Positions 1-64,000 of a stretch of 64,000 nt of DNA are shown here, one piece after another (within the stretch, counting starts at the first letter, position 1; every line of letters starts with the position of its first letter). The translations under genes were made by a program, and so were the position numbers. The DNA is from Kitasatospora sp. NBC_00315 (GTDB taxonomy: Bacteria; Actinomycetota; Actinomycetes; Streptomycetales; Streptomycetaceae), in the NCBI RefSeq assembly GCF_041435095.1, contig NZ_CP108025.1:3720001-3784000 (forward strand), given 5' to 3'. The notes under the pieces were generated by a model. It saw nothing but the letters and a program-made list of their open reading frames with translations, searched no databases and was not told where the DNA came from.

Positions 1-1
1 C

Positions 2-685
2 GCACTGGGCGCCGACGCCGACTTCCTGCGCGAGCGCTCGCACCGCCCCGACGTCGACGAGCGCCTCGCCGCGCTGCGGGAGGCGGTCGGGGATCGCCGC
101 ACGATCGTCCGGGTCGACCGCACCGAGCTCAGCAAGAACATCGTCCGCGGCCTGCTCGCCTACCGGCACCTGCTGCGCACCCGGCCCGAGTGGCTCGGCC
201 GGGTCGTGCACATCGCCTTCGCCTACCCCTCACGGACCGACCTCGCCGAGTACCGCGCGTACACCGCATCGGTGGAGCGGATCGCCGGGGAGATCAACGC
301 CGAGTTCGCCGCCGACGGCTGGCAGCCGCTGATCCTGCACGTCGACGACGACTTCCCGCGCTCGCTGGCCGCCTACCGGCTGGCCGACGTCGCCCTGGTC
401 AACCCGATCCGGGACGGCATGAACCTGGTGGCCAAGGAGGTCCCGGTGGTCTCCGACGCCGGCTGCGCCCTGGTCCTCTCCCGGGAGGCCGGCGCCCACG
501 CGGAGCTCGCGGACGACGCGATCACCGTCAACCCGTACGACGTGATCGCCACCGCGCAGGCCCTGCACACCGCGCTGGTCATGCCGGAGGCCGAGCGCAC
601 CGAGCGCACCAAGCGGCTCGCCGCGGCGGCCACCGCGCTGCCGCCGCAGCAGTGGTTCCTGGACCAGCTCGACGCGCTGCGCTGA
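2..685 (+). CDS. otsA: Trehalose-6-phosphate synthase, 3' part (partial)
   Basis: C-terminal 227 residues of a GT20 family trehalose-6-phosphate synthase; the 5' part lies before the window. The enzyme transfers glucose from a nucleotide-glucose donor to glucose-6-phosphate in the cytoplasm, the first step of the OtsAB trehalose route. Seen in the sequence: the conserved block VDRTELSKNIVRGLLAY near the left edge, and DGMNLVAKE at about visible residue 138, which belongs to the donor-binding C-terminal Rossmann half. The gene ends 47 bases before the convergent otsB and shares a GC hairpin with it. The family call is firm; total length and regulation cannot be judged. Confidence 0.95.
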   Translation, partial: ALGADADFLRERSHRPDVDERLAALREAVGDRRTIVRVDRTELSKNIVRGLLAYRHLLRTRPEWLGRVVHIAFAYPSRTDLAEYRAYTASVERIAGEINAEFAADGWQPLILHVDDDFPRSLAAYRLADVALVNPIRDGMNLVAKEVPVVSDAGCALVLSREAGAHAELADDAITVNPYDVIATAQALHTALVMPEAERTERTKRLAAAATALPPQQWFLDQLDALR

Positions 686-714
686 GCCGGGCCGGGCCGG
701 CGGCCCGGCCCGGC
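686..714. terminator. Hairpin between convergent otsA and otsB
   Basis: Perfect 13-bp inverted repeat (686-698 with 702-714) with a 3-base loop made of GGCCC blocks, directly after the otsA stop codon and before the otsB stop. It has no T tract, as is usual for actinomycete terminators. It probably serves both genes. Confidence 0.55.
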
Positions 715-732
715 CCGGCCCGGCCGCCCGGG

Positions 733-1578
733 TCAGCGGCCTTCGATCCGCTCCGCCAGCGCCCGCGCGAGCGCGACCACGCCGGCCGGGCCGGGGACCA
801 CCAGGTCCGCCCGGTCGGCGATCTCGGGAACGGCCGGCTCACCGTCCGCGGCGCTGCACACCAGCAGACCGGGCACGCCCTCGCCGCGGAGCTTCTCGAC
901 CGCGGCGAAGGCCGCGAGGTCGCCCAGGTCGTCCCCGGCGTAGAGCACCGAGCGGGCGCCCCGCTCCCGCAGGAAGGCGGTCAGCGCGGCGCCCTTGTCG
1001 ATGCCCGGGGGGCGCAGTTCCAGCACCAGCCGACCGGGCTCCACCAGCAGGCCGTGGTCGGCGGCCAGGCCGGCCAGCGGCTCGCGCAGCAGTTCCAGCG
1101 CCGCTTCGGGCGCGGCGGCGCGGCGGGTGTGCACGGCCAGCGCCCTGCCCTTGTCCTCCACCCAGGTGCCGGGCGGCGCTCCCGCGCCCTCCAGCCACTG
1201 CTCCAGCAGCGGCCGCAGAGCCAGCACCCCCGGGTGCGGCGCGGGGGCCCTGACCTCGCTGCTGGCGGAGTCCCAGCGCTCCACCCCGTACTGGCCGAGC
1301 ACGACCAGGCCGGGCACCTGGGCGAAGCCGCCCAACTCGACCGCCAGGGCGGCCGGCCGGCCGGTGAGCACCAGCACCGAGTCGACCCGCGGGGCCAGCG
1401 CGGCGAGCGCGGCGGCGGCGTCGGGGTGGGCACGGGCCCGGGTCGGGTCGGGGACGATCGGGGAGAGCGTGCCGTCGAAGTCGAAGGTGAGGACGGCCCC
1501 GCCGGGGTCGGCGAGCAGGGCCGCCAGCCCGTCCCGCCCGGCGGTCGTTCGGGGCTGCGGCAAGTCGGTGATGGCCAT
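733..1578 (-). CDS. otsB: Trehalose-6-phosphate phosphatase
   Basis: A 281-residue HAD-superfamily phosphatase that removes phosphate from trehalose-6-phosphate, the second step of trehalose synthesis. Motif I is FDFDGTLSPI (nucleophile and acid-base Asp residues, about residues 32-41), the Thr of LTGRP is motif II, and GDDLGDLAAF is motif IV. Length matches OtsB. It converges on otsA, so the two trehalose genes are adjacent but not in one operon. The ATG lacks a good Shine-Dalgarno sequence; a TAGGGT hexamer ends 6 bases upstream, suggesting a leaderless mRNA. Confidence 0.93.
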   Translation of the reverse strand: MAITDLPQPRTTAGRDGLAALLADPGGAVLTFDFDGTLSPIVPDPTRARAHPDAAAALAALAPRVDSVLVLTGRPAALAVELGGFAQVPGLVVLGQYGVERWDSASSEVRAPAPHPGVLALRPLLEQWLEGAGAPPGTWVEDKGRALAVHTRRAAAPEAALELLREPLAGLAADHGLLVEPGRLVLELRPPGIDKGAALTAFLRERGARSVLYAGDDLGDLAAFAAVEKLRGEGVPGLLVCSAADGEPAVPEIADRADLVVPGPAGVVALARALAERIEGR

Positions 1579-1584
1579 GTTCGG

Positions 1585-1590
1585 ACCCTA
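1585..1590 (-). promoter_or_regulatory. Candidate -10 box for leaderless otsB
   Basis: TAGGGT on the minus strand, six bases upstream of the otsB ATG, fitting the actinomycete TAnnnT -10 pattern with transcription starting at the initiation codon. No convincing -35 was found. Confidence 0.4.
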
Positions 1591-1696
1591 CCCACGGCTC
1601 CCCGGAGCACACCGCGACGCACCGCGGGGCACCGCCGGTGCGCCGTCCGGGGCCGGCGCCACGGCTCTCCACCGCCCACCCGTCCGTGGGCAGGCT

Positions 1697-1924
1697 CTAG
1701 CGGGCCGCCCGCTTGCGCTCGCGGATCCGGCGCAGCCGGTTGATCAGCAGCGGGTCGTGGGCGAGGGCCTCCGGGCGGTCCAGCAGGGCGTTGAGCAGCT
1801 GGTAGTACCGGGTGCCGGAGAGTCCGAGCTCCTCCCGGACGGCCCGTTCCTTGGCGCCGGCCGTCCGCCAGGGCCTGGCCTCCAGGGCCAGCACGGCGAG
1901 CTCCCGCTCGTCGAGCTCCGCCAT
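1697..1924 (-). CDS. DUF3263 small putative DNA-binding protein
   Basis: A 75-residue protein of the actinobacterial DUF3263 family, recognisable from the segment RYYQLLNALLDRPEAL followed by DPLLINRLRRIRERK. The pattern (short helices, then a basic tail) suggests a helix-turn-helix protein, but its function is not known. I chose the ATG at 1924 because GGAGGT lies 7 bases upstream; the frame is open further upstream to an ATG at 1981 and a GTG at 2002, which would overlap the promoter of the divergent cupin gene. It is separated from otsB by 118 bases. Confidence 0.75.
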   Translation of the reverse strand: MAELDERELAVLALEARPWRTAGAKERAVREELGLSGTRYYQLLNALLDRPEALAHDPLLINRLRRIRERKRAAR

Positions 1925-2036
1925 CGCCGCCACCTCCGCGTCCGCCCGGGCCGCCGGGTGCGGGCCCCTACGAGGTGTCATTCTCCCCCGCCGGTCCGAC
2001 ACACTCTGCCGCCCCCGCCCGGCGCCCCGGGCGGGT

Positions 2037-2042
2037 TAGCGT
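2037..2042 (+). promoter_or_regulatory. Candidate -10 box for leaderless cupin gene
   Basis: TAGCGT seven bases upstream of the ATG at 2050, matching the TAnnnT -10 pattern. It suggests a leaderless or near-leaderless transcript. Confidence 0.35.
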
Positions 2043-2049
2043 CGGGAGC

Positions 2050-2397
2050 ATGACCGACAGCTACGCCGTGCACGTGCCGAGTGCCGAGCTCGAACCCGAC
2101 CCGCTCGACCCCGCTCAGATCGTCTCGGGCACCCCGGAGGTGTCCGGCCGGGTGCTCTGGGAGTCCGCGGACGGCCGCCAGCTGCGCGGGATCTGGCAGA
2201 TCACCCCGGGGGTGGTCACCGACACCGAGGCCGACGAGCTGTTCGTGGTGCTCAGCGGCCGGGCGACGATCGAGTTCGAGGGCGGTCCGACCCTGGAGGT
2301 GGGACCGGGCGACGCGGCCGTCCTGCACGCCGGCGACCGGACCACCTGGACGGTCCACGAGACCCTCCGCAAGGCGTACGCGCTCACCCTCGGCTGA
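2050..2397 (+). CDS. Small cupin-domain protein
   Basis: A 115-residue single-domain cupin of the cupin_3 type (related to the (S)-ureidoglycine aminohydrolase cupin fold). The first cupin half includes DTEADELFVVLSGRATIEFE and the second VGPGDAAVLHAGDRTTWTVHETL, ending after the typical beta barrel. The first motif has Glu/Asp where classical metal cupins have a His pair, so metal binding is uncertain. It is monocistronic, divergent from the DUF3263 gene and convergent with the sugar-binding lipoprotein. Its substrate is unknown. Confidence 0.85.
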   Translation: MTDSYAVHVPSAELEPDPLDPAQIVSGTPEVSGRVLWESADGRQLRGIWQITPGVVTDTEADELFVVLSGRATIEFEGGPTLEVGPGDAAVLHAGDRTTWTVHETLRKAYALTLG

Positions 2398-2402
2398 GAG
2401 CC

Positions 2403-2436
2403 GCCGTGCCCGCCCCCGGTCGGGGACGGGCACGGC
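2403..2436. terminator. Hairpin between cupin and sugar-binding lipoprotein genes
   Basis: Inverted repeat of 15 positions with one mismatch (2403-2417 with 2422-2436) and a 4-base loop, lying just after the cupin stop codon and 38 bases before the stop of the convergent lipoprotein gene. It is probably bidirectional. Confidence 0.55.
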
Positions 2437-2474
2437 GGGCGAGCGCGGCCGGCGGCTGCGGCGGGCGGGTGCGG

Positions 2475-3743
2475 CTAGCGGACCTTCTTGGTCTCCGCCG
2501 CGGCGGCATCCTGCAGGCCGCCGAGCACCGCGGCGGCGTCGCCGGTCGCCGCCTTGCCGATCTCCGCCTTGATCTTGGCGCTGATCTGCTCCCAGGCCGG
2601 GTCCCCGAGCGGGTAGAAGTTGGCGTTGGGCAGGGCGTCGAGGAACTGCTTGAGGTCGGCGTGCTTCCCGTTGCCGCTCATCTCGGCCAGGGTGTCCTCG
2701 GTCACCGGCAGCAGGTTGTACTTCTCGTCGAAGGCGAGCTGGCTGTCCTTGGCGTACACCATGGTGAGGAACTTCTTGATCTCGGTCTTGTGGCCGTTGG
2801 CCTTGAAGGCCATCATCCAGTCGGCCACGCCGAGCGTGCCGGTCCTGGCCACGCCGTCCTTGCGCGGGAGCGGCGCGGTGCCGAAGTCGACGTTCGCGGC
2901 GGTGGCCGCGCCCAGCAGCGAGGGGTGGCCGTTGAGCATCGCCACCTTGCCGGCCGCGAAGTCGCCGAAGGCGGTTTTGCGGTTGACCGTGCCCGGGTCG
3001 GCGTAGGTGTCGTGGGTCTCGATGAGGTTGGTGTGCAGCCAGGTGAAGGTGGCCACGTTCTGGGGGCTGTCGATGGTGTAGTTGCCGACGTCGTCGGAGA
3101 GGCTGCCGCCGCCGCTCATCGCCCACATCATCGACTCGGCCTGGGCCTCCTCGGAGCCGAGCGGCAGCCCGTACGGGATCACGCCGGGCACCTTGGCCTT
3201 GATCTTGTCGGCGTCCTGGCGCAGTTCGGACCAGGTGGCCGGGGGCTGGGTGATGCCCGCCTTCTGGAAGATCGTCTTGTTGTAGAAGAACACCCGGGAG
3301 GAGGCGACCCAGGGGATGCCGTACTGGGTGCCGAGCACCTGGCCGGCGTGGGTGAAGTTCTCGCTGAGGTTGGCCTGGGTCTCCATCGAGAGCACGTCGG
3401 CGGCGGGGTAGAGCCGCCCGGCGGCGACCTGGTCGGCGAAGCCGCCGGTCTGCACGAGGTCGGGCGTGTCGCCGCTCTTGATCAGGTCGGCGACGTGCTT
3501 GTCGATGTCGGTCCAGGCGACCACGTCGACCTTGACCTTGATCGAGGGGTTGGCCGCCTCGAAGCGGTGCGCGAGGTCCTCCCAGTAGGGCTTGGAGCTG
3601 TTCGCCTCGGAGTCGCCGTAGTCGGCGGCGACCAGCTTCAGCGTGACGTCCGAGCCGGACAGGAGGCCGCAGCCACTGAGCAGCAGCGCACCGGTCACCG
3701 CCGTTCCGATCAGCCGACAGGACCCGTGGGCACGCCTGTTCAC
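2475..3743 (-). CDS. Sugar ABC transporter substrate-binding lipoprotein
   Basis: Family 1 extracellular solute-binding protein of about 422 residues, an exported lipoprotein that captures a sugar or oligosaccharide for an ABC importer. It has a basic N terminus, a hydrophobic core and the lipobox LLSGCG; the mature part shows typical features such as YGIPWVASSRVFFYNK and FAAGKVAMLNGHPS. I prefer the GTG at 3743 (AAGGCGG 8 bases upstream); the frame is open to a GTG at 3797, almost touching a dre-like DasR operator at 3800-3815. No permease or ATPase gene accompanies it, so it must work with a remote importer. Its place beside nagKA and the dre site point to amino-sugar or chito-oligosaccharide uptake (inference). 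Confidence 0.88.
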   Translation of the reverse strand: MNRRAHGSCRLIGTAVTGALLLSGCGLLSGSDVTLKLVAADYGDSEANSSKPYWEDLAHRFEAANPSIKVKVDVVAWTDIDKHVADLIKSGDTPDLVQTGGFADQVAAGRLYPAADVLSMETQANLSENFTHAGQVLGTQYGIPWVASSRVFFYNKTIFQKAGITQPPATWSELRQDADKIKAKVPGVIPYGLPLGSEEAQAESMMWAMSGGGSLSDDVGNYTIDSPQNVATFTWLHTNLIETHDTYADPGTVNRKTAFGDFAAGKVAMLNGHPSLLGAATAANVDFGTAPLPRKDGVARTGTLGVADWMMAFKANGHKTEIKKFLTMVYAKDSQLAFDEKYNLLPVTEDTLAEMSGNGKHADLKQFLDALPNANFYPLGDPAWEQISAKIKAEIGKAATGDAAAVLGGLQDAAAAETKKVR

Positions 3744-3799
3744 CGCGGTTACCGCCTTCGTGAGGGAGAGTGTCGGCAACACTTCCAAACCGGACACTG

Positions 3800-3815
3800 A
3801 CAGGTCCAGACCTCT
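3800..3815 (-). promoter_or_regulatory. dre-like DasR operator before the sugar-binding lipoprotein
   Basis: ACAGGTCCAGACCTCT on the plus strand, matching the DasR-responsive element consensus ACTGGTCTAGACCACT at 13 of 16 positions. It lies about 57 bases upstream of the preferred start of the lipoprotein gene. DasR is the GntR-type repressor released by glucosamine-6-phosphate. Confidence 0.6.
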
Positions 3816-3824
3816 TCGGGGTAG

Positions 3825-4007
3825 TTACCGAAGTGCGGGGTCACGTTGCAGCACGCGCAATGACATTACGGCGATACCGGACAGATCAACCTCCCGTCCG
3901 GTCGGGGTTAAGGCTCTGATCACCTCGACGCCCGCCGCCGTGAACGCAACGGTCGGCTCCTCGCCCACCTCGACTCCGGCGGCCCCACTCCCATGACGGG
4001 CCATCAC
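3825..4007 (-). CDS. Possible small TTA-containing ORF (uncertain)
   Basis: A 60-codon frame whose product contains VEVGEEPTVAFTAAGVEVIR and RVLQRDPALR. Its composition is protein-like (alternating hydrophobics, few Pro/Gly runs), unlike most random frames here. It contains one TTA leucine codon and an AGA, and about 72 percent G or C at third positions, low for this genome. The start (GTG 4007 or ATG 4004) has no properly spaced Shine-Dalgarno sequence. I do not recognise a family. If real, translation would depend on the bldA tRNA. It may equally be a chance frame in an intergenic stretch. Confidence 0.25.
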   Translation of the reverse strand: MMARHGSGAAGVEVGEEPTVAFTAAGVEVIRALTPTGREVDLSGIAVMSLRVLQRDPALR

Positions 4008-4530
4008 TCCGGGCGCGCCGACCGGCTCGTCGGGCCCAGGCGCCCATGACGTCCGGCACCACGACGCCCCGGGCCACCTCGTCCGGCGCGGCGGCCGGTG
4101 GCCGCGGACGGCCTGAGCGACCGCGGGTGATCACGCCGCCGCCGGGGGCACCCCCGCTCCGGACGGACCGTCAACTCGCACCGGATCCGCCGGCCCCTCG
4201 GTGACGCCGACCGGCACCCCGGCGGACCCGACCGGAGCCGCCCCCCGCCGCCCGACCGACTCGGGGCGGCCCGCGCAGCCCCCCGACGCCTGGCGGCGGT
4301 GGCTCCGCCGTCGAGGTCGCGCCGCCGGACGGCGACCGGGACGCCCGGGCCGCGCAGCCCCTCTCCCGACGTCCGGCCGATCAGCCGCGGCCGGCGGTCG
4401 CACCGGCACGTTCCCCCGTTCGCACCCCCGGACACGGGCTGCGCCCTCCCCCGCGCGCCACGCGCCGCGCGCCCACCCTCTGCATCCCGCCTCTGCATCC
4501 CCGTGCGCACCCTGCGCGGGATGCGCGAGG

Positions 4531-4650
4531 CGGGCCCGGCCGCGCGCATCCCGTCCGGGGCGGGCCCGGCCGCGCGCATCCCGTCCGGGGCGGGCCCGGC
4601 CGCGCGCATCCCGGCCGGAACGGGCGGGGCCGGACGCATCCCGTCCGGGG
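4531..4650. repeat. Four tandem copies of a 30-bp unit
   Basis: Units at 4531-4560, 4561-4590, 4591-4620 and 4621-4650, each beginning CGGGC and containing GCATCCC. Units 1 and 2 are identical, unit 3 differs only in its last bases, and unit 4 is diverged in its first half. It lies in non-coding DNA upstream of nagK. Spacers are absent, so it is not a CRISPR. Confidence 0.9.
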
Positions 4651-4769
4651 CGGGCGGCCCGGCCGCCGCACCTCACCGTCGGCCGAGGGCGTGGCGGAGG
4701 TCGGACAAATCACCCGTTCCCCACCCGCAGCGACAAATCTCACTAGCCCCCGGACGGACCAATCGGCCA

Positions 4770-4785
4770 ACTGGACTAGACCTCT
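4770..4785 (+). promoter_or_regulatory. dre operator of the nagKA operon
   Basis: ACTGGACTAGACCTCT matches the DasR-responsive element consensus ACTGGTCTAGACCACT at 14 of 16 positions, 27 bases upstream of the nagK start. DasR repression of nagKA is established in Streptomyces; this site is the obvious counterpart. Confidence 0.8.
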
Positions 4786-4812
4786 TTGCCCTGGCCAGGC
4801 GAAACTGTCCCG

Positions 4813-5760
4813 GTGAAGTACGTCATCGCACTCGATGTAGGCGGCACCGGCATGAAGGCCGCGCTGCTCGCCCAGGACGGCTCCGTGCTGTTCGAAGCAC
4901 GCCGACCGACCGGGCGGGAGCACGGCACGGACGCCGTGGTCACCACCATCCTCGACTTCGCCGCCGATCTGGCGGACGAGGGACGGGGCCGTTTCGGCTG
5001 CGATCCCCTCGGCGCAGGCGTCGCCGTCCCGGGGACGCTCGACGAGAAGAACGGGATCGCGGTGTTCTCCGCCAACCTCGGTTGGCGGGATCTCCCTCTG
5101 CGCAAACTCCTCGGCGAACGCCTGGCCACCGGGGGCGGCGCCCTGATGCCGGTCGCGCTCGGCCACGACGTCCGCTCCGGCGGGCTGGCCGAGGGCAGAC
5201 TCGGCGCGGGCCGGGGCGTCGACCGGTTCCTCTTCATCGCGCTGGGCACCGGCATCGCCGGCGCCATCGGCATCGGTGGACGGATCGAGGCGGGCGCCCA
5301 CGGCTACGGCGGCGAGATCGGCCACGTGGTGGTCCGCCCCGGCGGCCCGGCCTGCGGCTGCGGCGCCCGCGGCTGCCTGGAGACCCTGGCCTCGGCCTCG
5401 GCCGTCTCCCGGGCCTGGGCCGAGGTGACCGGGGACCCGGCCGCCGACGCGGCCGCCTGCGCGGAAGCCGTCGACGCCGGGGACGAACGCGCGCTGCGGG
5501 TCTGGCACCGCGCGGTCGACGCCCTCGCCGACGGCATCGTGCTGGCCCAGAGCCTGCTCGACCCGTCCACGGTGATCGTCGGCGGCGGCCTCGCCGAAGC
5601 CGGTGACACGCTCTTCACGCCGCTGCGCGCGGCGGTCACCGAGCGGTTGACCTTCCAGATGCCCCCGAAGGTCGTACCGGCCATGCTCAAAGACACCGCC
5701 GCATCCCTTGGCGCCGGCCTGCTCGCCTGGGACCTGCTCTCGATGGAGGTGACCGCGTGA
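4813..5760 (+). CDS. nagK: N-acetylglucosamine kinase, ROK family
   Basis: A 315-residue ROK-family sugar kinase that phosphorylates cytoplasmic N-acetylglucosamine with ATP to GlcNAc-6-phosphate. It begins with the phosphate-binding motif DVGGTGMKAALL (residues about 8-19) and has the ROK zinc-binding signature CGCGARGCLE in the middle. The GTG start at 4813 is chosen because it precedes VKYVIALDVGG directly and because the dre operator ends 27 bases upstream; a TTG at 4786 in the same frame would place the operator against the start. Its stop overlaps the nagA start by 4 bases (GTGA), so the pair is translationally coupled. Specificity for GlcNAc is inferred from nagA and the operator. Confidence 0.9.
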   Translation: MKYVIALDVGGTGMKAALLAQDGSVLFEARRPTGREHGTDAVVTTILDFAADLADEGRGRFGCDPLGAGVAVPGTLDEKNGIAVFSANLGWRDLPLRKLLGERLATGGGALMPVALGHDVRSGGLAEGRLGAGRGVDRFLFIALGTGIAGAIGIGGRIEAGAHGYGGEIGHVVVRPGGPACGCGARGCLETLASASAVSRAWAEVTGDPAADAAACAEAVDAGDERALRVWHRAVDALADGIVLAQSLLDPSTVIVGGGLAEAGDTLFTPLRAAVTERLTFQMPPKVVPAMLKDTAASLGAGLLAWDLLSMEVTA

Positions 5761-6986
5761 CGACCGCGCGGATTCAATCAGCGGCTCAGCCGCGGCGCAC
5801 CGTCCTGTCCGGCGCCCGGCTCGTCCTTCCCGGTGGTGTCGTCGAGGACGGCCGGATCACGGTCGAGGGCTCCGTCATCTCGACCGTGACGCAGGCCCGG
5901 GGGGAGAACGGCACCGAGCGGGAGCCGGGCGACCTCGACCTGGCGGGCCACACCGTGGTGCCGGGCTTCGTCGACCTGCACGTGCACGGCGGCGGCGGCG
6001 GCTCCTACGCCTCCGGCATCGCCGAGGAGGCACTCACCGCCGCCCGGACCCACCTGCTGCACGGCACCACCACCACCGTCGCCAGCACCGTCACCGGCGA
6101 GATCGACGAAGTCTGCCACCAGGCCGCCGTCCTCTCCGAACTCGTCGAGGACGGCATCCTCGCCGGCGTCCACTTCGAGGGCCCGTTCATCTCCCACAAC
6201 CGCTGCGGCGCCCACCGCCCCGACCTGCTGCGCGACCCCGACCCCACCCTGGTCCGCAAACTCGTCGACGCCGCACGCGGCCACGCCACCATGGTCACCC
6301 TCGCACCGGAACTCCCCGGCGGACTGGAATCGGTCCGGATGCTCGCCGACCTCGGCGTCATCGCCGCCGTCGGCCACACCGACTCCGACTACGCCAAGAC
6401 ACTGGAAGCCATCGAAGCCGGCGCCACCGTCGCCACCCACCTCTTCAACGCGATGCCCGGCATCCAGCACCGCGCCCCCGGCCCCATCATCGCCCTGCTC
6501 GAAGACGAACGGGTCACCGTCGAACTGATCAACGACGGCGTCCACCTGCACCCCTCCGTCCTCGACCTCGCCTACCGCACCGCCGGCGCCTCCCGCGTCG
6601 CCCTCATCACCGACGCCATGGGCGCAGCCGGCATGGGCGACGGCCTCTACCCCCTCGGCCCGCTCCAGGTCCGCGTCCAGGACGGCATCGCCCGACTCGT
6701 CGAGGGCGGCTCCATCGCCGGCTCCACCCTCACCCTCGACGTCGCCTTCCGACGCTCCCTCACCGTCAACGGGCTCAGCCTCAACCAGGCCGTCGAATCC
6801 CTCAGCGCCGTACCGGCCCGCCTGCTCGGCCGCTACGACACGATCGGCTCCCTCGAAGCGGGCAAGAACGCCGACCTGGTCGTCCTCGACTCCACCACCC
6901 ACGACCTCGTCGCCGTCATGCGCGGCGGCCACTGGATCACCGGCGCCGAACGCCTCACCCCCGTCACCACCGCCACCACCGCCTGA
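5757..6986 (+). CDS. nagA: N-acetylglucosamine-6-phosphate deacetylase
   Basis: A 409-residue amidohydrolase that removes acetate from GlcNAc-6-phosphate, giving glucosamine-6-phosphate, the effector that releases DasR. Metal and substrate motifs are all present: GFVDLHVHGGGGG, HFEGPFIS, AVGHTDSDY, ATHLFNAM and LITDAMGAAGM. The start GTG overlaps the nagK stop. The operon therefore converts imported or recycled GlcNAc to glucosamine-6-phosphate, and its product should induce it by inactivating DasR. A strong hairpin follows the gene. Confidence 0.95.
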   Translation: MTTARIQSAAQPRRTVLSGARLVLPGGVVEDGRITVEGSVISTVTQARGENGTEREPGDLDLAGHTVVPGFVDLHVHGGGGGSYASGIAEEALTAARTHLLHGTTTTVASTVTGEIDEVCHQAAVLSELVEDGILAGVHFEGPFISHNRCGAHRPDLLRDPDPTLVRKLVDAARGHATMVTLAPELPGGLESVRMLADLGVIAAVGHTDSDYAKTLEAIEAGATVATHLFNAMPGIQHRAPGPIIALLEDERVTVELINDGVHLHPSVLDLAYRTAGASRVALITDAMGAAGMGDGLYPLGPLQVRVQDGIARLVEGGSIAGSTLTLDVAFRRSLTVNGLSLNQAVESLSAVPARLLGRYDTIGSLEAGKNADLVVLDSTTHDLVAVMRGGHWITGAERLTPVTTATTA

Positions 6987-7024
6987 CCAAGCCGACCGGC
7001 CGGCCCCGCGCGGCGAACGGGTTC

Positions 7025-7056
7025 GGACGGCGTCGACCGACCGGTCGACGCCGTCC
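7025..7056. terminator. Hairpin between nagA and the carbohydrate-binding protein gene
   Basis: Perfect 14-bp inverted repeat (7025-7038 with 7043-7056) and GACC loop, between the two convergent stop codons. Confidence 0.65.
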
Positions 7057-7064
7057 GTGCCGGG

Positions 7065-8048
7065 TCAGCCGTTCGGGGACACGGTGATCTGGTCGACCAG
7101 GACGGTTCCCGCTCCCGCCGGCACGGTCACCGTGACGGTGTTCGACCCTGCCTGGAGCTGCGGCAGGATGTAGGTGCTGTACCAGGACTGCGTCGGGTCG
7201 CCGCCCGGCGCGTAGTTCTGCAGGTTGAGACCGCCGTCGCGGTCCTTGCCGTTGACCGAGACACCGGCCCGGACGTCGGCCGCCGGGTTGTTGAAGTGCA
7301 CCAGGAACTTGTAGGTGCCCGCCGCCGGGACGCTGCCCGTCCAGGTCACCGAGGAACCCGCCTGGAGCGTCAGATAGCCGCCGTCCGCCGACTTGGCGCC
7401 CTTGACGGTGTTGCCCAGCGGAGCGTTCTGCCCCTGGAGCTGGCCCGCGTCGGTGGTGGTCGGACCGGCGACGGTGGGAGTACCGGAGGGCGTGGCGCTG
7501 GCCGTGGCACCGGCCGAACCGGTCGCGGTGGCCGGCGCGCTGGTGTGGCCGCCGGTGGCCTTCCGCCTGGTGTCCGGATCACCGCTGGTCGACAGGGCGA
7601 TGCCCGCGCCGACGGCGATCGCCGCGACCACGGCCACCGCGCCGATCACCGCGCCCTTGCTGCGCCCGCTGCTCGGCCGCTCCTCGCCCGGGCGGGGGCG
7701 CGAGCGCTCGGCGTAGCGGCTCTGCTGGGTGGGCAGCTCGCCGCCGTACGACGGCTGCCCAGGGTTCTGGCCCTGGTTCTGACCCTGGCCCTGCCGGCGG
7801 CCGTACGGCTGGGCGCTCTCCTGGTACTGCGGCGCCTGGCGCTGGGCGGGCTGGCCGTACTGGGTGCGCCCGACCTCCACCGGCCGGTTGTAGGAGGTAC
7901 GCGGCACACCGGGCTGCTGGCCGCTCTGCCGGCCGTCCTGCGCGGTCTCCCCCTCGGCGGGCCGGTAGAGATAGCCGAACGGGTCGTCGTCCTGCGGGGC
8001 ACCGCTTCCAGGGCCCTCGGGCACTCCGTTGCTGCCGGCGCTCGTCAC
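7065..8048 (-). CDS. Membrane-anchored carbohydrate-binding module protein
   Basis: About 327 residues in three parts: a cytoplasmic low-complexity N terminus rich in Pro, Gln, Tyr and Gly (DDDPFGYLYRPAEGE, then repeats such as GQGQNQGQ), one transmembrane segment (AVIGAVAVVAAIAVGAGIAL), a Ser/Thr/Ala linker, and a C-terminal beta-sandwich domain of about 120 residues resembling carbohydrate-binding module families 6/35 (SSVTWTGSVPAAGTYKFLVH, FNNPAADVRAGVSVNGK). It likely binds polysaccharide at the cell surface; no catalytic domain is present. The GTG at 8048 is preferred (GGGGAG upstream) over the ATG at 8075. It converges on nagA, which may be coincidence. Confidence 0.75.
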   Translation of the reverse strand: MTSAGSNGVPEGPGSGAPQDDDPFGYLYRPAEGETAQDGRQSGQQPGVPRTSYNRPVEVGRTQYGQPAQRQAPQYQESAQPYGRRQGQGQNQGQNPGQPSYGGELPTQQSRYAERSRPRPGEERPSSGRSKGAVIGAVAVVAAIAVGAGIALSTSGDPDTRRKATGGHTSAPATATGSAGATASATPSGTPTVAGPTTTDAGQLQGQNAPLGNTVKGAKSADGGYLTLQAGSSVTWTGSVPAAGTYKFLVHFNNPAADVRAGVSVNGKDRDGGLNLQNYAPGGDPTQSWYSTYILPQLQAGSNTVTVTVPAGAGTVLVDQITVSPNG

Positions 8049-8194
8049 GGTGGTCAACTCCCCGTCGCGGTGCATCGCACGGCAACCACGCCGTACGGGC
8101 CCAGGTTGGTCGCTCGTACCCGGGAACCCTACCTTCCGCGCGTGACCCGGGGAAAAGCCCCGTACGGGCCGCCGCTCCCGGCCGCGGCCGGGAG

Positions 8195-10024
8195 TCAGCC
8201 GGCCCGGCGGTGCGAGCGCTCGCCGCGGGCACCGCGGACGGCGCCACCGCGGGCCCGCTTCTCGTCGTACATCCGTTCGTCGGCGGTGTGCAGCACCTCT
8301 TCGATGCTCATGCCGCAGCCCGCCCAGCCGATCCCCAGGCTGACGCCCACCCGCATCGCGCGGTTGTCGATCCGCATCGGCGGGATGATCGCGGTGCGCA
8401 GCCGGTTGGAGAGCTCCTTGGCCTCCTCGCGGCCGATCCCGTCGGCCAGCACCACGAACTCGTCGCCGCCGAGCCGGGCCACCGTGTCACCCTCCCGGAC
8501 GACCTGCTGGAGCCGCCGGGCGACCTCGACCAGGACGGCGTCGCCGGCGTTGTGACCGAACCGGTCGTTGATCGACTTGAAGCCGTCCAGGTCGCAGAAG
8601 AGGACCGCGAGGCCCTTCTCGCCGCCGGCCGCGGCGCCGCCGGAGCGCAGCGCCCCGCTCCAGAGCTCACCCCCGCCCGCGAGGTCGGCGGGCACCACCG
8701 CGTGCGCGTGGTCGGCGCCCGCGCCGTAGGCCGGCAGGTAGCCGGCCGGCCGGCCGGCCCCGAGCGCCTCGGGACCGCCGTAGCCGTGCATCGGCACCGG
8801 GCCGGAGCCGTGGCCCTCGATGCCGTCGAAGGCGGAGTGCGAGCTGTACGAGAGCTCGCCCGCCCCGGCGTAGCCCGGCTCCGGCAGCCGGTCCGCACCG
8901 TACGCCGCCGCGTGCTGGGGCGCCCCGCCGGGTGCCTGCGGCAGGCCGCAGAGCCGGCGCCCGAGCCGGGCCTTCAGCTCGGCGCCGTTCGGCAGCCCGG
9001 TGAGCGCGTCGTGGCTGGCCCGGTGGGCCAGCTGGAACTCGTGCCGCTTGCGTTCCTCGATGTCCTCGACGTGGGTGAGCAGGAAGCTCGGGCCCTCGGC
9101 GGCGTCGGCGACCACCGAGTTGCGCAGACAGACCCACTGGTAGCCGCCGTCCCGCCGGGAGAGCCGCAGTTCGGCGCGGCCGCTCTCGGCGCTGGTGCGC
9201 TCCAGCAGGGCTCTGTCCTCGGGGTGGACCAGGTCGGAGAAGCTCTGCTGGCGCAGCACCGCGCGCGGGCGGCCGAGCAGCCGGCAGAGCGCGTCGTTGA
9301 CCCGGGTGAGCTGGCCCCGGCCGGCGCCGTGCAGCTCGGTGATCGCCATCCCGCTGGGGGCGTACTCGAAGGCCTGCCGGAAGCTCTCCTCGCTGGCCCG
9401 CAGAGCCTGCTGCTCCTTCTCCAGCCGGGCCAGCGCGCGCTGCATCTCGGCGCGCAGGCGGGCGTTGCCGATCGCGATGGAGGCCTGCAGGGAGAACATC
9501 TCCAGGGCTTCGCGGGTCCACGCGCCGGGGCGCTTGCCGCTGCGCGGGCGGTCGACCGAGAGCACGCCGAGCAGGTCGCCGCCGGCGCTGTACATCGGGG
9601 CGAGCAGGCCGTCGCTGGGGTGCCAGTCGTTGGTGTAGACGGGCAGCGGGCCGTCGCCCGTCCAGCGCGGGATGTCGCTGCCGATGGCCCAGCCCCGGTC
9701 GTACGGCAGGAAGCGCAGGGTGCCCCAGTGGTCGCTGACGCCGAGCAGCCGGTCCCAGGACTCCCGGGAGCCGACCTGGCCGAGCAGGACGGAGGGGCCG
9801 CCGAGGGCACTCTCCTCCAGCTCCCAGACGGCCGCCACCACCAGGTCGCCGTCGGGGCGTACGAGGCTCACCGCGGCGGCGTCGAAGCCGAGTCCGTGCA
9901 CCGCGCCCTCGACCACGGCCTGCAACGTGCCCGCCAGGCTGCGGGCAGCATTGAGGTCCGCCACGACCCGGTGCAAGGTGCGGAGGGTCGCCAGGCGGAC
10001 GTACGGCTCCGACTCGGCTTCCAT
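8195..10024 (-). CDS. cdgB: Diguanylate cyclase CdgB (GAF-PAS-GGDEF)
   Basis: A 609-residue cytoplasmic enzyme that makes cyclic di-GMP from two GTP. Layout: N-terminal GAF domain (about 25-185), short coiled coil (NARLRAEMQRALARLEKEQQ), PAS domain with PAC end (about 215-330), then a GGDEF domain with the intact GGDEF at 519-523 and the product-inhibition site RxxD at 510-513 (REGD). About 120 low-complexity residues interrupt the GGDEF domain between DALTGLPNGAELKARL and LAVLFCDLDGFKSIND. Domain order and ends match CdgB, a BldD-controlled cyclase of Streptomyces. The ATG at 10024 has GGGGAG about 7 bases upstream. A perfect CRP-type palindrome lies about 120 bases upstream. In Streptomyces, c-di-GMP delays sporulation through BldD and RsiG; rsiG is also in this window. 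Confidence 0.93.
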   Translation of the reverse strand: MEAESEPYVRLATLRTLHRVVADLNAARSLAGTLQAVVEGAVHGLGFDAAAVSLVRPDGDLVVAAVWELEESALGGPSVLLGQVGSRESWDRLLGVSDHWGTLRFLPYDRGWAIGSDIPRWTGDGPLPVYTNDWHPSDGLLAPMYSAGGDLLGVLSVDRPRSGKRPGAWTREALEMFSLQASIAIGNARLRAEMQRALARLEKEQQALRASEESFRQAFEYAPSGMAITELHGAGRGQLTRVNDALCRLLGRPRAVLRQQSFSDLVHPEDRALLERTSAESGRAELRLSRRDGGYQWVCLRNSVVADAAEGPSFLLTHVEDIEERKRHEFQLAHRASHDALTGLPNGAELKARLGRRLCGLPQAPGGAPQHAAAYGADRLPEPGYAGAGELSYSSHSAFDGIEGHGSGPVPMHGYGGPEALGAGRPAGYLPAYGAGADHAHAVVPADLAGGGELWSGALRSGGAAAGGEKGLAVLFCDLDGFKSINDRFGHNAGDAVLVEVARRLQQVVREGDTVARLGGDEFVVLADGIGREEAKELSNRLRTAIIPPMRIDNRAMRVGVSLGIGWAGCGMSIEEVLHTADERMYDEKRARGGAVRGARGERSHRRAG

Positions 10025-10379
10025 GCGGGGGCTCCCCGGCTGCTTCGGATAGTTCTTGATTGGTTATCGTCCGATTGCCAGAAGAACTGAATCACAGGGA
10101 GCACAACGATCGGCACTCTCGGTCAGCAATAGCCTGCCACTTGTGACTCAAATCACATCATGGATATGCGCCCTTATTCAGTTCATCCGCCCAATAGGTG
10201 GACATATCGCTACATCGCGACCTTTCAGATGGTCGGCCGCAGCGGCCCGGGCCTGAAGCCACCGGACGGCCGGCAGGCCCTGCGGTTCACTCCTGGGAGT
10301 GACGAAGCGGTCCTACCCGTGTCCCGCCGGGAGTCCTACGACCAGGGCCCGATGCCGCGCCGGCCGCCCGGCGACTACC
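10025..10379. other. AT-richer divergent intergenic region cdgB / flavin reductase
   Basis: A 355-base gene-free stretch, clearly less GC-rich than its surroundings between about 10050 and 10240. It contains the CRP-like palindrome at 10142-10157. I looked for a BldD box (TnACnCwGnGTnA) and found no good match. Confidence 0.6.
10142..10157. promoter_or_regulatory. CRP-like palindrome TGTGA-N6-TCACA
   Basis: TGTGACTCAAATCACA is a perfect match to the classical CRP core and agrees with the GTG-N8-CAC-like motif described for Streptomyces Crp. It lies 118 bases upstream of the cdgB start and 222 bases upstream of the flavin reductase start, in an AT-rich region suited to a promoter. Confidence 0.5.
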
Positions 10380-10925
10380 GTGCGGTACGTGTACTCGTCC
10401 CCGCAGCCCGACGCTGCCCCCCTCGCCACGCCCGACGAGTTCCGGGCGGCCCTCTCCCAGCTCGCCTCCGGCGTGACACTGGTGACCGTCCACGACCCGG
10501 AGGAAGGGGCGAACGGCGAGGACGTCGGCATGACCGCGACGTCGTTCCTCTCCGTCTCGTTGGAGCCGCCGCTCGTGCTGATCTCGGTCCGTGAGGACTC
10601 CCGGATGGACGAGGTGCTCTCCCGGGTCGACACCTGGGCCGTCTCGCTGCTCGGCGAGGGGCAGCGGACGCTCGGTGCCCGGTTCGCCATGAAGGGGCGG
10701 CTCAGCGACCGCCTGCTGTTCGCGGACACCCCGCACCGGCGCGGCCCGATCAGCGGCGCGCCGCTGATCGACCGGGCGCTGGCCACCGTCGAGTGCCGCA
10801 CCGAGCAGCGGATAGCCGCCGGCGACCACACGCTGCTGCTCGGACGGGTCCTCCAGGCCCGCGTGCCCGATCCCGGTGGCAACCCGCTGCTGTACTTCCG
10901 CGGTGGCTACCGGCAACTCGGCTGA
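10380..10925 (+). CDS. Flavin reductase-like FMN-binding protein
   Basis: A 181-residue protein of the flavin reductase domain family (HpaC/ActVB type split-barrel). The segment LASGVTLVTVHD, then GMTATSFLSVSLEPPLVLIS, and the C-terminal HTLLLGRVLQARVPD...PLLYFRGGYRQL are typical. Members use NAD(P)H to reduce FMN or FAD for a partner monooxygenase; no partner is adjacent, so the role is open. Start GTG 10380 is chosen because it begins the conserved part (RYVYSSPQPDAAP); the frame is open to 10299 without support. It is convergent with arfB. Confidence 0.85.
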   Translation: MRYVYSSPQPDAAPLATPDEFRAALSQLASGVTLVTVHDPEEGANGEDVGMTATSFLSVSLEPPLVLISVREDSRMDEVLSRVDTWAVSLLGEGQRTLGARFAMKGRLSDRLLFADTPHRRGPISGAPLIDRALATVECRTEQRIAAGDHTLLLGRVLQARVPDPGGNPLLYFRGGYRQLG

Positions 10926-10958
10926 GCCGCGGCGGCCCGCCCGCCCGGTGAACCGCGG

Positions 10959-11387
10959 TCAGTCACCCTGCGAGCGCCGCCCCTGCTTCAGCTCCGCCCG
11001 GTGGCGTTTGTTGGACAGCCGCCGCTCGACCATGCCCTTGCTGGGCTTGGTCGCCCGCCGGGCCTTGGGCGGCGGCGCGGTCGCCTCCCCCAGCAACGAG
11101 GCCAGCCGGGCCGCCGCGACCTCGCGGTTGCGCCACTGGGAGCGGTGCTCGGAGGCCTTGACCACCAGCACCCTGCCGTCCACCAGCCGACTCGCGAGCC
11201 GCTCCAGGGCGCGTTGCTTCCACACCTCGGGCAGGGCCGCCGAGGCGGCCAGGTCGAAGCGGAGCTCGACCTGGGTGTCGGAGGTGTTCACGTGCTGGCC
11301 ACCGGGGCCGGAGGAACGGGAGAAGCGCCACAGGAGCTCGGCGTCGGGGACGACCACCGATCCCCGGACGCGGATGGGCTCGGGCAT
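10959..11387 (-). CDS. arfB: Alternative ribosome-rescue factor ArfB
   Basis: A 142-residue peptidyl-tRNA hydrolase of the class I release-factor fold that frees ribosomes stalled without a stop codon. The GGQ catalytic motif is present (SSGPGGQHVNTSDTQVEL, about residues 24-41), and the protein ends in a basic tail (SNKRHRAELKQGRRSQ) of the kind that inserts into the empty mRNA channel. No codon-recognition domain is present and the length is that of ArfB. The ATG at 11387 gives the usual family start PEPIRVRG; the frame is open to 11456 but would overlap the divergent gene. Confidence 0.92.
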   Translation of the reverse strand: MPEPIRVRGSVVVPDAELLWRFSRSSGPGGQHVNTSDTQVELRFDLAASAALPEVWKQRALERLASRLVDGRVLVVKASEHRSQWRNREVAAARLASLLGEATAPPPKARRATKPSKGMVERRLSNKRHRAELKQGRRSQGD

Positions 11388-11455
11388 GGCACCATCATCG
11401 CGCGCCGGACGGGGACCGGTCACGCGGTTATCCACCACCGCCCGGACCCCCGACA

Positions 11456-11953
11456 ATGGCGGATGTGATCGAGCTCGGCTACTCCCTGTCCAACCGCTTC
11501 CCGGACCCCCCGCAGACCGACTACCGCAACGCCTCCGTGCAGGCGCTGCGGTACGACCTGTTCTGCGGGGACGTCTTCCTGGACGCGGACGGTGAAGAGG
11601 TTTCCACAGGCTGGGGATGGGTGCCGGTCCTCGACTTCGCCTGGGCCCTGTGCGACATCGTCGAGGAACTCGACCGGGATCCGGACGGCAACCGGGCCGC
11701 CCGGGTGCAGGGAGCGGACCTGGACTTCACCCAGAACACCGAACTGCTCCGGTTCGCCCGCCGCTTCAACTGGGTCGAGGTGACCGCCACCTGGCTGCCC
11801 GACGCGCCGCCCGTCGTGGTGCGCCACTCCGAGCTGCGGCGCGAGGCCAGGGATTTCCTCCAGGACACCCTCGCCGACCTCTTCGACATGCACTCCGATC
11901 TGGCCGACAATCCGAACATCTGGTCCCTGCAGGGCCGGTTCCGCCGCATCTGA
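11456..11953 (+). CDS. Conserved hypothetical protein
   Basis: A 165-residue soluble acidic protein with no signal peptide or membrane segment. It begins [19 protein letters not shown] and contains [20 protein letters not shown], then [20 protein letters not shown] near the end. Codon use is normal for the genome. I do not recognise a family with known function, though similar proteins seem common in Streptomyces. It is divergent from arfB (68 bases between starts) and monocistronic. There is no clear Shine-Dalgarno sequence. Confidence 0.8.
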
Positions 11954-12107
11954 CGGACCGGCACGGCGGCGCGCCCGAAAACGATCATTGAACGGGCCAT
12001 TGCCCGGCCTTCACCCGGGCAAAAGAATCTCGACGACCGGGATTCGGAACCAAGCCCGGCCGTTCCCGCGTTATCTCCGGCAAAAGCAACGAAGGGACAG
12101 CATCACC

Positions 12108-12683
12108 ATGCCAGTGAGCCTCTCCAAGGGTGGCAACGTCTCGCTGACCAAGGAGGCCCCCGGCCTGTCCGCGGTCACCGTCGGCCTCGGCTGGGACGTC
12201 AGGACCACCACGGGTGCCGAGTTCGACCTCGACGCCAGCGCGATCGTGCTGAACGCGGACGGCAAGGTCCTGTCCAACAGTCACTTCGTGTTCTTCAACA
12301 ACACCAGCACCCCGGACAACACCGTCGTGCACACCGGTGACAACCGCACCGGTGAGGGCGCCGGCGACGACGAGGCGATCAACGTCAACCTCGCCGGCCT
12401 GCCCGCCGAGGCAACGAAGATCACCTTCCCGGTCTCGATCTACGACGCGGTGGCCCGCTCGCAGAGCTTCGGGCAGGTCCGCAACGCCTACATCCGCGTG
12501 CTCAACGCGGCCGGCGGCGCCGAGATCGCCCGCTACGACCTCTCCGAGGACGCCGCCACCGAGACCGCCATGATCTTCGGCGAGCTCTACCGCAACGGCG
12601 CCGAGTGGAAGTTCCGCGCGGTCGGCCAGGGCTACGCCTCCGGCCTGGCCGGCATCGCGCAGGACTTCGGCGTCCAGCTCTGA
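12108..12683 (+). CDS. TerD-family calcium-binding stress protein
   Basis: A 191-residue single-domain TerD protein (tellurium-resistance/stress family; cytoplasmic, calcium-binding beta sandwich). Both acidic calcium motifs are visible: [20 protein letters not shown] and [20 protein letters not shown], followed by [11 protein letters not shown] and [13 protein letters not shown]. Start ATG 12108 is fixed by GAAGGGA upstream and by the family start [13 protein letters not shown]. No other ter genes are adjacent, so this is one of the scattered Streptomyces TerD paralogues that influence development. A very strong hairpin follows the stop. Confidence 0.93.
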
Positions 12684-12697
12684 CACTCCCGCCCGCG

Positions 12698-12750
12698 CCA
12701 CGACGACGGATGCCCGGCCCCCACCGGGGGCCGGGCATCCGTCGTCGTGG
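12698..12750. terminator. Perfect 25-bp hairpin between terD and a convergent gene
   Basis: Arms 12698-12722 and 12726-12750 are exact reverse complements with an ACC loop. It begins 15 bases after the terD stop codon and ends 7 bases before the stop of the convergent gene, so it must serve both. Confidence 0.75.
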
Positions 12751-12756
12751 CCCCGG

Positions 12757-13959
12757 TCAGCGGCCGGCGCGCAGCGCGGGCAGCTCGATGTACTCGGTGT
12801 CGTCGTCCGCGCTCAGGTCGACCACCTCGGGGGCCAGGCCCTGCGGCCGCTCCGACTCCCGCACCTGCTCGGGCCCGGCGGCCTCCGGGGCGCCGAAGAG
12901 GGCGCTCTCGGCGACCGCCTCGTCACCCAGCACGTCCGCCAGGTCCGCCCGCTCGCCCAGCTCCGAGACACTGCCCACGGCAGGGGCCGGCGCCACCGCG
13001 CGGACGGCGGCACCGCCACGCCCGAAGAAGCTGAAGTTCTGGCCCCGGCCGGACTGCGAGGTCCGCGGACGCTGGCGCTCGGGCCGCAGCACGGCCGCCG
13101 GGGCGCCGCCCAGCTGCTCCACGGTGGCCGTCAGCACCGGCCGCAGGGGCGACGCGCCGACCGCGCGGGCGCCCAACCCGGGCTGCGCCGCACGAGCCGC
13201 GGCGGGCACCGCCGAGACCGACGCGCCCGGGACGGGCTGCGCGGGAGCGACCGGGGCCGGCGCGGCCACCGGGACGGCCGCCAGGGCCGGAACGCCCTTC
13301 TCGGCCACGACGGCCGCGGCGGTCGCGACGGGCCGGGCGGCCGGCGGGGCCGTGGTGGCCGGCACCGGACGGGCCCGCAGCGACAGCTCCGCTCCGGCGA
13401 CCCGCTCGCGCTGTTCCTCCAGCGCCGCGGCCTGCCTCGCCAGGTGCCGCAGCACGGACGCCGCACGGACGTAAGCGGCCGGGGTCGCCGGGTGCCTGGG
13501 CCGGGCCGCCGCGAGCGCCCGCTGGGTCGCCTCGGCCTCCTTGAGAGCCTGCTCGGCGACCATGACGGCCCGCTCGCGCAGCAGCCGGGCGATCTCGGTC
13601 TCGGCCTTCGCCAGACGCGACTTCTCCGCGGTGAGCCGGCGCCCGAAGCGGGTGGCCCGCTCCTCGGCGACCTCGGCGGCGTACTCGGTCTCGGCGAGCT
13701 GCTCCTCGAAGCGCTCCTCCGCCCGCATCCGCTGCGCCGCGGCCACCTCGGCGGCCGCGCGGGCGGCGCGGTCCCGCTGGCGCAGCAGCAGGGTGATGCC
13801 CAGCGCGGCGAGCACGGCGGCGACGCCCACCGAACGGACCAGCACCGGGTCCTGACTGAAGACCAGGGCGGTCACGGCGGCCACGACGAGCACGGCGGCG
13901 GCGGTGGGGGGAGCGATCCGGCCGAGGACGGAGGAATGACGATGACGTCCGCGAGACAT
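12757..13959 (-). CDS. Two-TM coiled-coil protein with Ala/Pro-rich tail
   Basis: A 400-residue protein of unknown function. Two adjacent transmembrane helices sit at the N terminus (AAAVLVVAAVTALVFS and AAVLAALGITLLLRQ), followed by an Ala/Glu/Arg-rich coiled coil (about residues 65-190, with AEERFEEQLAETEYAAEVAE), then a long Ala/Pro/Val low-complexity region and an acidic end (LSADDDTEYIELPALRAGR). The form suggests a membrane-tethered scaffold with the coil in the cytoplasm. The ATG at 13959 is preferred: a CTGACA/18 bp/TAGTTT promoter ends 7 bases upstream, so the mRNA is probably leaderless. I recognise no family. Confidence 0.75.
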   Translation of the reverse strand: MSRGRHRHSSVLGRIAPPTAAAVLVVAAVTALVFSQDPVLVRSVGVAAVLAALGITLLLRQRDRAARAAAEVAAAQRMRAEERFEEQLAETEYAAEVAEERATRFGRRLTAEKSRLAKAETEIARLLRERAVMVAEQALKEAEATQRALAAARPRHPATPAAYVRAASVLRHLARQAAALEEQRERVAGAELSLRARPVPATTAPPAARPVATAAAVVAEKGVPALAAVPVAAPAPVAPAQPVPGASVSAVPAAARAAQPGLGARAVGASPLRPVLTATVEQLGGAPAAVLRPERQRPRTSQSGRGQNFSFFGRGGAAVRAVAPAPAVGSVSELGERADLADVLGDEAVAESALFGAPEAAGPEQVRESERPQGLAPEVVDLSADDDTEYIELPALRAGR

Positions 13960-13966
13960 GCACAAG

Positions 13967-13996
13967 AAACTAGCGTGCGAATTGGGCCCCTGTCAG
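13967..13996 (-). promoter_or_regulatory. Promoter of the coiled-coil membrane protein, leaderless
   Basis: On the minus strand: -35 CTGACA (13991-13996), 18-base spacer, -10 TAGTTT (13967-13972), then 7 bases to the ATG at 13959. This is one of the best promoter matches in the window. Confidence 0.6.
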
Positions 13997-14140
13997 CCCA
14001 GGGTGCCATTCCGCCCTTGACACGCCGAGAGGATTACCGCACGTGTCCACCCGCTCGCCCAAGGTCACCACGGGCGGAGCGCGCCGGCCGGGCGACGGCG
14101 TGTACAGCTGCTGCGGCGGCGTGCGGGCCGGGGCAGCCCG

Positions 14141-14180
14141 GCGGTTCAGCGCGGCGAGGCGCGGTTCAGCGCGGCGAGGC
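14141..14180. repeat. Exact 20-bp tandem duplication at the DUF3180 stop
   Basis: GCGGTTCAGCGCGGCGAGGC occurs twice in a row (14141-14160, 14161-14180). The right copy contains the stop codon of the DUF3180 gene; the left copy lies just beyond it. Confidence 0.9.
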
Positions 14181-14654
14181 GGCCGGACCGGTCGGGTCGT
14201 CGTGGTCCTCGGGCAGCCGGCAGACGTGCTGGAGCCAGAGCGCCGCCGCCATCACGCCCACCCCGGCGAGCACCGCGAACCCCGCCGTGACCGCCTGCGA
14301 GCGGCGCGCCTCGACGTCCAGCTCGGTGAGCAGCTGGATGCCCGTCCCCGCGTAGATCCCCGTCACGACGGCCGAGACCAGTGCGCTCGCCTGCGCCAGC
14401 ACGACGGCGCGGGCGGCGCCCAGCGGGTCGACGCCCTTGGCCCCGGGCTGCCGCTCGCGCGCCGCCTTGAGACGGGCGCGCAGCGAGATCGCGGTGGCCA
14501 GCAGCACCACCGCCACCGCGGCCAGCACGATCGGGGCGGCGGTGGGCACACCGGGCAGGGTGTCCAGGGACGCCCACAGCCTGGCACCGGCCCAGGCCAG
14601 CGCCGTGGTGACAGCGGTGATGCCGGCCAGCAGACGGATGCGAAGCAGCTTCAC
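14166..14654 (-). CDS. DUF3180 membrane protein
   Basis: A 162-residue integral membrane protein of the actinobacterial DUF3180 family, commonly found next to folK. About four transmembrane helices are visible: near residues 8-30, LAAVAVVLLATAISL, ASALVSAVVTGIYAGTGI and AVLAGVGVMAAALWLQHVC. Start MKLLRIRLLAG is typical. Function is unknown; the position downstream of the folate genes is conserved in the family, but here a 15-bp hairpin separates it from folK, so it may be transcribed separately. Confidence 0.85.
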   Translation of the reverse strand: MKLLRIRLLAGITAVTTALAWAGARLWASLDTLPGVPTAAPIVLAAVAVVLLATAISLRARLKAARERQPGAKGVDPLGAARAVVLAQASALVSAVVTGIYAGTGIQLLTELDVEARRSQAVTAGFAVLAGVGVMAAALWLQHVCRLPEDHDDPTGPAASPR

Positions 14655-14771
14655 TCGGACAAGGTCCTTCCCGGATACCGGAGAGACGGGCGGCCGTACC
14701 CGGGTGGCACGGCGGCGGCGTCAGGCCACCGTATCGGGCCCGCACGCGCTGACACCTACTCGTACGGTCGG

Positions 14772-14806
14772 GGAGCCGTCCCGGTTCCCGACCGGGACGG
14801 CTCCCG
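14772..14806. terminator. Hairpin downstream of the folate gene cluster
   Basis: Perfect 15-bp inverted repeat (14772-14786 with 14792-14806) and 5-base loop, between the folK stop and the DUF3180 start on the same strand. Confidence 0.65.
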
Positions 14807-14829
14807 CCGACCGGCGCCGGGGTGCACGG

Positions 14830-15429
14830 CTACTCGGGCAGTCGCAGCTCGATGTCCTCCCGGCGACGGACACCCTGTGCCGTCTCGCCGCCGAGGCCCT
14901 CCAGCAACGTGGCGACCGTGCCGAGGCCCGGCAGTTCGGCCGCCGGGTCGGCGTCCAGCCACGGGGCGAGCACGAAGGCCCGCTCCTGGGAGCGCGGGTG
15001 CGGAAGCAGCAACTCGGGGTCGTCACTGGTGACGCCCTCGTAGGCGAGGATGTCGACGTCCAGGGTGCGCGGCCCCCAGCGGACGGTGCGGACCCGGCCG
15101 AAGGCGTCCTCGACCGCGTTGCCCCGCTCCAGCAGGGAGTGCGGCGGCAGGGTGGTGCGCAGCACGACCACCGCGTTGTAGTAGTTGGGCTGCTCCTCGG
15201 GGCCGCCGAGGGCCTCCGTCTCGTACACCGCGGAGACGGCCTTGATCCGCAGCCCGGGGGTGTCGGCGAGGGCGTCGACGGCACCCTGCAGGGTCTCCAG
15301 GCGGTTGCCCAGGTTGCTGCCGAGGGCGATCACCGCGTACCGCGGGTTGTGCAGCGTGGTGTCCGCCGAGTCCACCCGGCGCTCCAGGTCGAACGTGGTC
15401 GGCGAGGCGGTCGGATCACTGGTGCTCAT
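14830..15429 (-). CDS. folK: HPPK, folate pathway pyrophosphokinase
   Basis: 2-amino-4-hydroxy-6-hydroxymethyldihydropteridine pyrophosphokinase, 199 residues; it transfers pyrophosphate from ATP to the pterin in dihydrofolate synthesis. Key segments: AVIALGSNLGNRLETLQGAV (about residues 33-52), YETEALGGPEEQPNYYNAVV, and the signature RWGPRTLDVDILAYEG with the metal-binding Asp residues. An N-terminal extension of about 30 residues (DPTASPTTFDLERRVDSADT) precedes the core, as in other Streptomyces HPPKs. It follows folB by 42 bases and ends the folP-folB-folK run. Confidence 0.95.
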   Translation of the reverse strand: MSTSDPTASPTTFDLERRVDSADTTLHNPRYAVIALGSNLGNRLETLQGAVDALADTPGLRIKAVSAVYETEALGGPEEQPNYYNAVVVLRTTLPPHSLLERGNAVEDAFGRVRTVRWGPRTLDVDILAYEGVTSDDPELLLPHPRSQERAFVLAPWLDADPAAELPGLGTVATLLEGLGGETAQGVRRREDIELRLPE

Positions 15430-15471
15430 CGGATTCCCTCTGCGGCTTGGCGGCGGGACTCGGCGCGCAGG

Positions 15472-15843
15472 TCATGCGCGGCCCCGGTGGATGGTGACGG
15501 TGACGTCGTCGAACGGCACGGTGATGGGGGCGTCCGGCTTGTGCACCGTGACCTCGACCTCCTCCACCGGGTCGTGCTTGAGGCACTGGTCGGCGATGCG
15601 CTGGGCGAGCGTCTCGATCAGGTCGACCGGCTCGCCCGCGATCACCGCGGTGACCTCCTCGGCGATGACTCCGTAGTGCGCCGTGCGGGTGAGATCGTCG
15701 CCGGATGCGGCAGGGCGGGTGTCGAGGAACAGCACGAGGTCGACCACGAAGGTCTGGCCCTCGACGCGCTCACGCTCGAAGACGCCGTGGTGGCCCCGGG
15801 CTCGCAGACCCCGCAGGGTGACGCGGTCCAGCAAACGAATCAC
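15472..15843 (-). CDS. folB: Dihydroneopterin aldolase
   Basis: A 123-residue dihydroneopterin aldolase (7,8-dihydroneopterin to 6-hydroxymethyl-dihydropterin plus glycolaldehyde). It shows LRGLRARGHHGVFERER with the family Glu, DLTRTAHYGVIAEEV and the C-terminal EVTVHKPDAPITVPFDDVTV. Length is right for the family. GTG 15843 is used; a shorter start two or three codons later would leave the core intact. It lies between the SnoaL-like gene (217 bases upstream) and folK. Confidence 0.95.
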   Translation of the reverse strand: MIRLLDRVTLRGLRARGHHGVFERERVEGQTFVVDLVLFLDTRPAASGDDLTRTAHYGVIAEEVTAVIAGEPVDLIETLAQRIADQCLKHDPVEEVEVTVHKPDAPITVPFDDVTVTIHRGRA

Positions 15844-16060
15844 TGCTCCCAGTCGGACGGGCCCTGCCTGCGCAGGGCGAAGGCGGGCATCGTCGCCCGC
15901 CGGTCATCGAATCTACCTGCGAGCACTGACAACGCCTGACCGTCCTACCCGGCACGGTGTGGCGTCACGCACGCCGAAGCGGCGATCGAGGTGAACGTTC
16001 CGTGCCCGTACCGGGTGGGTGCCGTTGTCCCTCCGGCGCGGGGCCGCCGGGCCGCCGGCC

Positions 16061-16573
16061 TCAGTCCTCTTCCTCGTCGTCCCCGCTGGTCAGCACGGGT
16101 GAACCATGGTGCGACCAGAGCTTCCAGCCGCCGTCCGTGCGCCGGAACAGGTTGGTGGAGACGACCTTGCCCCCGACCAGCGGGCCGAGCTCGCCCTCCT
16201 CCTCGGCCTCACCGCCGGAGAGGATGTTCTCGGTGCAGGTGACAAGGGCCACATCGCCCTGCACCTCGGCCTCGACGTCGGTCAGGAAGAACTGGATGTA
16301 CTCCGTGTTCATCATGATCAGCATGTACGAGCGGGTGACCTGGGCCCGTCCGCGCAGCACCGGCCAGCCGGGGTGGACGCACACCACGCCGCTCTTGTCG
16401 TCGGCCTCGGCCGCCCCGAGCCAGGCGTTCTCGACCGCCTCCAGATCGCCGTTCTCCAGCGCCTCGTAGAACGCCCGGTTCGCCGCCAGGACGGCGTCCC
16501 GGTCCGCTTCCGGCGCCTGCCGGCCCGATGTCCCGCCACTCAACCTGCCGTCACCTGCCACAGACCCTCCCAC
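16061..16573 (-). CDS. SnoaL-like/NTF2-fold protein
   Basis: A 170-residue protein of the NTF2/SnoaL-like (DUF4440-type) fold: RDAVLAANRAFYEALENGDL, then VHPGWPVLRGRAQVTRSYML, and TNLFRRTDGGWKLWSHHGSP are the usual helix, central loop and last beta strands. The acidic tail GDDEEED is distinctive. It follows folP by 15 bases on the same strand and is probably co-transcribed with the folate genes, but no folate reaction needs it and its function is unknown. The exact start (GTG 16573 or a GTG four codons later) is uncertain. Confidence 0.8.
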   Translation of the reverse strand: MGGSVAGDGRLSGGTSGRQAPEADRDAVLAANRAFYEALENGDLEAVENAWLGAAEADDKSGVVCVHPGWPVLRGRAQVTRSYMLIMMNTEYIQFFLTDVEAEVQGDVALVTCTENILSGGEAEEEGELGPLVGGKVVSTNLFRRTDGGWKLWSHHGSPVLTSGDDEEED

Positions 16574-16588
16574 CCATTCATGCCGCCT

Positions 16589-17461
16589 TCACCCCTGCCG
16601 AGCCGCGCGCTGCCAGGCCGCGACCACCCGGACGGCGTCCGCGGTACCGGCCACGTCGTGCACCCGCACCGCCCAGGCGCCGCCCTGGGCCGAGAGAACC
16701 GACACCGCTGCGGTCGCGTCGTCGCGCTCCCGGGCCGGGCGCAGCTCCCCGGTTTCCGGGTTGGCCAGCAGCGTACCCAGGAACCGCTTGCGCGAAGCGG
16801 CCACCAGCACCGGCCTGCCGAGAGCGGTGAGGGCGTCCAGCCGGCCGAGCAGGGCCCAGTTGTGCTCGGCGGTCTTGGCGAAGCCGAGGCCGGGGTCCAG
16901 CACCAGCTGCTCCTCCTTGACGCCGGCCGCCAGCAGCGCCTCCACCCGCGCGGCGAGCTCGGCGACCACCTCGGCGACCACGTCGCCGTACACCGCGCGG
17001 CTCTCCATGTCGGCGGACTGCCCGCGCCAGTGCATCACCACGAACGGCGCGCCGGTGGCGGCGACCACCTCGGCCATCGCCGGGTCGGCCAGTCCCCCGG
17101 AGACGTCGTTGACCAGCCGGGCGCCGGCCGCGACGGCCTGCTCGGCCACCGAGGCCCGCATGGTGTCGATGCTGACCACCACGCCGGCCTCGGCCAGCTC
17201 CCGGACCACCGGGACGACCCGGTCCAGCTCCTCCCGCTCGCTCACCCGCTCCGCTCCCGGACGGGTCGACTCACCACCGACGTCGACCAGGTCCGCCCCG
17301 CGCGCCCGCAGTGCCAGCCCGTGGGCGATGGCCCGGGCGGGGTCGTGCCAGAGCCCTCCGTCCGAGAAGGAGTCGGGCGTCACGTTGACCACGCCCATCA
17401 CGGCACAGCGGTCGAGTTGCGGCAGACCGGACGGCGGGCGGTGCGACAGCGGGTAGTCCAT
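16589..17461 (-). CDS. folP: Dihydropteroate synthase
   Basis: A 290-residue dihydropteroate synthase that joins p-aminobenzoate to the pterin pyrophosphate; the target of sulfonamides. Both signatures are present: MGVVNVTPDSFSDGG (pyrophosphate loop) and GADLVDVGGESTRPGAERVS; VSIDTMRASVAEQAVAAGA and LVAASRKRFLG follow. It is the first gene of the folP/SnoaL/folB/folK run. The upstream same-strand gene (MprF-like) ends 133 bases away. Confidence 0.95.
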   Translation of the reverse strand: MDYPLSHRPPSGLPQLDRCAVMGVVNVTPDSFSDGGLWHDPARAIAHGLALRARGADLVDVGGESTRPGAERVSEREELDRVVPVVRELAEAGVVVSIDTMRASVAEQAVAAGARLVNDVSGGLADPAMAEVVAATGAPFVVMHWRGQSADMESRAVYGDVVAEVVAELAARVEALLAAGVKEEQLVLDPGLGFAKTAEHNWALLGRLDALTALGRPVLVAASRKRFLGTLLANPETGELRPARERDDATAAVSVLSAQGGAWAVRVHDVAGTADAVRVVAAWQRAARQG

Positions 17462-17594
17462 ACCCCCATTATCGAGCCGGCCCCGCTCCGGGCACGCGCC
17501 ACCGCCGCGCCGCCCCCGCCACGCCGCCCCCGGCCGGAAGCCCCGCCCCGGGCGCCCCGGAGACGGGCGACCCGGAGGCGGGCCGGCGCCCCGG

Positions 17595-19499
17595 TCAAGC
17601 GGCTTCGGTGATCTCCGGGCACGGCGGAGCCGGCATCAGCCCCTGCCGCTGACGCTTGCGGCCGAACCTCGGCATGCCGAGCGTGATGAAGGCCTCCGCC
17701 TGCATCACGGCGAAGCCGATCCGCGGCAGGTCCCGGGTCTGCGGGTAGACCAGGAAGCGCGGTTCCCAGTCCGGCTGGAACTTGGCGTTGAACTTGTACA
17801 GCGACTCGATCTGGAACCAGCGGGAGGAGAAGACCAGCAGCCCGCGCCAGGCGCGCAGCACCGGGCCGGCGCCGATCCGCTCACCGCGGGCCAGCGCGGA
17901 CCGGAACATCGCGAAGTTCAGCGAGACCCGGCGGACGCCGAGCGCCGGCACGGCCTGCAGGGCGGCGACGATCAGCAGTTCGTTGAGGCCGGGGTCGGCG
18001 GCGCGGTCGCGCCGCATCAGCTCCAGCGAGATGCCGTCCGGCCCCCAGGGCACGAAGTGCAGCACGGCCTTGAGGTCGTCGCCGCTCTCGCCCTCGGCGG
18101 GCGCCTTGTGCGCGGTGACCACCACGCAGTCGTCGTCGCCGGGATCGCCGAATCGGCCGAGTGCCATCGAGAAGCCGCGCTCGGTGTCGGTGCCGCGCCA
18201 GCGGGAGGCGGCCTCCGCGATCCGGTACTTCTCGTCCTGGCCGAGCTCGCGGACCCGGCGCACCTGGCAGGAGTAGCCGTTGCGCTCGATCCGCTTGACC
18301 ATCTGGCGGACGTTGCGCATGGACCGGCCGGCGAGCGAGAAGGTGCCCGTGTCGACGATCGCCTCGTCGCCGAGCTCCAGCGCGTCCAGCCCCGCCTCAC
18401 GGGTCCAGACCTCGCCCCCGACCTCGCTGCAGCCGACCACGGCCGGCACCCAGGCGTGCTCGCGGGCCATGGTCATGAACACCTTGATGGCGCCGGGCCA
18501 GGCCTCGACGTCGCCCACCGGGTCGCCGGAGGCGAGCATCACGCCGGAGATCACCCGGTAGGACACGGCCGCCTTGCCGGTGGGCGAGAACAGCACGCTC
18601 TTGTCGCGGCGCAGGGCGAAGTAGCCGAGCGAGTCGCGCTCGCCGTGGCGGGCCAGCAGCGCCCGGACCTTCTCCTCGTCCTCGGCGGTCAGCTCGGGTT
18701 CCGGCTTCTCCGGGCGCAGCGCGAGGTAGGCGGTGGTACCGGCGGTCAGCAGGCCCAGCGCGCCGAGCAGGTAGGCGACCAGGTCGGAGACCCGCTCGTT
18801 GCTGTAGTCGATCGGCCCCTCGAAGCCGAACAGCCCGTAGACCACGTGCTCCAGCCGGTCGAAGAAGCTGGGGTCGTGGATCTCGGACTTCCAGCGGACG
18901 CTGACGATGAGCAGGCCGAGGAACACGCTGACGGCGCCCATCACGACCAGGTTGGCGACCGCGCGCCAGCGGGTGCGCGGGTCGGCCTTGGCGTAGAACT
19001 CGCGCCGGTGCACCAGCACCACCGCGAGCAGCACCAGGGAGACCACGGCGGGGCCGACCTGGTGCCAGCGCAGGATGTGCAGGGCCGCGCCCACCGGCAG
19101 GAGCACGCACACGGCGCGCCAGGCGCGCACCTTGCGCCGGCGCAGGGCGTGCGCCAGCAGCACCAGCAGCAGCCCGACCATCAGCGTGCCGACCGCCGCC
19201 AGGGTGGTGGTGCCGCCGGGCAGCTGGCCGTTGATCGAGTGCATCCGGGTGTGCCGGAACTTCGGGAACACCGCGCTCGCGATGTCCAGCAGACCGATCA
19301 GCAGGCAGGCGTAGCCGACCGCGCCCGGGAGCCAGGACCGCGGTACGGCGGCCGCTTGGGTACGAAGTGTCTGCAGTCCACGCCGACGGGGCGGCGGGGC
19401 GGGCGACGGCTCAACGGACACGGGAACGCTCATGGGAGGACAGCGTAGAGGGTGTGGAGCGCCGTCCCGCGAATCCTGGGGAGGAGCGGTGATGGACAT
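17595..19499 (-). CDS. MprF-like membrane protein with DUF2156 C-terminal domain
   Basis: A 634-residue protein: an N-terminal membrane region of about six or seven helices (residues about 50-265), then a cytoplasmic DUF2156 domain with the tandem GNAT fold of MprF/LPG synthases (FALRRDKSVLFSPTGKAAVS, VMLASGDPVGD, FHFVPWGPDGISLELMRRD-like region, and LYKFNAKFQPDWEPRFLVYP near the end). Such enzymes transfer an amino acid from aminoacyl-tRNA to phosphatidylglycerol; some homologues have other acceptors, so lysyl specificity is not claimed. Start ATG 19499 has GAGGA about 10 bases upstream. It may be co-transcribed with folP. Confidence 0.82.
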   Translation of the reverse strand: MSITAPPQDSRDGAPHPLRCPPMSVPVSVEPSPAPPPRRRGLQTLRTQAAAVPRSWLPGAVGYACLLIGLLDIASAVFPKFRHTRMHSINGQLPGGTTTLAAVGTLMVGLLLVLLAHALRRRKVRAWRAVCVLLPVGAALHILRWHQVGPAVVSLVLLAVVLVHRREFYAKADPRTRWRAVANLVVMGAVSVFLGLLIVSVRWKSEIHDPSFFDRLEHVVYGLFGFEGPIDYSNERVSDLVAYLLGALGLLTAGTTAYLALRPEKPEPELTAEDEEKVRALLARHGERDSLGYFALRRDKSVLFSPTGKAAVSYRVISGVMLASGDPVGDVEAWPGAIKVFMTMAREHAWVPAVVGCSEVGGEVWTREAGLDALELGDEAIVDTGTFSLAGRSMRNVRQMVKRIERNGYSCQVRRVRELGQDEKYRIAEAASRWRGTDTERGFSMALGRFGDPGDDDCVVVTAHKAPAEGESGDDLKAVLHFVPWGPDGISLELMRRDRAADPGLNELLIVAALQAVPALGVRRVSLNFAMFRSALARGERIGAGPVLRAWRGLLVFSSRWFQIESLYKFNAKFQPDWEPRFLVYPQTRDLPRIGFAVMQAEAFITLGMPRFGRKRQRQGLMPAPPCPEITEAA

Positions 19500-19805
19500 T
19501 CATGTTATTTCCTCATTCAGGCAATGCGCGCACCAAATCCCGGATAACGGACGGTGAACCCGTCTCCGCTCCCGCGCGCCGATTGGTCCATGGGTGGGAT
19601 CCGACCACGCTGCCGCGCGGCGCGGTCGGCCGCCGGAACCCGCGGTACGTACGGTGGACGCCGCGTTCCGGGGTGACGGTTGCGGGCGTCGCCGCCTTCT
19701 TCACACTCCTGCCACTGCCCGGTCAGCCTAGCCCCGATGGCCCGACCTGACGACCTGTCACACGATGAACACGTCATGACAGTGATGCACCGAAGGGCGA
19801 CGGGC
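19500..19805. other. Divergent intergenic region MprF-like / esterase
   Basis: A 306-base gene-free stretch. It contains the Shine-Dalgarno sequence of the MprF-like gene near 19511-19515 and an interrupted palindrome CTGTCA-N16-TGACAG (19755-19782) about 24 bases before the esterase start, which could be an operator. Nothing else recognised. Confidence 0.5.
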
Positions 19806-20987
19806 ATGGAACTGACCAGCGACTCACTGCTGAACACGCTGCTCGCGGCGGGCGCGCTGTCGCTGCTCGTGACGCTCTGGCTGTGGCCACGCCTCGCGCG
19901 CCAGCGGCCGCTCCCGATGCTCGGCAGAATCCTGCTGCTGACCGTCACTCAGGCGACCGTGCTGGCCGTCCTCGCCGTGTCGGTGAACAACTCCTTCGGC
20001 TTCTACACCTCCTGGGACGGCCTGCTGCACCCGGGAGGCGCGGCTCTGACGCTCACCGGTTCGGCCCATCAGAAGGGCGCCGCCCCGGACACCGAGGCGC
20101 TCGTCCAGCCGAGCACCGAGGGCGGTCTGGAGACGGTCACCGACCTCCCGAAGGGCCCGCCCGAGGAGGTCGGGAAGGTGGAGTCGATCCGGGTGACGGG
20201 CAAGGAGAGCGGCCTGTCGGACCAGATGTTCATCTACCTCCCGCCGGAGTACTACAACCCGAAGTACTCCCGGATGCACTTCCCCGTGCTGCTCGCCATG
20301 TCCGGCTTCCCCGGCACCGCGCTGCACCTGCTCTCCGAGCTCCACCTGCCGCAGACCGCCTGGGAGCTCCAGCGCACCGGCCAGATGGCGCCCACCATCA
20401 TCGTGATGGCCCGGCCCAACGTCGCCGACCCGCGCAACACCGAGTGCGTGGACGTACCGGGGGGACCGCAGAGCGAGACCTGGTTCGCCAAGGACATCCC
20501 GGCCGCCCTGCGCGCCACCTACCGGGTCTCCCGCTCGGCCGCCTCCTGGGGCACCTTCGGCTACTCCACCGGCGGCAGCTGCTCGCTGCGGCTGACGATG
20601 CGCTTCCCCGACGTCTACGGCAACGCCGCCGGCCTGCACGCCGACTTCGCGGTGCCCGAGGACTACTCCACCGGGGGCAATCTCTTCGCCGGAAACCGTG
20701 CCCTCGCGGACCAGAGCGACCTGACCTGGCGGCTGCGCAACCTGCCCGCGCCGAACGTCGCCCTGCTGCTGGTCAGCACCCGCAAGGAGGAGGACTACAC
20801 CGCCACCCAGGCGTTCCTGTCGGTCGCCGAGCAGACCTCGGCCGCCCATCCGGAACTGCGCACCGACTCGCTCTTCCTGGACGACGGAGGCCACAACTTC
20901 GACAGCTGGCGGCGCGAGCTGCCGGCCTCCCTGCAGTGGCTCAGCGACCACATGGAGACCCCGCAGGACCGTGAGCCCCGCCAGTAG
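19806..20987 (+). CDS. Membrane-anchored alpha/beta-hydrolase esterase (antigen 85/esterase D type)
   Basis: A 393-residue protein. Two N-terminal transmembrane helices (LLNTLLAAGALSLLVTLWLW and ILLLTVTQATVLAVLAVSV) precede an extracytoplasmic esterase domain. The nucleophile elbow GYSTGG and the catalytic His in LDDGGHNFDSW are present, with the oxyanion-side PVLLAMSGFPGTA. The fold family includes mycolyltransferases and esterase D; Streptomyces lacks mycolic acids, so a general cell-surface esterase is more likely. Start ATG 19806 has GAAGGG about 9 bases upstream. Confidence 0.82.
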   Translation: MELTSDSLLNTLLAAGALSLLVTLWLWPRLARQRPLPMLGRILLLTVTQATVLAVLAVSVNNSFGFYTSWDGLLHPGGAALTLTGSAHQKGAAPDTEALVQPSTEGGLETVTDLPKGPPEEVGKVESIRVTGKESGLSDQMFIYLPPEYYNPKYSRMHFPVLLAMSGFPGTALHLLSELHLPQTAWELQRTGQMAPTIIVMARPNVADPRNTECVDVPGGPQSETWFAKDIPAALRATYRVSRSAASWGTFGYSTGGSCSLRLTMRFPDVYGNAAGLHADFAVPEDYSTGGNLFAGNRALADQSDLTWRLRNLPAPNVALLLVSTRKEEDYTATQAFLSVAEQTSAAHPELRTDSLFLDDGGHNFDSWRRELPASLQWLSDHMETPQDREPRQ

Positions 20988-21111
20988 CCGCCATCCGTCG
21001 GGGTTCCTGCCGACGGGTGAATCCTCTGCGATCCGCCGTAGGGGCCCGCCCACGCCAGGGAACGCATCAGGACCGTCCGACCGTCCCTGGGGGACCCGTA
21101 CAGGAGGCCAC

Positions 21112-21897
21112 GTGCTGACCACCCGCTCGCTCTTCGACGAGATCTACCGCAACGACGAGGCGTACCAGCTCTTCTGCAGCATCGCGGCCGGCGGCGAGGA
21201 CCAGGGTGGCTGGGAGAACGAGCGCATCCACGCGCTGGCCCAGGACCCGGTGCTGGCGCCGAAGATCGCCCGGCACGGCGCCGACGAGCGCAAGCACGGC
21301 CGGATCTTCACCCAGCTGCTGCACAAGCGCGGCCTGGAGAAGGTGTCCGTGCCGGCCACGGCCGACTACTGCATGCTGCTGGAGCGCCAGGGCATCGGTC
21401 TGGCGCACGAGCGGCTGACCTCCGACGTCCCGCTCGCCGAACGGGAGATCATCACCTATCTCGCGCACAGCCGGGTCACCGAGCAGCGGGCCGCCGAGCA
21501 GATGCGCCAGCTGGTGCGGGCCTACCGCGACAACCCCGACATCGGCCGGGCGATGCAGATGATCTCCGCCGACGAGGACAACCACCTCGCGTACTGCCAC
21601 GAGGAACTGCTGCGGCTGACCGCCGCGGGCCACGGGCCGTACATCCGGCACTCCCTGGAGCACATCGCGAAGGGCGAGATCCGTACCCACCGGGACGTCG
21701 GCCTCGCGGTGATGGCGGCGATGGGCGTCATCCTGGGCTGGCCACGAGGCCGCCGGATGCTGCTGGCCGCCGGACTGTACGGGCTCTACCTGTACGAGCG
21801 GACGGTGGGCTGGCGACGGATGGTGCGGCTGCGGATGCCCGCACGCCGCAACGCCCTGGGCACCCCCGCGCCGCCGCACGCCGAGCACGCCGGCTGA
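21112..21897 (+). CDS. Ferritin-like di-iron protein with C-terminal membrane region
   Basis: A 261-residue protein with a four-helix ferritin-like domain: iron-ligand type motifs DERKH (58-62), EQRAAEQ and DEDNH (154-158), with ENERIH and LLERQG as further candidate ligand helices. After about residue 195 there are two hydrophobic helices (LAVMAAMGVILGW and LLAAGLYGLYLYE) and a basic tail, so the domain appears tethered to the membrane. It may handle iron or oxidise a lipid-associated substrate; the reaction is unknown. GTG start 21112 is set by AGGAGG at 21102-21107. Confidence 0.78.
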   Translation: MLTTRSLFDEIYRNDEAYQLFCSIAAGGEDQGGWENERIHALAQDPVLAPKIARHGADERKHGRIFTQLLHKRGLEKVSVPATADYCMLLERQGIGLAHERLTSDVPLAEREIITYLAHSRVTEQRAAEQMRQLVRAYRDNPDIGRAMQMISADEDNHLAYCHEELLRLTAAGHGPYIRHSLEHIAKGEIRTHRDVGLAVMAAMGVILGWPRGRRMLLAAGLYGLYLYERTVGWRRMVRLRMPARRNALGTPAPPHAEHAG

Positions 21898-21932
21898 GCG
21901 AGGGGCCCGGAGCCGGGCGTGGCGGGCGCAGG

Positions 21933-22563
<631 letters not shown>

Positions 22564-22632
22564 GCGGGGCCTCGCTCATTCGTGGGGCGGCTGCACGGCA
22601 GCCGCCGGAGTGGACGGAAGCGGCGAAAAGGC

Positions 22633-22676
22633 GGATGCCGCGCCTCCAGGGTACAAACCCCGGTGACGCGGCATCC
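22633..22676 (-). terminator. Hairpin downstream of ftsH
   Basis: Perfect 10-bp arms (22633-22642 and 22667-22676) with a 24-base loop, between the ftsH stop and folE start. It probably terminates or attenuates ftsH transcription before folE. Confidence 0.45.
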
Positions 22677-22694
22677 ATTCCGTACGGTGTGCGG

Positions 22695-24749
22695 TCAGCC
22701 CTCCGTGGAGGGCTCGCCGACGGGCGGCAGCTTCACGGTGTCCACCACCGGTGCGGAATCCGTCGGAGCGGCGGCGCCGTTGGTGAGCGCCAGCTCCTTC
22801 GGGGACTGCACCGGCGGACGGGTGGACGGCGTGCGGCGGGACGAGCCCGTCCAGGCCGGACGGGCCGGGCGCTTGACGATCGTCGCGAAGACCTCGGCGA
22901 TCTGCTCCTTGTTGAGGGTCTCCTTCTCCAGGAGCTCCAGGACCAGGTTGTCGAGCACGTCGCGGTTCTCGACCAGGATCTCCCAGGCCTCGTTGTGCGC
23001 GTTCTCGATGAGCTTCTTGACCTCTTCGTCGACCAGCCCGGCGACCTCTTCCGAGTAGTCGCGCTGGTGACCCATCTCGCGGCCCAGGAACGGCTCCGAC
23101 TCACTGGAGCCGAACTTGATCGCGCCCAGTCGCTCGGTCATGCCGTACTGGGTGACCATCGCGCGGGCGGTGGCGGTGGCCTTCTCGATGTCGTTCGAGG
23201 CGCCCGTGGTGGGGTCGTGGAAGACCAGCTCCTCCGCCGCGCGCCCGCCCAGCATGTACGCGAGCTGGTCGAGCATCTCGTTGCGGGTGGTGGAGTACTT
23301 GTCCTCCTCCGGCAGCACCATGGTGTAGCCGAGGGCCCGGCCGCGGGACAGGATGGTGATCTTGTGCACCGGGTCCGCGTTCGGAGAGGCCGCCGCGACC
23401 AGGGCGTGACCGCCCTCGTGGTACGCGGTGATCTTCTTCTCCTTCTCGGACATGATCCGGGTCCGCTTCTGCGGGCCGGCCACGACGCGGTCGATCGCCT
23501 CGTCCAGGGTGAAGTTGTCGACCAGCTTCTTGTCGGAGCGGGCCGTCAGCAGGGCTGCCTCGTTGAGGACGTTCGCCAGGTCGGCGCCCGTGAAGCCGGG
23601 GGTGCGCTTGGCGACGGCCCGGAGGTCGACGTCCGGCGCGACCGGCTTGCCCTTCTGGTGCACCTTGAGGATGTCCAGGCGGCCCTGCAGGTCCGGGCGC
23701 TCGACCGCGATCTGCCGGTCGAAGCGGCCCGGGCGCAGCAGCGCCGGGTCCAGGATGTCCGGGCGGTTGGTGGCGGCGATCAGGATCACGCCGCCCTTGA
23801 CGTCGAAGCCGTCCATCTCGACCAGCAGCTGGTTGAGGGTCTGCTCGCGCTCGTCGTGACCGCCGCCGAGGCCCGCACCGCGGTGCCGGCCGACGGCGTC
23901 GATCTCGTCGACGAAGACGATCGCCGGGGCGTTCGCCTTGGCCTGCTCGAAGAGGTCGCGGACCCGGCTCGCGCCGACACCCACGAACATCTCGACGAAG
24001 TCGGAGCCGGAGATCGAGTAGAACGGCACCCCGGCCTCACCCGCGACAGCGCGGGCGAGCAGGGTCTTGCCCGTTCCGGGCGGGCCGTAGAGCAGCACAC
24101 CCTTCGGGATCTTCGCGCCGACGGCCTGGAACTTGGCCGGTTCCTGGAGGAACTCCTTGATCTCGTGGAGCTCCTCCACCGCCTCGTCGGCACCGGCGAC
24201 GTCCGAGAACGTCGTCTTCGGGGTGTCCTTGGTGAGCAGCTTGGCCTTCGACTTGCCGAACTGCATGACCCGCGAGCCGCCACCCTGCATCTGGTTCATC
24301 AGGAAGAGGAAGACCAGCACGATGATGACGATCGGCAGCATCGACAGCAGCAGGCTGACGAAGGTGCTCTGCTTCTCGGGGCTGACGGTGTAGCCCTCGG
24401 GAAGCGTGTTGGAGTTGTTGTCGTCGATCTGCGTCTGCAGCTTGGCGGCAATGTCCCTGCCCTGGTCCCCGATGTAGGAGGCCTGGAACTTGCCGCCCGA
24501 CGGCGTCTTGCCGGTTCCAGAGGTCGGCAGACTCGTGCCGTCCTTGAGCTGGATCTTGACTGTGTTCGAGTCACCTGTGGTGATCTGCGCCGATTTGACG
24601 TCGCCGGCATTGATTGCCGCGACGACCTGCCCGGTGTCCACCGTCTTGTAGCCGTTCGAGTCCGAAACGACCTGCATCAGCACAACGACGGCGAGGACGG
24701 CCAGCACGATCCACATGATCGGCGCACGGAAGTATCGCTTGACGTCCAT
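22695..24749 (-). CDS. ftsH: ATP-dependent zinc metalloprotease FtsH
   Basis: A membrane-bound AAA+ protease of about 684 residues that degrades membrane and regulatory proteins. Counting from the ATG at 24749: helix 1 near residues 10-29, an extracytoplasmic domain, helix 2 ([15 protein letters not shown]), Walker A GPPGTGKT at 222-229, Walker [15 protein letters not shown], the AAA arginine-finger region RPGRFDRQI, and the zinc motif HEGGH at 444-448. A Pro/Ser/Thr-rich tail ends the protein. The frame is open to a GTG at 24785; neither start has a good Shine-Dalgarno sequence, and MDVKRYFR matches homologues better. It lies between hpt and folE, the common actinobacterial order. Confidence 0.97.
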
Positions 24750-24996
24750 CCATGCGGGGCGTTGCCGCCCCGTCCCTCCTGCCACTCAACGGCGCAGTGC
24801 GGCCGTTGGCCGCCGGCGCATCCGGGTCTGTGCTCGTATGAAGAGCGGGTTGCTCATGTGAAGAGCGGTTTTATTGGACCGTACCGCAGTCCGTCCCCTT
24901 TACAGGCGGGAGCACGGCGGGACGACCTGTTTTCTTGTCCCCCGACCCAACGGGCGGGAACGGCGTACTGTTCCCGCCCGTCGCCCGAACGGCTTC

Positions 24997-25551
24997 TCAG
25001 CCGCCGTAGACGTGCGGGGCCAGGGTGCCGATGAACGGCAGGTTGCGCAGCTTCTCCGCGTAGTCCAGGCCGTAGCCGACCACGAACTCGTTGGGGATGT
25101 CGAAGCCGACGTACTTGACGTCGATCTCGACCTTGGCGGCGTCCGGCTTGCGCAGCAGCGTGCAGACCTCCAACGAGGCAGGCCGGCGCGAGCCGAGGTT
25201 GCCGAGCAGCCAGGACAGGGTCAGGCCGGAGTCGATGATGTCCTCGACGATCAGGACGTCCCGCCCGGCGATGTCGGTGTCGAGGTCCTTGAGGATCCGC
25301 ACCACACCGGAGGACTTGGTGCCCATCCCGTACGAGGAGACGGCCATCCAGTCCATCGTCACCTGCGAGTGCAGCGCGCGGGCGAGGTCGGCCATGACCA
25401 TCACCGCACCCTTGAGGACGCCGACGATCAGCAGATCACGTCCGGCGTAGTCCCGGTCGATCCGCTCGGCCAGCTCCAGGAGCTTGGCGTCGATCTCGTC
25501 CTTGCTGATGAGCACCTTCGCCAGGTCGGCGCCCATGTCCTTGTCGTCCAC
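24997..25551 (-). CDS. hpt: Hypoxanthine phosphoribosyltransferase
   Basis: A 184-residue purine salvage enzyme that joins hypoxanthine or guanine to PRPP. The PRPP-binding loop [18 protein letters not shown] and the flexible-loop region [18 protein letters not shown] are clear, with the base-specificity region [23 protein letters not shown] 25551 is preferred (GAGGA 10 bases upstream), giving the usual length; an ATG five codons later is possible. It sits 72 bases after tilS and 247 bases before ftsH, the usual tilS-hpt-ftsH order. Confidence 0.95.
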
Positions 25552-25623
25552 CGGGGATACGTCCTCAAACGTTCGGGGTCTGTTTCGGCGGCGGCCAGGC
25601 GTGCCCCGGGCCATGCCTGCCCG

Positions 25624-26751
25624 TCAGTCGCCCTGTCGCCGAAACACCAGGTTGCCACACCTGCGGGTGGCCTCGACGCCGCCGGGTAGGTGCAGGGGGC
25701 CCTGACCACGCCAGCCGGTGACCAGCAGGTCGACGGTTTCGAGGTGCCGCGCGAAGAGGTCCCCGGCCGGGCAGCCCGCCCGCAGCGCGGCCCGGCGCAG
25801 CACCCGGCGGCGCACCGCGGGGGGCAGTTCGGCCAGTTTGGCGACGTCCAGCCCGCCTTCGCCCGTGCGGAGGTCGCGTTCGGCGAGCACCGCCCACTGG
25901 TCGAGTGCGTCGGCGTCGTCCCGGAAGAGCCGGGCGGTGCGGGCGAGCGCCTCCACCACGCCGCCGCCCAGGTGCTTCTCCAGGACGGGCAGCACCTCGT
26001 GGCGCACCCGGGAGCGGGTGTAGGCAGGGTCACAGTTGTGCGGGTCGTCCCAGACCGGGATGGACTGGGCCGTGCAGGCCTGCCGGGTCGCGGCGCGGTC
26101 GAGTTCGAGCAGCGGGCGGCGGTAGCGGCCCTTCTGCGCGGGCATGCCGGCCAGCGAGCGGGAGCCGGAGCCCCGGGCCAGGCCCAGCAGGACCGTCTCG
26201 GCCTGGTCGTCGCGGGTGTGGCCGAGCAGCACGGCCAGCGCCTGGTGGCGCTCGGCGGCGGCGTCCAGCGCGGCGTAGCGGGCGTCCCGGGCGGCGGCCT
26301 CGGGGCCGCCGGCGCGGCCGACCCGCACCGGGACGGCCTCGACCGGGTCGAGACCGAGCGAGCGCAGCCGTTCGGCGACCAGACCGGCGCGTTCGGCGGA
26401 GCCGTCCTGGAGGCCGTGGTCGACGGTGACGGCGCCGACCCGCAGGCCGAGCTTGGGCGCCTCGAAGGCGGTGGCGGTGGCCAGCGCCATGGAGTCCGCG
26501 CCGCCGCTGACGGCGACCAGGACGAGCGGGGCGTGCGGCGCGGCCGGGGTGCGGGGCAGTCCGGAGGGGTGGCGCAGGGCGTTGCCGATCAGCGTGCCGG
26601 CGGCGCCGGCGTTGACCAGCGCGGCGGCGGCCGGGCGCCCGTGCGGCGCGCGGACCGGCGGGGTGTCGGTGGTCCCGGCCTCGGCGGCGAGGTCGGCGAG
26701 CGTGCGGCGTACGGCCAGGCGTATCGCGGCGACAGCGGGGTGTGGGCCCAC
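25624..26751 (-). CDS. tilS: tRNA(Ile)-lysidine synthase
   Basis: A 375-residue N-type ATP pyrophosphatase that attaches lysine to C34 of the CAU-anticodon tRNA-Ile, switching it from Met to Ile decoding; essential in most bacteria. The PP-loop SGGADSMAL is present, with [16 protein letters not shown] and [19 protein letters not shown], and the region [20 protein letters not shown] typical of TilS. Start GTG 26751 is set by AAGGAG 9 bases upstream; the frame is open to 26820. First gene of the tilS-hpt-ftsH run. Confidence 0.94.
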
Positions 26752-26807
26752 GGCGGAGCACTCCTTGGCGGCAGGGGTACGGCGACCAGACACGGCGGGG
26801 AACCGCG

Positions 26808-26844
26808 CATCTGTGAGCAACCGGTTACCGGCTGCTCACAGATG
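26808..26844 (-). terminator. Hairpin between the metalloprotease gene and tilS
   Basis: Perfect 12-bp arms (26808-26819 with 26833-26844); an inner CCGG/CCGG pairing around TTA extends the stem after one mismatch. It lies 57 bases before the tilS start and downstream of the HExxH protein gene on the same strand. Confidence 0.6.
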
Positions 26845-27004
26845 GTGGCAGAAAGGAGGCACCGGCTACGCCACCCGCGCCACCGGTACGACCACCGTCC
26901 CACGTACGGGTGAATGAAAAAACGTATCTCCAGCCGCCGTCTGCACGATTGGACCACTCGTGCGAACACGTTCGACCTGATCGCGGCCGCCGGACCCGGC
27001 CGTC

Positions 27005-28183
27005 TCAGCGCCCGACCCGGGCCACCCAGGCCGCGGGGTTGTGGATCTCGTCCTTGGTGGGCAGCGTGTTGGGCGACGTCCAGACCCGGTTGAAGCCGTC
27101 CATGCCGATCCGGTCGACCACCCCGCGCACGAAGACCGCGCCGTCCTGGTACTGGCGCAGCTTGGCGTCCATCCCCAGCAGCCGGCGCAGCAGCAGGTCC
27201 AGCCGGTTGGCGCCGCGGTCGCGGCGCTGCTGGAACTTCTCGCGGATCTCCGAGACGCTCGGCACCACGGCCGGGCCGACGCCGTCCATCACCACGTCCG
27301 CGTGCCCCTCCAGCAGGGACATCACGGCCGTCAGTCGGCCCAGGATCTCGCGCTGAGCGGGGGACTGGACGACCTCCAGCAGGCCGGCCGAGGAGCCGTC
27401 GCCGCGCACGCCGAGCCCGGTCAGGCCGCCCCCGCCGAACGAGCCGGCGGCCTCCCTGACCCGCTCCAGCAGCGCGCCCGGGTCCACGTCCGTCTCGGCG
27501 AGGAAGGACTGCACCTCGGCCTGGATGTGGTCGCGCAGCCACGGCACCGCGGTGAACTGGGTGCGGTGGGTCTCCTCGTGCAGGCAGACCCAGAGCCGGA
27601 AGTCGGCCGGGTTCACGTCCAGCTCGCGCTCCACCTGGACGATGTTCGGCGCGACCAGCAGCAGCCGGCCCGGGCCGGGCCCGGCCGGGCCGAGCCGGGG
27701 CTTGTCGAACAGCGCGGCCGGACTGTCCGGGGCCTCGACCGGCACGTCCGCCGGCGCGAAGGTCTCGTACTGGCCCAGCACCTTGGAGGAGAGGAACGCC
27801 AGCAGCGCGCCCACCTCGATCCCGGTGGCCTTCTCCCCCACCGAGCCGAACACGGCGGCGGCCGGGTTGCCGGAGCGCCGCGCCTGCAGCTTCTCCACCA
27901 GCGGCTGGACGATGGTGCGGAACCCCGCCACGTTCGCCCGCACCCAGCCCGGCCGGTCGACGATCAGCACCGGGGTGGCGGCGGCCGCGGCAAGGCTGGT
28001 GGAGCGCATCCCGGTGTACTCCCGGACGTGCTCCTCCGCCTCCAGCGCGTGCCGGCGCAGCTCGGCGACCACCCCGGCCGCCTCCGCCCGGGACACCTCG
28101 GGGCCCGGCCGGACCAGCCTGGTCGCCGTCGCGACCGCGAGATTCCAGTCGACCATGTCAGCACCGCCGCTCGCGCTCGTCAT
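27005..28183 (-). CDS. Zinc-dependent metalloprotease family (DUF2342 / F420-associated)
   Basis: A protein of about 392 residues of the actinobacterial DUF2342 family, sometimes annotated as coenzyme F420 biosynthesis-associated protein or zinc-dependent metalloprotease. The zinc-type motif HEETH lies in WVCLHEETHRTQF, and a downstream EGHADVVMDGVG supplies a likely third ligand. VDWNLAVATATRLVRPGPEVS at the N terminus is characteristic. No signal peptide. No F420 gene is nearby, so that link is not supported here. The ATG at 28183 is used; another ATG nine codons later is possible. It lies between dacB and tilS on the same strand. Confidence 0.82.
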   Translation of the reverse strand: MTSASGGADMVDWNLAVATATRLVRPGPEVSRAEAAGVVAELRRHALEAEEHVREYTGMRSTSLAAAAATPVLIVDRPGWVRANVAGFRTIVQPLVEKLQARRSGNPAAAVFGSVGEKATGIEVGALLAFLSSKVLGQYETFAPADVPVEAPDSPAALFDKPRLGPAGPGPGRLLLVAPNIVQVERELDVNPADFRLWVCLHEETHRTQFTAVPWLRDHIQAEVQSFLAETDVDPGALLERVREAAGSFGGGGLTGLGVRGDGSSAGLLEVVQSPAQREILGRLTAVMSLLEGHADVVMDGVGPAVVPSVSEIREKFQQRRDRGANRLDLLLRRLLGMDAKLRQYQDGAVFVRGVVDRIGMDGFNRVWTSPNTLPTKDEIHNPAAWVARVGR

Positions 28184-28313
28184 GCCCTCACCGTACGTGC
28201 TCCGCCCTGGCCTGGGGAGCCGCATGCGCCGACGGGCTGCGGCCGATGCGCTCCGGGGGCCGGGCCGGCGGCCCCGGGACGGCCGGTGTCCGGTGCGCCC
28301 CGGGCCCGGTGGT

Positions 28314-29915
28314 TCAGCGGCAGCCGCAGGCGGCCAGCCGGGCGGCGATGCGGTCCATCGCGGCCCGGGCGTTGTCGGCGGGTGCGGTGGTCCTCGTCAT
28401 GACGGCGAACGAGAGCAACCTGCCGTCGGCGTCCACCACCGTGCCCGCCAGGGTGTTGACGCCGCTCAGGCTGCCGGTCTTGGCCCGCACCACGCCGGCC
28501 GCGTCGCCCGCCCCCGAGCCCGCGCCGTAGCGCTTGCCCAGGGTGCCGGTGAAGCCGGCGATCGGCAGGCCGGTCAGCACCGGCCGCAGCTCCGGGTGGT
28601 CCGGCGAGGCCGCGAGGCCCAGCAGGTGCACCAGCACCGACGGCGGGATCGCGTTGCCCGGGTGCAGCCCGCTGCCGTCGTTGAGCACCACACCCGGCAA
28701 CTGCACACCGAGCCCGGTGAGGGTCTGGGTGACGGCGCTCGCCGCGCCCTCGAAGCCGGCCGGCCTGTGCGCGGCCAGCGCCACCTGACGGGCGATCGCC
28801 TCGGCCAGGGTGTTGTCCGAGGTGGTGAGCAGCCGCTCGACCAGCCGGGCCACCGTCGGCGACTCGACCTCGCCCAGTACCGCCCCGGCCGGCTGCCCGG
28901 CCGTCAGCTGGGTGGCCCGTCCCTCGACGGCGACGCCCTGGGCCCGGAGCAGCGCGGCGAACTGCTCCGCCGCCGCGCCGGCCGGATCGGCGACCCGGGC
29001 CGGGGCGTCCTCCCGGCTGCGCGGATCCACCCGGCCCTCGTCCACCATCAGTGCGGTCATCAGCGGGATGTTGGCCGCGTCGTAGTTCGCGTGCCGGTCG
29101 GTGCCGCTGTAGAGCGAGGTGTCGTAGCCCAGCCGCACGGACGTGGTGCCGGCCGCCTTGAGGGCGGCGGCGGTCTGCCGGGCCAGCGAGTCCAGCGAGG
29201 CGGGCGCGGTGTCGGCGTCGGCGGCCACCCCGCCGATCTCGACCTGGCCGGCCGGCAGCGCGCTGAGGGTCGGGTCGCCGCCGCCCACCAGGGTGATGTC
29301 ACCGGCGCCGGCTCCCCGCACCACCCGGGTGGCGATCCGGGTGTCCGCCGGGATCAGGGCCAGGGCCGCCACCGAGGTCGCCAGCTTGGTCGTCGAGGCG
29401 GGCGTCGCGGCCGTGTTCTCCCCCGAGCCGTAGAGCAGTTGACCGCTGGTGGCATCGGCGACCGCGAACGTCACGGTGCCCAGCGAGGAGTCCCGCAGGA
29501 CGCCTGCCAGTGCCTGCTGGAGGCCCTGCGCGGTCGGTATGCCGACGGCCGCGCCGTCGGCCGGCTGGAGGACGAGCCCGGCCGGCGGGGGCCCGGGCCG
29601 ACGGGCGCTCGCGCCGGAGATCGCGGAGGCCGTCGCCGCGGGGCCGTGCCCGGCGCCCTGCGAGGCCGTGGCCGTGGCCGTGGTCGCGGCGGGGCTCGGG
29701 CTGCGGCCGGAGCCGCCCTTGCCGTCGTTCCCGCCGCCGCCCCGGCCGTCGTGGCCCGGGCCGTCGTCGCCGTGCCCCGAGCCGTGACCGCCCGGGGACG
29801 GGGTCGGCGCGGCGTACGCACCGCCCCCGTTCAGCGCGCCGCCCGTCAACAGGGCCACCCCCAGCAGTCCCGCCGCCGCGCGCCGCCGACGCCCCGCCCC
29901 CGCACCTGCTCCCAC
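28314..29915 (-). CDS. dacB: D-alanyl-D-alanine carboxypeptidase/endopeptidase (PBP4 type)
   Basis: A secreted class C penicillin-binding protein of about 533 residues acting on peptidoglycan stem peptides. Active-site motifs: STTK in [15 protein letters not shown] (nucleophile Ser), SDN in [13 protein letters not shown], and KTG in [17 protein letters not shown]. An Arg-rich start, hydrophobic core and AYA-A cleavage site make a signal peptide, followed by a Gly/Ser/Thr/Pro linker of about 80 residues. GTG 29915 has AAAGGGG about 9 bases upstream; a GTG at 29957 is an alternative, and longer frames would run into the divergent ppa gene. Confidence 0.92.
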
Positions 29916-29991
29916 CGACCGGCCCCTTTCCCGAGCACTCGCTCCCGTAGGAGACACTTGGATTCTGTCAGTCCCTACCTTGGAGGAACCG

Positions 29992-30483
29992 TTGGAGTTC
30001 GACGTCCTGATCGAGATCCCGAAGGGCTCCCGCAACAAGTACGAGGTCGACCACGAGACCGGTCGCCTTCGGCTGGACCGGATGCTCTTCACCTCGACCC
30101 GTTACCCGGCCGACTACGGCTACGTCGAGGGCACCCTCGCGGACGACGGCGACCCGCTGGACGCGCTGGTCATCCTGGATGAGCCGACCTTCCCCGGCTG
30201 CCTGATCAAGTGCCGCGCCATCGGCATGTTCAAGATGACCGACGAGGCCGGCGGCGACGACAAGCTGCTCTGCGTCCCGGCGACCGACCCGCGCTGGGAG
30301 CACCTGCAGGACATCCACCACGTGTCGGAGTTCGACCGTCTGGAGATCCAGCACTTCTTCGAGGTCTACAAGGACCTGGAGCCCGGCAAGTCCGTCGAGG
30401 GCGCCGACTGGGTCGGCCGCGCCGAGGCCGAGGCCGAGGTCACCGCGTCGGTCAAGCGTCTGGCGGACTCGGGCGGCCACTGA
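29992..30483 (+). CDS. ppa: Inorganic pyrophosphatase
   Basis: A 163-residue family I soluble pyrophosphatase that drives biosynthesis by hydrolysing pyrophosphate. The signature [11 protein letters not shown] with its metal-binding Asp residues is present, with [32 protein letters not shown] and EHLQDIHHV. The start is TTG at 29992, fixed by GGAGG five bases upstream and by the family start [12 protein letters not shown]. It is divergent from dacB and followed by a hairpin. Confidence 0.96.
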
Positions 30484-30522
30484 GCCACCGACCGCTGATC
30501 TCGTCTTTTTCGAGGCTGCCGG

Positions 30523-30558
30523 GGCCGGGCCGGGCGGAGCGATCCGCCGGGCCCGGCC
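30523..30558 (+). terminator. Hairpin downstream of ppa
   Basis: Arms of 16 bases with one mismatch (30523-30538 with 30543-30558) and a GCGA loop, about 40 bases after the ppa stop and 104 bases before the next start. Confidence 0.65.
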
Positions 30559-30662
30559 TTCGTCGTACCCGGACGTCGCCCTGCGGGCGGGGCCGCCCGG
30601 CACCCGCCCGCCACCGCGCGGTCCGACCGGCCGCCGCCACGGCGCCCGCGACCGGCCGAGCG

Positions 30663-31691
30663 GTGCGCAGCCGCGGCGCCCTGCTGACCGTCGCGCTCGC
30701 CCTCGCGCTGGTGCTGTCCGCGCTGCTCGCGGCCGGCGTGGGCGCGTACCGGATCCCGCTCGGCGACATCCTGGCGTCCTTCGGCCACCGGCTGGGCCTC
30801 GGCGGCCACCCGCTGGAGCGGGTCCCCGAGTCCGTCCTGTGGAACGTCCGGCTGCCCCGGGTCGTCCTCGCCCTGCTGGTCGGCGGCTCACTGGGCTGCG
30901 CCGGTGCGCTGATGCAGGGTGTGTTCGGCAACCCGCTGGCGGAGCCCGCAGTGATCGGCGTCTCCTCCGGCGGCGCGGTCGGCGCGGTGGCCTGCATCGT
31001 GCTGGGCCTGGACGCCCTGGGCAGCTGGACGGTCACCGTCCTCGCCTTCACCACCGGCCTGCTGACGGTGTTCGCGGTCTACGCGATGTCACGCTCCGGC
31101 GGCCGCACCGAGGTGGTCACCCTCGCCCTCACGGGGGTCGCCGTCAACGCCTTCTGCGGCGCGCTGATCGGCATCCTCCTCTTCGCCGCCGACAGCGCCG
31201 CGATCAGCCAGGTCACCTTCTGGCAGCTCGGCTCGCTCTCCCAGGCCACCTGGGGCAAGGTGCTGGCGGTCCTGCCCTTCGCGGTCGCCGGCCTCACGGT
31301 GGCACCGCTGTACGCCAGGCAGTTGGACCTGCTGGCGCTCGGCGAGCGTCCGGCCCGGCACCTCGGGGTGGACGTCGAGCGGCTGCGGCTGGTGCTGATC
31401 ACCGTGGTCGCGCTGCTGACGGCGGCCGCCGTCGCGGTCAGCGGCGTCATCGGCTTCGTCGGCCTGGTCGTCCCGCACCTGCTGCGGATGGCCGTCGGGC
31501 CCGGGCACCGCTTCCTGCTGACCGGCAGCGCGTTGGGCGGCGCGCTGGTCCTGGTCGCCGGCGATCTCGCCGCGCGCACCCTCGCCCGGCCCGCCGAACT
31601 GCCGCTGGGTGTGCTGACCGCGCTGATCGGCAGTCCCTTCTTCTTCTGGCTGCTGCGCCGGACCCGCGACCGACAGGGCGGCTGGGCATGA
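30663..31691 (+). CDS. hmuU: FecCD-family ABC permease (heme/siderophore type)
   Basis: A 342-residue permease with about ten transmembrane helices, of the FecCD/BtuC family that imports heme, siderophores or cobalamin. Family landmarks: RLPRVVLALLVGGSLGCAGALMQGVFGNPLAEP near the N terminus (given here as the part RLPRVVLALLVGGSLG), then VSGVIGFVGLVVPHLLRM and ELPLGVLTALIGSPFFFWLL at the end. The only in-frame start is GTG 30663, without a good Shine-Dalgarno sequence. The ATPase gene overlaps its stop by 4 bases. No substrate-binding protein gene is present on either side, so the substrate is inferred from the closest look-alikes (HmuU) only. Confidence 0.85.
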   Translation: MRSRGALLTVALALALVLSALLAAGVGAYRIPLGDILASFGHRLGLGGHPLERVPESVLWNVRLPRVVLALLVGGSLGCAGALMQGVFGNPLAEPAVIGVSSGGAVGAVACIVLGLDALGSWTVTVLAFTTGLLTVFAVYAMSRSGGRTEVVTLALTGVAVNAFCGALIGILLFAADSAAISQVTFWQLGSLSQATWGKVLAVLPFAVAGLTVAPLYARQLDLLALGERPARHLGVDVERLRLVLITVVALLTAAAVAVSGVIGFVGLVVPHLLRMAVGPGHRFLLTGSALGGALVLVAGDLAARTLARPAELPLGVLTALIGSPFFFWLLRRTRDRQGGWA

Positions 31692-32503
31692 GGTTTCGCA
31701 CCCGGAAGATCCCGGAACGCCCCTCCTGCGGCGACGAGTTGCTGTCCACCGCGAGCCTCGGCCTGACCCTGGGCGGGCGGGCGCTGCTGACCGGCGTCCG
31801 GCTGTCCGTCCGGGCGGGCGAGGTGCTGGCCCTGCTCGGGCCCAACGGCGCGGGGAAGTCCACGCTGCTCTCCGTGCTGGCCGGTGACCTGCCGCCCACC
31901 ACGGGCGCCGTCCCGCTGCGCGGCCGGCCGGCCGCCGACTACCACCCGGCCGAACTCGCCATGCAGCGGGCCCTGTTGCCGCAGACCTCGGCGCTTTCGT
32001 TCCCGTTCCTCGCCGGCGAGGTGGTACGGATGGGCCGGGCGCCGTGGGCCGGCACCACGCGGGCCGCGCAGGACGAGGCGGTGGTCGCACGGGCGATGGC
32101 CGCGACCGAGTCGGCCCGGTTCGCCGAGCGCCCGTTCACCGCGCTCTCCGGCGGCGAGCGGGCCCGGGTCTCGCTGGCCCGGGTGCTCGCCCAGAGCACG
32201 CCGCTGCTGCTGCTGGACGAACCCACCGCCGCCCTCGACCTGCGCCACCAGGAGCTGGTGCTGCGCGTGGCCCGCGAGCGGGCCGCCGCCGGGGACGCCG
32301 TGGTCGTCGTCCTGCACGACCTGTCCCTGGCGGCGGCGTACGCGGACCGGGTGCTGCTGCTCGCGGACGGCGCCCCGGTCGCGGACGGCCCGGTGGCCGA
32401 GGTACTGCGGGCCCCGCTGCTCAGCGAGGTCTACGGCCACCCCGTGGAGGTGCTGGCGCACCCCCGGACGGGAAGCCCGCTGATCCTGCCCGTCCGGGGG
32501 TGA
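31688..32503 (+). CDS. hmuV: FecE-type ABC transporter ATPase (heme import like)
   Basis: A 271-residue ABC ATPase that powers the adjacent permease. Walker A GPNGAGKST, Q-loop in LLPQTSALSFPF, signature LSGGERARVSLARVLA, Walker B LLLLDEPTAALD and H-loop VVLHDLSLAA are all intact. The order and sequence around PTTGAVPLRGRPAADYHPAEL resemble HmuV. The ATG overlaps the permease stop (ATGA), so they are coupled. The missing binding protein makes heme as substrate an inference. Confidence 0.87.
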   Translation: MRFRTRKIPERPSCGDELLSTASLGLTLGGRALLTGVRLSVRAGEVLALLGPNGAGKSTLLSVLAGDLPPTTGAVPLRGRPAADYHPAELAMQRALLPQTSALSFPFLAGEVVRMGRAPWAGTTRAAQDEAVVARAMAATESARFAERPFTALSGGERARVSLARVLAQSTPLLLLDEPTAALDLRHQELVLRVARERAAAGDAVVVVLHDLSLAAAYADRVLLLADGAPVADGPVAEVLRAPLLSEVYGHPVEVLAHPRTGSPLILPVRG

Positions 32504-32580
32504 CGACGCCGACGCGAGGTGCCGGGCACCCCGGGTCGGGCGGTCGCGGCGGACGAGTGCCGGGCGCGCGTGTCGCCCGG

Positions 32581-32796
32581 TCAGGCGTCGTCGTCCAGCC
32601 GAAAGCCGACCTTCAGGCCCACCTGGTAGTGCGCGACGTGCCCGTCGGCGATGTGTCCCCTGATCTGGATCACCTCGAACCAGTCGAGATTGCGCAGCGT
32701 CCGGCCGGCGCGGTCGACGCCGTTGCGGATCGCGGCGTCGATGCCCTCGCTCGACGATCCGACGATCTCGGTGACCCGGTAGATGTGGTCGCTCAT
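32581..32796 (-). CDS. Dodecin (flavin-storage protein)
   Basis: A 71-residue dodecin, a small protein that assembles into hollow dodecamers binding flavins or, in some Streptomyces homologues, CoA-type ligands. The family features HIYRVTEIVGSSSEGIDAAI and RNLDWFEVIQIRGHI (with the flavin-stacking Trp) and the end VGLKVGFRLDD are complete. ATG 32796 follows GGAGGC by a short gap. It is monocistronic and convergent with hmuV. Confidence 0.95.
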   Translation of the reverse strand: MSDHIYRVTEIVGSSSEGIDAAIRNGVDRAGRTLRNLDWFEVIQIRGHIADGHVAHYQVGLKVGFRLDDDA

Positions 32797-32897
32797 GACG
32801 GCCTCCGTGGGGTGGGCGACAGGGTGTCCGACGAGGTGCGTACGGCACCCGTCCACCGTGCACCCTGCGGCGGCCGTCCGCACGCCCGGGCGGCCGG

Positions 32898-33857
32898 TCA
32901 GACGAGTGCGCGGACCTCGCCGACCGGCACGCCGCCGCCCAGCAGCGGGGAACTGCCGATCCGCTCGACGGTGCCGTCGGGGGTGCTGACGCCCAGTCGG
33001 CGCAGCGCCGCCGCCAGGACGGGCCCCCGGGCCCGCTCCGCGCCGTCGTCGATCTTGAAGGCGAGCGCCCGGCCGTCCGCGAACGCGACCACCTGGACGG
33101 CCTCGGCCCCCATCTTCGACAGCGCGCCCGGCACCGCCCGCATCAGCCAGGTGTCGGCCCGCCGGGTGCCCCCGACGTACTCGGGGTGGGCCCGCATCGC
33201 GTCGGCGACCCGGCGCTGCGGAGTGCCGGGATCGGCGAGCAGCAGGGCGCGGTAGCCCCGGGCCAGGCCGGTCAGCGAGACGGCGAGCAGCGGGGCGCCG
33301 CAGCCGTCGACGCCCTCGTGCGCGGCCCGCTCGCCGACGCCCTCCTCCAGGGCCTCGCGGGCCAGCAGCTGGATCGGGTGGGCCGGATCGAGGTAGCCAC
33401 CGGTGTCCCAGCCGTTGGCGACGCAGGCGGCCAGCCAGCCGGCGTGCTTGCCGGAGCAGTCCATCATGATCGGCGCCCGCTCTCCGCCGGCCCGCAGGTA
33501 CAGCTCGGCCTCGGTCTCGTCCAGCGGCAGGTCGGCCGGGGTGCGCAGCGCACTCTCGTCGAGCCCGGCGGAGGCCAGGATCCGCCGGACGCCGTCGCGG
33601 TGGAAGGCCTCGGCGGAGTGGCTGGAAGCCGCCAGCGCCAGCAGCTCGCCCTCGACGGCCAGCCCCGCGCGCAGGGTCGCCACGGCCTGGAACGGCTTGG
33701 CGCAGGAGCGCGGGAACACCGGGGCCTCGGGCGCGCCGAGGGCGTACTCCACCGAGCCGTCGGCGGCGAGCAGCACCAGGGAGCCGTGATGGCGTCCCTC
33801 GGTGAAGCCGGAGCGTATGACCTCGGCGAGGACGGTCGGGGCGGCGGGCTGCGACAT
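32898..33857 (-). CDS. Asparaginase II family protein
   Basis: A 319-residue protein of the thermolabile asparaginase II family (Rhizobium etli type), predicted to hydrolyse L-asparagine in the cytoplasm. Conserved segments: FPRSCAKPFQAVATL (the Ser-x-x-Lys pair), ALAASSHSAEAFH, MMDCSGKHAGWLAACV and GVDGCGAPLLAVSLTGLARG. It follows rsiG by 68 bases on the same strand and may share its transcript; no functional link is evident. Confidence 0.9.
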   Translation of the reverse strand: MSQPAAPTVLAEVIRSGFTEGRHHGSLVLLAADGSVEYALGAPEAPVFPRSCAKPFQAVATLRAGLAVEGELLALAASSHSAEAFHRDGVRRILASAGLDESALRTPADLPLDETEAELYLRAGGERAPIMMDCSGKHAGWLAACVANGWDTGGYLDPAHPIQLLAREALEEGVGERAAHEGVDGCGAPLLAVSLTGLARGYRALLLADPGTPQRRVADAMRAHPEYVGGTRRADTWLMRAVPGALSKMGAEAVQVVAFADGRALAFKIDDGAERARGPVLAAALRRLGVSTPDGTVERIGSSPLLGGGVPVGEVRALV

Positions 33858-33925
33858 GAGGGTGTGGCCTTCCGGGGTGGGGGCGGGCCGGGCGACGCCC
33901 CCGCCCCCGGGCTCCGTCGCCCCGG

Positions 33926-34639
33926 CTACTCGGCCAGGGAACCGCCCGCGAGCAGGTCGTCGACCCGTGCTTCCCCTTCACGGTACCTGCGGGTGATCTC
34001 CGCGCTGCAGTCGTCGGCCGTCCGCTGCAGGCTCTGCCGCCGCCCGGAAACCTCGCGCTCGTGCGACCGCAGCCGCTCCAGCGCGGCGAGCAGGTCCTCG
34101 GCGGGGTGCGCGGCCAGATCCGCCAGCCGGACGTCGCCCATCAGGGCGTCCGCCTGCACCTGGTACTGCTCCCCGCGCGGTGGCCCCAGCGTCACGTGGC
34201 GGGCCGAGCTGCGGACCGAGGAGGGGGCGTCGGTGAGGATCGCCGGCAGCCGGTCCAGCAACGCCCTCGGATCGCCGCCGGAGCCGCCCGGGGCTCCGGC
34301 CGGGCGGCCGGCGTCCGGGCGGCGGTCGAGCTCGGCCCGCAGGATGTCCATCCGGCCGTGCAGCAGCCGGCGGAGGTAGGAGAGATCGGCCTCCTGCTCC
34401 TGGGCGTCCCGGCGCAGGCCGCGCAGCTGGTCCAGGCCGAGCCGGCCCAGAGCGTCCCGACCGGGGACGAGCGCCTGCGGCCCGCCGCGGCCGGTGGCCG
34501 GCGGCCCCGCCTCGTAGGGGGCGGGGCCGTGCGGCTCGGGGATGAGCTGCTGGAGGGTCGGCGCCGCCGCCGGGGCCCCGTCCAGGGCGCCACCGGGCGC
34601 CTCTCCGGACCGACCGTGCACCGCGCTGCTCGCGTCCAT
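33926..34639 (-). CDS. rsiG: RsiG, c-di-GMP-dependent anti-sigma factor for WhiG
   Basis: A 237-residue cytoplasmic protein matching RsiG, which holds the sporulation sigma factor WhiG inactive when bound to c-di-GMP. RsiG binds the ligand with E-x3-S-x2-R-x3-Q-x3-D motifs on two helices. The second is perfect here: EREVSGRRQSLQRTAD (E194, S198, R201, Q205, D209). The first is EADLSYLRRLLHGRMD (E83, S87, R90, D98) with His94 in place of Gln. The first 65 residues are Pro/Gly/Ala-rich and disordered. ATG 34639 has AGGTGG about 8 bases upstream. Its partner whiG is not in the window; the cyclase gene cdgB is, 24 kb away. Confidence 0.88.
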   Translation of the reverse strand: MDASSAVHGRSGEAPGGALDGAPAAAPTLQQLIPEPHGPAPYEAGPPATGRGGPQALVPGRDALGRLGLDQLRGLRRDAQEQEADLSYLRRLLHGRMDILRAELDRRPDAGRPAGAPGGSGGDPRALLDRLPAILTDAPSSVRSSARHVTLGPPRGEQYQVQADALMGDVRLADLAAHPAEDLLAALERLRSHEREVSGRRQSLQRTADDCSAEITRRYREGEARVDDLLAGGSLAE

Positions 34640-35081
34640 CAACCAACCACCTGCCGTTGTCCTGATCCCGCCCGCTCGCGCCACTTCTCGTGTGCCGCGT
34701 GTTCGGTCCCGTCCTTGGCGTGCCGCTCGGAACACGTCCGGGCTCCCCCGGTGGTTCCCACCGGCCGCCGGTGCCACTCTCCTGGACCAACCGTCAGAAC
34801 GGCTGCCCGACCCGATCGACCGTCCGACCGAAACCGACCGCCGCGCCGCCGCGCCGCCGGGCCCTCCCGCCGTCCGTGCCGACCCCAGCGTGCCACCCCG
34901 TCCGGCGCCCGCGCACCGCCCGGCCACCCGAACGGCCCCCTGGCGAACAGGGGTGGCTGATACGACCAGCGCATTCTGCTGAGAGATCCGCACCACTGAG
35001 GGCGTGCGCGCACACCACCCGGCGCGCGCCAGGGCAGTACGCGCCTCCGGTGCGCCCGGACGGCTCCGGCACAATGGCGCC
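34640..35081. other. Divergent intergenic region rsiG / dtd
   Basis: A 442-base gene-free stretch, GC-rich in the middle. A CACAAT hexamer (35070-35075) six bases before the dtd ATG may be its -10. I saw no clear BldD or WhiG-type site and no stable long hairpin. Confidence 0.5.
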
Positions 35082-35534
35082 ATGCGAGCAGTGGTTCAGC
35101 GAGTGACCGAGGCCAGGGTGACGGTGGCCGGGGAGAGCGTCGGCTCGATCGAGGGCCCGGGTCTGTGCGTCCTGGTCGGGGTCACCCACGAGGACACCCC
35201 GCAGAAGGCGGCCCAGCTGGCCCGCAAGCTGTGGACGCTGCGGATCTTCGACAGCGCCACCGCAACGGAGGACACCGGCGTCGAACAGTCGTGCTCGGAC
35301 ATCGCGGCGCCGCTGCTGGTGATCAGCCAGTTCACGCTCTACGGCGACGCCCGCAAGGGACGCCGCCCCACCTGGAACGCCGCGGCGCCCGGCCCCGTCG
35401 CCGAACCGCTGGTCGACGAGGTGGTCGCCCGGCTGCGGGAGCTGGGCGCCAAGGTCGAGACCGGACGGTTCGGCGCGGACATGCGGGTCGCACTGGTCAA
35501 CGACGGCCCGTTCACCGTCCTGCTGGAGGTCTGA
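35082..35534 (+). CDS. dtd: D-aminoacyl-tRNA deacylase
   Basis: A 150-residue DTD that cleaves D-amino acids (and glycine misloaded on tRNA-Ala) from tRNA, protecting translation. Both active-site motifs are present: SQFTLYGD and NDGPFTV (variant of the Gly-cisPro motif region), with [15 protein letters not shown] at the start. Length is normal. No Shine-Dalgarno sequence; a CACAAT hexamer lies six bases upstream of the ATG, suggesting a leaderless mRNA. It converges on ygfZ with only 34 bases between. Confidence 0.94.
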
Positions 35535-35568
35535 GCGCCGACCCCGGGGCTCCCGGGCGCGGCCCGCG

Positions 35569-36531
35569 CTACTGCGGGACCACGACCTCCTGGCCGGCCG
35601 CGACCGTACCGGCCAGCAGCGGCACGTCCACCGGGACGTTGCGCTTGACCACCGCCAGCGCGATCGGGCCCAGCTCGTGGTGGCGCGCCGAGGACGTCAC
35701 GATCCCGAGCGCCCGCCCCTGCGGGTCCGAGGCGAGGTGGATCTCCGTCCCGTGCGGCGGCAGCACCACCTCGGTGCCGTCCAGGTGCAGGAAGACCAGC
35801 CGGCGCGGCGGGCGGCCCAGGTTGTGCACCCGGGCGACCGTCTCCTGTCCGCGGTAGCAGCCCTTGTTCAGGTGCACGGCGGTGCTAAGCCAGTCCACCT
35901 CGTGCGGGATGGTCCGGTGGTCGGTCTCGAAGCCGAGCCGGGGCCGGTGCCCCTCGATCCGCAGCGCCTCGTACGCCCACACCCCGGCCGCCGGGCCGTA
36001 CGCCGCCGTCAGCGCCGCCAGCTCGGCGCGCGGCAGGAAGAGGTCCCGCCCGTAGGCCAGTTCGCGCACCGCGGCGGCCCCCTCGGCGGAGGCGGTGGAG
36101 CCGGCCGGAAGGTGGACCAGGGCGTACGCGTCGGTCGCGTCGGCGACCTCCACCCGGTAGAAGAACTTCATGCTCTCCAGGTATCCGAGCAGCGCCTGCC
36201 GGGTGCCCGGCTCGACGTGCGCCCACGTGGTGGCGCCGTCGTCGACCAGGTAGAGCGCGTGCTCGACGTGCCCGTTCGGGGAGAGCACCAGCGCCTCGGT
36301 GGCCTGCTGCGGCGCCAGCGCGCTCACGTGCTGGGTGACCAGCAGGTGCAGCCAACTGAGCCGGTCCTCGCCGGTGACGGTGATGACACCCCGGTGCGAG
36401 AGGTCGACGAAGCCCTTGCCCTGCGCCAGGTTCCGTTGCTCGCGGAAGATGTCTCCGTAGTGGGCGGCGACGCCCTCGTCGGTTCCCTCGGCGGGGACGG
36501 CACCGGGCAGCGCAAGCAACGGGCTCTTCAT
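35569..36531 (-). CDS. ygfZ: Folate-binding YgfZ/GcvT-like protein
   Basis: A 320-residue member of the YgfZ (tRNA-modifying GTPase-linked, iron-sulfur cluster maintenance) family with the aminomethyltransferase fold. The family signature KGCYRGQE is exact (HLNKGCYRGQETVARVHNLG), with the Cys needed for function. LSHRGVITVTGEDRLSWLH near the N terminus is the folate-side loop. It lies 10 bases downstream of nur on the same strand and is presumably co-transcribed. Confidence 0.92.
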   Translation of the reverse strand: MKSPLLALPGAVPAEGTDEGVAAHYGDIFREQRNLAQGKGFVDLSHRGVITVTGEDRLSWLHLLVTQHVSALAPQQATEALVLSPNGHVEHALYLVDDGATTWAHVEPGTRQALLGYLESMKFFYRVEVADATDAYALVHLPAGSTASAEGAAAVRELAYGRDLFLPRAELAALTAAYGPAAGVWAYEALRIEGHRPRLGFETDHRTIPHEVDWLSTAVHLNKGCYRGQETVARVHNLGRPPRRLVFLHLDGTEVVLPPHGTEIHLASDPQGRALGIVTSSARHHELGPIALAVVKRNVPVDVPLLAGTVAAGQEVVVPQ

Positions 36532-36541
36532 ACCCGTCAGC

Positions 36542-37006
36542 TTACGACGGTGTCCCGGGCAGCTTGGCGGTGCAGTCGGCGCAGCGGCCGAAGATGGCGA
36601 AGTGCTTGAGATCGGTGTCGAAGCCGTGCTGGGCCCGCAGGCTGTCGATCAGCGGTGCGGCGATCGCGGTGTCCGTCTCGGTGACCTGGTCGCAGTCCCG
36701 GCAGACCAGGTGCAGGTGGTGGTGCCGGCCGGCCAGGTGGTAGGTCGGGGCGCCGTGGCCGAGGTGGGCGTGCGAGACCAGGCCGAGCTCCTCCAGCAGC
36801 TCCAGCGTCCGGTAGACGGTGGAGATGTTGACGCCGCTGGCGGTCTTCCTCACCTGCGAGAGGATCGCTTCGGGGGTGGCGTGGTCGAGGACGTCCACAG
36901 CCTCCAGCACCAGCTGGCGCTGAGGGGTGAGGCGGTACCCGCGCTCGCGCAGGTCGGCCTTCCAGTCGCCGGAGAGGTGCAAGTCGGTGGTGCCGGTGTC
37001 CGCCAC
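36542..37006 (-). CDS. nur: Fur-family regulator, nickel-type (Nur)
   Basis: A 154-residue Fur-family repressor. The winged helix includes RLTPQRQLVLEAVDVLDHATPEAI and ASGVNISTVYRTLELLEELGLV; the dimer domain has the metal-binding run GRHHHLHLVCRDC and the structural zinc Cys pair CADC near the C terminus. The sequence tracks the nickel-responsive Nur of S. coelicolor, which controls nickel uptake and iron/nickel superoxide dismutases, so Nur is preferred over Fur or Zur; this is by recall of similarity. GTG start with AGGGA about 9 bases upstream. A palindromic hairpin separates it from the nitrobindin-like gene. Confidence 0.88.
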   Translation of the reverse strand: MADTGTTDLHLSGDWKADLRERGYRLTPQRQLVLEAVDVLDHATPEAILSQVRKTASGVNISTVYRTLELLEELGLVSHAHLGHGAPTYHLAGRHHHLHLVCRDCDQVTETDTAIAAPLIDSLRAQHGFDTDLKHFAIFGRCADCTAKLPGTPS

Positions 37007-37045
37007 GGTGCTCGTCCCTGCCAGGTAGAGGTCCTGAGAACAAGT

Positions 37046-37074
37046 GTAGGGACCGACCAGTGGTCGGTCCCTAC
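37046..37074 (-). terminator. Palindromic hairpin between nitrobindin-like gene and nur
   Basis: Two perfect 14-base arms (37046-37059 and 37061-37074) around a single G. It lies 20 bases after the stop of the upstream gene and 39 bases before the nur start. A terminator is the simple reading; because it is nearly a perfect palindrome, an operator for nur is also possible. Confidence 0.5.
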
Positions 37075-37093
37075 CGGTGCGCCGAGCGGGGGC

Positions 37094-37696
37094 TCAGCGG
37101 AAGAACGCGATGCCGTCGTCCGGCAGGTCGTTGATGTCCTTGATCAGCTGTGCCGGGCTCAGCACCTTCTTCAGCTGCGCCGACATGTACGGCCGCAGGG
37201 CCACCTCGGGGGCGGCCTTCTCGCCGACCCAGAGCAGCTCGTCCTTGACGAAGCCGTACAGGCGCTTGCCGCCGGAGTACGGCGCCGAGCCCTCGATCCG
37301 GGCCACCGCGTCGGTGGTCACGTCGATCTGCGGCTTGCCGTCGGCCAGCTCGCCGTACCAGATCTCCACGGTGCCGTCGTCCCGCACCGAGGAGATCTCG
37401 ACCCCGCGGGCACCGCTGGTGCCGTGCGGGTTGCTGGTGATCCGCCAGAACGCGTGTTCGTTCTCCAGCGGGCGCACCTTCTCACCCTCGTTGTCCAGCA
37501 CCCAGCTGCGGGAGCGGAACTCGAGGAAGGGCCGGCCGTCGTGCCGGATGACGATCTCCTGGCCGAAGTTGCACTTCTCGGCCCCGGCACTCTCTTCACC
37601 CGGCAGAGGGGCGTACACGCCCGCGCCTTCCCAGGTACCGAGGAGAAAGGCGAGCGGGATGACGTCCTTGTGGAGGTCGGAAGGAATCTCGATCAT
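37094..37696 (-). CDS. Nitrobindin-like (FABP-like) protein lacking the heme His
   Basis: A protein of about 200 residues with the ten-strand nitrobindin barrel. The GxWxGxG motif is present (LGTWEGAG), with KCNFGQEIVIRHDGRPFLEF and WVLDNEGEKVRPLE. True nitrobindins have a C-terminal His (as in LQPHLAATL) that binds heme iron; the matching position here reads LRPYMSAQL, with Tyr instead. UniProt-style naming for such Streptomyces proteins is ferric nitrobindin-like, and peroxynitrite isomerase activity should not be assumed. ATG 37696 is preferred; a GTG four codons upstream is open. It sits upstream of nur, separated by a hairpin. Confidence 0.85.
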   Translation of the reverse strand: MIEIPSDLHKDVIPLAFLLGTWEGAGVYAPLPGEESAGAEKCNFGQEIVIRHDGRPFLEFRSRSWVLDNEGEKVRPLENEHAFWRITSNPHGTSGARGVEISSVRDDGTVEIWYGELADGKPQIDVTTDAVARIEGSAPYSGGKRLYGFVKDELLWVGEKAAPEVALRPYMSAQLKKVLSPAQLIKDINDLPDDGIAFFR

Positions 37697-37749
37697 GTTC
37701 CTGGTCACTGTCGGCGGTGTGGGACTGCCTCAACCGTACGGCAGTGGGG

Positions 37750-37857
37750 TCAGCGCTGGCCCTGGTAGAGCTTCATCACCGAGAAGATGGCGAACCAGGT
37801 GATCAGGACGGCCATGAGGGCAAGCAGGCCGTCGAAGAAGATTTCCAGACCGGACAC
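37750..37857 (-). CDS. 35-residue single-pass membrane protein
   Basis: A very small ORF starting GTG (preceded by GGGAG 7 bases upstream) that encodes VSGLEIFFDGLLALMAVL and continues with a hydrophobic helix to a short basic end (KLYQGQR). One transmembrane segment fills most of it. Similar tiny proteins appear beside the nitrobindin-like gene in other Streptomyces (from memory). It is 53 bases upstream of that gene on the same strand. Function unknown; a membrane-complex subunit or regulator is possible. Confidence 0.65.
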   Translation of the reverse strand: MSGLEIFFDGLLALMAVLITWFAIFSVMKLYQGQR

Positions 37858-37961
37858 GGGGCGCTCCCATTGCGGTGACATGTGGCGACTGCACGGATAC
37901 GACCCCGCGAGTCTAGCCGCCGCCCCTCGGCCGGTCTCGGTGAGGCCCGCCACGTCGCCGC

Positions 37962-37967
37962 TAGGGT
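37962..37967 (+). promoter_or_regulatory. Candidate -10 box for leaderless dsrE-like gene
   Basis: TAGGGT six bases upstream of the ATG at 37974; no Shine-Dalgarno sequence. Fits a leaderless start. Confidence 0.4.
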
Positions 37968-37973
37968 GTCGGC

Positions 37974-38336
37974 ATGGCGAAGAAGCTGGTCATCAAGGTC
38001 ACGGCAGGCGCGGACGCACCGGAGCGGTGCTCGCAGGCGTTCACGGTGGCGGCGGTAGCCGTCGCGAGCGGGGTCGAGGTGTCGCTCTGGCTCACCGGCG
38101 AGTCCGCCTGGTTCGCGCTGCCGGGACGGGCGGCGGAGTTCGAACTGCCGCACGCGGCGCCGCTGCCGGACCTGCTGGAGTCGATCCTGGCGGCCGGCTC
38201 GGTCACCCTGTGCACCCAGTGCGCGGCGCGGCGCGGCATCGAGCAGAAGGACACCCTGGAGGGCGTCCGGATCGCGGGCGCCCAGGTCTTCGTCAGCGAG
38301 ATCATGGCGGACGGCGTCCAGGCGCTCGTCTACTGA
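37974..38336 (+). CDS. DsrE/DsrF-like family protein
   Basis: A 120-residue DsrE-fold protein (sulfur-relay type or uncharacterised). It starts KKLVIKVTAGADAPERCSQA, has an internal Cys pair in TLCTQCAARRGI, and ends AQVFVSEIMADGVQALVY. The Cys pair could carry persulfide, which would fit the rhodanese gene 1.3 kb away, but that is only a suggestion. Leaderless start as noted. It is convergent with the DUF3099 gene, 13 bases apart. Confidence 0.82.
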   Translation: MAKKLVIKVTAGADAPERCSQAFTVAAVAVASGVEVSLWLTGESAWFALPGRAAEFELPHAAPLPDLLESILAAGSVTLCTQCAARRGIEQKDTLEGVRIAGAQVFVSEIMADGVQALVY

Positions 38337-38349
38337 GGACGGACGACGG

Positions 38350-38667
38350 CTACCCGGGCCGTCCGTGGTCCGGGCGGTCGGGGTGGTCCGGGCGGTCGGG
38401 ACGGTCCGGGTGGTCCGGGTGGTCCCGGTCGTGGCCGGGCTCGTCCCACCGGGGGTTGTCCCAGCGCGGGTCGTTCCACCAGTCGTCCTCCGGGTCCCGC
38501 TTGTTGGCGAAGACGGCGGCGAGCGGCGGGATCACCATCGCGACCACGCACATCCCGATCGCGGCCGGCACCGACACGAACCGGACGACGCCCCAGGCCA
38601 GCACGAACAGCCCCAGGCAGACGCCCATCATGACGAAGTAGCGGACATGCCGCCGGTGTGCCTGCAC
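38350..38667 (-). CDS. DUF3099 small membrane protein
   Basis: About 105 residues with two transmembrane helices (YFVMMGVCLGLFVLAWGVV and VPAAIGMCVVAMVIPPLAAV), the DUF3099 arrangement, then a charged tail WWNDPRWDNPRWDEP and a run of HPD/RPD tripeptides at the C terminus made of near-identical DNA units. Function unknown. The GTG at 38667 is used; it has a GGAGG very close and so the start is uncertain. Confidence 0.7.
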   Translation of the reverse strand: MQAHRRHVRYFVMMGVCLGLFVLAWGVVRFVSVPAAIGMCVVAMVIPPLAAVFANKRDPEDDWWNDPRWDNPRWDEPGHDRDHPDHPDRPDRPDHPDRPDHGRPG

Positions 38668-38770
38668 CCCTCCACGGTACGGCCGGCGGCCCGCGCGGTC
38701 AGTAGCGCGGCGACACCGTCGCGTCGGTCCTGACCGCGTCGCACCGGTCCTGACGGCGCCCGGGCCGCAC

Positions 38771-38810
38771 GGTCGGCCGGTCGGCCCGTCAACCGGTCGG
38801 CCGGTCGGCC
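38771..38810. repeat. Octamer GGTCGGCC, two plus two tandem copies
   Basis: GGTCGGCC at 38771-38778 and 38779-38786, an 8-base spacer (CGTCAACC), then 38795-38802 and 38803-38810. Non-coding, between the DUF3099 start and the DUF1416 gene. Confidence 0.85.
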
Positions 38811-38838
38811 GGGACGACCTGGCCCCGCCGAAGGACGG

Positions 38839-38884
38839 CGAGGGCCCTCCCGCCCCGGCGTGAACCGGAGGAGGAGGGCCCTCG
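38839..38884 (-). terminator. Hairpin downstream of the rhodanese-DUF1416 unit
   Basis: Perfect 12-bp arms (38839-38850 with 38873-38884) with a 22-base loop, 15 bases after the DUF1416 stop codon. Confidence 0.55.
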
Positions 38885-38899
38885 GACGATGCCGCGGTC

Positions 38900-39190
38900 T
38901 CAGACCGCGATCGCGACCTCGGTGGAGGCGCCCTTGGAGGCGACCACCACGCGGTCCACGGTCGCACCGGGGATCAGCGCGCGCAGCGTCCACTTGCCCG
39001 GACGGGCGAAGAAGCGGAACTGCCCGGTGGCCGAGGTCGGGACCTCGGCGGTGAACTCGCCGCTCTCGTCGAGCAGACGGACGTAGCCGTTGACCGGCTC
39101 ACCGTCACGGGTCACCGACCCCTGGATGATCGTCTCCTTCTGCACGTCAACTCCTGCCAGGTCGGGACCGCCGGCCTTCGCACCACACAT
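38900..39190 (-). CDS. DUF1416 family protein
   Basis: A 96-residue actinobacterial protein of the DUF1416 family, almost always found next to a thiosulfate sulfurtransferase. It starts MCGAKAGGPDLAGVDVQKET and has a transthyretin/CNA-B-like beta pattern (GSVTRDGEPVNGYVRLLDES, GQFRFFARPGKWTLRAL). The N-terminal MCGA Cys is conserved in the family and may be functional. ATG 39190 has AAGGAGAG upstream. It is 82 bases downstream of the sulfurtransferase gene, same operon by position. Confidence 0.92.
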   Translation of the reverse strand: MCGAKAGGPDLAGVDVQKETIIQGSVTRDGEPVNGYVRLLDESGEFTAEVPTSATGQFRFFARPGKWTLRALIPGATVDRVVVASKGASTEVAIAV

Positions 39191-39272
39191 GTCGTTCTCT
39201 CCTTCAACAGCCCCGGTCGGGGCAATGCCTTACTGGGGGCCAGTACTCAGCTGTCGGGCTCGGTTGCCGAGC

Positions 39273-40106
39273 TCAGTTGCCGAGCTCGATCGGCACGCCG
39301 ACGAGGCTGCCGTACTCGGTCCAGGAACCGTCGTAGTTCTTGACGTTGGTCTGGCCGAGCAGCTGGTGCAGCACGAACCAGGTGAGCGCGGAGCGCTCAC
39401 CGATGCGGCAGTAGGCGATGGTGTCCTTCTCCAGGTCCACGCCCTCGGCCTGGTAGAGCGCGCGCAGCTCGTCGTCGCTCTTGAAGGTGCCGTCGTCGTT
39501 GGCGTTCTTCGCCCACGGGATGTTGGCGGCGGTCGGGACGTGGCCCGGACGCTGCGACTGCTCCTGCGGGAGGTGGGCCGGGGCGAGCAGACGGCCGGAG
39601 AACTCGTCGGGCGAGCGGACGTCGACCAGGTTCAGGGTGCCGATGGCGGCGAGCACGTCGTCGCGGAAGGCGCGGATCGAGCTGTCCTGGACCTTGGCCT
39701 TGTACTCGGTCGCGGCGCGCACCGGCACCTCGGCGACCAGGTCGCGGGAGTCGAGCTCCCACTTCTTGCGGCCGCCGTCGAGCAGGCGGGCGTCACCGTG
39801 GCCGTACAGCTTGAAGTACCAGAACGCGTACGAGGCGAACCAGTTGTTGTTGCCGCCGTAGAAGACGACGGTGTCGTCGTTGGAGATGCCCTTGGCCGAC
39901 AGGAGCTTCTCGAACGCCTCCTGGTCGACGAAGTCGCGGCGGACCGGGTCCTGGAGGTCCTTGGTCCAGTCGATCCGGACGGCGTTGCGGATGTGGTTCT
40001 TCTCGTACGCGCTGGTGTCCTCGTCGACCTCGACGATGACGACCTTCGGGTCGTCGAGGTGGGCCTGGACCCAGTCGGCGTCGACCAGGACGTCGCTGCG
40101 GCTCAT
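39273..40106 (-). CDS. Thiosulfate/3-mercaptopyruvate sulfurtransferase (rhodanese)
   Basis: A 277-residue two-domain rhodanese of the CysA2/SseA type that moves sulfane sulfur to acceptors in the cytoplasm. The inactive N domain (VVIVEVDEDTSAYEKNHIRN) is followed by the catalytic C domain with CRIGERS, the active-site Cys loop of thiosulfate sulfurtransferases. RSPDEFSGRLLAPAHLP and SWTEYGSLVGVPIELGN are typical. ATG 40106 is preferred (GGAG upstream); an ATG at 40121 is open. It is preceded by a Cys-rich leader peptide, pointing to cysteine-responsive control, and followed by DUF1416. Confidence 0.94.
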   Translation of the reverse strand: MSRSDVLVDADWVQAHLDDPKVVIVEVDEDTSAYEKNHIRNAVRIDWTKDLQDPVRRDFVDQEAFEKLLSAKGISNDDTVVFYGGNNNWFASYAFWYFKLYGHGDARLLDGGRKKWELDSRDLVAEVPVRAATEYKAKVQDSSIRAFRDDVLAAIGTLNLVDVRSPDEFSGRLLAPAHLPQEQSQRPGHVPTAANIPWAKNANDDGTFKSDDELRALYQAEGVDLEKDTIAYCRIGERSALTWFVLHQLLGQTNVKNYDGSWTEYGSLVGVPIELGN

Positions 40107-40322
40107 GGTGATGTTCTCCATCCGGGGGCGGTTTGCGGAAGGTGGTTCAGGGGTCCGGCTCGGCCTGTCCGAATTTCTGTCCGAATGATGGGACGGAAAC
40201 GGGTGGGGGCCGTACCGGATTCTGGACTGCGAAGGTTCGAGGGGCGACGGCCGGTCAGTTTGCCGGGCCAGGTCACCGGAGAGCGGGCGGCGGGCACTGG
40301 AACGCCCGAAAGAGCTGCCCGA

Positions 40323-40403
40323 TTAGCGCATTCGACACAGACAGGCGGACACGCGGCACAGGTCTACCGCCCGCCGCTTCGTGAGGTCCGTCTGTCGCTT
40401 CAT
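40323..40403 (-). CDS. Cys-rich leader peptide (26 aa) upstream of the rhodanese gene
   Basis: A 26-codon ORF (minus strand ATG at 40403, TAA at 40323) whose product begins MKRQTDLTKRR and continues AVDLCRVSACLCRMR. It matches the actinobacterial putative leader peptide pattern RR-x-VDLCR-x4-LCR found before sulfur genes. Three of the last eleven codons are Cys. The ATG lies 7 bases after a strong -10 box, so it is leaderless. By analogy with the cysteine-responsive attenuator ORFs of mycobacteria, ribosome stalling at the Cys codons when cysteinyl-tRNA is short could raise expression of the downstream rhodanese gene, 216 bases away. The assignment by pattern is strong; the mechanism is inferred. 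Confidence 0.8.
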   Translation of the reverse strand: MKRQTDLTKRRAVDLCRVSACLCRMR

Positions 40404-40410
40404 GCTGACG

Positions 40411-40440
40411 ATGCTAGGGACACCGGGCGCCCGCTGTCAT
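40411..40440 (-). promoter_or_regulatory. Leaderless promoter of the leader peptide-rhodanese unit
   Basis: Minus strand: -35 ATGACA (40435-40440), 18-base spacer, -10 TAGCAT (40411-40416), then 7 bases to the leader-peptide ATG. Near-consensus for the main sigma factor. Confidence 0.65.
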
Positions 40441-40553
40441 TAGCGTATCGAATATTGAGACGATTTGGTTCGGATCGTGAGATTTGCCGTATCCGTCGCC
40501 TTCGGGGACCGACCGGAGGGCATCCGGAGCCTCCCGAGGACCCGAAACGACAG

Positions 40554-40594
40554 CGCTCCGCGGGCTCGCGCTGGACAGCGCGTCTCGCGGAGCG
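40554..40594 (-). terminator. Hairpin downstream of the DUF2993 gene
   Basis: Nine-bp outer stem (40554-40562 with 40586-40594), a small internal loop and a 6-7 bp inner stem around 40567-40582. Confidence 0.55.
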
Positions 40595-40765
40595 GAATGA
40601 GGAGCGGAACGCGGCCCGACCGGGGCGGGTGGGCACGCGTGGAGGCGGTGCGGGAGGGAAGTTGCGGGGGCCGCGGCGCGCCGCTGGTGCGGGAGGGCAG
40701 CGCGGTCCCGGGCGGGGCGGCGGTCCGGGCGGGTGGGCCTGGCCTGGCCTGGCCGCCGAGGGGCG

Positions 40766-41476
40766 TCAGCCGTTCAGCTTGAACCTGTCGCCCCGGAAGG
40801 ACAGCCGCAGGCCGTCGGGCCCCGGCTCCGCCGTGGTCAGGGTGAGCCCGGCCGGCAGACCGCTCAGGGTGAAGGAGACCGGGTCGATCGCCTTGTCCCC
40901 CCCGTTGAGCAGGGCCGCGACGCCACTGAGCCGGAAGCCGTCCGCCGTGATCGTGTTGCCCGAGTTGTGCAGGGAGCCCTCGCCGACCGGGACGGGCCCC
41001 AGCGCGGCCTTGATCTTCCCCGGCCCGCCGTAGGAGAGCGAGAGCCGGGTGCCGCCCGGGATCGCCTTGCCGGACCCGGGCACCAGCTCGGAGGCCGGCG
41101 GCATCATCTTGGCCAGGTCCGCGTAGGTGACCAGGCCCTCGGCGGTGCCGGCGGCCACGGTGGCGCTGGTGAGACTGTCGCTCACCGCGACCCCGGAGAG
41201 CCGGGCCGTGAAGCCGTGCAGCTCCACCTGCTGCTTGCCGGTGCCCACCGTCAGGCCGTCGGCCGAGAGCCGGACGTCGTCCAGCTCCATCGACAGCGCC
41301 TGGGTGAGGAACGGAAAGCCCTCGATCGAGACCTGCGGCCGCTGGCTCAGGTAGCCGGTCTTCACCAGTTGGTCGGCGGCCTGGTCCTCGGCCACGCCGA
41401 CGGCGATCCGGTCGGCGCCCACCAGCAGCCCCGAGAGCACGACCAGACCGATCGTCGCCTTCACCCAACCACGCAT
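40766..41476 (-). CDS. DUF2993 exported/membrane-anchored protein
   Basis: A 236-residue protein of the LmeA-like DUF2993 family. One N-terminal hydrophobic segment (ATIGLVVLSGLLVGADRIAV) serves as signal or anchor, followed by the family start of a lipid-binding tubular domain (TGYLSQRPQVSIEGFPFLTQ, with the characteristic GFPFL). The mycobacterial relative LmeA takes part in phosphoinositide mannoside handling; a role in lipid transport at the envelope is plausible, not shown. It precedes the leader-peptide unit on the same strand, separated by a hairpin. Confidence 0.87.
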   Translation of the reverse strand: MRGWVKATIGLVVLSGLLVGADRIAVGVAEDQAADQLVKTGYLSQRPQVSIEGFPFLTQALSMELDDVRLSADGLTVGTGKQQVELHGFTARLSGVAVSDSLTSATVAAGTAEGLVTYADLAKMMPPASELVPGSGKAIPGGTRLSLSYGGPGKIKAALGPVPVGEGSLHNSGNTITADGFRLSGVAALLNGGDKAIDPVSFTLSGLPAGLTLTTAEPGPDGLRLSFRGDRFKLNG

Positions 41477-41582
41477 CGACGTCCCCCTCAGCGGTCACGG
41501 CCCACGGCCGTACGGTCTCCTACGACGCCCGGCCCCGGGCGATGGTTCCGCACCGGCCGGGCCACCGGGCGCCGGCCGGCGC

Positions 41583-42788
41583 TCAACCGCCGAGCAGCCG
41601 GCTGCCGATCCAGATCAGCGGCGAGGCCACCGCCAGCGGCAGCGCCACCCCCGCCGTCATGTGCACGAACCGGGACGGGAAGTCGTACGCGGCGACCCGG
41701 CGCCCGACCAGCGCGCCGACACCCGCGAGCGCTCCCAGAGCGACGGGCGCGCCGACCAGCAGGCCGAACCCGGCCGCCGCCAGCAGACCCAGCACCGGCC
41801 CGAGGGCCTTCGGGCCCGGCAGCGGAGCCGCCGCCAGCACGGTCGCCAGCGCCACCGCGCCGACCGCGGCCGGCACCCACTGCGCCAGCAGCAGCGCGCC
41901 GCACAGCACGGTCACCAGGGTCGCCGAACCGAGCACGGTCAGCGCGTAGAACCGCTCCGCCGGATCCGACGGACGGAACGTCTGGAGGACGAGCAGCAGC
42001 AGGAAGAACCCGCCCAGCGTGCCCACCACGGCGGCCGCGCCGCCGTCCCCGCTCACCAGCAGCACGGCCACGTCCGCCGTGAACCCGGCCAGCGCGGCCA
42101 GCGCGATGCCCTGCCGGGCCGGCCACATCCCGTTCAACCGGAACCAGCCGGCCGCCGTCAGCGCCTGGAGCAGCGCCACCGCGATCGCCAGCCCGAAGCT
42201 GCCGAGCGCGGCGCCGCCGGCCAGCAGCGCGGCCACCGCGGCCGTGATCAGCGCGGGCTGCAGACCCGGCTCGATGATCGGCGAACCGCTCCGGGGAGCG
42301 GCGGGCGCGGCGAACGGCGCCCCCACGGGCCCGGGCCCGGGCGCGGCGAACGGCGCGGCGGTGTACGGCTGCGCCGGGGCATACGCCGCCGACTGCTGGT
42401 ACGGCTGCGGCTGCTGGTGCTGCTGCTGGTACGGCTGGGCGTGCTGCGGCTGCGGCCATTCCTGGGGCTGCTCGTACAGAGCCTGTCCGTGCGGTGCCTG
42501 CCCGTACTGCTGCTGCGGGTACTCCTGCTGCTGTCCCTGTCCGTGCCCCTGCTGCGGGTACTCCTGCTGCGGGTACGGCGGGGACGGATACGGCTGGTCC
42601 GCGTACGCCTGACCCGCATACGGCTGCCCACCGGCCGGCTGCTGCTGGTACGGGTCCTGCGGGTGGGGAGCCTGCGGGTGGGGAGCCTGCGCGTACGGGT
42701 CGTGCGGGTACGGCGCCTGCTCGGGCAGCGGCCAGGTGGGCCGCTCCCCCGGGGTGGCGGCCGGGTAGCCGTCGCTCACGCCGCTCAC
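41583..42788 (-). CDS. Multi-pass membrane protein with Pro/Gln/Tyr-rich N-terminal tail
   Basis: About 401 residues: a cytoplasmic low-complexity tail (residues 1-165) of repeats such as PYPQQEYPQQ, HPQAPHPQDPY and QPQHAQPYQQ, then about eight or nine transmembrane helices rich in Ala, Gly, Leu and Val (ALITAAVAALLAGGAALGSF, LGGFFLLLLVLQTF, and others to the C terminus). I recognise no functional family. The GTG at 42788 overlaps the stop of the MoaD-like gene by 4 bases; a second GTG three codons later is an alternative. Coupling to a sulfur-carrier-like gene is conserved-looking but unexplained. Confidence 0.78.
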   Translation of the reverse strand: MSGVSDGYPAATPGERPTWPLPEQAPYPHDPYAQAPHPQAPHPQDPYQQQPAGGQPYAGQAYADQPYPSPPYPQQEYPQQGHGQGQQQEYPQQQYGQAPHGQALYEQPQEWPQPQHAQPYQQQHQQPQPYQQSAAYAPAQPYTAAPFAAPGPGPVGAPFAAPAAPRSGSPIIEPGLQPALITAAVAALLAGGAALGSFGLAIAVALLQALTAAGWFRLNGMWPARQGIALAALAGFTADVAVLLVSGDGGAAAVVGTLGGFFLLLLVLQTFRPSDPAERFYALTVLGSATLVTVLCGALLLAQWVPAAVGAVALATVLAAAPLPGPKALGPVLGLLAAAGFGLLVGAPVALGALAGVGALVGRRVAAYDFPSRFVHMTAGVALPLAVASPLIWIGSRLLGG

Positions 42789-43093
42789 CCGCCCGCGAAC
42801 GGGGGGAGCACCTCGACGGTGCCGCCCTCGGTCAGGGCGACGGTCGCGTGGTCGCGGCCGCCCACCGGGGAGCCGTCGACCAGGAAGGAACTGTGGCCGA
42901 GCACCTGGAGGAGGCGGGGCAGGTCGGCGTGGCGCTCGCGGGCGCCGGCCAGCGCCTCGGCGAGGGTGGCGGCCCGGTAGGACTCCTCGGCCAGTCCGGC
43001 CGCCGCCTTCGCGGCCGCCCAGTAGCGGATCGTCCCGCCGACCGGCGCCCCGGCCGGGGCCAAGCCGCCGGTGGGCTCGGTGGTCGCAGCCAT
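42785..43093 (-). CDS. MoaD/ThiS-like sulfur-carrier family protein
   Basis: A 102-residue beta-grasp protein ending in the diglycine GG (VEVLPPFAGG), the part of MoaD/ThiS-like carriers that is adenylated and thiocarboxylated. The core IRYWAAAKAAAGLAEESYRA and FLVDGSPVGGRDH... region fits MoaD. Start ATG 43093 is set by GAGGAGG 8 bases upstream. No moeB, moaE or thiamine gene is adjacent, so its acceptor pathway (molybdopterin, thiamine, or cysteine/tRNA sulfur) is open. Confidence 0.85.
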   Translation of the reverse strand: MAATTEPTGGLAPAGAPVGGTIRYWAAAKAAAGLAEESYRAATLAEALAGARERHADLPRLLQVLGHSSFLVDGSPVGGRDHATVALTEGGTVEVLPPFAGG

Positions 43094-43771
43094 GGCAACC
43101 CCTCCTCGTGGTGCTCGAACGGTTCGGTCGTCCCGGCCCGGTCCCCTGCGGGGCCGGCCGGTCACCCACCCGAAAGGTGTACGTACGGGCGGCCGATTCT
43201 GTCTCCCCATGATGGCCTGTCCGGTCGTCCGGGCGGCAATCGCCCTGGTCGGCCCGGGCTCCGCGGAGCGGCCCGGTTGTGGCCGGGGTCACCCGCCGAC
43301 CGGACGAAGTGGCGGAACAGGCACTTCCGGGGCCTCCCCGTGCGGGACGTGGTCGGCTATTCTCAGTGCGTAAGGGATCCGGGCAGAGTCGCCCCCGGGT
43401 CCTTTTGTGCTTTCAGGACGCCAGTACGGACGTCCCTGCGAGTGCCGGCGGTCCACCCCCGCCGGCCCCTCACGGGGACCGCCCCGCCACAGCCGCACAA
43501 CGACGTGCGGACCACGGCCGGGGCGTCGAACCGGCGCCGGGCCGCCGCCCGGTACCGGAGCAGACCGGAAGGTTCGCGGGATGAGCAGAGCAATATCGGA
43601 GCGCCGGAGGTTGCGGGACCCCCGGCGCACACCCCGTACGGCGCTGTGCGCCGGCGAATCCTCCGGAACATTCCTGGCGGACACCACCTCTCCCACCTCA
43701 GCACCTGCGCCATCCGGCTGTGGCGGCAGCCGTAACGCGACCGCGACGACCCGGAAAGGGGACTACCGGGT
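43094..43771. other. 678-base region between moaD-like gene and glnR
   Basis: No well-supported protein gene. It holds a TATTCT hexamer (43358-43363) followed by a hairpin with T tract (43375-43406), a possible small RNA or attenuator. A short frame starting ATG at 43581 (64 codons) runs into the glnR start but has Arg/Thr/Ser-rich composition and no homologue known to me. Confidence 0.55.
43358..43406 (+). ncRNA. Candidate short RNA or attenuator with terminator hairpin
   Basis: TATTCT (-10-like, 43358-43363) about 12 bases before a 9-bp hairpin (43375-43383 with 43394-43402, one G:U pair, 10-base loop) followed by TTTT (43403-43406). It is the only hairpin with a T tract noticed in this window. 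A transcript from this promoter would be short, or the hairpin may be an attenuator in the glnR leader. There is no -35 match. Speculative. Confidence 0.3.
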
Positions 43772-44503
43772 ATGAGTTCTCTTCTTCTTCTCACCAACGC
43801 ACTGCAGCCCTCCGCGGAGGTACTGCCCGCACTCGGCCTGCTCCTGCACACCGTCCGGGTGGCACCGGCCGAGGGATCGGCCCTGGTCGACACCCCGAGC
43901 GCCGACGTCATCCTGGTCGACGGCCGGCGTGACCTGCCGCAGATCCGCAGCCTCTGCCAACTGCTGCGCTCCACCGGCATCGGCAGCCCGCTGATCCTGG
44001 TGGTCACCGAGGGCGGCCTGGCCGCCGTCACGGCCGAGTGGGGCATCGACGACGTCCTGCTCGACACGGCGGGGCCGGCCGAGGTCGAGGCCCGGATCCG
44101 GCTCGCCATGGGCCGGCTCCAGGTGGTCTCGAACGACAGCCCGATGGAGATCCGCAACGGTGACCTCTCGGTCGACGAGGCGACCTACTCCGCCAAGCTC
44201 AAGGGCCGGGTGCTCGACCTCACCTTCAAGGAGTTCGAGCTGATCAAGTACCTCGCGCAGCACCCCGGCCGGGTCTTCACCCGGGCGCAGCTGCTGCAGG
44301 AGGTCTGGGGCTACGACTACTTCGGCGGCACCCGGACGGTCGACGTCCACGTGCGGCGCCTGCGCGCCAAGCTGGGTGTCGAGCACGAGCAGCTGATCGG
44401 CACCGTCCGAAACGTCGGCTACCGCTTCGTCGTACCGGAGAAGCCGGACAAGGGCGAGCGCCCCGGCCTGGAGCAGCGCTCCGCCGCGGCACTGGAGGCG
44501 TGA
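43772..44503 (+). CDS. glnR: GlnR, global nitrogen-metabolism regulator
   Basis: A 243-residue orphan OmpR-type regulator that controls nitrogen genes (glutamine synthetases, amtB, nirB and others) in Streptomyces. The atypical receiver keeps Asp50 ([16 protein letters not shown]) but lacks the usual acidic cluster, as in known GlnR, which is not phosphorylated by a partner kinase. The winged helix is typical: [39 protein letters not shown] and [11 protein letters not shown]. Almost the whole sequence matches S. coelicolor GlnR from memory. No kinase gene is adjacent. A hairpin follows. Confidence 0.96.
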
Positions 44504-44508
44504 CCTCG

Positions 44509-44534
44509 AGCCGGGCGGGGCCACCCGCCCGGCT
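44509..44534 (+). terminator. Hairpin downstream of glnR
   Basis: Perfect 11-bp arms (44509-44519 with 44524-44534) and a 4-base loop, starting 6 bases after the glnR stop. Confidence 0.65.
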
Positions 44535-44613
44535 TGTCCGGATACGTCACGCCGGTCCGGGGAATACTTGCTGGTAGCTGCCCCTGACCGCTGTCCAACC
44601 CGGGCGACCCGCG

Positions 44614-44619
44614 TAGACT
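44614..44619 (+). promoter_or_regulatory. Candidate -10 box for leaderless LacI-family gene
   Basis: TAGACT six bases upstream of the GTG at 44626, without a Shine-Dalgarno sequence. Fits a leaderless start. Confidence 0.4.
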
Positions 44620-44625
44620 CCGCTC

Positions 44626-45669
44626 GTGGCCAAAGTGACGCGCGATGATGTAGCCCGACTGGCTGGGACCTCGACCGCGGTCGTCAGCTACGTCATCAAC
44701 AACGGACCGCGCCCGGTCGCGCCCGCGACCAAGGAGAAGGTGCTCGCGGCGATCGACCAGCTCGGCTACCGGCCGAACAGCGTCGCCCAGGCGATGGCCT
44801 CCCGGCGCACCAACCTGATCGGCATGGTCGTCCCCGACGCCCGTCAGCCGTTCTTCGCCGAGATGGCGCACGCCGTCGAACGCGCCGCCTCCGATCGCGG
44901 CAAGCTCGTACTGATCGGCAACTCCGACTACGTGGACGACCGCGAGGTGCACTACGTCCGCGCCTTCCTCGGGATGCGGGTCTCCGGCCTGATCCTGGTC
45001 AGCCAGGGCCCCTCGCAGCGTGCCGCCGAGGAGTTCGCCGCCATGGAGGGCGCGAAGGTGGTGCTGCTGCACCGCCGGCCCGAGGCGATCGACGACGTCG
45101 CCGTGGTCACCGACGACGTGGGCGGTGCCGAGCTGGCCGTGCGCCACCTGCTGGAGGAGCACCGGCTCCCGTACGTCGCCTGCTTCGGCGGCCCGGTCGA
45201 GTCCCCCGCACCCGGCGACCCGGTCATCGACCACGTCGAGGGCTGGCAGCGGGCGATGGACGCGCACGGGCTGCCCACCGCGCAGTACCTGATCGACGCG
45301 CCCTTCCACCGCTACGGCGCGTACGAGGTCGCCGTGGAGCTGCTGCGCTCCCCCCGGCGGCCGCCCGCCATCTTCTGCTCCACCGACGACCAGGCGATCG
45401 GCGTCCTGCGGGCCGCCCGCGAGGTCGGCCTCCGGGTCCCCGAGGACCTCGCGGTGGCCGGCTTCGACGACGTGCCCGAGGCGGCTCTCGCCGACCCGCC
45501 GCTGACCACCGTCGCCTCCGACCGGGACGCGATGGCCCGGGCCGCCGTGGACCTCGTCCTGGACGACTCCCTGATGGTGCCGGGGTCGGACACCGAGCGG
45601 GTGCGGAAGTTCCCCTCCCGCCTGGTGGTCCGCCGCTCCTGCGGCTGCGGATCGACCGACAAGGCGTAG
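44626..45669 (+). CDS. LacI/GalR-family transcriptional regulator
   Basis: A 347-residue repressor. The N-terminal helix-turn-helix [20 protein letters not shown] and hinge region [16 protein letters not shown] are followed by a periplasmic-binding-type effector domain ([45 protein letters not shown]) and a C-terminal Cys-containing tail [10 protein letters not shown]. The sugar effector and targets cannot be read from the sequence; no transport or sugar gene lies beside it. GTG start without Shine-Dalgarno; TAGACT ends 6 bases upstream. Confidence 0.9.
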
Positions 45670-45725
45670 GTTCGTGGCCTGACCAGCCTTTATGAGAAGT
45701 CAACGGGCTTCTCTACCCCTTCTGA

Positions 45726-45760
45726 TCCGCCTCTCACCGGATTCTCATCCGGGAGGCGGA
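45726..45760 (+). promoter_or_regulatory. Hairpin covering the HtrA Shine-Dalgarno region
   Basis: Eight-bp outer stem (45726-45733 with 45753-45760) and a 5-bp inner stem (37-41 with 48-52 of the 45700 block). The right arm contains the GGAGG-type sequence nearest to the ATG at 45771. It may terminate the LacI-family transcript or hide the ribosome site of the protease gene. Confidence 0.4.
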
Positions 45761-45770
45761 CGTTGGTCAC

Positions 45771-46997
45771 ATGAGCGAGCAGCAGCGCAGCACCGAGTCA
45801 GGAAGCACCCCCTCGTACGGCTACGCGGGCTGGGCCCCGCCGACGCCCGCCGACCGGCCCGCCGCGCACGTGCTGGAGGGCACCGTGGTCGAGAACTCCG
45901 CGGCCGGCGGCTACGGAGCCGAGGGTTTCGGGGCCGGGAGCCCGCCGGTCGACGACAGCGGCCGCACGTACCGCGAGGACCACTCCGCCGGAACGTTCGA
46001 CGCCCCGCCGCCGCCCACCACTCCCCCGCCCGGGTCGGAGCAGCCCGGGTCGGAGCAGCCCGCCCCGGGCTCCTCCTCCGGCGGACACGCCCGCCGCGGG
46101 TTCCTGCGCGGCCGGCTCGCCCTGGTCACCGCCGTCGCGGCGGTCGCTGCCGTACTCGGCGGCGTCACCGGCGGCGTGATAGCCGCCGGCGACCGCACCG
46201 GCTCCGCCAGTGCCTCCAGCACCATCGCCAGCCCCGTCTCCGCGAAGTCCGACGGCAGCGCGGACGTCGCCGCGATCGCCTCCGCCGTCTCGCCGAGCGT
46301 CGTCCAGATCACCGTGAAGACGAGCAGCGGCACCGCCACCGGCACCGGTGTCGTCCTCACCACCGGCGGCCAGATCCTCACCAACTACCACGTCGTCTCC
46401 GGCGCGGCGTCCGGCGGCACCGTCACGGTCGCCTTCAAGAACGGCTCCACCGCGAGCGCCACGGTGACCGGCACCGACAAGGCCCTGGACGTCGCCGTGA
46501 TCACCGCGTCCGGGGCCAAGGACCTCGCCCCCGCCACCCTCGGCGACTCCGGCCGGGTCCTGGTCGGCGACGCGGTCGTCGCCATCGGCAACCCCGAGGG
46601 GCTCACCGGTACCGTCACCTCGGGCATCATCAGCGCGCAGAACCGCCAGGTCACCGTCCAGGTCGACGAGGGCTCGACCAGCGGCAACGGCGGCTTCGGC
46701 TTCCCGAACCTGCCCGGCACGCGCGGCGGCAGCGGCAGCGGCCAGAGCACCGGCGGCGAGAGCGCCACCTACAAGGCGTTCCAGACCGACGCCGCCCTCA
46801 ACCCCGGCAACTCCGGCGGCCCGCTGATCAACACGAGCGGCCAGGTGATCGGCATCAACTCCGCCATGTACTCAGCCGACGGCTCCAACTCCACCGCCGA
46901 CTCCAGCAGTGCCGGCAGCGTCGGCCTCGGCTTCGCCATCCCCGTCAACGACATCAAGCAGGTGCTGCCCAAGCTGCAGGCAGGGCAGAACGTCTAG
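45771..46997 (+). CDS. Membrane-anchored trypsin-like serine protease (HtrA/DegP family, no PDZ)
   Basis: A 408-residue protease: a cytoplasmic Pro/Gly/Ser-rich N terminus (about 105 residues), one transmembrane segment ([22 protein letters not shown]), then an extracytoplasmic trypsin-like domain with the triad His (LTNYHVV), Asp (DKALDVAVI) and Ser (NPGNSGGPL). The protein ends at [11 protein letters not shown], right after the protease fold, so the PDZ domain usual in HtrA is absent. It is followed after 94 bases by a two-component system, an arrangement seen with PepD/MprAB in mycobacteria, suggesting an envelope-stress unit (inference). Confidence 0.9.
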
Positions 46998-47091
46998 ACG
47001 GACAATTGCAGTACCCCGGGGCCCCGGCCCCAGCTCTCCCCCTGGCACCCACGCCGACAACGCCGCCACCCACGAGAAGGGGCACCCGCCC

Positions 47092-47859
47092 ATGACTCCC
47101 CCCGCCGACGACCGCACCGCCGCCGAGGCCGCCACCGCCCGCCTCCTCGTGGTCGACGACGAGCCGGCCCTGCGCGACGCCCTGGAGAGCAGCCTCGCCT
47201 TCGAGGGCTACGAGGTCACCACCGCCACCGACGGCTACGAGGCGCTCGACGCCGTCGAACGGGACAAGCCCGACCTCGTCCTGCTCGACATCATGATGCC
47301 CCGGATGGACGGCCTCACCGCCGTCCGCCGGATGCGCTCGCGCGGCGACACCGCCCCCGTCCTGATGCTCACCGCCCGCGACGCCGTCGGCGACCGCGTC
47401 ACCGGCCTCGACGTCGGGGCCGACGACTACCTCGCCAAGCCGTTCGAGCTCGACGAACTGCTCGCCCGCGTACGCGCCCTGCTACGGCGCAACGCCCTCG
47501 CCGCCGAGGCCGCGGCCCGGGCCGTCGTCCTGGAGGACGACAGCGAGGTGATGGCCTTCGCCGACCTGCGGATGAACACCGCGACCCGCGAGGTCACCCG
47601 GGACGGCAAGCCCGTCGAGCTCACCCGTACCGAGTTCATGCTGCTGGAGATGTTCCTCTCGCACCCCCGGCAGGTCCTCACCCGCGAGCAGATCCTGAAG
47701 GCCGTCTGGGGCTTCGACTTCGAGCCCTCCTCCAACTCGCTGGACGTGTACGTGATGTACCTGCGCCGCAAGACCGAGCAGGGCGGCATGCCCCGGCTCA
47801 TCCAGACCGTCCGCGGGGTCGGCTACGCCCTGCGGCCGGCCGCGGGCGTCGCTGCGTGA
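47092..47859 (+). CDS. OmpR-family response regulator
   Basis: A 255-residue response regulator. The receiver has the acidic pair VVDDEP, the phosphorylation site Asp66 ([14 protein letters not shown]), and the Lys of [15 protein letters not shown]; the C-terminal winged helix has [18 protein letters not shown] and [17 protein letters not shown]. Start ATG 47092 has GAGAAGGGG upstream. The kinase gene overlaps its stop by 4 bases. The MprA-like sequence and the HtrA-type gene upstream point to envelope stress; targets are unknown. Confidence 0.92.
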
Positions 47860-49397
47860 GCGAGCCGACGACCGCTGCGACACCCCCGGCGCCGGCCCCG
47901 CCGGTCGTCCACCCGCCGCGCAGGTCGCTGCGACGCCGGATGGTCGGGTGGTACCGCGGGCGCTCGCTGCGCAGCCGCCTGACGGCGCTGACGGCCCTCG
48001 CGGTGGCGGTGGCGATCGCGCTGTCGGCGCTGGCGTGCTGGTTCATCGTCGAGCAGCGGCTGTACGACCTCGTCCGCAAGGACCTGGGCAACGCGGGCAG
48101 CGAAGGCATGCCGTTCCCTCCCGGAGTCACGTTCAACGAAACCGGGTGCGCCGCGACTCCTCAGCAGGCGCTCGCGAGCGCCAAACAGGCGCAGGTCGAC
48201 TCCGGCACCAACCAGCAGTTCAGCGGCCGGGTGCTGCAGGACATCCAGATCGTCTCCACCGACGGCGCCAAGGTCTGCGTTCCCACCAACGCGTCGAGAG
48301 CCGTCGTCATCGAACAGGGCGACCTCGCACTCGAACCGGGCAAGTCCGTCGAGAGGTCCGGCACCTACACCGACGGCAAACCCGCCCTCGTCCGCATCTC
48401 CTGGCTCACCGACCGCGGCGGGCACCGGATCGGCATCAGCATGACCGCGGCGTCGACCTACCAGGTGGAGCAGTCCCTCCAGCAACTGGCGCTCATCCTC
48501 GGCGGGGTGGCCGCCGTCGGCATCGTCGGCGCCGCCCTGACCGGCCGTCTGGTCGCCCGCTCCGCGCTCAAGCCCGTCGACGACCTCACGGACGTGGTGG
48601 AGCACATCGCCCGGACCGAGGAGGTCGGCACGACCATCCCGGTGAACGGCAACGACGAGATCGCCCGGCTCTCCACCTCGTTCAACTCCATGAGCACCGC
48701 CCTCGCCAACTCCCGGGACCGGCAGACCCGGCTGATCGCCGACGCCGGGCACGAGCTGCGCACCCCGCTCACCTCGCTGCGCACCAACGTCGACCTGCTG
48801 ATCCGCAGCAACGACACCGGCCGCCCGCTGCCGGAGGCGACCCGGACCAAGCTGCTCGGCAACATGAAGGCGCAGATGCAGGAGCTCACCCTGCTGATCG
48901 GCGACCTGCTCCAGCTCTCCCGGCCGGACTCGCCGAAGCCGGGCCAGAACGTCGCGGTGCTCGCCCTGCACGAGATCGCCGGACGGGCCGTCGAACGGGC
49001 CCGGCTGCGCGGGCCCGGGCTGGTCTTCGAGCTGGCCATCGACCCCTGGTACGTGCACGGGGACGGAGCCGCGCTGGAGCGCGCGGTGATCAACCTGCTG
49101 GACAACGCCGTCAAGTACAGCCCGCCCGGCGGGGCGGTCGAGGTACGGCTGCACGAGGGGCTGCTGACCGTCCGCGACCACGGGCCCGGCATCCCGCAGG
49201 ACGAGCTGCAGTACGTCTTCGACCGCTTCTGGCGCTCGCCGTCCTCGCGCCAACTGCCCGGCTCGGGGCTCGGCTTGTCGATCGTCGCGCAGTCCGTCCG
49301 GGACGCGGGCGGCGAGGTCTCGCTCGGCCCGGCCAGGGACGGCGGCCCCGGGGCGCAGGCGACGGTGCGGCTGCCGGGCGCGCCGGTGGCGCTGTAG
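47856..49397 (+). CDS. Sensor histidine kinase
   Basis: A 513-residue membrane kinase, partner of the preceding regulator. Two transmembrane helices ([21 protein letters not shown] and [20 protein letters not shown]) enclose an extracellular sensor of about 140 residues that has two Cys ([10 protein letters not shown] and AKVCVPTN) able to form a disulfide. HAMP, then the H-box [21 protein letters not shown]-box [14 protein letters not shown], and G-boxes [10 protein letters not shown] and GSGLGLSIV are complete. The GTG start overlaps the regulator stop (GTGA). Confidence 0.93.
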
Positions 49398-49452
49398 CAG
49401 AGCCGGTGGCGCCGTAGCGGAACCGGTGACGACGGCCGGCGCCGAGAGCGAA

Positions 49453-49482
49453 CGGGCGGGGCACCCGAAGGCACCCCGCCCG
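49453..49482. terminator. Hairpin between histidine kinase and 5'-nucleotidase genes
   Basis: Nine-bp GC stem (49453-49461 with 49474-49482) between convergent stop codons. Confidence 0.5.
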
Positions 49483-49501
49483 TCACCCGCACGGCAGTCG
49501 G

Positions 49502-51295
49502 TCAGTCGATGTCGGTGCCCGGGCCGATGATCGTGATCCGGTCCTGGGCCGGCACCGCGAGCGGCGCGGCCGCGGAGCTGTTCGCACCGAGGTAGGCGGC
49601 GAAGAGGTCCAGGTCGGAGGCCCCGACCAGCTTGTCCGTACCGGCCGCGAAGGCCGGGAAGCCGTCGCCGCCGCCGGCCAGGAACTCGTTGGCCGCGACG
49701 CGGTAGGAGGCGGCCGGGTCGATCGGCGCGCCGTTCAGCTTCACGGTGTCCACCAGCACCCGGTCGGCGCCGGCCTTGCGCATGTCCAGGGTGTAGGTGA
49801 GGCCCCTGGAGCTCTGCAGGACCTTGGGTGCCACCTCGTTCAGGCCGCTCACCTGCTGCTGGAGCACCTGGAGGACCTGGGCCCCGGTGAGCGTCTTGAC
49901 CTGCATCATGTTGGTGAACGGCTGGACGGTGAACGCCTCGCCGTAGGTCACCACCCCGTCGCCCTCACTGCCCGAGGCCTGGTAGACCAGGTCGGAGCGG
50001 ATGCCCCCGGGGTTCATGAAGGCGATCTGCGCACCGCCCTTGTCCGCCGGTGCCAGACCCGCCAGTTGGGCGTCCGCGATCACGTCGCCGAGCGGCTTCT
50101 CCAGCGCGCTGCTGCCGCGCCCGTTGACGTCCGAGGCGATGTAGCCGAGCGCCCGGTTGGCGATCGGCGCGGCCAGCGCCGAGTAGTGGGCGATCAGCGC
50201 GGTCATGTCGGCGGCCTTGGGCAGGGTGCGCCGCACGATGTGGTTCTCGGCCTTCACCGACGGACGCACGATGGTGCCCGTGGTCCTGTCGAGCTGGAGG
50301 TCGATCTCGGTGTAGAGCCGGCCGAACGAGGCCGCGCTGGTCACCGAACGCGGCACACCCTGCGGGTCCGGGATGGTGCAGGCGTACGCGTTGTGGGTGT
50401 GGCCGGTGACGATCGCGCCGATGGCCGGGTCGAGCTGCTTGGCGATGTCGACGATCGGACCCGAGATGCCCTGACCGGCCGCGCCGCAGTCGTAGTTGTA
50501 GGTGGTGCTGGCCGGGTAGCCGCCCTCGTGGATCAGCGCGACGATCGAGTTGACGCCCTGCTTCTTCAGCTCCGCGGCGTACTTGTTGACCGTCTCGACC
50601 TCGTCGCCGAACTTCAGGCCCTTGACGCCCTCGGCGGTCACGATGTTCGGCGTGCCCTCCAGGGTCACGCCGATGAAGCCGATCTTGACGCCCTGCGACT
50701 TGGTCACCCAGTACGGGGCCAGGATCGGCTTGCCGCTCTTCTCGTCGGTGACGTTGGCGGCCAGGTAGTTGAAGTTGGCTCCCTTGAACTTGCGGCCCTG
50801 CTCGTAGCAGCCGTCCACCGGGTGGCAGCCGCCGTCCTGGAGCCGGAGCAGCTCCTGCGCACCCTCGTCGAACTCGTGGTTGCCGACGGCGGTGACGTCC
50901 AGACCGAGCTTGTCCATCGCCTCGATGGTCGGCTCGTCGTGGAACAGCGCGGAGGTCAGCGGGCTGGCGCCGACGATGTCGCCGGCCGCGACGGTGATCG
51001 AGTCGTCGGCGGGGATCCGGGCCTGGCGCAGCGCGGTGGCCAGGTACTCGACGCCGCCCGCCGGGGTGGCGACCACCTTGCCGGTGGCGGGGTCGATCTC
51101 GTTGACGTTCCCGGAGGAGCCTGCCGGCGGCTCCAGGTTGCCGTGGAAGTCGTTGATCGCCAGCAGCTGGAGGTTGGCGAGCTTGTGACGGTTCGCGTCG
51201 GCGGCCTGTGCGGCGGTCGGCGCGGCCACCGAGCCGATGAGGCCGGCGACGGCGACGGCGACGAGCGCCGCCCGCCGGGATCTGACGGTGAGCAT
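49502..51295 (-). CDS. Secreted 5'-nucleotidase / bifunctional metallophosphatase
   Basis: A 597-residue exported enzyme of the UshA/YfkN type. A signal peptide (AALVAVAVAGLIGSVAAPTAAQAA) precedes the calcineurin-like metallophosphatase domain with its metal motifs: INDFHGNLEP, AAGDIVGASPL, GNHEFDEG and TGHTHNAY. The C-terminal 5'-nucleotidase domain has FMNPGGIRSDL, YGEAFTVQPF and AANEFLAGGGDGF for substrate binding. It recovers phosphate and nucleosides from extracellular nucleotides. The ATG at 51295 is preferred (AGGGG 7 bases upstream); a GTG at 51310 is open. Confidence 0.94.
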   Translation of the reverse strand: MLTVRSRRAALVAVAVAGLIGSVAAPTAAQAADANRHKLANLQLLAINDFHGNLEPPAGSSGNVNEIDPATGKVVATPAGGVEYLATALRQARIPADDSITVAAGDIVGASPLTSALFHDEPTIEAMDKLGLDVTAVGNHEFDEGAQELLRLQDGGCHPVDGCYEQGRKFKGANFNYLAANVTDEKSGKPILAPYWVTKSQGVKIGFIGVTLEGTPNIVTAEGVKGLKFGDEVETVNKYAAELKKQGVNSIVALIHEGGYPASTTYNYDCGAAGQGISGPIVDIAKQLDPAIGAIVTGHTHNAYACTIPDPQGVPRSVTSAASFGRLYTEIDLQLDRTTGTIVRPSVKAENHIVRRTLPKAADMTALIAHYSALAAPIANRALGYIASDVNGRGSSALEKPLGDVIADAQLAGLAPADKGGAQIAFMNPGGIRSDLVYQASGSEGDGVVTYGEAFTVQPFTNMMQVKTLTGAQVLQVLQQQVSGLNEVAPKVLQSSRGLTYTLDMRKAGADRVLVDTVKLNGAPIDPAASYRVAANEFLAGGGDGFPAFAAGTDKLVGASDLDLFAAYLGANSSAAAPLAVPAQDRITIIGPGTDID

Positions 51296-51516
51296 GAGGG
51301 TCCCCTGCACCTAGAGCGCCCGGCTGTGGGTCCGGACCGGGCGGACGGCGATGTCGTGTGTGACCTGTGCAGCCTAGGGTCAACGCGCGTAGCTGTCAGG
51401 ACCCTGGACGTAACGAGAGGGTTTCCTGTTGACGGACTGTTGACGAAGGACGGACGCCGGGGAAGACGTCCGCCCACCCCGGCGGGGGCCCGCCCGGACC
51501 GGGAGGGCCACCGGGC

Positions 51517-51585
51517 CGGACGCCCGGTCGGACGCCTCGGTCGGACGACCGGACGCCGCGATCGGACGACCGGTCAGACGCCCGG
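51517..51585. repeat. Degenerate TCGGACG repeats after the motor ATPase gene
   Basis: CGGACG or TCGGACG recurs about six times with short CG-rich spacers between 51517 and 51585, just past the stop and over the last codons of the VirB4-like ATPase gene. Low-complexity DNA without a known role. Confidence 0.5.
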
Positions 51586-52923
51586 CTCGGCCGCCAACTG
51601 GCGCTCCGCGCGGTCACGTTCGGCCACCGCGTCCTCCGTCATCGCGCGGTCGGTGAAGACCAGCGGACGCTCCGCCTCGGTGATGATGTGCTTCACCACC
51701 TGGACGTTGCCGTTGACGTCCCAGACCGCGATACCGGGCGACAGGGTCGGGATGATCTCCACCGCCCAGCGCGGCAGACCCAGCACCCGGCCGGTGGCTC
51801 TCGCCTCGTCGGCCTTCTGCATGTAGATCGTCCGGGTCGAGGCCATCTTGAGGATCGCCGATGCCTCCTTGGCCGCCGCGCCGTCCACCACGTCCGACAG
51901 GTGGTGCACCACCGCGACGAACGACAGCCCGAGCCGGCGCCCGAACTTCAACAGTCGCTGGAACAACTGCGCCACGAAGGGACTGTTGATGATGTGCCAG
52001 GCCTCCTCCACCAGGAAGATCCGCTTCTTGCGGTCCGGGCGGATCCAGGTGTGCTCCAGCCACACCCCCACGATCGCCATCAGGATCGGCATCGCGATCG
52101 AGTTCCGGTCGATGTGGGACAGGTCGAAGACGATCAGCGGCGCCTCCAGGTCGATGCCGTCCGTGGTCGAGCCGTCGAACATCCCGCGCAGGTCACCGTC
52201 GACCAGCCGGTCCAGCACCAGCGCCACGTCCAGACCCCAGGCCTGCACGTCGCCGACGGACACCCCCAGCGACTCCACCGAGGACAGGTCGGGGCTGCGC
52301 AGCGTGGTGATGATGTCGTCCAGCACCGGCTGACGGCCCGTCACCGTGGCGATCACATGGGCGTGCGCGGCCTTCAGCGCGAAGCCGGCCCGCTCCTCCA
52401 GACCGCGCCCCATCGCCACCTCGATGATGGTGCGCAGCAGCGACAGCTGACCGGTCGTGGTGATCGCCGGATCCAGCGGGTTCAGCTTCACCCCGCCGTC
52501 GCGGGCCGCCATCGGGTCCAGCCGGATGGACTTTATGCCGAGCGCGTTGGCGATCAGGTTCCACTCGCCGACGCCGTCCTCGCCCTGCGCGTCCAGCACC
52601 ACCACCTGCCGGTCGCGGAACCTCAGCTGCCGCAGCACGTACGTCTTCTCCAGCGCCGACTTGCCGTTGCCGGACTCGCCCAGCACCAGCCAGTGCGGCG
52701 CCGGCAGCTGCTGGCCGTACAGCTGGAACGGGTCGTAGACGTACCCCTTCCCGCTGTACACCTCCCGCCCGATGATCACGCCGGAGTCACCCAGCCCCGG
52801 CGCCGCCGTCGGCAGGTAGACCGCCTGCGCCTGGCCCGTGGAGGTGCGCACGGGCAGCCGGGCGGTCTCCACCTTGCCGAACATCAGGCTGGTGAACGCG
52901 TCGGTCAGGTTGCCGATTGCCAC
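51574..52923 (-). CDS. VirB4/TraC-type ATPase domain protein (type IV secretion-like motor)
   Basis: A 449-residue cytoplasmic ATPase equivalent to the C-terminal half of VirB4. Walker A GESGNGKS (82-89) follows APHWLVLGE; Walker B is RIFLVEEAWHII, in which the Glu-Glu-Ala-Trp form is typical of VirB4/TraC motors; VVHHLSDVVDGAA, MQKADEARATG and LPRWAVEIIPTLSPGIAVW follow as in conjugation ATPases. The N-terminal VirB4 domain is missing and appears as the separate upstream gene, 30 bases away. Last gene of the five-gene cluster. It corresponds to the ATP/GTP-binding protein of the S. coelicolor cmd genes (from memory). Confidence 0.85.
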   Translation of the reverse strand: MAIGNLTDAFTSLMFGKVETARLPVRTSTGQAQAVYLPTAAPGLGDSGVIIGREVYSGKGYVYDPFQLYGQQLPAPHWLVLGESGNGKSALEKTYVLRQLRFRDRQVVVLDAQGEDGVGEWNLIANALGIKSIRLDPMAARDGGVKLNPLDPAITTTGQLSLLRTIIEVAMGRGLEERAGFALKAAHAHVIATVTGRQPVLDDIITTLRSPDLSSVESLGVSVGDVQAWGLDVALVLDRLVDGDLRGMFDGSTTDGIDLEAPLIVFDLSHIDRNSIAMPILMAIVGVWLEHTWIRPDRKKRIFLVEEAWHIINSPFVAQLFQRLLKFGRRLGLSFVAVVHHLSDVVDGAAAKEASAILKMASTRTIYMQKADEARATGRVLGLPRWAVEIIPTLSPGIAVWDVNGNVQVVKHIITEAERPLVFTDRAMTEDAVAERDRAERQLAAEPGV

Positions 52924-52953
52924 GACGGGCCTCCAGTACGGATCGGTGCGGGG

Positions 52954-54528
52954 TCAGCGGCGGATGCCCGTGGCGAACGGGAGCGTGTTGACGAACGCCC
53001 GGTGGTGCTCGCGATCGCACCACTCCAGCTTGAGGTAGCTCTTGCCCGCCGACGCCCGGATGGTCCGCTTGTCCCGGGCCAGCGCCTCCGGACTGCGCGA
53101 GGACACCGTGATGTACCCGACCAGGTTCACCCCGGCCGCGCCCGACGCCAGGTCGTCACCGCGCTGGTCGACCCGGCCGGTGTGGGCCAGGTCGCGCGGG
53201 TCGACCGTACGGTTCATCTTCGCCGCGCGGCTGGCCTCGGCCTCGTCGTTGGTCTTCTCGGTGAGCATCCGCTCGATCGCGACGTCGGTGGGCTCCAGGT
53301 CCATCGTCACCGCCACCGTCCGGATCACGTCGGGCGTGTGGACCAGCAGCGGTGCCAGGAAGTTGACGCCCACGGGCGTCAGCGGCCACTCCTTGATCCA
53401 GGCGGTGGCGTGGCACCACGGCTCCCTGGTCGCCGACTCCCGGGTCTTCGCGGTCAGCATCTGCGGGTGGGTGGCGTCCAGCTCGGCCGGCCAGGCGTTG
53501 CGCCGGGACATCGCCTGGATGTGGTCGATCGGGTGGTCCGGGTCGTACATCGAGTGCAGCAGCGAGGAGAGCCGGGCCTGGCCGAGCGGCTGGCGCACCC
53601 GGATGTCCGCCTCCGCCAGCCGGGCGCAGATGTCGGTCAGCTCGCGGGCCATCACCGCCGCCAGTCCGTCGTCGTCCCGGGCCCGCTTGCCGCTCGCGGT
53701 GCGGCCCATCGCATGCGCCTCGGCGGCCAGATCCCGGGTGTAGTGCATGCAGGCGACCAGGTAGGCGCGGTGCTGCTCGGAGGAGGTGGAGACCATCGAC
53801 TGCAGCTGGTCGTACGAATCCTGCAGCCAGCGTGGCGCGTCGTGGTCGCCGCGCCGCTCCACGTCCTTGGCGTGCGCGTCCGGGTCGGCCGGCAGGGTGC
53901 GGGCCAGGATCTGCAGCCGGGTCACGAAGCCGTCCCCGTTCGCGACGTGCTTCAGCAGCGTGCCGAACCGGTCGACCAGGGTCTCCTGGTCCTCCGAGTC
54001 GCGCAGACCGACACCCGGCCCCTCGATCTCGATCGCCGCCGTCACCGTCCGCCGCTCCAGGTGCATCAGCACCGCGACCTCGTCCGGCCCGAACGGCGCC
54101 GACAGCCAGCGCAGCCGCCCCACCCCGGGCGGCGGCCCGACCTCGACCTCCCGGCCGTCCAGCCGGGTGCCGGCGTCGATCACGTCCGACTTCCAGATCC
54201 CCCGCCCGCTGCGCGCCGTCCGGCGGTAGGTGCGGTTGATCTCCACCCACTTGTAGAACGTCCGGCGCCGGTAGGGCACGTAGACCGCCATGATGGCCAG
54301 CAGCGGAAACCCGACCAGGCCCGCGATCCGCAGCGGGAGGATCGGCATCAGCAGGCCCCAGAGCATGCCGAGGAAGGCCCCGAAGATGATCAGCACGATC
54401 TCGCCGGACTCGCGGTTCCGGCCGATCGGCGCGTTCGGGCGGGCCTTGCCGATCAGATAGGTGCGGCGCTGGTGCACGTACGCCTGGCCGTACTGGCCAC
54501 CGTACTGGCCGAGCTGGTCGCTGCTCAC
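52954..54528 (-). CDS. SCO6880-type protein: VirB3-like helices plus VirB4 N-domain
   Basis: A 524-residue protein. After a Gln/Gly/Tyr-rich start there are two transmembrane helices (GEIVLIIFGAFLGMLWGLLM and LVGFPLLAIMAVYVPY), as in VirB3/PrgI. A long soluble domain follows, matching the N-terminal half of VirB4 (TLVDRFGTLLKHVANGDGFV, HMQAMSRRNAWPAEL-like region, PLLVHTPDVIRTVAVTMDL) and ending HRAFVNTLPFATGIRR, the point where VirB4 proteins pass into their ATPase domain. With the next gene it forms a split VirB4. GTG 54528; the upstream gene ends 7 bases before it. Membrane-bound at the cytoplasmic face. Confidence 0.82.
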   Translation of the reverse strand: MSSDQLGQYGGQYGQAYVHQRRTYLIGKARPNAPIGRNRESGEIVLIIFGAFLGMLWGLLMPILPLRIAGLVGFPLLAIMAVYVPYRRRTFYKWVEINRTYRRTARSGRGIWKSDVIDAGTRLDGREVEVGPPPGVGRLRWLSAPFGPDEVAVLMHLERRTVTAAIEIEGPGVGLRDSEDQETLVDRFGTLLKHVANGDGFVTRLQILARTLPADPDAHAKDVERRGDHDAPRWLQDSYDQLQSMVSTSSEQHRAYLVACMHYTRDLAAEAHAMGRTASGKRARDDDGLAAVMARELTDICARLAEADIRVRQPLGQARLSSLLHSMYDPDHPIDHIQAMSRRNAWPAELDATHPQMLTAKTRESATREPWCHATAWIKEWPLTPVGVNFLAPLLVHTPDVIRTVAVTMDLEPTDVAIERMLTEKTNDEAEASRAAKMNRTVDPRDLAHTGRVDQRGDDLASGAAGVNLVGYITVSSRSPEALARDKRTIRASAGKSYLKLEWCDREHHRAFVNTLPFATGIRR

Positions 54529-54535
54529 TTACCCG

Positions 54536-55804
54536 TCACCCTCCCTTCGCTGGATTGATGTCGCGGCTCGGAGCCGGCGGCCCCGCCTGCTGCGGCGGCG
54601 CCGCGTTGCGAGAACCGTGGGCGGCGATACCCGGCGCGACGGACCCGCCGCCGGCGCCGCCGGAGGCGTTCCCCGCCTGCGGGCCGCCCCGGGAGCCGTG
54701 GGCGCTGATGCCCTGCTTCACCAGGTTGGCCGGACCGTTGATCATCGCCGAGCCCGCCGAGACCGCGCTCGCCCGGGCGCTGCGCATGTTCACCATCTCG
54801 TCGCCGAAGCCGGGCACGAAGCGGTAGACCGCGGAGCTCGCGAAGATCGACAGGAAGAGGATCGCCAGGCCGGACAGCACCCGGGCGAAGTCGTCGGTCG
54901 CTCCTGTACCACTGGCCACTGCACCGGCCAGCCCCAGGATGATCACGATGATCGGTTTCGCCAGGTCGACCGCGACCATCAGGCCGGCCCAGCGGCGCAC
55001 GTGCTTCCACAGCTGCTTGTCGACCAGCCCGGCGTACACGGCGGTGCCCAGCAGCGCGCCGACGTAGAGCATCGCGGCCCGGATCAGCAGCTCGATCCAG
55101 AGCACCGCGGCCGCCAGCACCGCCACCAGGGAGACGATGATCAGGATCAGCGGGCCGCCCCCCATGTCACCCTTCTCCAGGGTGTCGGCGAAGCCGCCGA
55201 GGTAGGTGCCGGTGTCCGACTTGGTGCCGACCGCGATCGCCTTGGTGAGCCCGTCGGTGGCACTGACCACGGTGAAGAGGATCAGCGGGGTGAACGCGGA
55301 GGCGACCACCGTCAGCCAGAGGAACCCGATCGCCTCGGTGATGGCCGTCCCCAGCGGCGCGCCGCGCACCGCGCGCTTGGTGACCGCCAGCAGCCAGAGG
55401 ATCAGCGTGATGATCGTCGAGCCGGCGAAGACCACGGCGTACTGCTGCAGGAACGACGCGTTGGTGAAGTCCACCTGCGTGGTGCCGTCGATCGCGCTGG
55501 AGAGCTTGCGCACCACCCAGGCCGCGGCCTGGGCGCAGCCCTTGGCGAGCGAGCCGAGCGGGTCGGTGACGCTGCCGACGGTGCCGCTGCCGGGGAGGCC
55601 GCCACTGGGCTTGTCCACGCAGAGAATGCCACTGCCGGAGATCGGCAGGTCCGGACAGTTGGCCGAGCTGGGCACGGCCGACGGCGACGGGTCCGCGAAC
55701 ACCCGCTGGGCCGTCACCAGGGCGAGGAGCTGGACCGACGCGACCGTGGCGGCCAGTGTGCCGGCCCGGCGTACGACGTGGCGGACGGGACGCTCAGCGG
55801 GCAT
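54536..55804 (-). CDS. VirB6/TrbL-like polytopic membrane protein
   Basis: About 422 residues. An N-terminal hydrophobic segment (LAATVASVQLLALVTAQRVFA) looks like a signal or first helix, followed by a short outer loop with two Cys (NCPDLPIS, ILCVDK), then six or so transmembrane helices (TIITLILWLLAVTKRAV, LWLTVVASAFTPLILFTVV, LILIIVSLVAVLAAAVLWIE, LMVAVDLAKPIIVIILGLAG, LSGLAILFLSIFASSAVY) and a Gly/Ser/Pro-rich cytoplasmic tail with twin AHGSR motifs. The layout is that of VirB6/TrbL channel proteins. The ATG at 55804 overlaps the previous gene; an ORF start at 55834 is open. Confidence 0.78.
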   Translation of the reverse strand: MPAERPVRHVVRRAGTLAATVASVQLLALVTAQRVFADPSPSAVPSSANCPDLPISGSGILCVDKPSGGLPGSGTVGSVTDPLGSLAKGCAQAAAWVVRKLSSAIDGTTQVDFTNASFLQQYAVVFAGSTIITLILWLLAVTKRAVRGAPLGTAITEAIGFLWLTVVASAFTPLILFTVVSATDGLTKAIAVGTKSDTGTYLGGFADTLEKGDMGGGPLILIIVSLVAVLAAAVLWIELLIRAAMLYVGALLGTAVYAGLVDKQLWKHVRRWAGLMVAVDLAKPIIVIILGLAGAVASGTGATDDFARVLSGLAILFLSIFASSAVYRFVPGFGDEMVNMRSARASAVSAGSAMINGPANLVKQGISAHGSRGGPQAGNASGGAGGGSVAPGIAAHGSRNAAPPQQAGPPAPSRDINPAKGG

Positions 55805-56633
55805 AGCGGAAGCCCCCGAACTGCTGGACGGCACCGGTGATCTCCTCCGCGGTCGCGGCCTGCTGGTCGCCCGGCACCGGGGCGGGCCCCTGCCGGCTGG
55901 TGTAGTCGCTCAACTTCCAGTCCCCACCGGTCCAGCGCAGGCTGAGCGTGAGGGTGTACCAGTTGCTGGTGACCGGCTGGGTGGAGCGCTCCCCGGCGAG
56001 GCCGGTGAGGCCCGTGCACCAGACCTCGATCTTGGCGTCGCTCTCGGTGTGTCCCACCGACCTGGTGCCCACCGGGACCGTCCGGCTGACGAAGGTCAGG
56101 CCCTTGGGGGCCTTGCCCTGGGCGTCCAGGCCGTACCGGGCCGCCGTGTCGCCGCCGAACCCCTGGTCGAGCCGGCCCTGCAGGGCCGGCAGGACCGCCG
56201 GGTCGGCGAGGGTGGCGACGATGGTGTGCCGGGCATCCGCGCGGAACATGTCCGCGGAGCCGAGCGCCACGGCGTAGTTGGTGGCGGCCGACTGGGCGCC
56301 CTGGTCGGTGTGCGGATAGCCGTTGGCGATGCCGTTGCTGGTGGTGCCGACCGGCTGGTCGCCGCTCGGTGCCGGGCCCGCGCCTCCCGCGCTCCCCGCA
56401 CCGCCGGTGGCCGCCGGGGCGGTGGCGCTGTCGCCGGAGGCGGGCCCGGCCGAGGTGTTCGGGTCGGCCTTGCCCCGGTTGGCCACCGAGATGGCCAGCA
56501 CCAGCAGGGTGACGATCACCAGGACGGTCAGCAGGGTCCGCAGCGGCCTGGGCTGACGGCTGCTCGGGTAGGAGGACTGTTCGGCGACCGGTAGCCGCGT
56601 ACGGGTGTGCGGCTGGTCGTCGGACAACGGCAC
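55794..56633 (-). CDS. VirB8/TcpC-like bitopic membrane protein
   Basis: A 279-residue protein with a short cytoplasmic part, one transmembrane helix (LLTVLVIVTLLVLAISVAN), a Gly/Ala/Pro-rich linker (about residues 55-100) and an extracytoplasmic NTF2-like domain (AATNYAVALGSADMF, HTIVATLADPAVLPALQGR, NWYTLTLSLRWTGGDWKLSDY). Single helix plus NTF2-fold is the hallmark of VirB8 and of the Gram-positive conjugation protein TcpC. Its last codons overlap the start of the VirB6-like gene by 11 bases, implying coupled translation. Confidence 0.75.
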   Translation of the reverse strand: MPLSDDQPHTRTRLPVAEQSSYPSSRQPRPLRTLLTVLVIVTLLVLAISVANRGKADPNTSAGPASGDSATAPAATGGAGSAGGAGPAPSGDQPVGTTSNGIANGYPHTDQGAQSAATNYAVALGSADMFRADARHTIVATLADPAVLPALQGRLDQGFGGDTAARYGLDAQGKAPKGLTFVSRTVPVGTRSVGHTESDAKIEVWCTGLTGLAGERSTQPVTSNWYTLTLSLRWTGGDWKLSDYTSRQGPAPVPGDQQAATAEEITGAVQQFGGFRYAR

Positions 56634-56823
56634 GGCGGCCCTCCTGGTGCGGGGAGCCTGCTGGCGGCTCCGGTGGTCCCCGCCGGTCCGGCCGGTCCCG
56701 GCCCGTGGCGGGCCGGAGGTGCGGGCGGGGGACGGCGGGGTGGTTTCCTGGCGGGACGGACTGCGGGCCGGGGCCCTGGCGGGCCGCCGGCCGGCGCGGC
56801 CGCCGGCCGCGACCGGAACGGAG

Positions 56824-56853
56824 GCCCCTCCACCGGTGGACCGGTCGAGGGGC
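56824..56853 (-). terminator. Hairpin after the VirB2-like gene, inside the cluster
   Basis: Seven-bp outer stem (56824-56830 with 56847-56853), one mismatch, then a 4-bp inner stem with a 6-base loop, 14 bases past the stop of the 118-residue protein gene. Placed within the gene cluster, it may make transcription partly stop after the first gene. Confidence 0.45.
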
Positions 56854-56867
56854 AGCCTGTCCGATCG

Positions 56868-57224
56868 TCAGATCGCCATGCCGTACACAATGGTGAACAG
56901 GGTGCCCAGTGATCCAATGATGAACACGCCGGTCAACCCGGCGACGATCAGTCCCTTGCCCTGCTCGGCACTGAAGGTGTCACGCATCGCGGTGGCGCCG
57001 ATCCGCTGCTTGGCGGCACCCCAGACCGCGATGCCGAGGCAGGCCAGGATGGCCACCGCCATGACGACCTCCACCATCACCCGGGCCTCCGACCCGAGAG
57101 TCGCGAAGGGCCCCCAGTCCGGGGCGATCCCACCGATGATGGTGTCGATATTGGCCTTTTTGGGTGGGTCCTCGGCCAGGTAGCCGATCGCGATACTGTC
57201 CACGCTGCTCAGGTTCATTTCCAT
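56868..57224 (-). CDS. Small two-helix membrane protein (VirB2/pilin-like candidate)
   Basis: A 118-residue protein with a polar N terminus (about 45 residues, including YLAEDPPKKANIDTI) and two transmembrane helices (VMVEVVMAVAILACLGIAVW and GLIVAGLTGVFIIGSLGTLF) joined by a short basic cytoplasmic-type loop (AAKQRIGATAMRD). Size, two helices and basic loop are those of VirB2/TrbC pilins and their Gram-positive counterparts, though no classical signal peptide is seen. First gene of the cluster, followed by 234 bases with a hairpin before the VirB8-like gene, which would favour excess synthesis of this subunit. Function inferred from context. Confidence 0.7.
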   Translation of the reverse strand: MEMNLSSVDSIAIGYLAEDPPKKANIDTIIGGIAPDWGPFATLGSEARVMVEVVMAVAILACLGIAVWGAAKQRIGATAMRDTFSAEQGKGLIVAGLTGVFIIGSLGTLFTIVYGMAI

Positions 57225-57457
57225 CTCACCGCCCGATCAGGCAAATTCAAGGCCCCGAACCCCACCTGCGCGAAGGGGCAGCACCTATTCTTGGCCAGAT
57301 CTGATGTCGACTTGGCTTCTTCTCGCGGATTGGTCGTGCGGCATGGGACACGTACGCCAGGATGTCCACCGTACGAAGGATAGCGCTCACTCTTTGTATC
57401 CCTGATGATTGCGGTGAGCAACGCCTTCCGGAACACTTCGACTGACGACTCGTCGGG
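57225..57457. promoter_or_regulatory. Shared control region of the secretion-like cluster and its hydrolase
   Basis: AT-richer than its surroundings. It contains TCACTCTTTGTAT (57387-57399), matching the BldD consensus TnACnCwGnGTnA at most fixed positions (two mismatches). No clear -35/-10 pair was assigned. Confidence 0.4.
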
Positions 57458-58630
57458 ATGGTGCTGATGGTACTCCGGAAGGCCGGTACGGCCGCCGCTG
57501 CTACGGGAGTTGTCCTGGTCGGTTTCGTCGGCCTGGTGACGGTCGGCACCTACGCCGCCAGTGGCACCACGGGGAGCCAGGCGTCCCGCGCCGCACTCTC
57601 CGCCGGCACGGTGCCGGCCGCGTACCAGGGGCTGATCCAGCAGTGGGGCGCACTGTGCCCGGACATCTCGCCGCCGATGCTCGCCGCGCAGCTCTATCAG
57701 GAGAGCGGTTTCGATCCGTCGGCCCGCAGCCCCGCCAAGGCCTATGGCATGGCGCAATTCCTGGAGAGCACCTGGGCGACGTACGGGGTGGATGCCAACA
57801 AGGACGGCAAGAAGGACATCTGGGACCCTGCGGACGCAATCGCCTCCGCCGCCACCTACGACTGCGCCCTCGCCCGGGATGTCGCCCAGGTGCCCGGCGA
57901 CCGCCAGGCCAATCTGCTCGCCGCGTACAACGCCGGGCCGTACGCCGTGCTGAAGGCCGGCGGGGTGCCCGCGTACAAGGAGACGCAGGGGTACGTCCGC
58001 AACATCAAGTCACTCGCCGTCAGTTTCACCGCGCCGACCGCCACCGTCGAGGTCTCCGCCCAGGCGGCCGGCGCGATCTACTTCGCCCAGAACGTGCTCG
58101 GCACGCCCTACCTGTGGGGTGGCGAGGGCCTGCCCTCGCAGAACGGCCGCTTCGACTGCTCGGGGCTCACCGAGCGCGCGTACGAGACCGTGGGCATCAC
58201 CCTGCCCCGGGTGGCCAACGACCAGTGGTACGCCGGACCGCACCCCTCCAGGGACCAGCTCCGCCCCGGGGACCTGGTGTTCTTCGCCAGCGACCTGAAC
58301 GACCCGCGCAGCATCCACCACGTCGGGCTCTACGTCGGCGGCGGCTACATGATCAACGCTCCGCACACCGGTGCGGTGATCCGCTACGACAAGATCGACA
58401 CCAGCGAGTACATCGGCGCGACCCGGGTCACCGTGGACGGTGCGCAGGCGCTGCCGACCCGCGGGGCGGACGGGAGCATCACCGGCACCGGCGGCCCCGG
58501 CGCCACCGATCCGAGCCCGCCGGCGGCCGCTCCCGGAGCGGCCGTGGCCGCACCGGCCGCTCCCGCCACCCGGGCGGCCGCGGGCGCCCCCGCGACGGGC
58601 GGGCCGGGTCAAGCCCCCGCAAAGTCCTGA
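57458..58630 (+). CDS. Exported SLT + NlpC/P60 peptidoglycan hydrolase (VirB1-like)
   Basis: A 390-residue wall hydrolase. An N-terminal hydrophobic segment (TGVVLVGFVGLVTVGTYAA) exports or anchors it. A lytic transglycosylase-type domain follows (catalytic Glu82 in YQESGFDPSA, then AYGMAQFLESTW and LLAAYNAGPYAV), then an NlpC/P60 endopeptidase with Cys234 (RFDCSGLTERAYE) and His288 (SIHHVGLYVGGGYM). An Ala/Pro-rich tail ends it. Enzymes of this two-domain type open the wall for conjugation channels in Gram-positive bacteria. It is divergent from the VirB2-like gene with a shared 233-base control region. Confidence 0.9.
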   Translation: MVLMVLRKAGTAAAATGVVLVGFVGLVTVGTYAASGTTGSQASRAALSAGTVPAAYQGLIQQWGALCPDISPPMLAAQLYQESGFDPSARSPAKAYGMAQFLESTWATYGVDANKDGKKDIWDPADAIASAATYDCALARDVAQVPGDRQANLLAAYNAGPYAVLKAGGVPAYKETQGYVRNIKSLAVSFTAPTATVEVSAQAAGAIYFAQNVLGTPYLWGGEGLPSQNGRFDCSGLTERAYETVGITLPRVANDQWYAGPHPSRDQLRPGDLVFFASDLNDPRSIHHVGLYVGGGYMINAPHTGAVIRYDKIDTSEYIGATRVTVDGAQALPTRGADGSITGTGGPGATDPSPPAAAPGAAVAAPAAPATRAAAGAPATGGPGQAPAKS

Positions 58631-58812
58631 CCCCGGGCGCCGTCGCGCTGTGCGTACGAAGTGGACGGCGAGTCAAGTTTCCATAACCGCGGGTTTCCGT
58701 GGAACCCTGTGCCCCGGCGGTGACGTTGTGTCCGGTGGTTCTGTGTCAGCTCCCTGGGCTGGGCCGTCCCCGGCCGGAACCACAGGAGCAGCGGACCAGA
58801 AGGAGGTGCGGC

Positions 58813-59538
58813 GTGGCGGTGCCACTCGCCGACACCGGCAACCCGGATCTCGGCCTGCTCTACGCGGTCAACGGCCTGGCCGAGTCCTCCCCGGCCTGGT
58901 TGGACTCGACCGTCTCCTGGATCGGTGAGTACGGCATCCTGCTCGGCCTGGCCGCGCTCTGCCTGACCGGCTGGCTCCAGGCCCGTCGGCGGCCGGACGC
59001 CCCGGTGGCCGTCGCGGGGCTGCTCTGGGCCCCGCTCGCGGTCGCCCTGGCCGAGCTGGCCAACCTGCCGATCGCCGCGATCGTGAACCGGCCGCGCCCC
59101 TTCGTCGACCACACCGGGCTGGACGTCCTGGTGGCGGGCAAGGAGGGCACCCACTCCTTCGTCAGCGACCACTCGACGATGTCGATGGGCATCGCGGTGG
59201 CGCTGTTCCTGGTGAACCGGCGGCTCGGCTGGATCGGCGGCGCTCTGGCCCTCCTGCAGGGCTTCTGCCGGATGTTCATGGGCGTGCACTACCCGACCGA
59301 CGTGATCGGCGGCTTCGCGCTCGCCACCGCGGTCGTCCTGCTGCTGGCGCCGATCGCGATGGCCGTCCTGGTCCCGCTCTGCCACGCGCTGACCCGCACC
59401 GCGGCGGCCCCGCTGGTCGTGGCCGCCGGACGCGGCGCGCCCGCCGGCACGGGCCGCGGCGGACGGCGCCGAAAGGCCGCCGTCCCGGGGCGGGTACGGA
59501 CCGGGGAGTCGGACCGGGAGCCGGATCTCGCCGCCTGA
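58813..59538 (+). CDS. PAP2-superfamily membrane phosphatase
   Basis: A 241-residue protein with about five transmembrane helices and PAP2 (lipid phosphatase) motifs: NRPRPFV for motif 1, SDHST (His120) for motif 2, and RMFMGVHYPTDV (Arg153, His159, Asp163) for motif 3. The Lys that opens motif 1 in the classical form is not seen, and motif 2 reads SDH rather than SGH. It probably dephosphorylates a lipid such as undecaprenyl pyrophosphate at the outer membrane face. Start GTG 58813 has AGGAGG six bases upstream. The basic tail is cytoplasmic. Confidence 0.85.
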   Translation: MAVPLADTGNPDLGLLYAVNGLAESSPAWLDSTVSWIGEYGILLGLAALCLTGWLQARRRPDAPVAVAGLLWAPLAVALAELANLPIAAIVNRPRPFVDHTGLDVLVAGKEGTHSFVSDHSTMSMGIAVALFLVNRRLGWIGGALALLQGFCRMFMGVHYPTDVIGGFALATAVVLLLAPIAMAVLVPLCHALTRTAAAPLVVAAGRGAPAGTGRGGRRRKAAVPGRVRTGESDREPDLAA

Positions 59539-59636
59539 GACCCCGCGGGGGCGGACCGACTCGCGCCTGATACCCGGCGGGGTGGACCGACCGGGCTCCG
59601 GTCCCCGTCCCAGCGCGCAGGCACGCCGTCCCGGCC

Positions 59637-59840
59637 TCAGTTCGGTGGGGCGGCACCGATCTCCGCGAGGTGTTCCTCGGCCTCGCGTCGGGCCAGCTCA
59701 CGGGAGCGGCGCGCCGGCCGGTACCAGCCGCAGCTGCAGCTGGCGAAGCAGAAGGAGCCGCGCTCGGAGATCTCCACGCGGTGGTCGGGCATCTGGGCCG
59801 AGTCGGGGCGGACCGACAGCTCACTGTGCACGTACCTCAC
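59637..59840 (-). CDS. Small conserved Streptomyces protein with Cys motif
   Basis: A 67-residue soluble protein: it begins VRYVHSELSVRPDSAQMPDH, has FCFASCSCGWYRPARRS with three Cys in eight residues, and ends in a charged helix (REAEEHLAEI). The Cys/His content could bind zinc. GTG 59840 has AAGGG 8 bases upstream. I know no function. It is divergent from the lipoprotein gene and convergent with the PAP2 gene. Confidence 0.75.
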   Translation of the reverse strand: MRYVHSELSVRPDSAQMPDHRVEISERGSFCFASCSCGWYRPARRSRELARREAEEHLAEIGAAPPN

Positions 59841-59988
59841 CGTAACGCCCTTCCAACCCGGCGCGCGACACCCTGCGCGCGCCGGGTCGCGCGTAACCCC
59901 GCGAGCCCCAACTCGTTTGTCCGGAAAGAGCTCTGCCCACCGGGGGTGGGGGCTTTCCGGGCACCGGGCCCGAGGGGGTTGTCGCGAG

Positions 59989-60867
59989 ATGAAGATGCCG
60001 AACCAGAGCCAGCTGCTGCCGTACGTCAGATCGGCGGTGAGGGCCGCGGCGGTCGCCGCCGCCCTCACCGGGCTGGCGGCCTGCTCGGGCGTCGCGGGCG
60101 TCGCGGGGCAGCAGCAGGGCGTGTCGGCCGACCAGCTCTCCGCCGACCCGCTGACGGCCGTCCGCGGCGCCGCGGACATCACCGGCCGCACCGGCTCGGC
60201 GCGCGCCTCGACCGAGCTGGTCACCGAGTCCGCCGCCAAGAAGGCCACCTTCACCGGCACCGGCGGGTACGACTACGTACGGCGGATCGGCCGGCTGGAG
60301 GTCGCCGTGCCGCCCGGGGCCGCGACCACCGGCAAGATCGTCGAGGTGGTCCTGCCCGGGCTCGTCTACCTGCAGAACAGCGGGGCGAAGGTGCCGGCCG
60401 GCAAGTGGGTCAAGCTGGACGTGCGGCAGCTGCCCGACGGGAACCTGGTGAGCAGCGGTGCCACCGACCCGGCCGGCGCCGCCGGCGCACTGCGCGGGGC
60501 GCAGAAGGCCGAACTGGTGGGTACCGAGACGGTCGGCGGTGTGGAGCTGAAGCACTTCCGGGGCACGCTCGACCTCGCCAAGGCCGCCGACGCCACCGGC
60601 GGGCGGGGAGCGGACGGGCTGCGGATGGCGGCCCAGACCTTCACCGTCAAGGAGGTCCCGTACGAGGTCTGGCTGGACGGGCAGGGCAGGCTGCACAAGG
60701 TGGTCGAGGTGTTCGCGTTCGCCGGGGTCGCCGGCTCCAAGGACGCCAAGGACCAGGTCAAGGTCACCTCCACCACCTCGCTGACTGACTTCGGCTCACC
60801 CGTGGAGGCCGCCGAACCCGCTGCCGGGGACATCTACTCGATGAACGCCACCGAGACCCCGAAGTAG
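59989..60867 (+). CDS. LppX/LprAFG-type lipoprotein candidate
   Basis: A 292-residue exported lipoprotein: basic start, hydrophobic core (AAAVAAALTGLAACSG) with the lipobox LAAC, and a mature domain with long beta strands (ATFTGTGGYDYVRRIGRLEV, LPGLVYLQNSGAKVPAGKWV, VPYEVWLDGQGRLHKVVEVF). This pattern resembles LppX/LprG-like lipid carriers of actinobacteria, though remote. Start ATG 59989 follows GAGGGGG by about 11 bases; the frame is open to 59917. Function is unknown; lipid or glycolipid handling at the envelope is a guess. Confidence 0.8.
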   Translation: MKMPNQSQLLPYVRSAVRAAAVAAALTGLAACSGVAGVAGQQQGVSADQLSADPLTAVRGAADITGRTGSARASTELVTESAAKKATFTGTGGYDYVRRIGRLEVAVPPGAATTGKIVEVVLPGLVYLQNSGAKVPAGKWVKLDVRQLPDGNLVSSGATDPAGAAGALRGAQKAELVGTETVGGVELKHFRGTLDLAKAADATGGRGADGLRMAAQTFTVKEVPYEVWLDGQGRLHKVVEVFAFAGVAGSKDAKDQVKVTSTTSLTDFGSPVEAAEPAAGDIYSMNATETPK

Positions 60868-60875
60868 GCCGGCCG

Positions 60876-60901
60876 TCGGGTCGGCCCGATGACCGACCCG
60901 A
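60876..60901 (+). terminator. Hairpin downstream of the lipoprotein gene
   Basis: Nine-bp arms (60876-60884 with 60893-60901) and an 8-base loop, 9 bases past the stop codon. Confidence 0.45.
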
Positions 60902-61108
60902 TCCGGGTGGTGGCGGCCCGGCGGCCGGCCGACGTGGCGTGCCGGGTGGATCGGCGACGGGGACGGATCGGCGGCGAGGGCGGCCCACCCGTTTCGGCCG
61001 CCCGGAGATGGCCCGTCCGTGCCATGTGGCCGGGCCGCGGAGTGCCTAGGCTGGGCACCGGGGCGGCGACGCCCCGCGCGCAGGCGGGGCACTGAAGGGG
61101 TGGTGCAG

Positions 61109-61318
61109 GTGGTGTCGTCCTCCGGCGGCCGCGACGGTGGCCATGACGATGCGGCTCTCGACGAGATCGAGCTGGCCGGCGAACTGATGATCGCCGCGAC
61201 CTCCTCCAGCGGCGAGCGTCTGCCGACCGAGCGCATCGACGAGGTGCTGCTGGACGCCCCCGGCCGGCCACGGCCCCCCGCGGACGGCCGCCCGGTGGCC
61301 GCCGACCCGGGGCCGTAG
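61109..61318 (+). CDS. Small acidic hypothetical protein
   Basis: A protein of about 69 residues: VVSSSGGRDGGHDDAALDEI, then ELAGELMIAATSSSGERL and PTERIDEVLLDAP, ending in a Pro/Asp/Gly tail. The middle is a plausible short helical domain. Several in-frame GTG codons (61100, 61103, 61109, 61112) compete; 61109 has the best distance to GAAGGGG. No family known to me. It converges on csoR with a hairpin between. Confidence 0.65.
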   Translation: MVSSSGGRDGGHDDAALDEIELAGELMIAATSSSGERLPTERIDEVLLDAPGRPRPPADGRPVAADPGP

Positions 61319-61328
61319 GCACCGTCGG

Positions 61329-61354
61329 GTCGGGCCTGAGCGCAGCGGCCCGAC
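61329..61354. terminator. Hairpin between small acidic protein gene and csoR
   Basis: Eight-bp arms (61329-61336 with 61347-61354) and a 10-base loop between convergent genes. Confidence 0.45.
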
Positions 61355-61458
61355 CGCGCCGGGATCCGGCGCACCTGAGAGCCCGGCAGTCCGGCAGTCC
61401 GGGCGATCCGGCAACGCCGCCGATCCGCCGGTGAGACCGGGCCCCCCGGGGCGCCTCC

Positions 61459-61842
61459 TCAGCTGCGCAGCAGCCGGCCGATCGCGGCGGTCGCCTCCGC
61501 CACCTTCGCCTCCAGCTCCACGCCGCCCTCCTCGGCCGCGGCAGCCACGCAGTGCCGCAGATGCTCCTCCAGCAGCGACAGCGCGAAGGACTGGAGTGCC
61601 TTGGTGCTCGCCGACACCTGGGTCAGCACGTCGATGCAGTAGGTGTCCTCGTCGACCATCCGTTGCAGCCCCCGGATCTGGCCCTCGATCCGGCGCAGCC
61701 GCTTGAGATGGGCCTCCTTCTGGGCGCTGTAGCTGTGCGGCCCCGCGTGCGAGTGCGGGTCCGGCGCGTGCCCGGCCTGCCCGTCGGTCGCCCGGGCGTC
61801 GGTCCCTTGAGTGTCGGTCCCCTGGGTGTCGGTCGTGGTCAT
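61459..61842 (-). CDS. csoR: Copper-sensing repressor CsoR
   Basis: A 127-residue CsoR/RcnR-family repressor that leaves DNA when it binds Cu(I). The copper ligands are visible: Cys in DTYCIDVLTQVSA, then His and Cys in EEHLRHCVAAA (the x-C-H-C fingerprint). HLKRLRRIEGQIRGLQRMVDE is the DNA-contact helix. The first 35 residues are Thr/Asp/His-rich and include a repeated GTDTQ unit. The order beside a PAP2/lipoprotein group and the phosphate genes matches the S. lividans/coelicolor csoR locus from memory. ATG 61842 has GAAGGCGG upstream. Confidence 0.92.
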   Translation of the reverse strand: MTTTDTQGTDTQGTDARATDGQAGHAPDPHSHAGPHSYSAQKEAHLKRLRRIEGQIRGLQRMVDEDTYCIDVLTQVSASTKALQSFALSLLEEHLRHCVAAAAEEGGVELEAKVAEATAAIGRLLRS

Positions 61843-62316
61843 CCGGCCCGCCTTCGTCTGGCTCGTCTGGCTTCGTGCGGTGGCTCCCGGTGCCCGCCCG
61901 GTCATCATCGCCCGCGTCACGGGTGTCGTACCCGGCGGAGCCCCCGACGTACCTGTCCGAGGTCCGCGCCTGCCGTCCGTACCCGCCGCACCGGTCCGGA
62001 CCGCGAGCCCTCGGACCGGTCCCGACCTGCGCGGACGGCGGGGCGCGCCGGCCTCCCGTGCTGAACGACCGGGGGCGCCGCGGTGTTCCTCCGTACGGGC
62101 GGTGCCCCGGATCCGCAGGTGCACGGTGGGGACAATAAGCCCGAGGTTCCGTCAGACTGTGGCACGTGCCTGCACACAGATGTGCGGTGGCTCATCCGGT
62201 CCGCGACCGGTCCCGGAAGCGGACCCTCCGGTTCCCCGGCCGTCCCCCCGTTTGCACGGTTGCGACCGCATGCGCCTAGCATCGTTCAGTCCCTACCCCG
62301 CACATCGGAGATTTCC
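61843..62316. other. Divergent intergenic region csoR / DUF47-pit
   Basis: A 474-base gene-free stretch. TAGCAT at 62277-62282 is a good -10 for the DUF47 gene, with TTGCAC (62252-62257) as a possible -35 at 19-base spacing. I found no convincing PHO box and no clear CsoR operator. Confidence 0.5.
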
Positions 62317-62937
62317 GTGCGTTTTAGCCTGACCCCGAAGGAGACGAGCTTCTACGACATGTTCACCGCAGCCGCGGAGAACCTGGTCGTGGGATCGAAG
62401 CTCCTGCTGGAACTGCTGGGTGCAGACGTGTCGGCCCGCGCGGAGATCGTCGAGCGCATGCGCGCCGCCGAGCACGCGGGTGACGACACCACCCACGCGG
62501 TGTTCCACCAGTTGAACTCCTCCTTCATCACGCCCTTCGACCGCGAGGACATCTACAACCTCGCCTCGTCGCTGGACGACATCATGGACTTCATGGAGGA
62601 GGCGGTCGACCTGGTCGTCCTCTACGACATCCAGACCCTCCCCAAGGGCATCGAGCAGCAGATCGAGGTGCTCGCCCGGGCGGCCGAGCTGACCGCCGAG
62701 GCGATGCCGAACCTGCGCAGCATGTCCAACCTCACCGAGTACTGGATCGAGGTCAACCGCCTGGAGAACCAGGCCGACCAGATCCACCGCAAGCTGCTCG
62801 CCCACCTGTTCAGCGGCCAGTACGAGGCCATCGAGGTGCTGAAGCTGAAGCAGGTCGTGGACGTCCTCGAAGAGGCGGCGGACGCTTTCGAGCACGTCGC
62901 CAACACGGTGGAGACCATCGCCGTCAAGGAGTCCTGA
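62317..62937 (+). CDS. DUF47 PhoU-like protein, partner of PiT transporter
   Basis: A 206-residue cytoplasmic helical protein of the DUF47 (PhoU-like) family: FSLTPKETSFYDMFTAAAEN at the start, then repeated acidic helix motifs including EHAGDDTTHAVFHQLNSS and DREDIYNLASSLDDIMDFME, the metal-binding E/DxxxD type. It partners and probably regulates the low-affinity phosphate transporter encoded 5 bases downstream. GTG 62317 has CGGAG 7 bases upstream. Confidence 0.93.
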   Translation: MRFSLTPKETSFYDMFTAAAENLVVGSKLLLELLGADVSARAEIVERMRAAEHAGDDTTHAVFHQLNSSFITPFDREDIYNLASSLDDIMDFMEEAVDLVVLYDIQTLPKGIEQQIEVLARAAELTAEAMPNLRSMSNLTEYWIEVNRLENQADQIHRKLLAHLFSGQYEAIEVLKLKQVVDVLEEAADAFEHVANTVETIAVKES

Positions 62938-62942
62938 CCAGC

Positions 62943-63938
62943 GTGGACACGGCAGCACTGATCGCCGTCATCGGCGTGGCGTTCTTCTTCACGTACACCA
63001 ACGGCTTCCACGACTCGGCGAACGCCATCGCCACCTCGGTCTCCACCAGGGCGCTCACCCCACGGGCGGCGCTGGCGATGGCCGCGGTGATGAACCTGGC
63101 CGGTGCCTTCCTCGGCAGCGGGGTCGCGCACACGGTGTCCAGCGGGATCATCGAGACCCCGACCGGCAGCCAGGGCATGATCATCCTGTTCGGCGCGCTG
63201 GTCGGCGCGATCGCCTGGAACCTGACCACCTGGTACTTCGGTCTGCCGTCCTCCTCCTCGCACGCGCTGTTCGGCGGCATGGTGGGCGCGGCGCTCGCCG
63301 GCGGCACCGGCGTGATCTGGAGCGGCGTCATCGACAAGATCATCGTCCCGATGATCGTCTCGCCGATCGTCGGCCTGATCTGCGGCTACCTGGTGATGCT
63401 GGGCATCCTGTGGCTGTTCCGCAAGGCCAACCCGCACAAGGCCAAGCGCAACTTCCGGGTCGCCCAGACCGCGTCGGCCGCCGCCATGGCCCTCGCACAC
63501 GGTCTTCAGGACGCCCAGAAGACGATGGGCATCGTGGTGCTCGCCCTCACCATCGGCGGCCACCAGAGCAGCCAGGACATCCCGGTCTGGGTGAAGATCT
63601 CCTGCGCGACCATGCTCTCGCTGGGCACCTACGCGGGTGGCTGGCGGATCATGCGGACCCTCGGGCGGAAGATCATCGAGCTGGACCCGCCACAGGGCTT
63701 CGCCGCCGAGAGCACCGCCGCGACGATCATGTACATCACCTCGTACGTCTTCAAGGCGCCGATCTCCACCACCCACGTGATCACCTCGGCGATCATGGGT
63801 GTCGGTGCCACCAAGCGGGTCCGCGCGGTCCGCTGGGGCGTCGCCAAGAACATCGTGCTCGGCTGGTTCGTCACCATGCCGGCGGCCGCCCTGGTGGCCG
63901 CGATCGTCTACTGGATCACCGACCTGATCTTCGGCTAG
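62943..63938 (+). CDS. pit: Low-affinity inorganic phosphate transporter (PiT family)
   Basis: A 331-residue PiT transporter, importing phosphate (as metal-phosphate with protons) across the cytoplasmic membrane. The two family signatures are present: GFHDSANAIATSVSTRAL near the N terminus and its C-terminal counterpart SAAAMALAHGLQDAQKTMG, with GLPSSSSHALFGGMVG and PISTTHVITSAIMGVGAT as the paired substrate loops. About ten helices. GTG start 5 bases after the DUF47 stop; same operon. It corresponds to PitH1 of S. coelicolor by context (from memory). Confidence 0.95.
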   Translation: MDTAALIAVIGVAFFFTYTNGFHDSANAIATSVSTRALTPRAALAMAAVMNLAGAFLGSGVAHTVSSGIIETPTGSQGMIILFGALVGAIAWNLTTWYFGLPSSSSHALFGGMVGAALAGGTGVIWSGVIDKIIVPMIVSPIVGLICGYLVMLGILWLFRKANPHKAKRNFRVAQTASAAAMALAHGLQDAQKTMGIVVLALTIGGHQSSQDIPVWVKISCATMLSLGTYAGGWRIMRTLGRKIIELDPPQGFAAESTAATIMYITSYVFKAPISTTHVITSAIMGVGATKRVRAVRWGVAKNIVLGWFVTMPAAALVAAIVYWITDLIFG

Positions 63939-64000
63939 CGCCCGACCGCCGCGGGCCGGTGCGAACCGGGACCGCGGCCGCCCGCCCGGCCGAGGCGGCC

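Follow-up and report, generated by a model that had tools for sequence, protein, structure and literature searches.

An invariant UGU codon in a cysteine leader peptide and a candidate attenuator of the rhodanese operon in Kitasatospora sp. NBC_00315

The rhodanese operon of Kitasatospora sp. NBC_00315, in the 64,000 nt window of its genome that was analysed, is preceded by a short ORF which is an additional member of a known family of cysteine leader peptides. Its last conserved cysteine, located 13 residues after the R of the motif RxxVDLxR, is encoded by UGU in 169 out of 169 distinct leaders (114 rhodanese-type and 55 others, duplicates removed), while the other Cys positions of the same leaders carry 186 UGC and 27 UGU codons (164 and 16 in the rhodanese type, 22 and 11 in the others). 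Sequence comparison shows conservation of the leader ORF and of a promoter of the leaderless type in front of it, of the motif RxxVDLxR-UGU, and of a complementarity between the leader and a block preceding the rhodanese Shine-Dalgarno (SD) sequence. We propose that the leader acts as a cysteine-responsive, ribosome-mediated attenuator and that its target is most likely the translation of the rhodanese-DUF1416 operon, a reading for and against which we see the scales about level.

Organization of the rhodanese locus

An earlier note on this DNA had described a 26-codon ORF at 40323-40403 (minus strand), 216 nt upstream of the rhodanese ATG (40106), and the sequence confirms it. Its claim of a near-consensus promoter (ATGACA, 18 nt, TAGCAT, then 7 nt to the leader ATG) also stands, and a scan of 901 nt (39900-40800; shuffled sequences gave a mean of 0.1) turned up no other sigma-70-like site. 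The "Cys-rich stretch" of the peptide is better put as one key UGU with optional Cys codons. The locus contains the following features, all on the minus strand:

40435..40440, minus: -35 hexamer ATGACA (from the sequence; TGACA at the same offset in 69/70 genus genomes, shifted by one base in the remaining genome)
40411..40416, minus: -10 hexamer TAGCAT, 7 nt 5' of the leader ATG (at -13..-8 in 70/70 genus genomes, as is the ATG; TANNNT family-wide; promoter scan)
40323..40403, minus: leader peptide ORF, 26 codons, MKRQTDLTKRRAVDLCRVSACLCRMR (NF042933.1, 45.7 bits; NF042934.1, 34.8 bits; 70/70 genus genomes)
40353..40377, minus: predicted leader hairpin, GCGGCGGG (40377-40370) with CCUGUGCCGC (40362-40353), alternative partner for the switch element (RNAalifold, prediction only)
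40366..40372, minus: GGGCGGU, proposed switch element, codons 11-13 (complementary to the pre-SD block)
40356..40358, minus: Cys16 codon UGC, at the VDLC position (UGC in 125/127 family leaders and 71/79 named loci)
40335..40337, minus: Cys23 codon UGU, the proposed sensor, located 13 residues past Arg10 (UGU in all distinct leaders and in 79/79 named loci)
40126..40132, minus: pre-SD block ACCGCCC, with which the switch element is proposed to pair (70/70 genus genomes; ACUGCCC in most other Streptomycetaceae read)
40116..40123, minus: Shine-Dalgarno region of the rhodanese gene, GGAUGGAG (sequence and alignment)
39273..40106, minus: rhodanese-family sulfurtransferase, 277 aa, first regulated gene in the proposed scheme (Pfam Rhodanese in two stretches; orthologue in 70/70 genus genomes)
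38900..39190, minus: DUF1416 gene, 96 aa, probably second in the operon (Pfam PF07210, 131 bits; co-transcription inferred from spacing)

A simple pattern scan of 39900-40800 found no terminator-like sites, hence none between the leader and the rhodanese gene, and a scan of 38000-42000 with the Rfam covariance models gave four sub-threshold matches, none of which exceeds its gathering score or falls within the leader region. Several other elements were observed in the neighbourhood. A DsrE/DsrF-like gene, perhaps also related to sulfur, lies near the operon on the opposite strand (37974-38336, plus). Operator-like repeats TCTCA..TATTCGA adjoin the leader -35 hexamer on its upstream side (40442-40460 and 40469-40482, minus), and a further one, GTCcCA..ATtCGGACAG...TTCGGAC, lies in the middle of the spacer (40166-40194, minus; found by pattern in 52/70 genus genomes). 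A related regulator-like pattern, TCTCRNNATYCGRA, has six matches in the genome and none for the reversed control, one of the matches being located about 80 nt from the leader of a cysteine synthase gene (loci L079, L110). A transcription factor shared by these repeats is possible.

With the -10 hexamer only 7 nt before the leader ATG, the transcript would be leaderless, as the earlier note had proposed, and the conservation of the promoter in genus and family argues for it. TANNNT was found 5-9 nt (actually 6-8 nt) before an in-frame ATG in 127/127 family leaders against 4.0 expected from shuffles. Outside the family the same test gave 37/39 against 2.2 expected, with GTG starts in 21, and the signal was weaker in the family-search set (31/67 against 5.0 expected).

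Conservation and family membership of the leader

The leader peptide matches the NCBIfam model NF042933.1 (Ms5788A family Cys-rich leader peptide) with 45.7 bits, just above the curated cutoff of 45, and NF042934.1 (cis_reg_atten, putative leader peptide) with 34.8 bits, above the cutoff of 27. The match to the former confirms that it belongs to the leader-peptide pattern of actinobacterial sulfur genes, to which it had earlier been assigned. In the genus, a rhodanese orthologue is found in 70/70 genomes, each with a 26-codon leader upstream, which corresponds to the cysA2-type context of NF042933. The genus consensus is MKRQxxLTKRRAVDxCRVxxCLCRxR (70 genomes) with the three Cys codons kept in all of them; the ORF has a fixed length, and the spacer that separates it from the rhodanese gene measures 185 to 277 nt. 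At the family level a peptide search recovered the leader in 199/200 genomes and in 17/17 genera. Among class-level upstream regions, 68/109 contain the leader motif within 620 nt; in the other 41 it is absent from this interval, and in at least one of these (G101) a leader lies farther upstream. A leader was sought at locus L383 and none was seen, and the leader peptide, searched against plasmid records, returned one weak match. Judged by this conservation, the leader ORF is real, far beyond chance, and by analogy with its relatives the rhodanese operon would be under cysteine-responsive control. The link to mycobacterial cysteine attenuators drawn in the earlier note finds support in the literature and in poly-Cys leaders that carry the same motif (L213, L215), the mycobacteria-like leader L215 being located about 620 nt upstream of a rhodanese gene. 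In several other families (L207, L198, L172 and others) we also observed a further ORF just 5' of the rhodanese gene that ends with FCLGCE-like residues and whose product may resemble a DUF4395-type protein.

Further Cys leaders occur elsewhere in this genome. Scanning it with NF042934 yielded 24 matches at E<=10, nine of them at E<=0.002 and six above the cutoff. We counted 13 of the 24 as leaders, the rhodanese leader and twelve more, four of them recognized by their motif and weak by the model. L121 and L122, which also have TGT at the last Cys, were excluded as doubtful, and the remaining nine have no Cys at this position and look chance-like. For each of the twelve leaders the first long coding-like ORF behind it was picked heuristically and then scanned. 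These genes encode a nitrite/sulfite reductase, a cysteine synthase (passing the cysKM model), an NADPH-dependent FMN reductase, two SsuA-like sulfonate-binding proteins (below the model cutoff), a cysteine dioxygenase-like protein, a sulfatase, an acyl-CoA-dehydrogenase-like protein with sub-cutoff matches to FadE16 and SfnB, a 2OG-Fe(II) oxygenase, an AAA ATPase-domain protein and an Opp/Nik-type permease; the ORF behind L126 had no NCBIfam match. About half of these genes are plainly related to sulfur. The cysteine dioxygenase-like gene, preceded by a UGU-type Cys leader (L115), is an odd target for a cysteine-starvation switch.

The invariant UGU codon

All subsets show the same codon choice at the last Cys. 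TGT was read there in 70/70 genus genomes (with TGC at Cys16, likewise in 70/70), in 33/33 family leaders from other genera, in 23/23 parsed class loci, in 27/27 parsed further leaders, in 13/13 leaders of the organism's own genome and in 66/66 readable class-level leaders (two of 68 being cut and unreadable). The 79 named loci, which partly represent the same species as the other sets, all have UGU. Besides the organism's own leaders, 59 newly fetched loci were read among about 140 search rows; our first pattern failed for 6/29 and 3/30 of these family-search loci, and all nine proved to have UGU on reading (three of them within the 169, six outside). At least four of the 55 "other" leaders (L217, L222, L223, L236) also precede a rhodanese gene. 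Even in the mycobacteria-like poly-Cys leaders L213 and L215, with their run of six Cys, the conserved position 13 is TGT. Synonymous codons of the peptide motif vary: within the rhodanese type, the Val of VDL is encoded by GTC (43), GTA (42), GTG (19) and GTT (10), and the first Arg by CGG (89), CGA (12), CGC (6), CGT (4) and AGG (3).

Related genomes are not independent in these counts. A single inherited accident nevertheless seems unlikely as the origin of the UGU, since it is shared by different leaders within one genome and by many families, and the sampling did not select for codon choice, because the searches used peptides or protein models. General codon use was rejected as the reason, TGT being the minority codon with 13 of 115 Cys codons in the window genes (heuristic selection). 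We also rejected an influence of the following bases, since positions 6 (UGC) and 13 (UGU) both mostly precede a codon starting with C. RNA pairing may contribute to the choice in the rhodanese type, where predictions mostly pair the third base of the UGU (0.84 and 0.78) and a U-to-C swap would cost about 0.6 kcal/mol of duplex energy with an upstream segment. It may also do so outside the family, where the predicted mean destabilization of the leader by U-to-C is 0.52, as compared to -0.30 at other U positions. As a general reason, pairing was rejected: in the 67-leader family-search set the pairing value is -5.8 with U, -6.8 with C and -8.1 with G, so that C or G would pair better, and a change from U to C is not destabilizing (-0.42).

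In enteric leaders, codon choice has been explained by competing isoacceptor tRNAs (Elf and Ehrenberg, in the part of PMC1183508 available to us). A search of the genome for tRNA genes gave 70 matches, six of which, all of 82-88 nt (Leu/Ser-like size), were left untyped. Both tRNA-Cys genes found have the anticodon GCA, which decodes both Cys codons via standard wobble. Isoacceptor competition presupposes tRNAs that differ in the codons they read, and with the tRNA-Cys found it therefore cannot explain the UGU. The two genes (L418:1387-1460 and L452:99-172) have clearly different bodies around this same anticodon. We infer that the UGU, decoded by wobble, is itself the useful property. In our proposal, the sensing Cys of actinobacterial Cys leaders must be UGU and never UGC whatever gene follows, and the ribosome would sense cysteine through slow wobble decoding of this codon, with help from the VDL of the nascent peptide inside the tunnel, and possibly also through the sulfur-dependent modification state of tRNA-Cys; we would stake no more on this than on its opposite. 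An invariant UGU beside mostly UGC codons, with the tRNAs found sharing one anticodon, offers a clean natural experiment on a synonymous codon as sensor, and a UGU at position 13 could help to recognize genuine Cys leaders in the genomes of actinobacteria and thereby their sulfur regulon. The accessible parts of the literature cited here, a coverage outside which Canestrari 2020 lies, contain no statement of a UGU rule or of the Streptomycetaceae switch element described below.

Complementarity between the leader and the pre-SD block

In Streptomycetaceae, codons 11-13 of the leader contain the sequence GGGCRGU, which can pair with a block ACYGCCC just 5' of the rhodanese SD. GGGCGGU occurs with ACCGCCC in 70/70 genomes of the genus, and most other genera combine GGGCAGU with ACUGCCC. 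An anchoring pattern that already demands YGCCC before the SD fitted 122 of the 127 family leaders; all seven positions pair in 118 of these and six in the other four. Of the five without an anchor, two carry ACCGCCC followed by a different base and three have no block. The block is present in 67 of the 79 named loci (full pairing in 63, six positions in 4) and missing from 12. The third base of the Ala12 codon covaries with the block in the anchored rows (G-C 68, A-U 44, G-U 10, A-C 0), the G-U intermediate also occurring in g117, g118 and g125, and Ala12 is GCA or GCG in 127/127 family leaders as against 41% of the Ala codons of the window genes (heuristic selection). This covariation amounts essentially to one clean double change plus G-U intermediates. 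Conservation of GGGCRGU is not strictly tied to the block, since most loci without a block keep it (9/12 named loci and 3/3 loci of the family set).

When the changes are placed on a tree of the 79 loci, four branches carry a change of the block and five a change of leader codons 10-11, with two branches in common. The mean for random placements is 0.17 and only 43 of 5000 reach two; codon 10 lies outside the helix. We regard this coincidence as moderate support for a switch, not as proof. In the second of the alignment groups used for folding, the best complement in 17/24 leaders is an overlapping one, GCGGCGG(G) with a CCGCCGC stretch slightly farther upstream. Outside the family, 17 leaders near their gene share no partner, each having only complements of its own, 5-9 nt long and differing in location, and the switch is therefore not the general mechanism. 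The earlier note had suggested looking for conserved competing hairpins in 40107-40322; no terminator-like site exists there and the spacer is mostly variable in the alignment, but the pre-SD block (40132-40126) provides a plausible partner.

Folding predictions

Foldings were predicted for four alignment groups (70, 24, 13 and 20 sequences) with RNAalifold, and separately for 82 single sequences, which included every one of the 57 non-genus leaders and a draw of 25 from the 70 genus leaders. Ribosome footprints were assumed: masking codons 17-27 represents a ribosome waiting at UGU23, masking codons 10-20 one waiting at UGC16. In the unmasked alignments the leader is predicted to form its own hairpins. 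With codons 17-27 masked, pairing of GGGCRGU to the pre-SD block is predicted at 0.98, 0.13 (the second group), 0.98 and 0.91 in the four groups, and the unpaired fraction of the SD rises from.27 to.45, from.26 to.49, from.41 to.80 and from.47 to.61. The mask on codons 10-20 gives.27,.17,.52 and.41, with no consistent rise.

In the single sequences, SD accessibility increases by more than 0.05 in 43/82 and decreases in 6 with codons 17-27 masked, as compared to 14 up and 11 down, and 16 up and 17 down, with two control masks, 10 up and 19 down (mean -0.051) with codons 10-20 masked, and 14 up and 20 down (mean -0.031) with codons 8-27 masked. The locus studied here, folded singly, shows no gain at the SD under the UGU23 mask (0.254 to 0.234), which counts against the switch. 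These models predict that a ribosome waiting at UGU23, and not at UGC16, would free the GGGCRGU/ACYGCCC pairing and open the SD.

Proposed mechanism and alternatives

In the proposed attenuator, transcription would begin at the leader AUG and ribosomes would translate the leader at once. When Cys-tRNA is ample, the ribosome would pass, the leader RNA would fold on itself and the rhodanese SD would be partly paired. When it is scarce, the ribosome would wait at the UGU of codon 23, covering approximately codons 17-27 and leaving codons 9-14 free, and the freed GGGCRGU would shift to ACYGCCC just 5' of the SD and render the latter more accessible. The UGC of codon 16 would be the place where the ribosome should not wait, since a stall there would cover the switch element; an unexpected finding under this idea is that Cys16 is UGU in 8/79 named loci. 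The pause probably also has a nascent-peptide component, contributed by RxxVDLxR, which lies 6-13 residues ahead of the sensing codon.

That last component could also be the main one, with RxxVDLxR in the exit tunnel and the key Cys codon in the A site setting the pause and the RNA acting in a locus-specific manner. We consider this tentatively, as a possibility that falls short of an even chance; it is compatible with the attenuator and would fit the fixed peptide motif and spacing with varying synonymous codons, as well as the many other leaders with a single Cys, although the distances in the tunnel were reasoned by analogy with known arrest peptides. A different question is the sign of the switch. 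The helix between leader and pre-SD block ends a few bases from the SD and might block it, so that a stalled or queued leader ribosome would disrupt the helix and turn the gene on. Conserved pairing alone is silent on the sign, and such a scheme is given for translation attenuation systems in a paper of 2026, which also states that translation attenuation has been shown for several cysteine genes of M. smegmatis (part of PMC13236596 available). We nevertheless judge this opposite sign unlikely: in the predictions, masking codons 10-20 or 8-27 slightly lowers the mean SD accessibility, and free codons 9-14 raise it.

Control might alternatively be exerted on transcription, by Rho-dependent premature termination in the untranslated spacer, set by the position of the ribosome on the leader. 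Rho was proposed in 2005 for actinobacterial cys leaders, no conserved terminator hairpin being found (PMC1262725, in part), and the absence of a terminator-like site from 39900-40800 would agree with it. By itself, however, Rho does not account for the complementarity between leader and pre-SD block, and we find it distinctly improbable as the explanation. That the ORF arose by chance, for which we found no supporting point, or encodes a functional small protein acting in trans, which would be compatible with the sequence, is hardly credible in view of its position and length, conserved in 70/70 genomes, its match to a family model and the constraint at the codon level.

Comparison with known systems

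The kind of leader described here was already known; the mechanism proposed for it is a refinement, still unproven, and the main interest lies in the codon rule. In the portions available of the respective papers, leader ORFs with Cys runs were predicted before mycobacterial cys operons in 2005, with no clear mechanism (PMC1262725), and the leaderless small ORF of cysA2/Msmeg_5788 was described in 2015, together with ribosome occupancy (PMC4633059). Canestrari 2020 (doi 10.1111/mmi.14498) is cited for cysteine-responsive attenuation in the parts seen of PMC9094748, PMC9031893 and PMC13236596. The reannotation of Streptomyces lividans lists eight leader peptides, none of them termed cysteine-dependent in the part of PMC8079986 available.

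Enteric trp, his and leu attenuators likewise use a hungry leader codon to control RNA folding, and codon choice matters there too (part of PMC1183508); our locus differs from them in having no terminator-like site, and in that both tRNA-Cys found have the anticodon GCA. In the uORFC-8-2 cysS leader of Rhodobacterales, Cys codons also precede a Cys gene, but there, as far as the available part of PMC8632094 describes it, the Cys codons are in tandem, UGC dominates and an intrinsic terminator is present, unlike here.

Among actinobacterial leaders, the cis_reg_atten family (NF042934) has the core RxxVDLxR...C in common with the rhodanese leader. The latter represents a rhodanese subtype; the remaining leaders of the genome stand in front of different genes, and a single Cys is frequent in them. 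The rhodanese leader resembles the Ms5788A or mycobacterial cysA2 leader (NF042933) in peptide motif, leaderless-type start and type of downstream gene, but has three spaced Cys codons where the mycobacteria-like L213 and L215 carry the Cys run RRAVDLCRVAGCCCCCCSC, and its possible pre-SD switch element was seen only in Streptomycetaceae. The mycobacterial polycysteine short ORFs (Canestrari 2020, as known from the passages that cite it) are leaderless, mediate a cysteine-responsive attenuation of their operons and contain a contiguous Cys run, which the present leader lacks. By analogy with these, the Kitasatospora leader, while not polycysteine in the narrow sense, would respond to cysteine too and may work alike.
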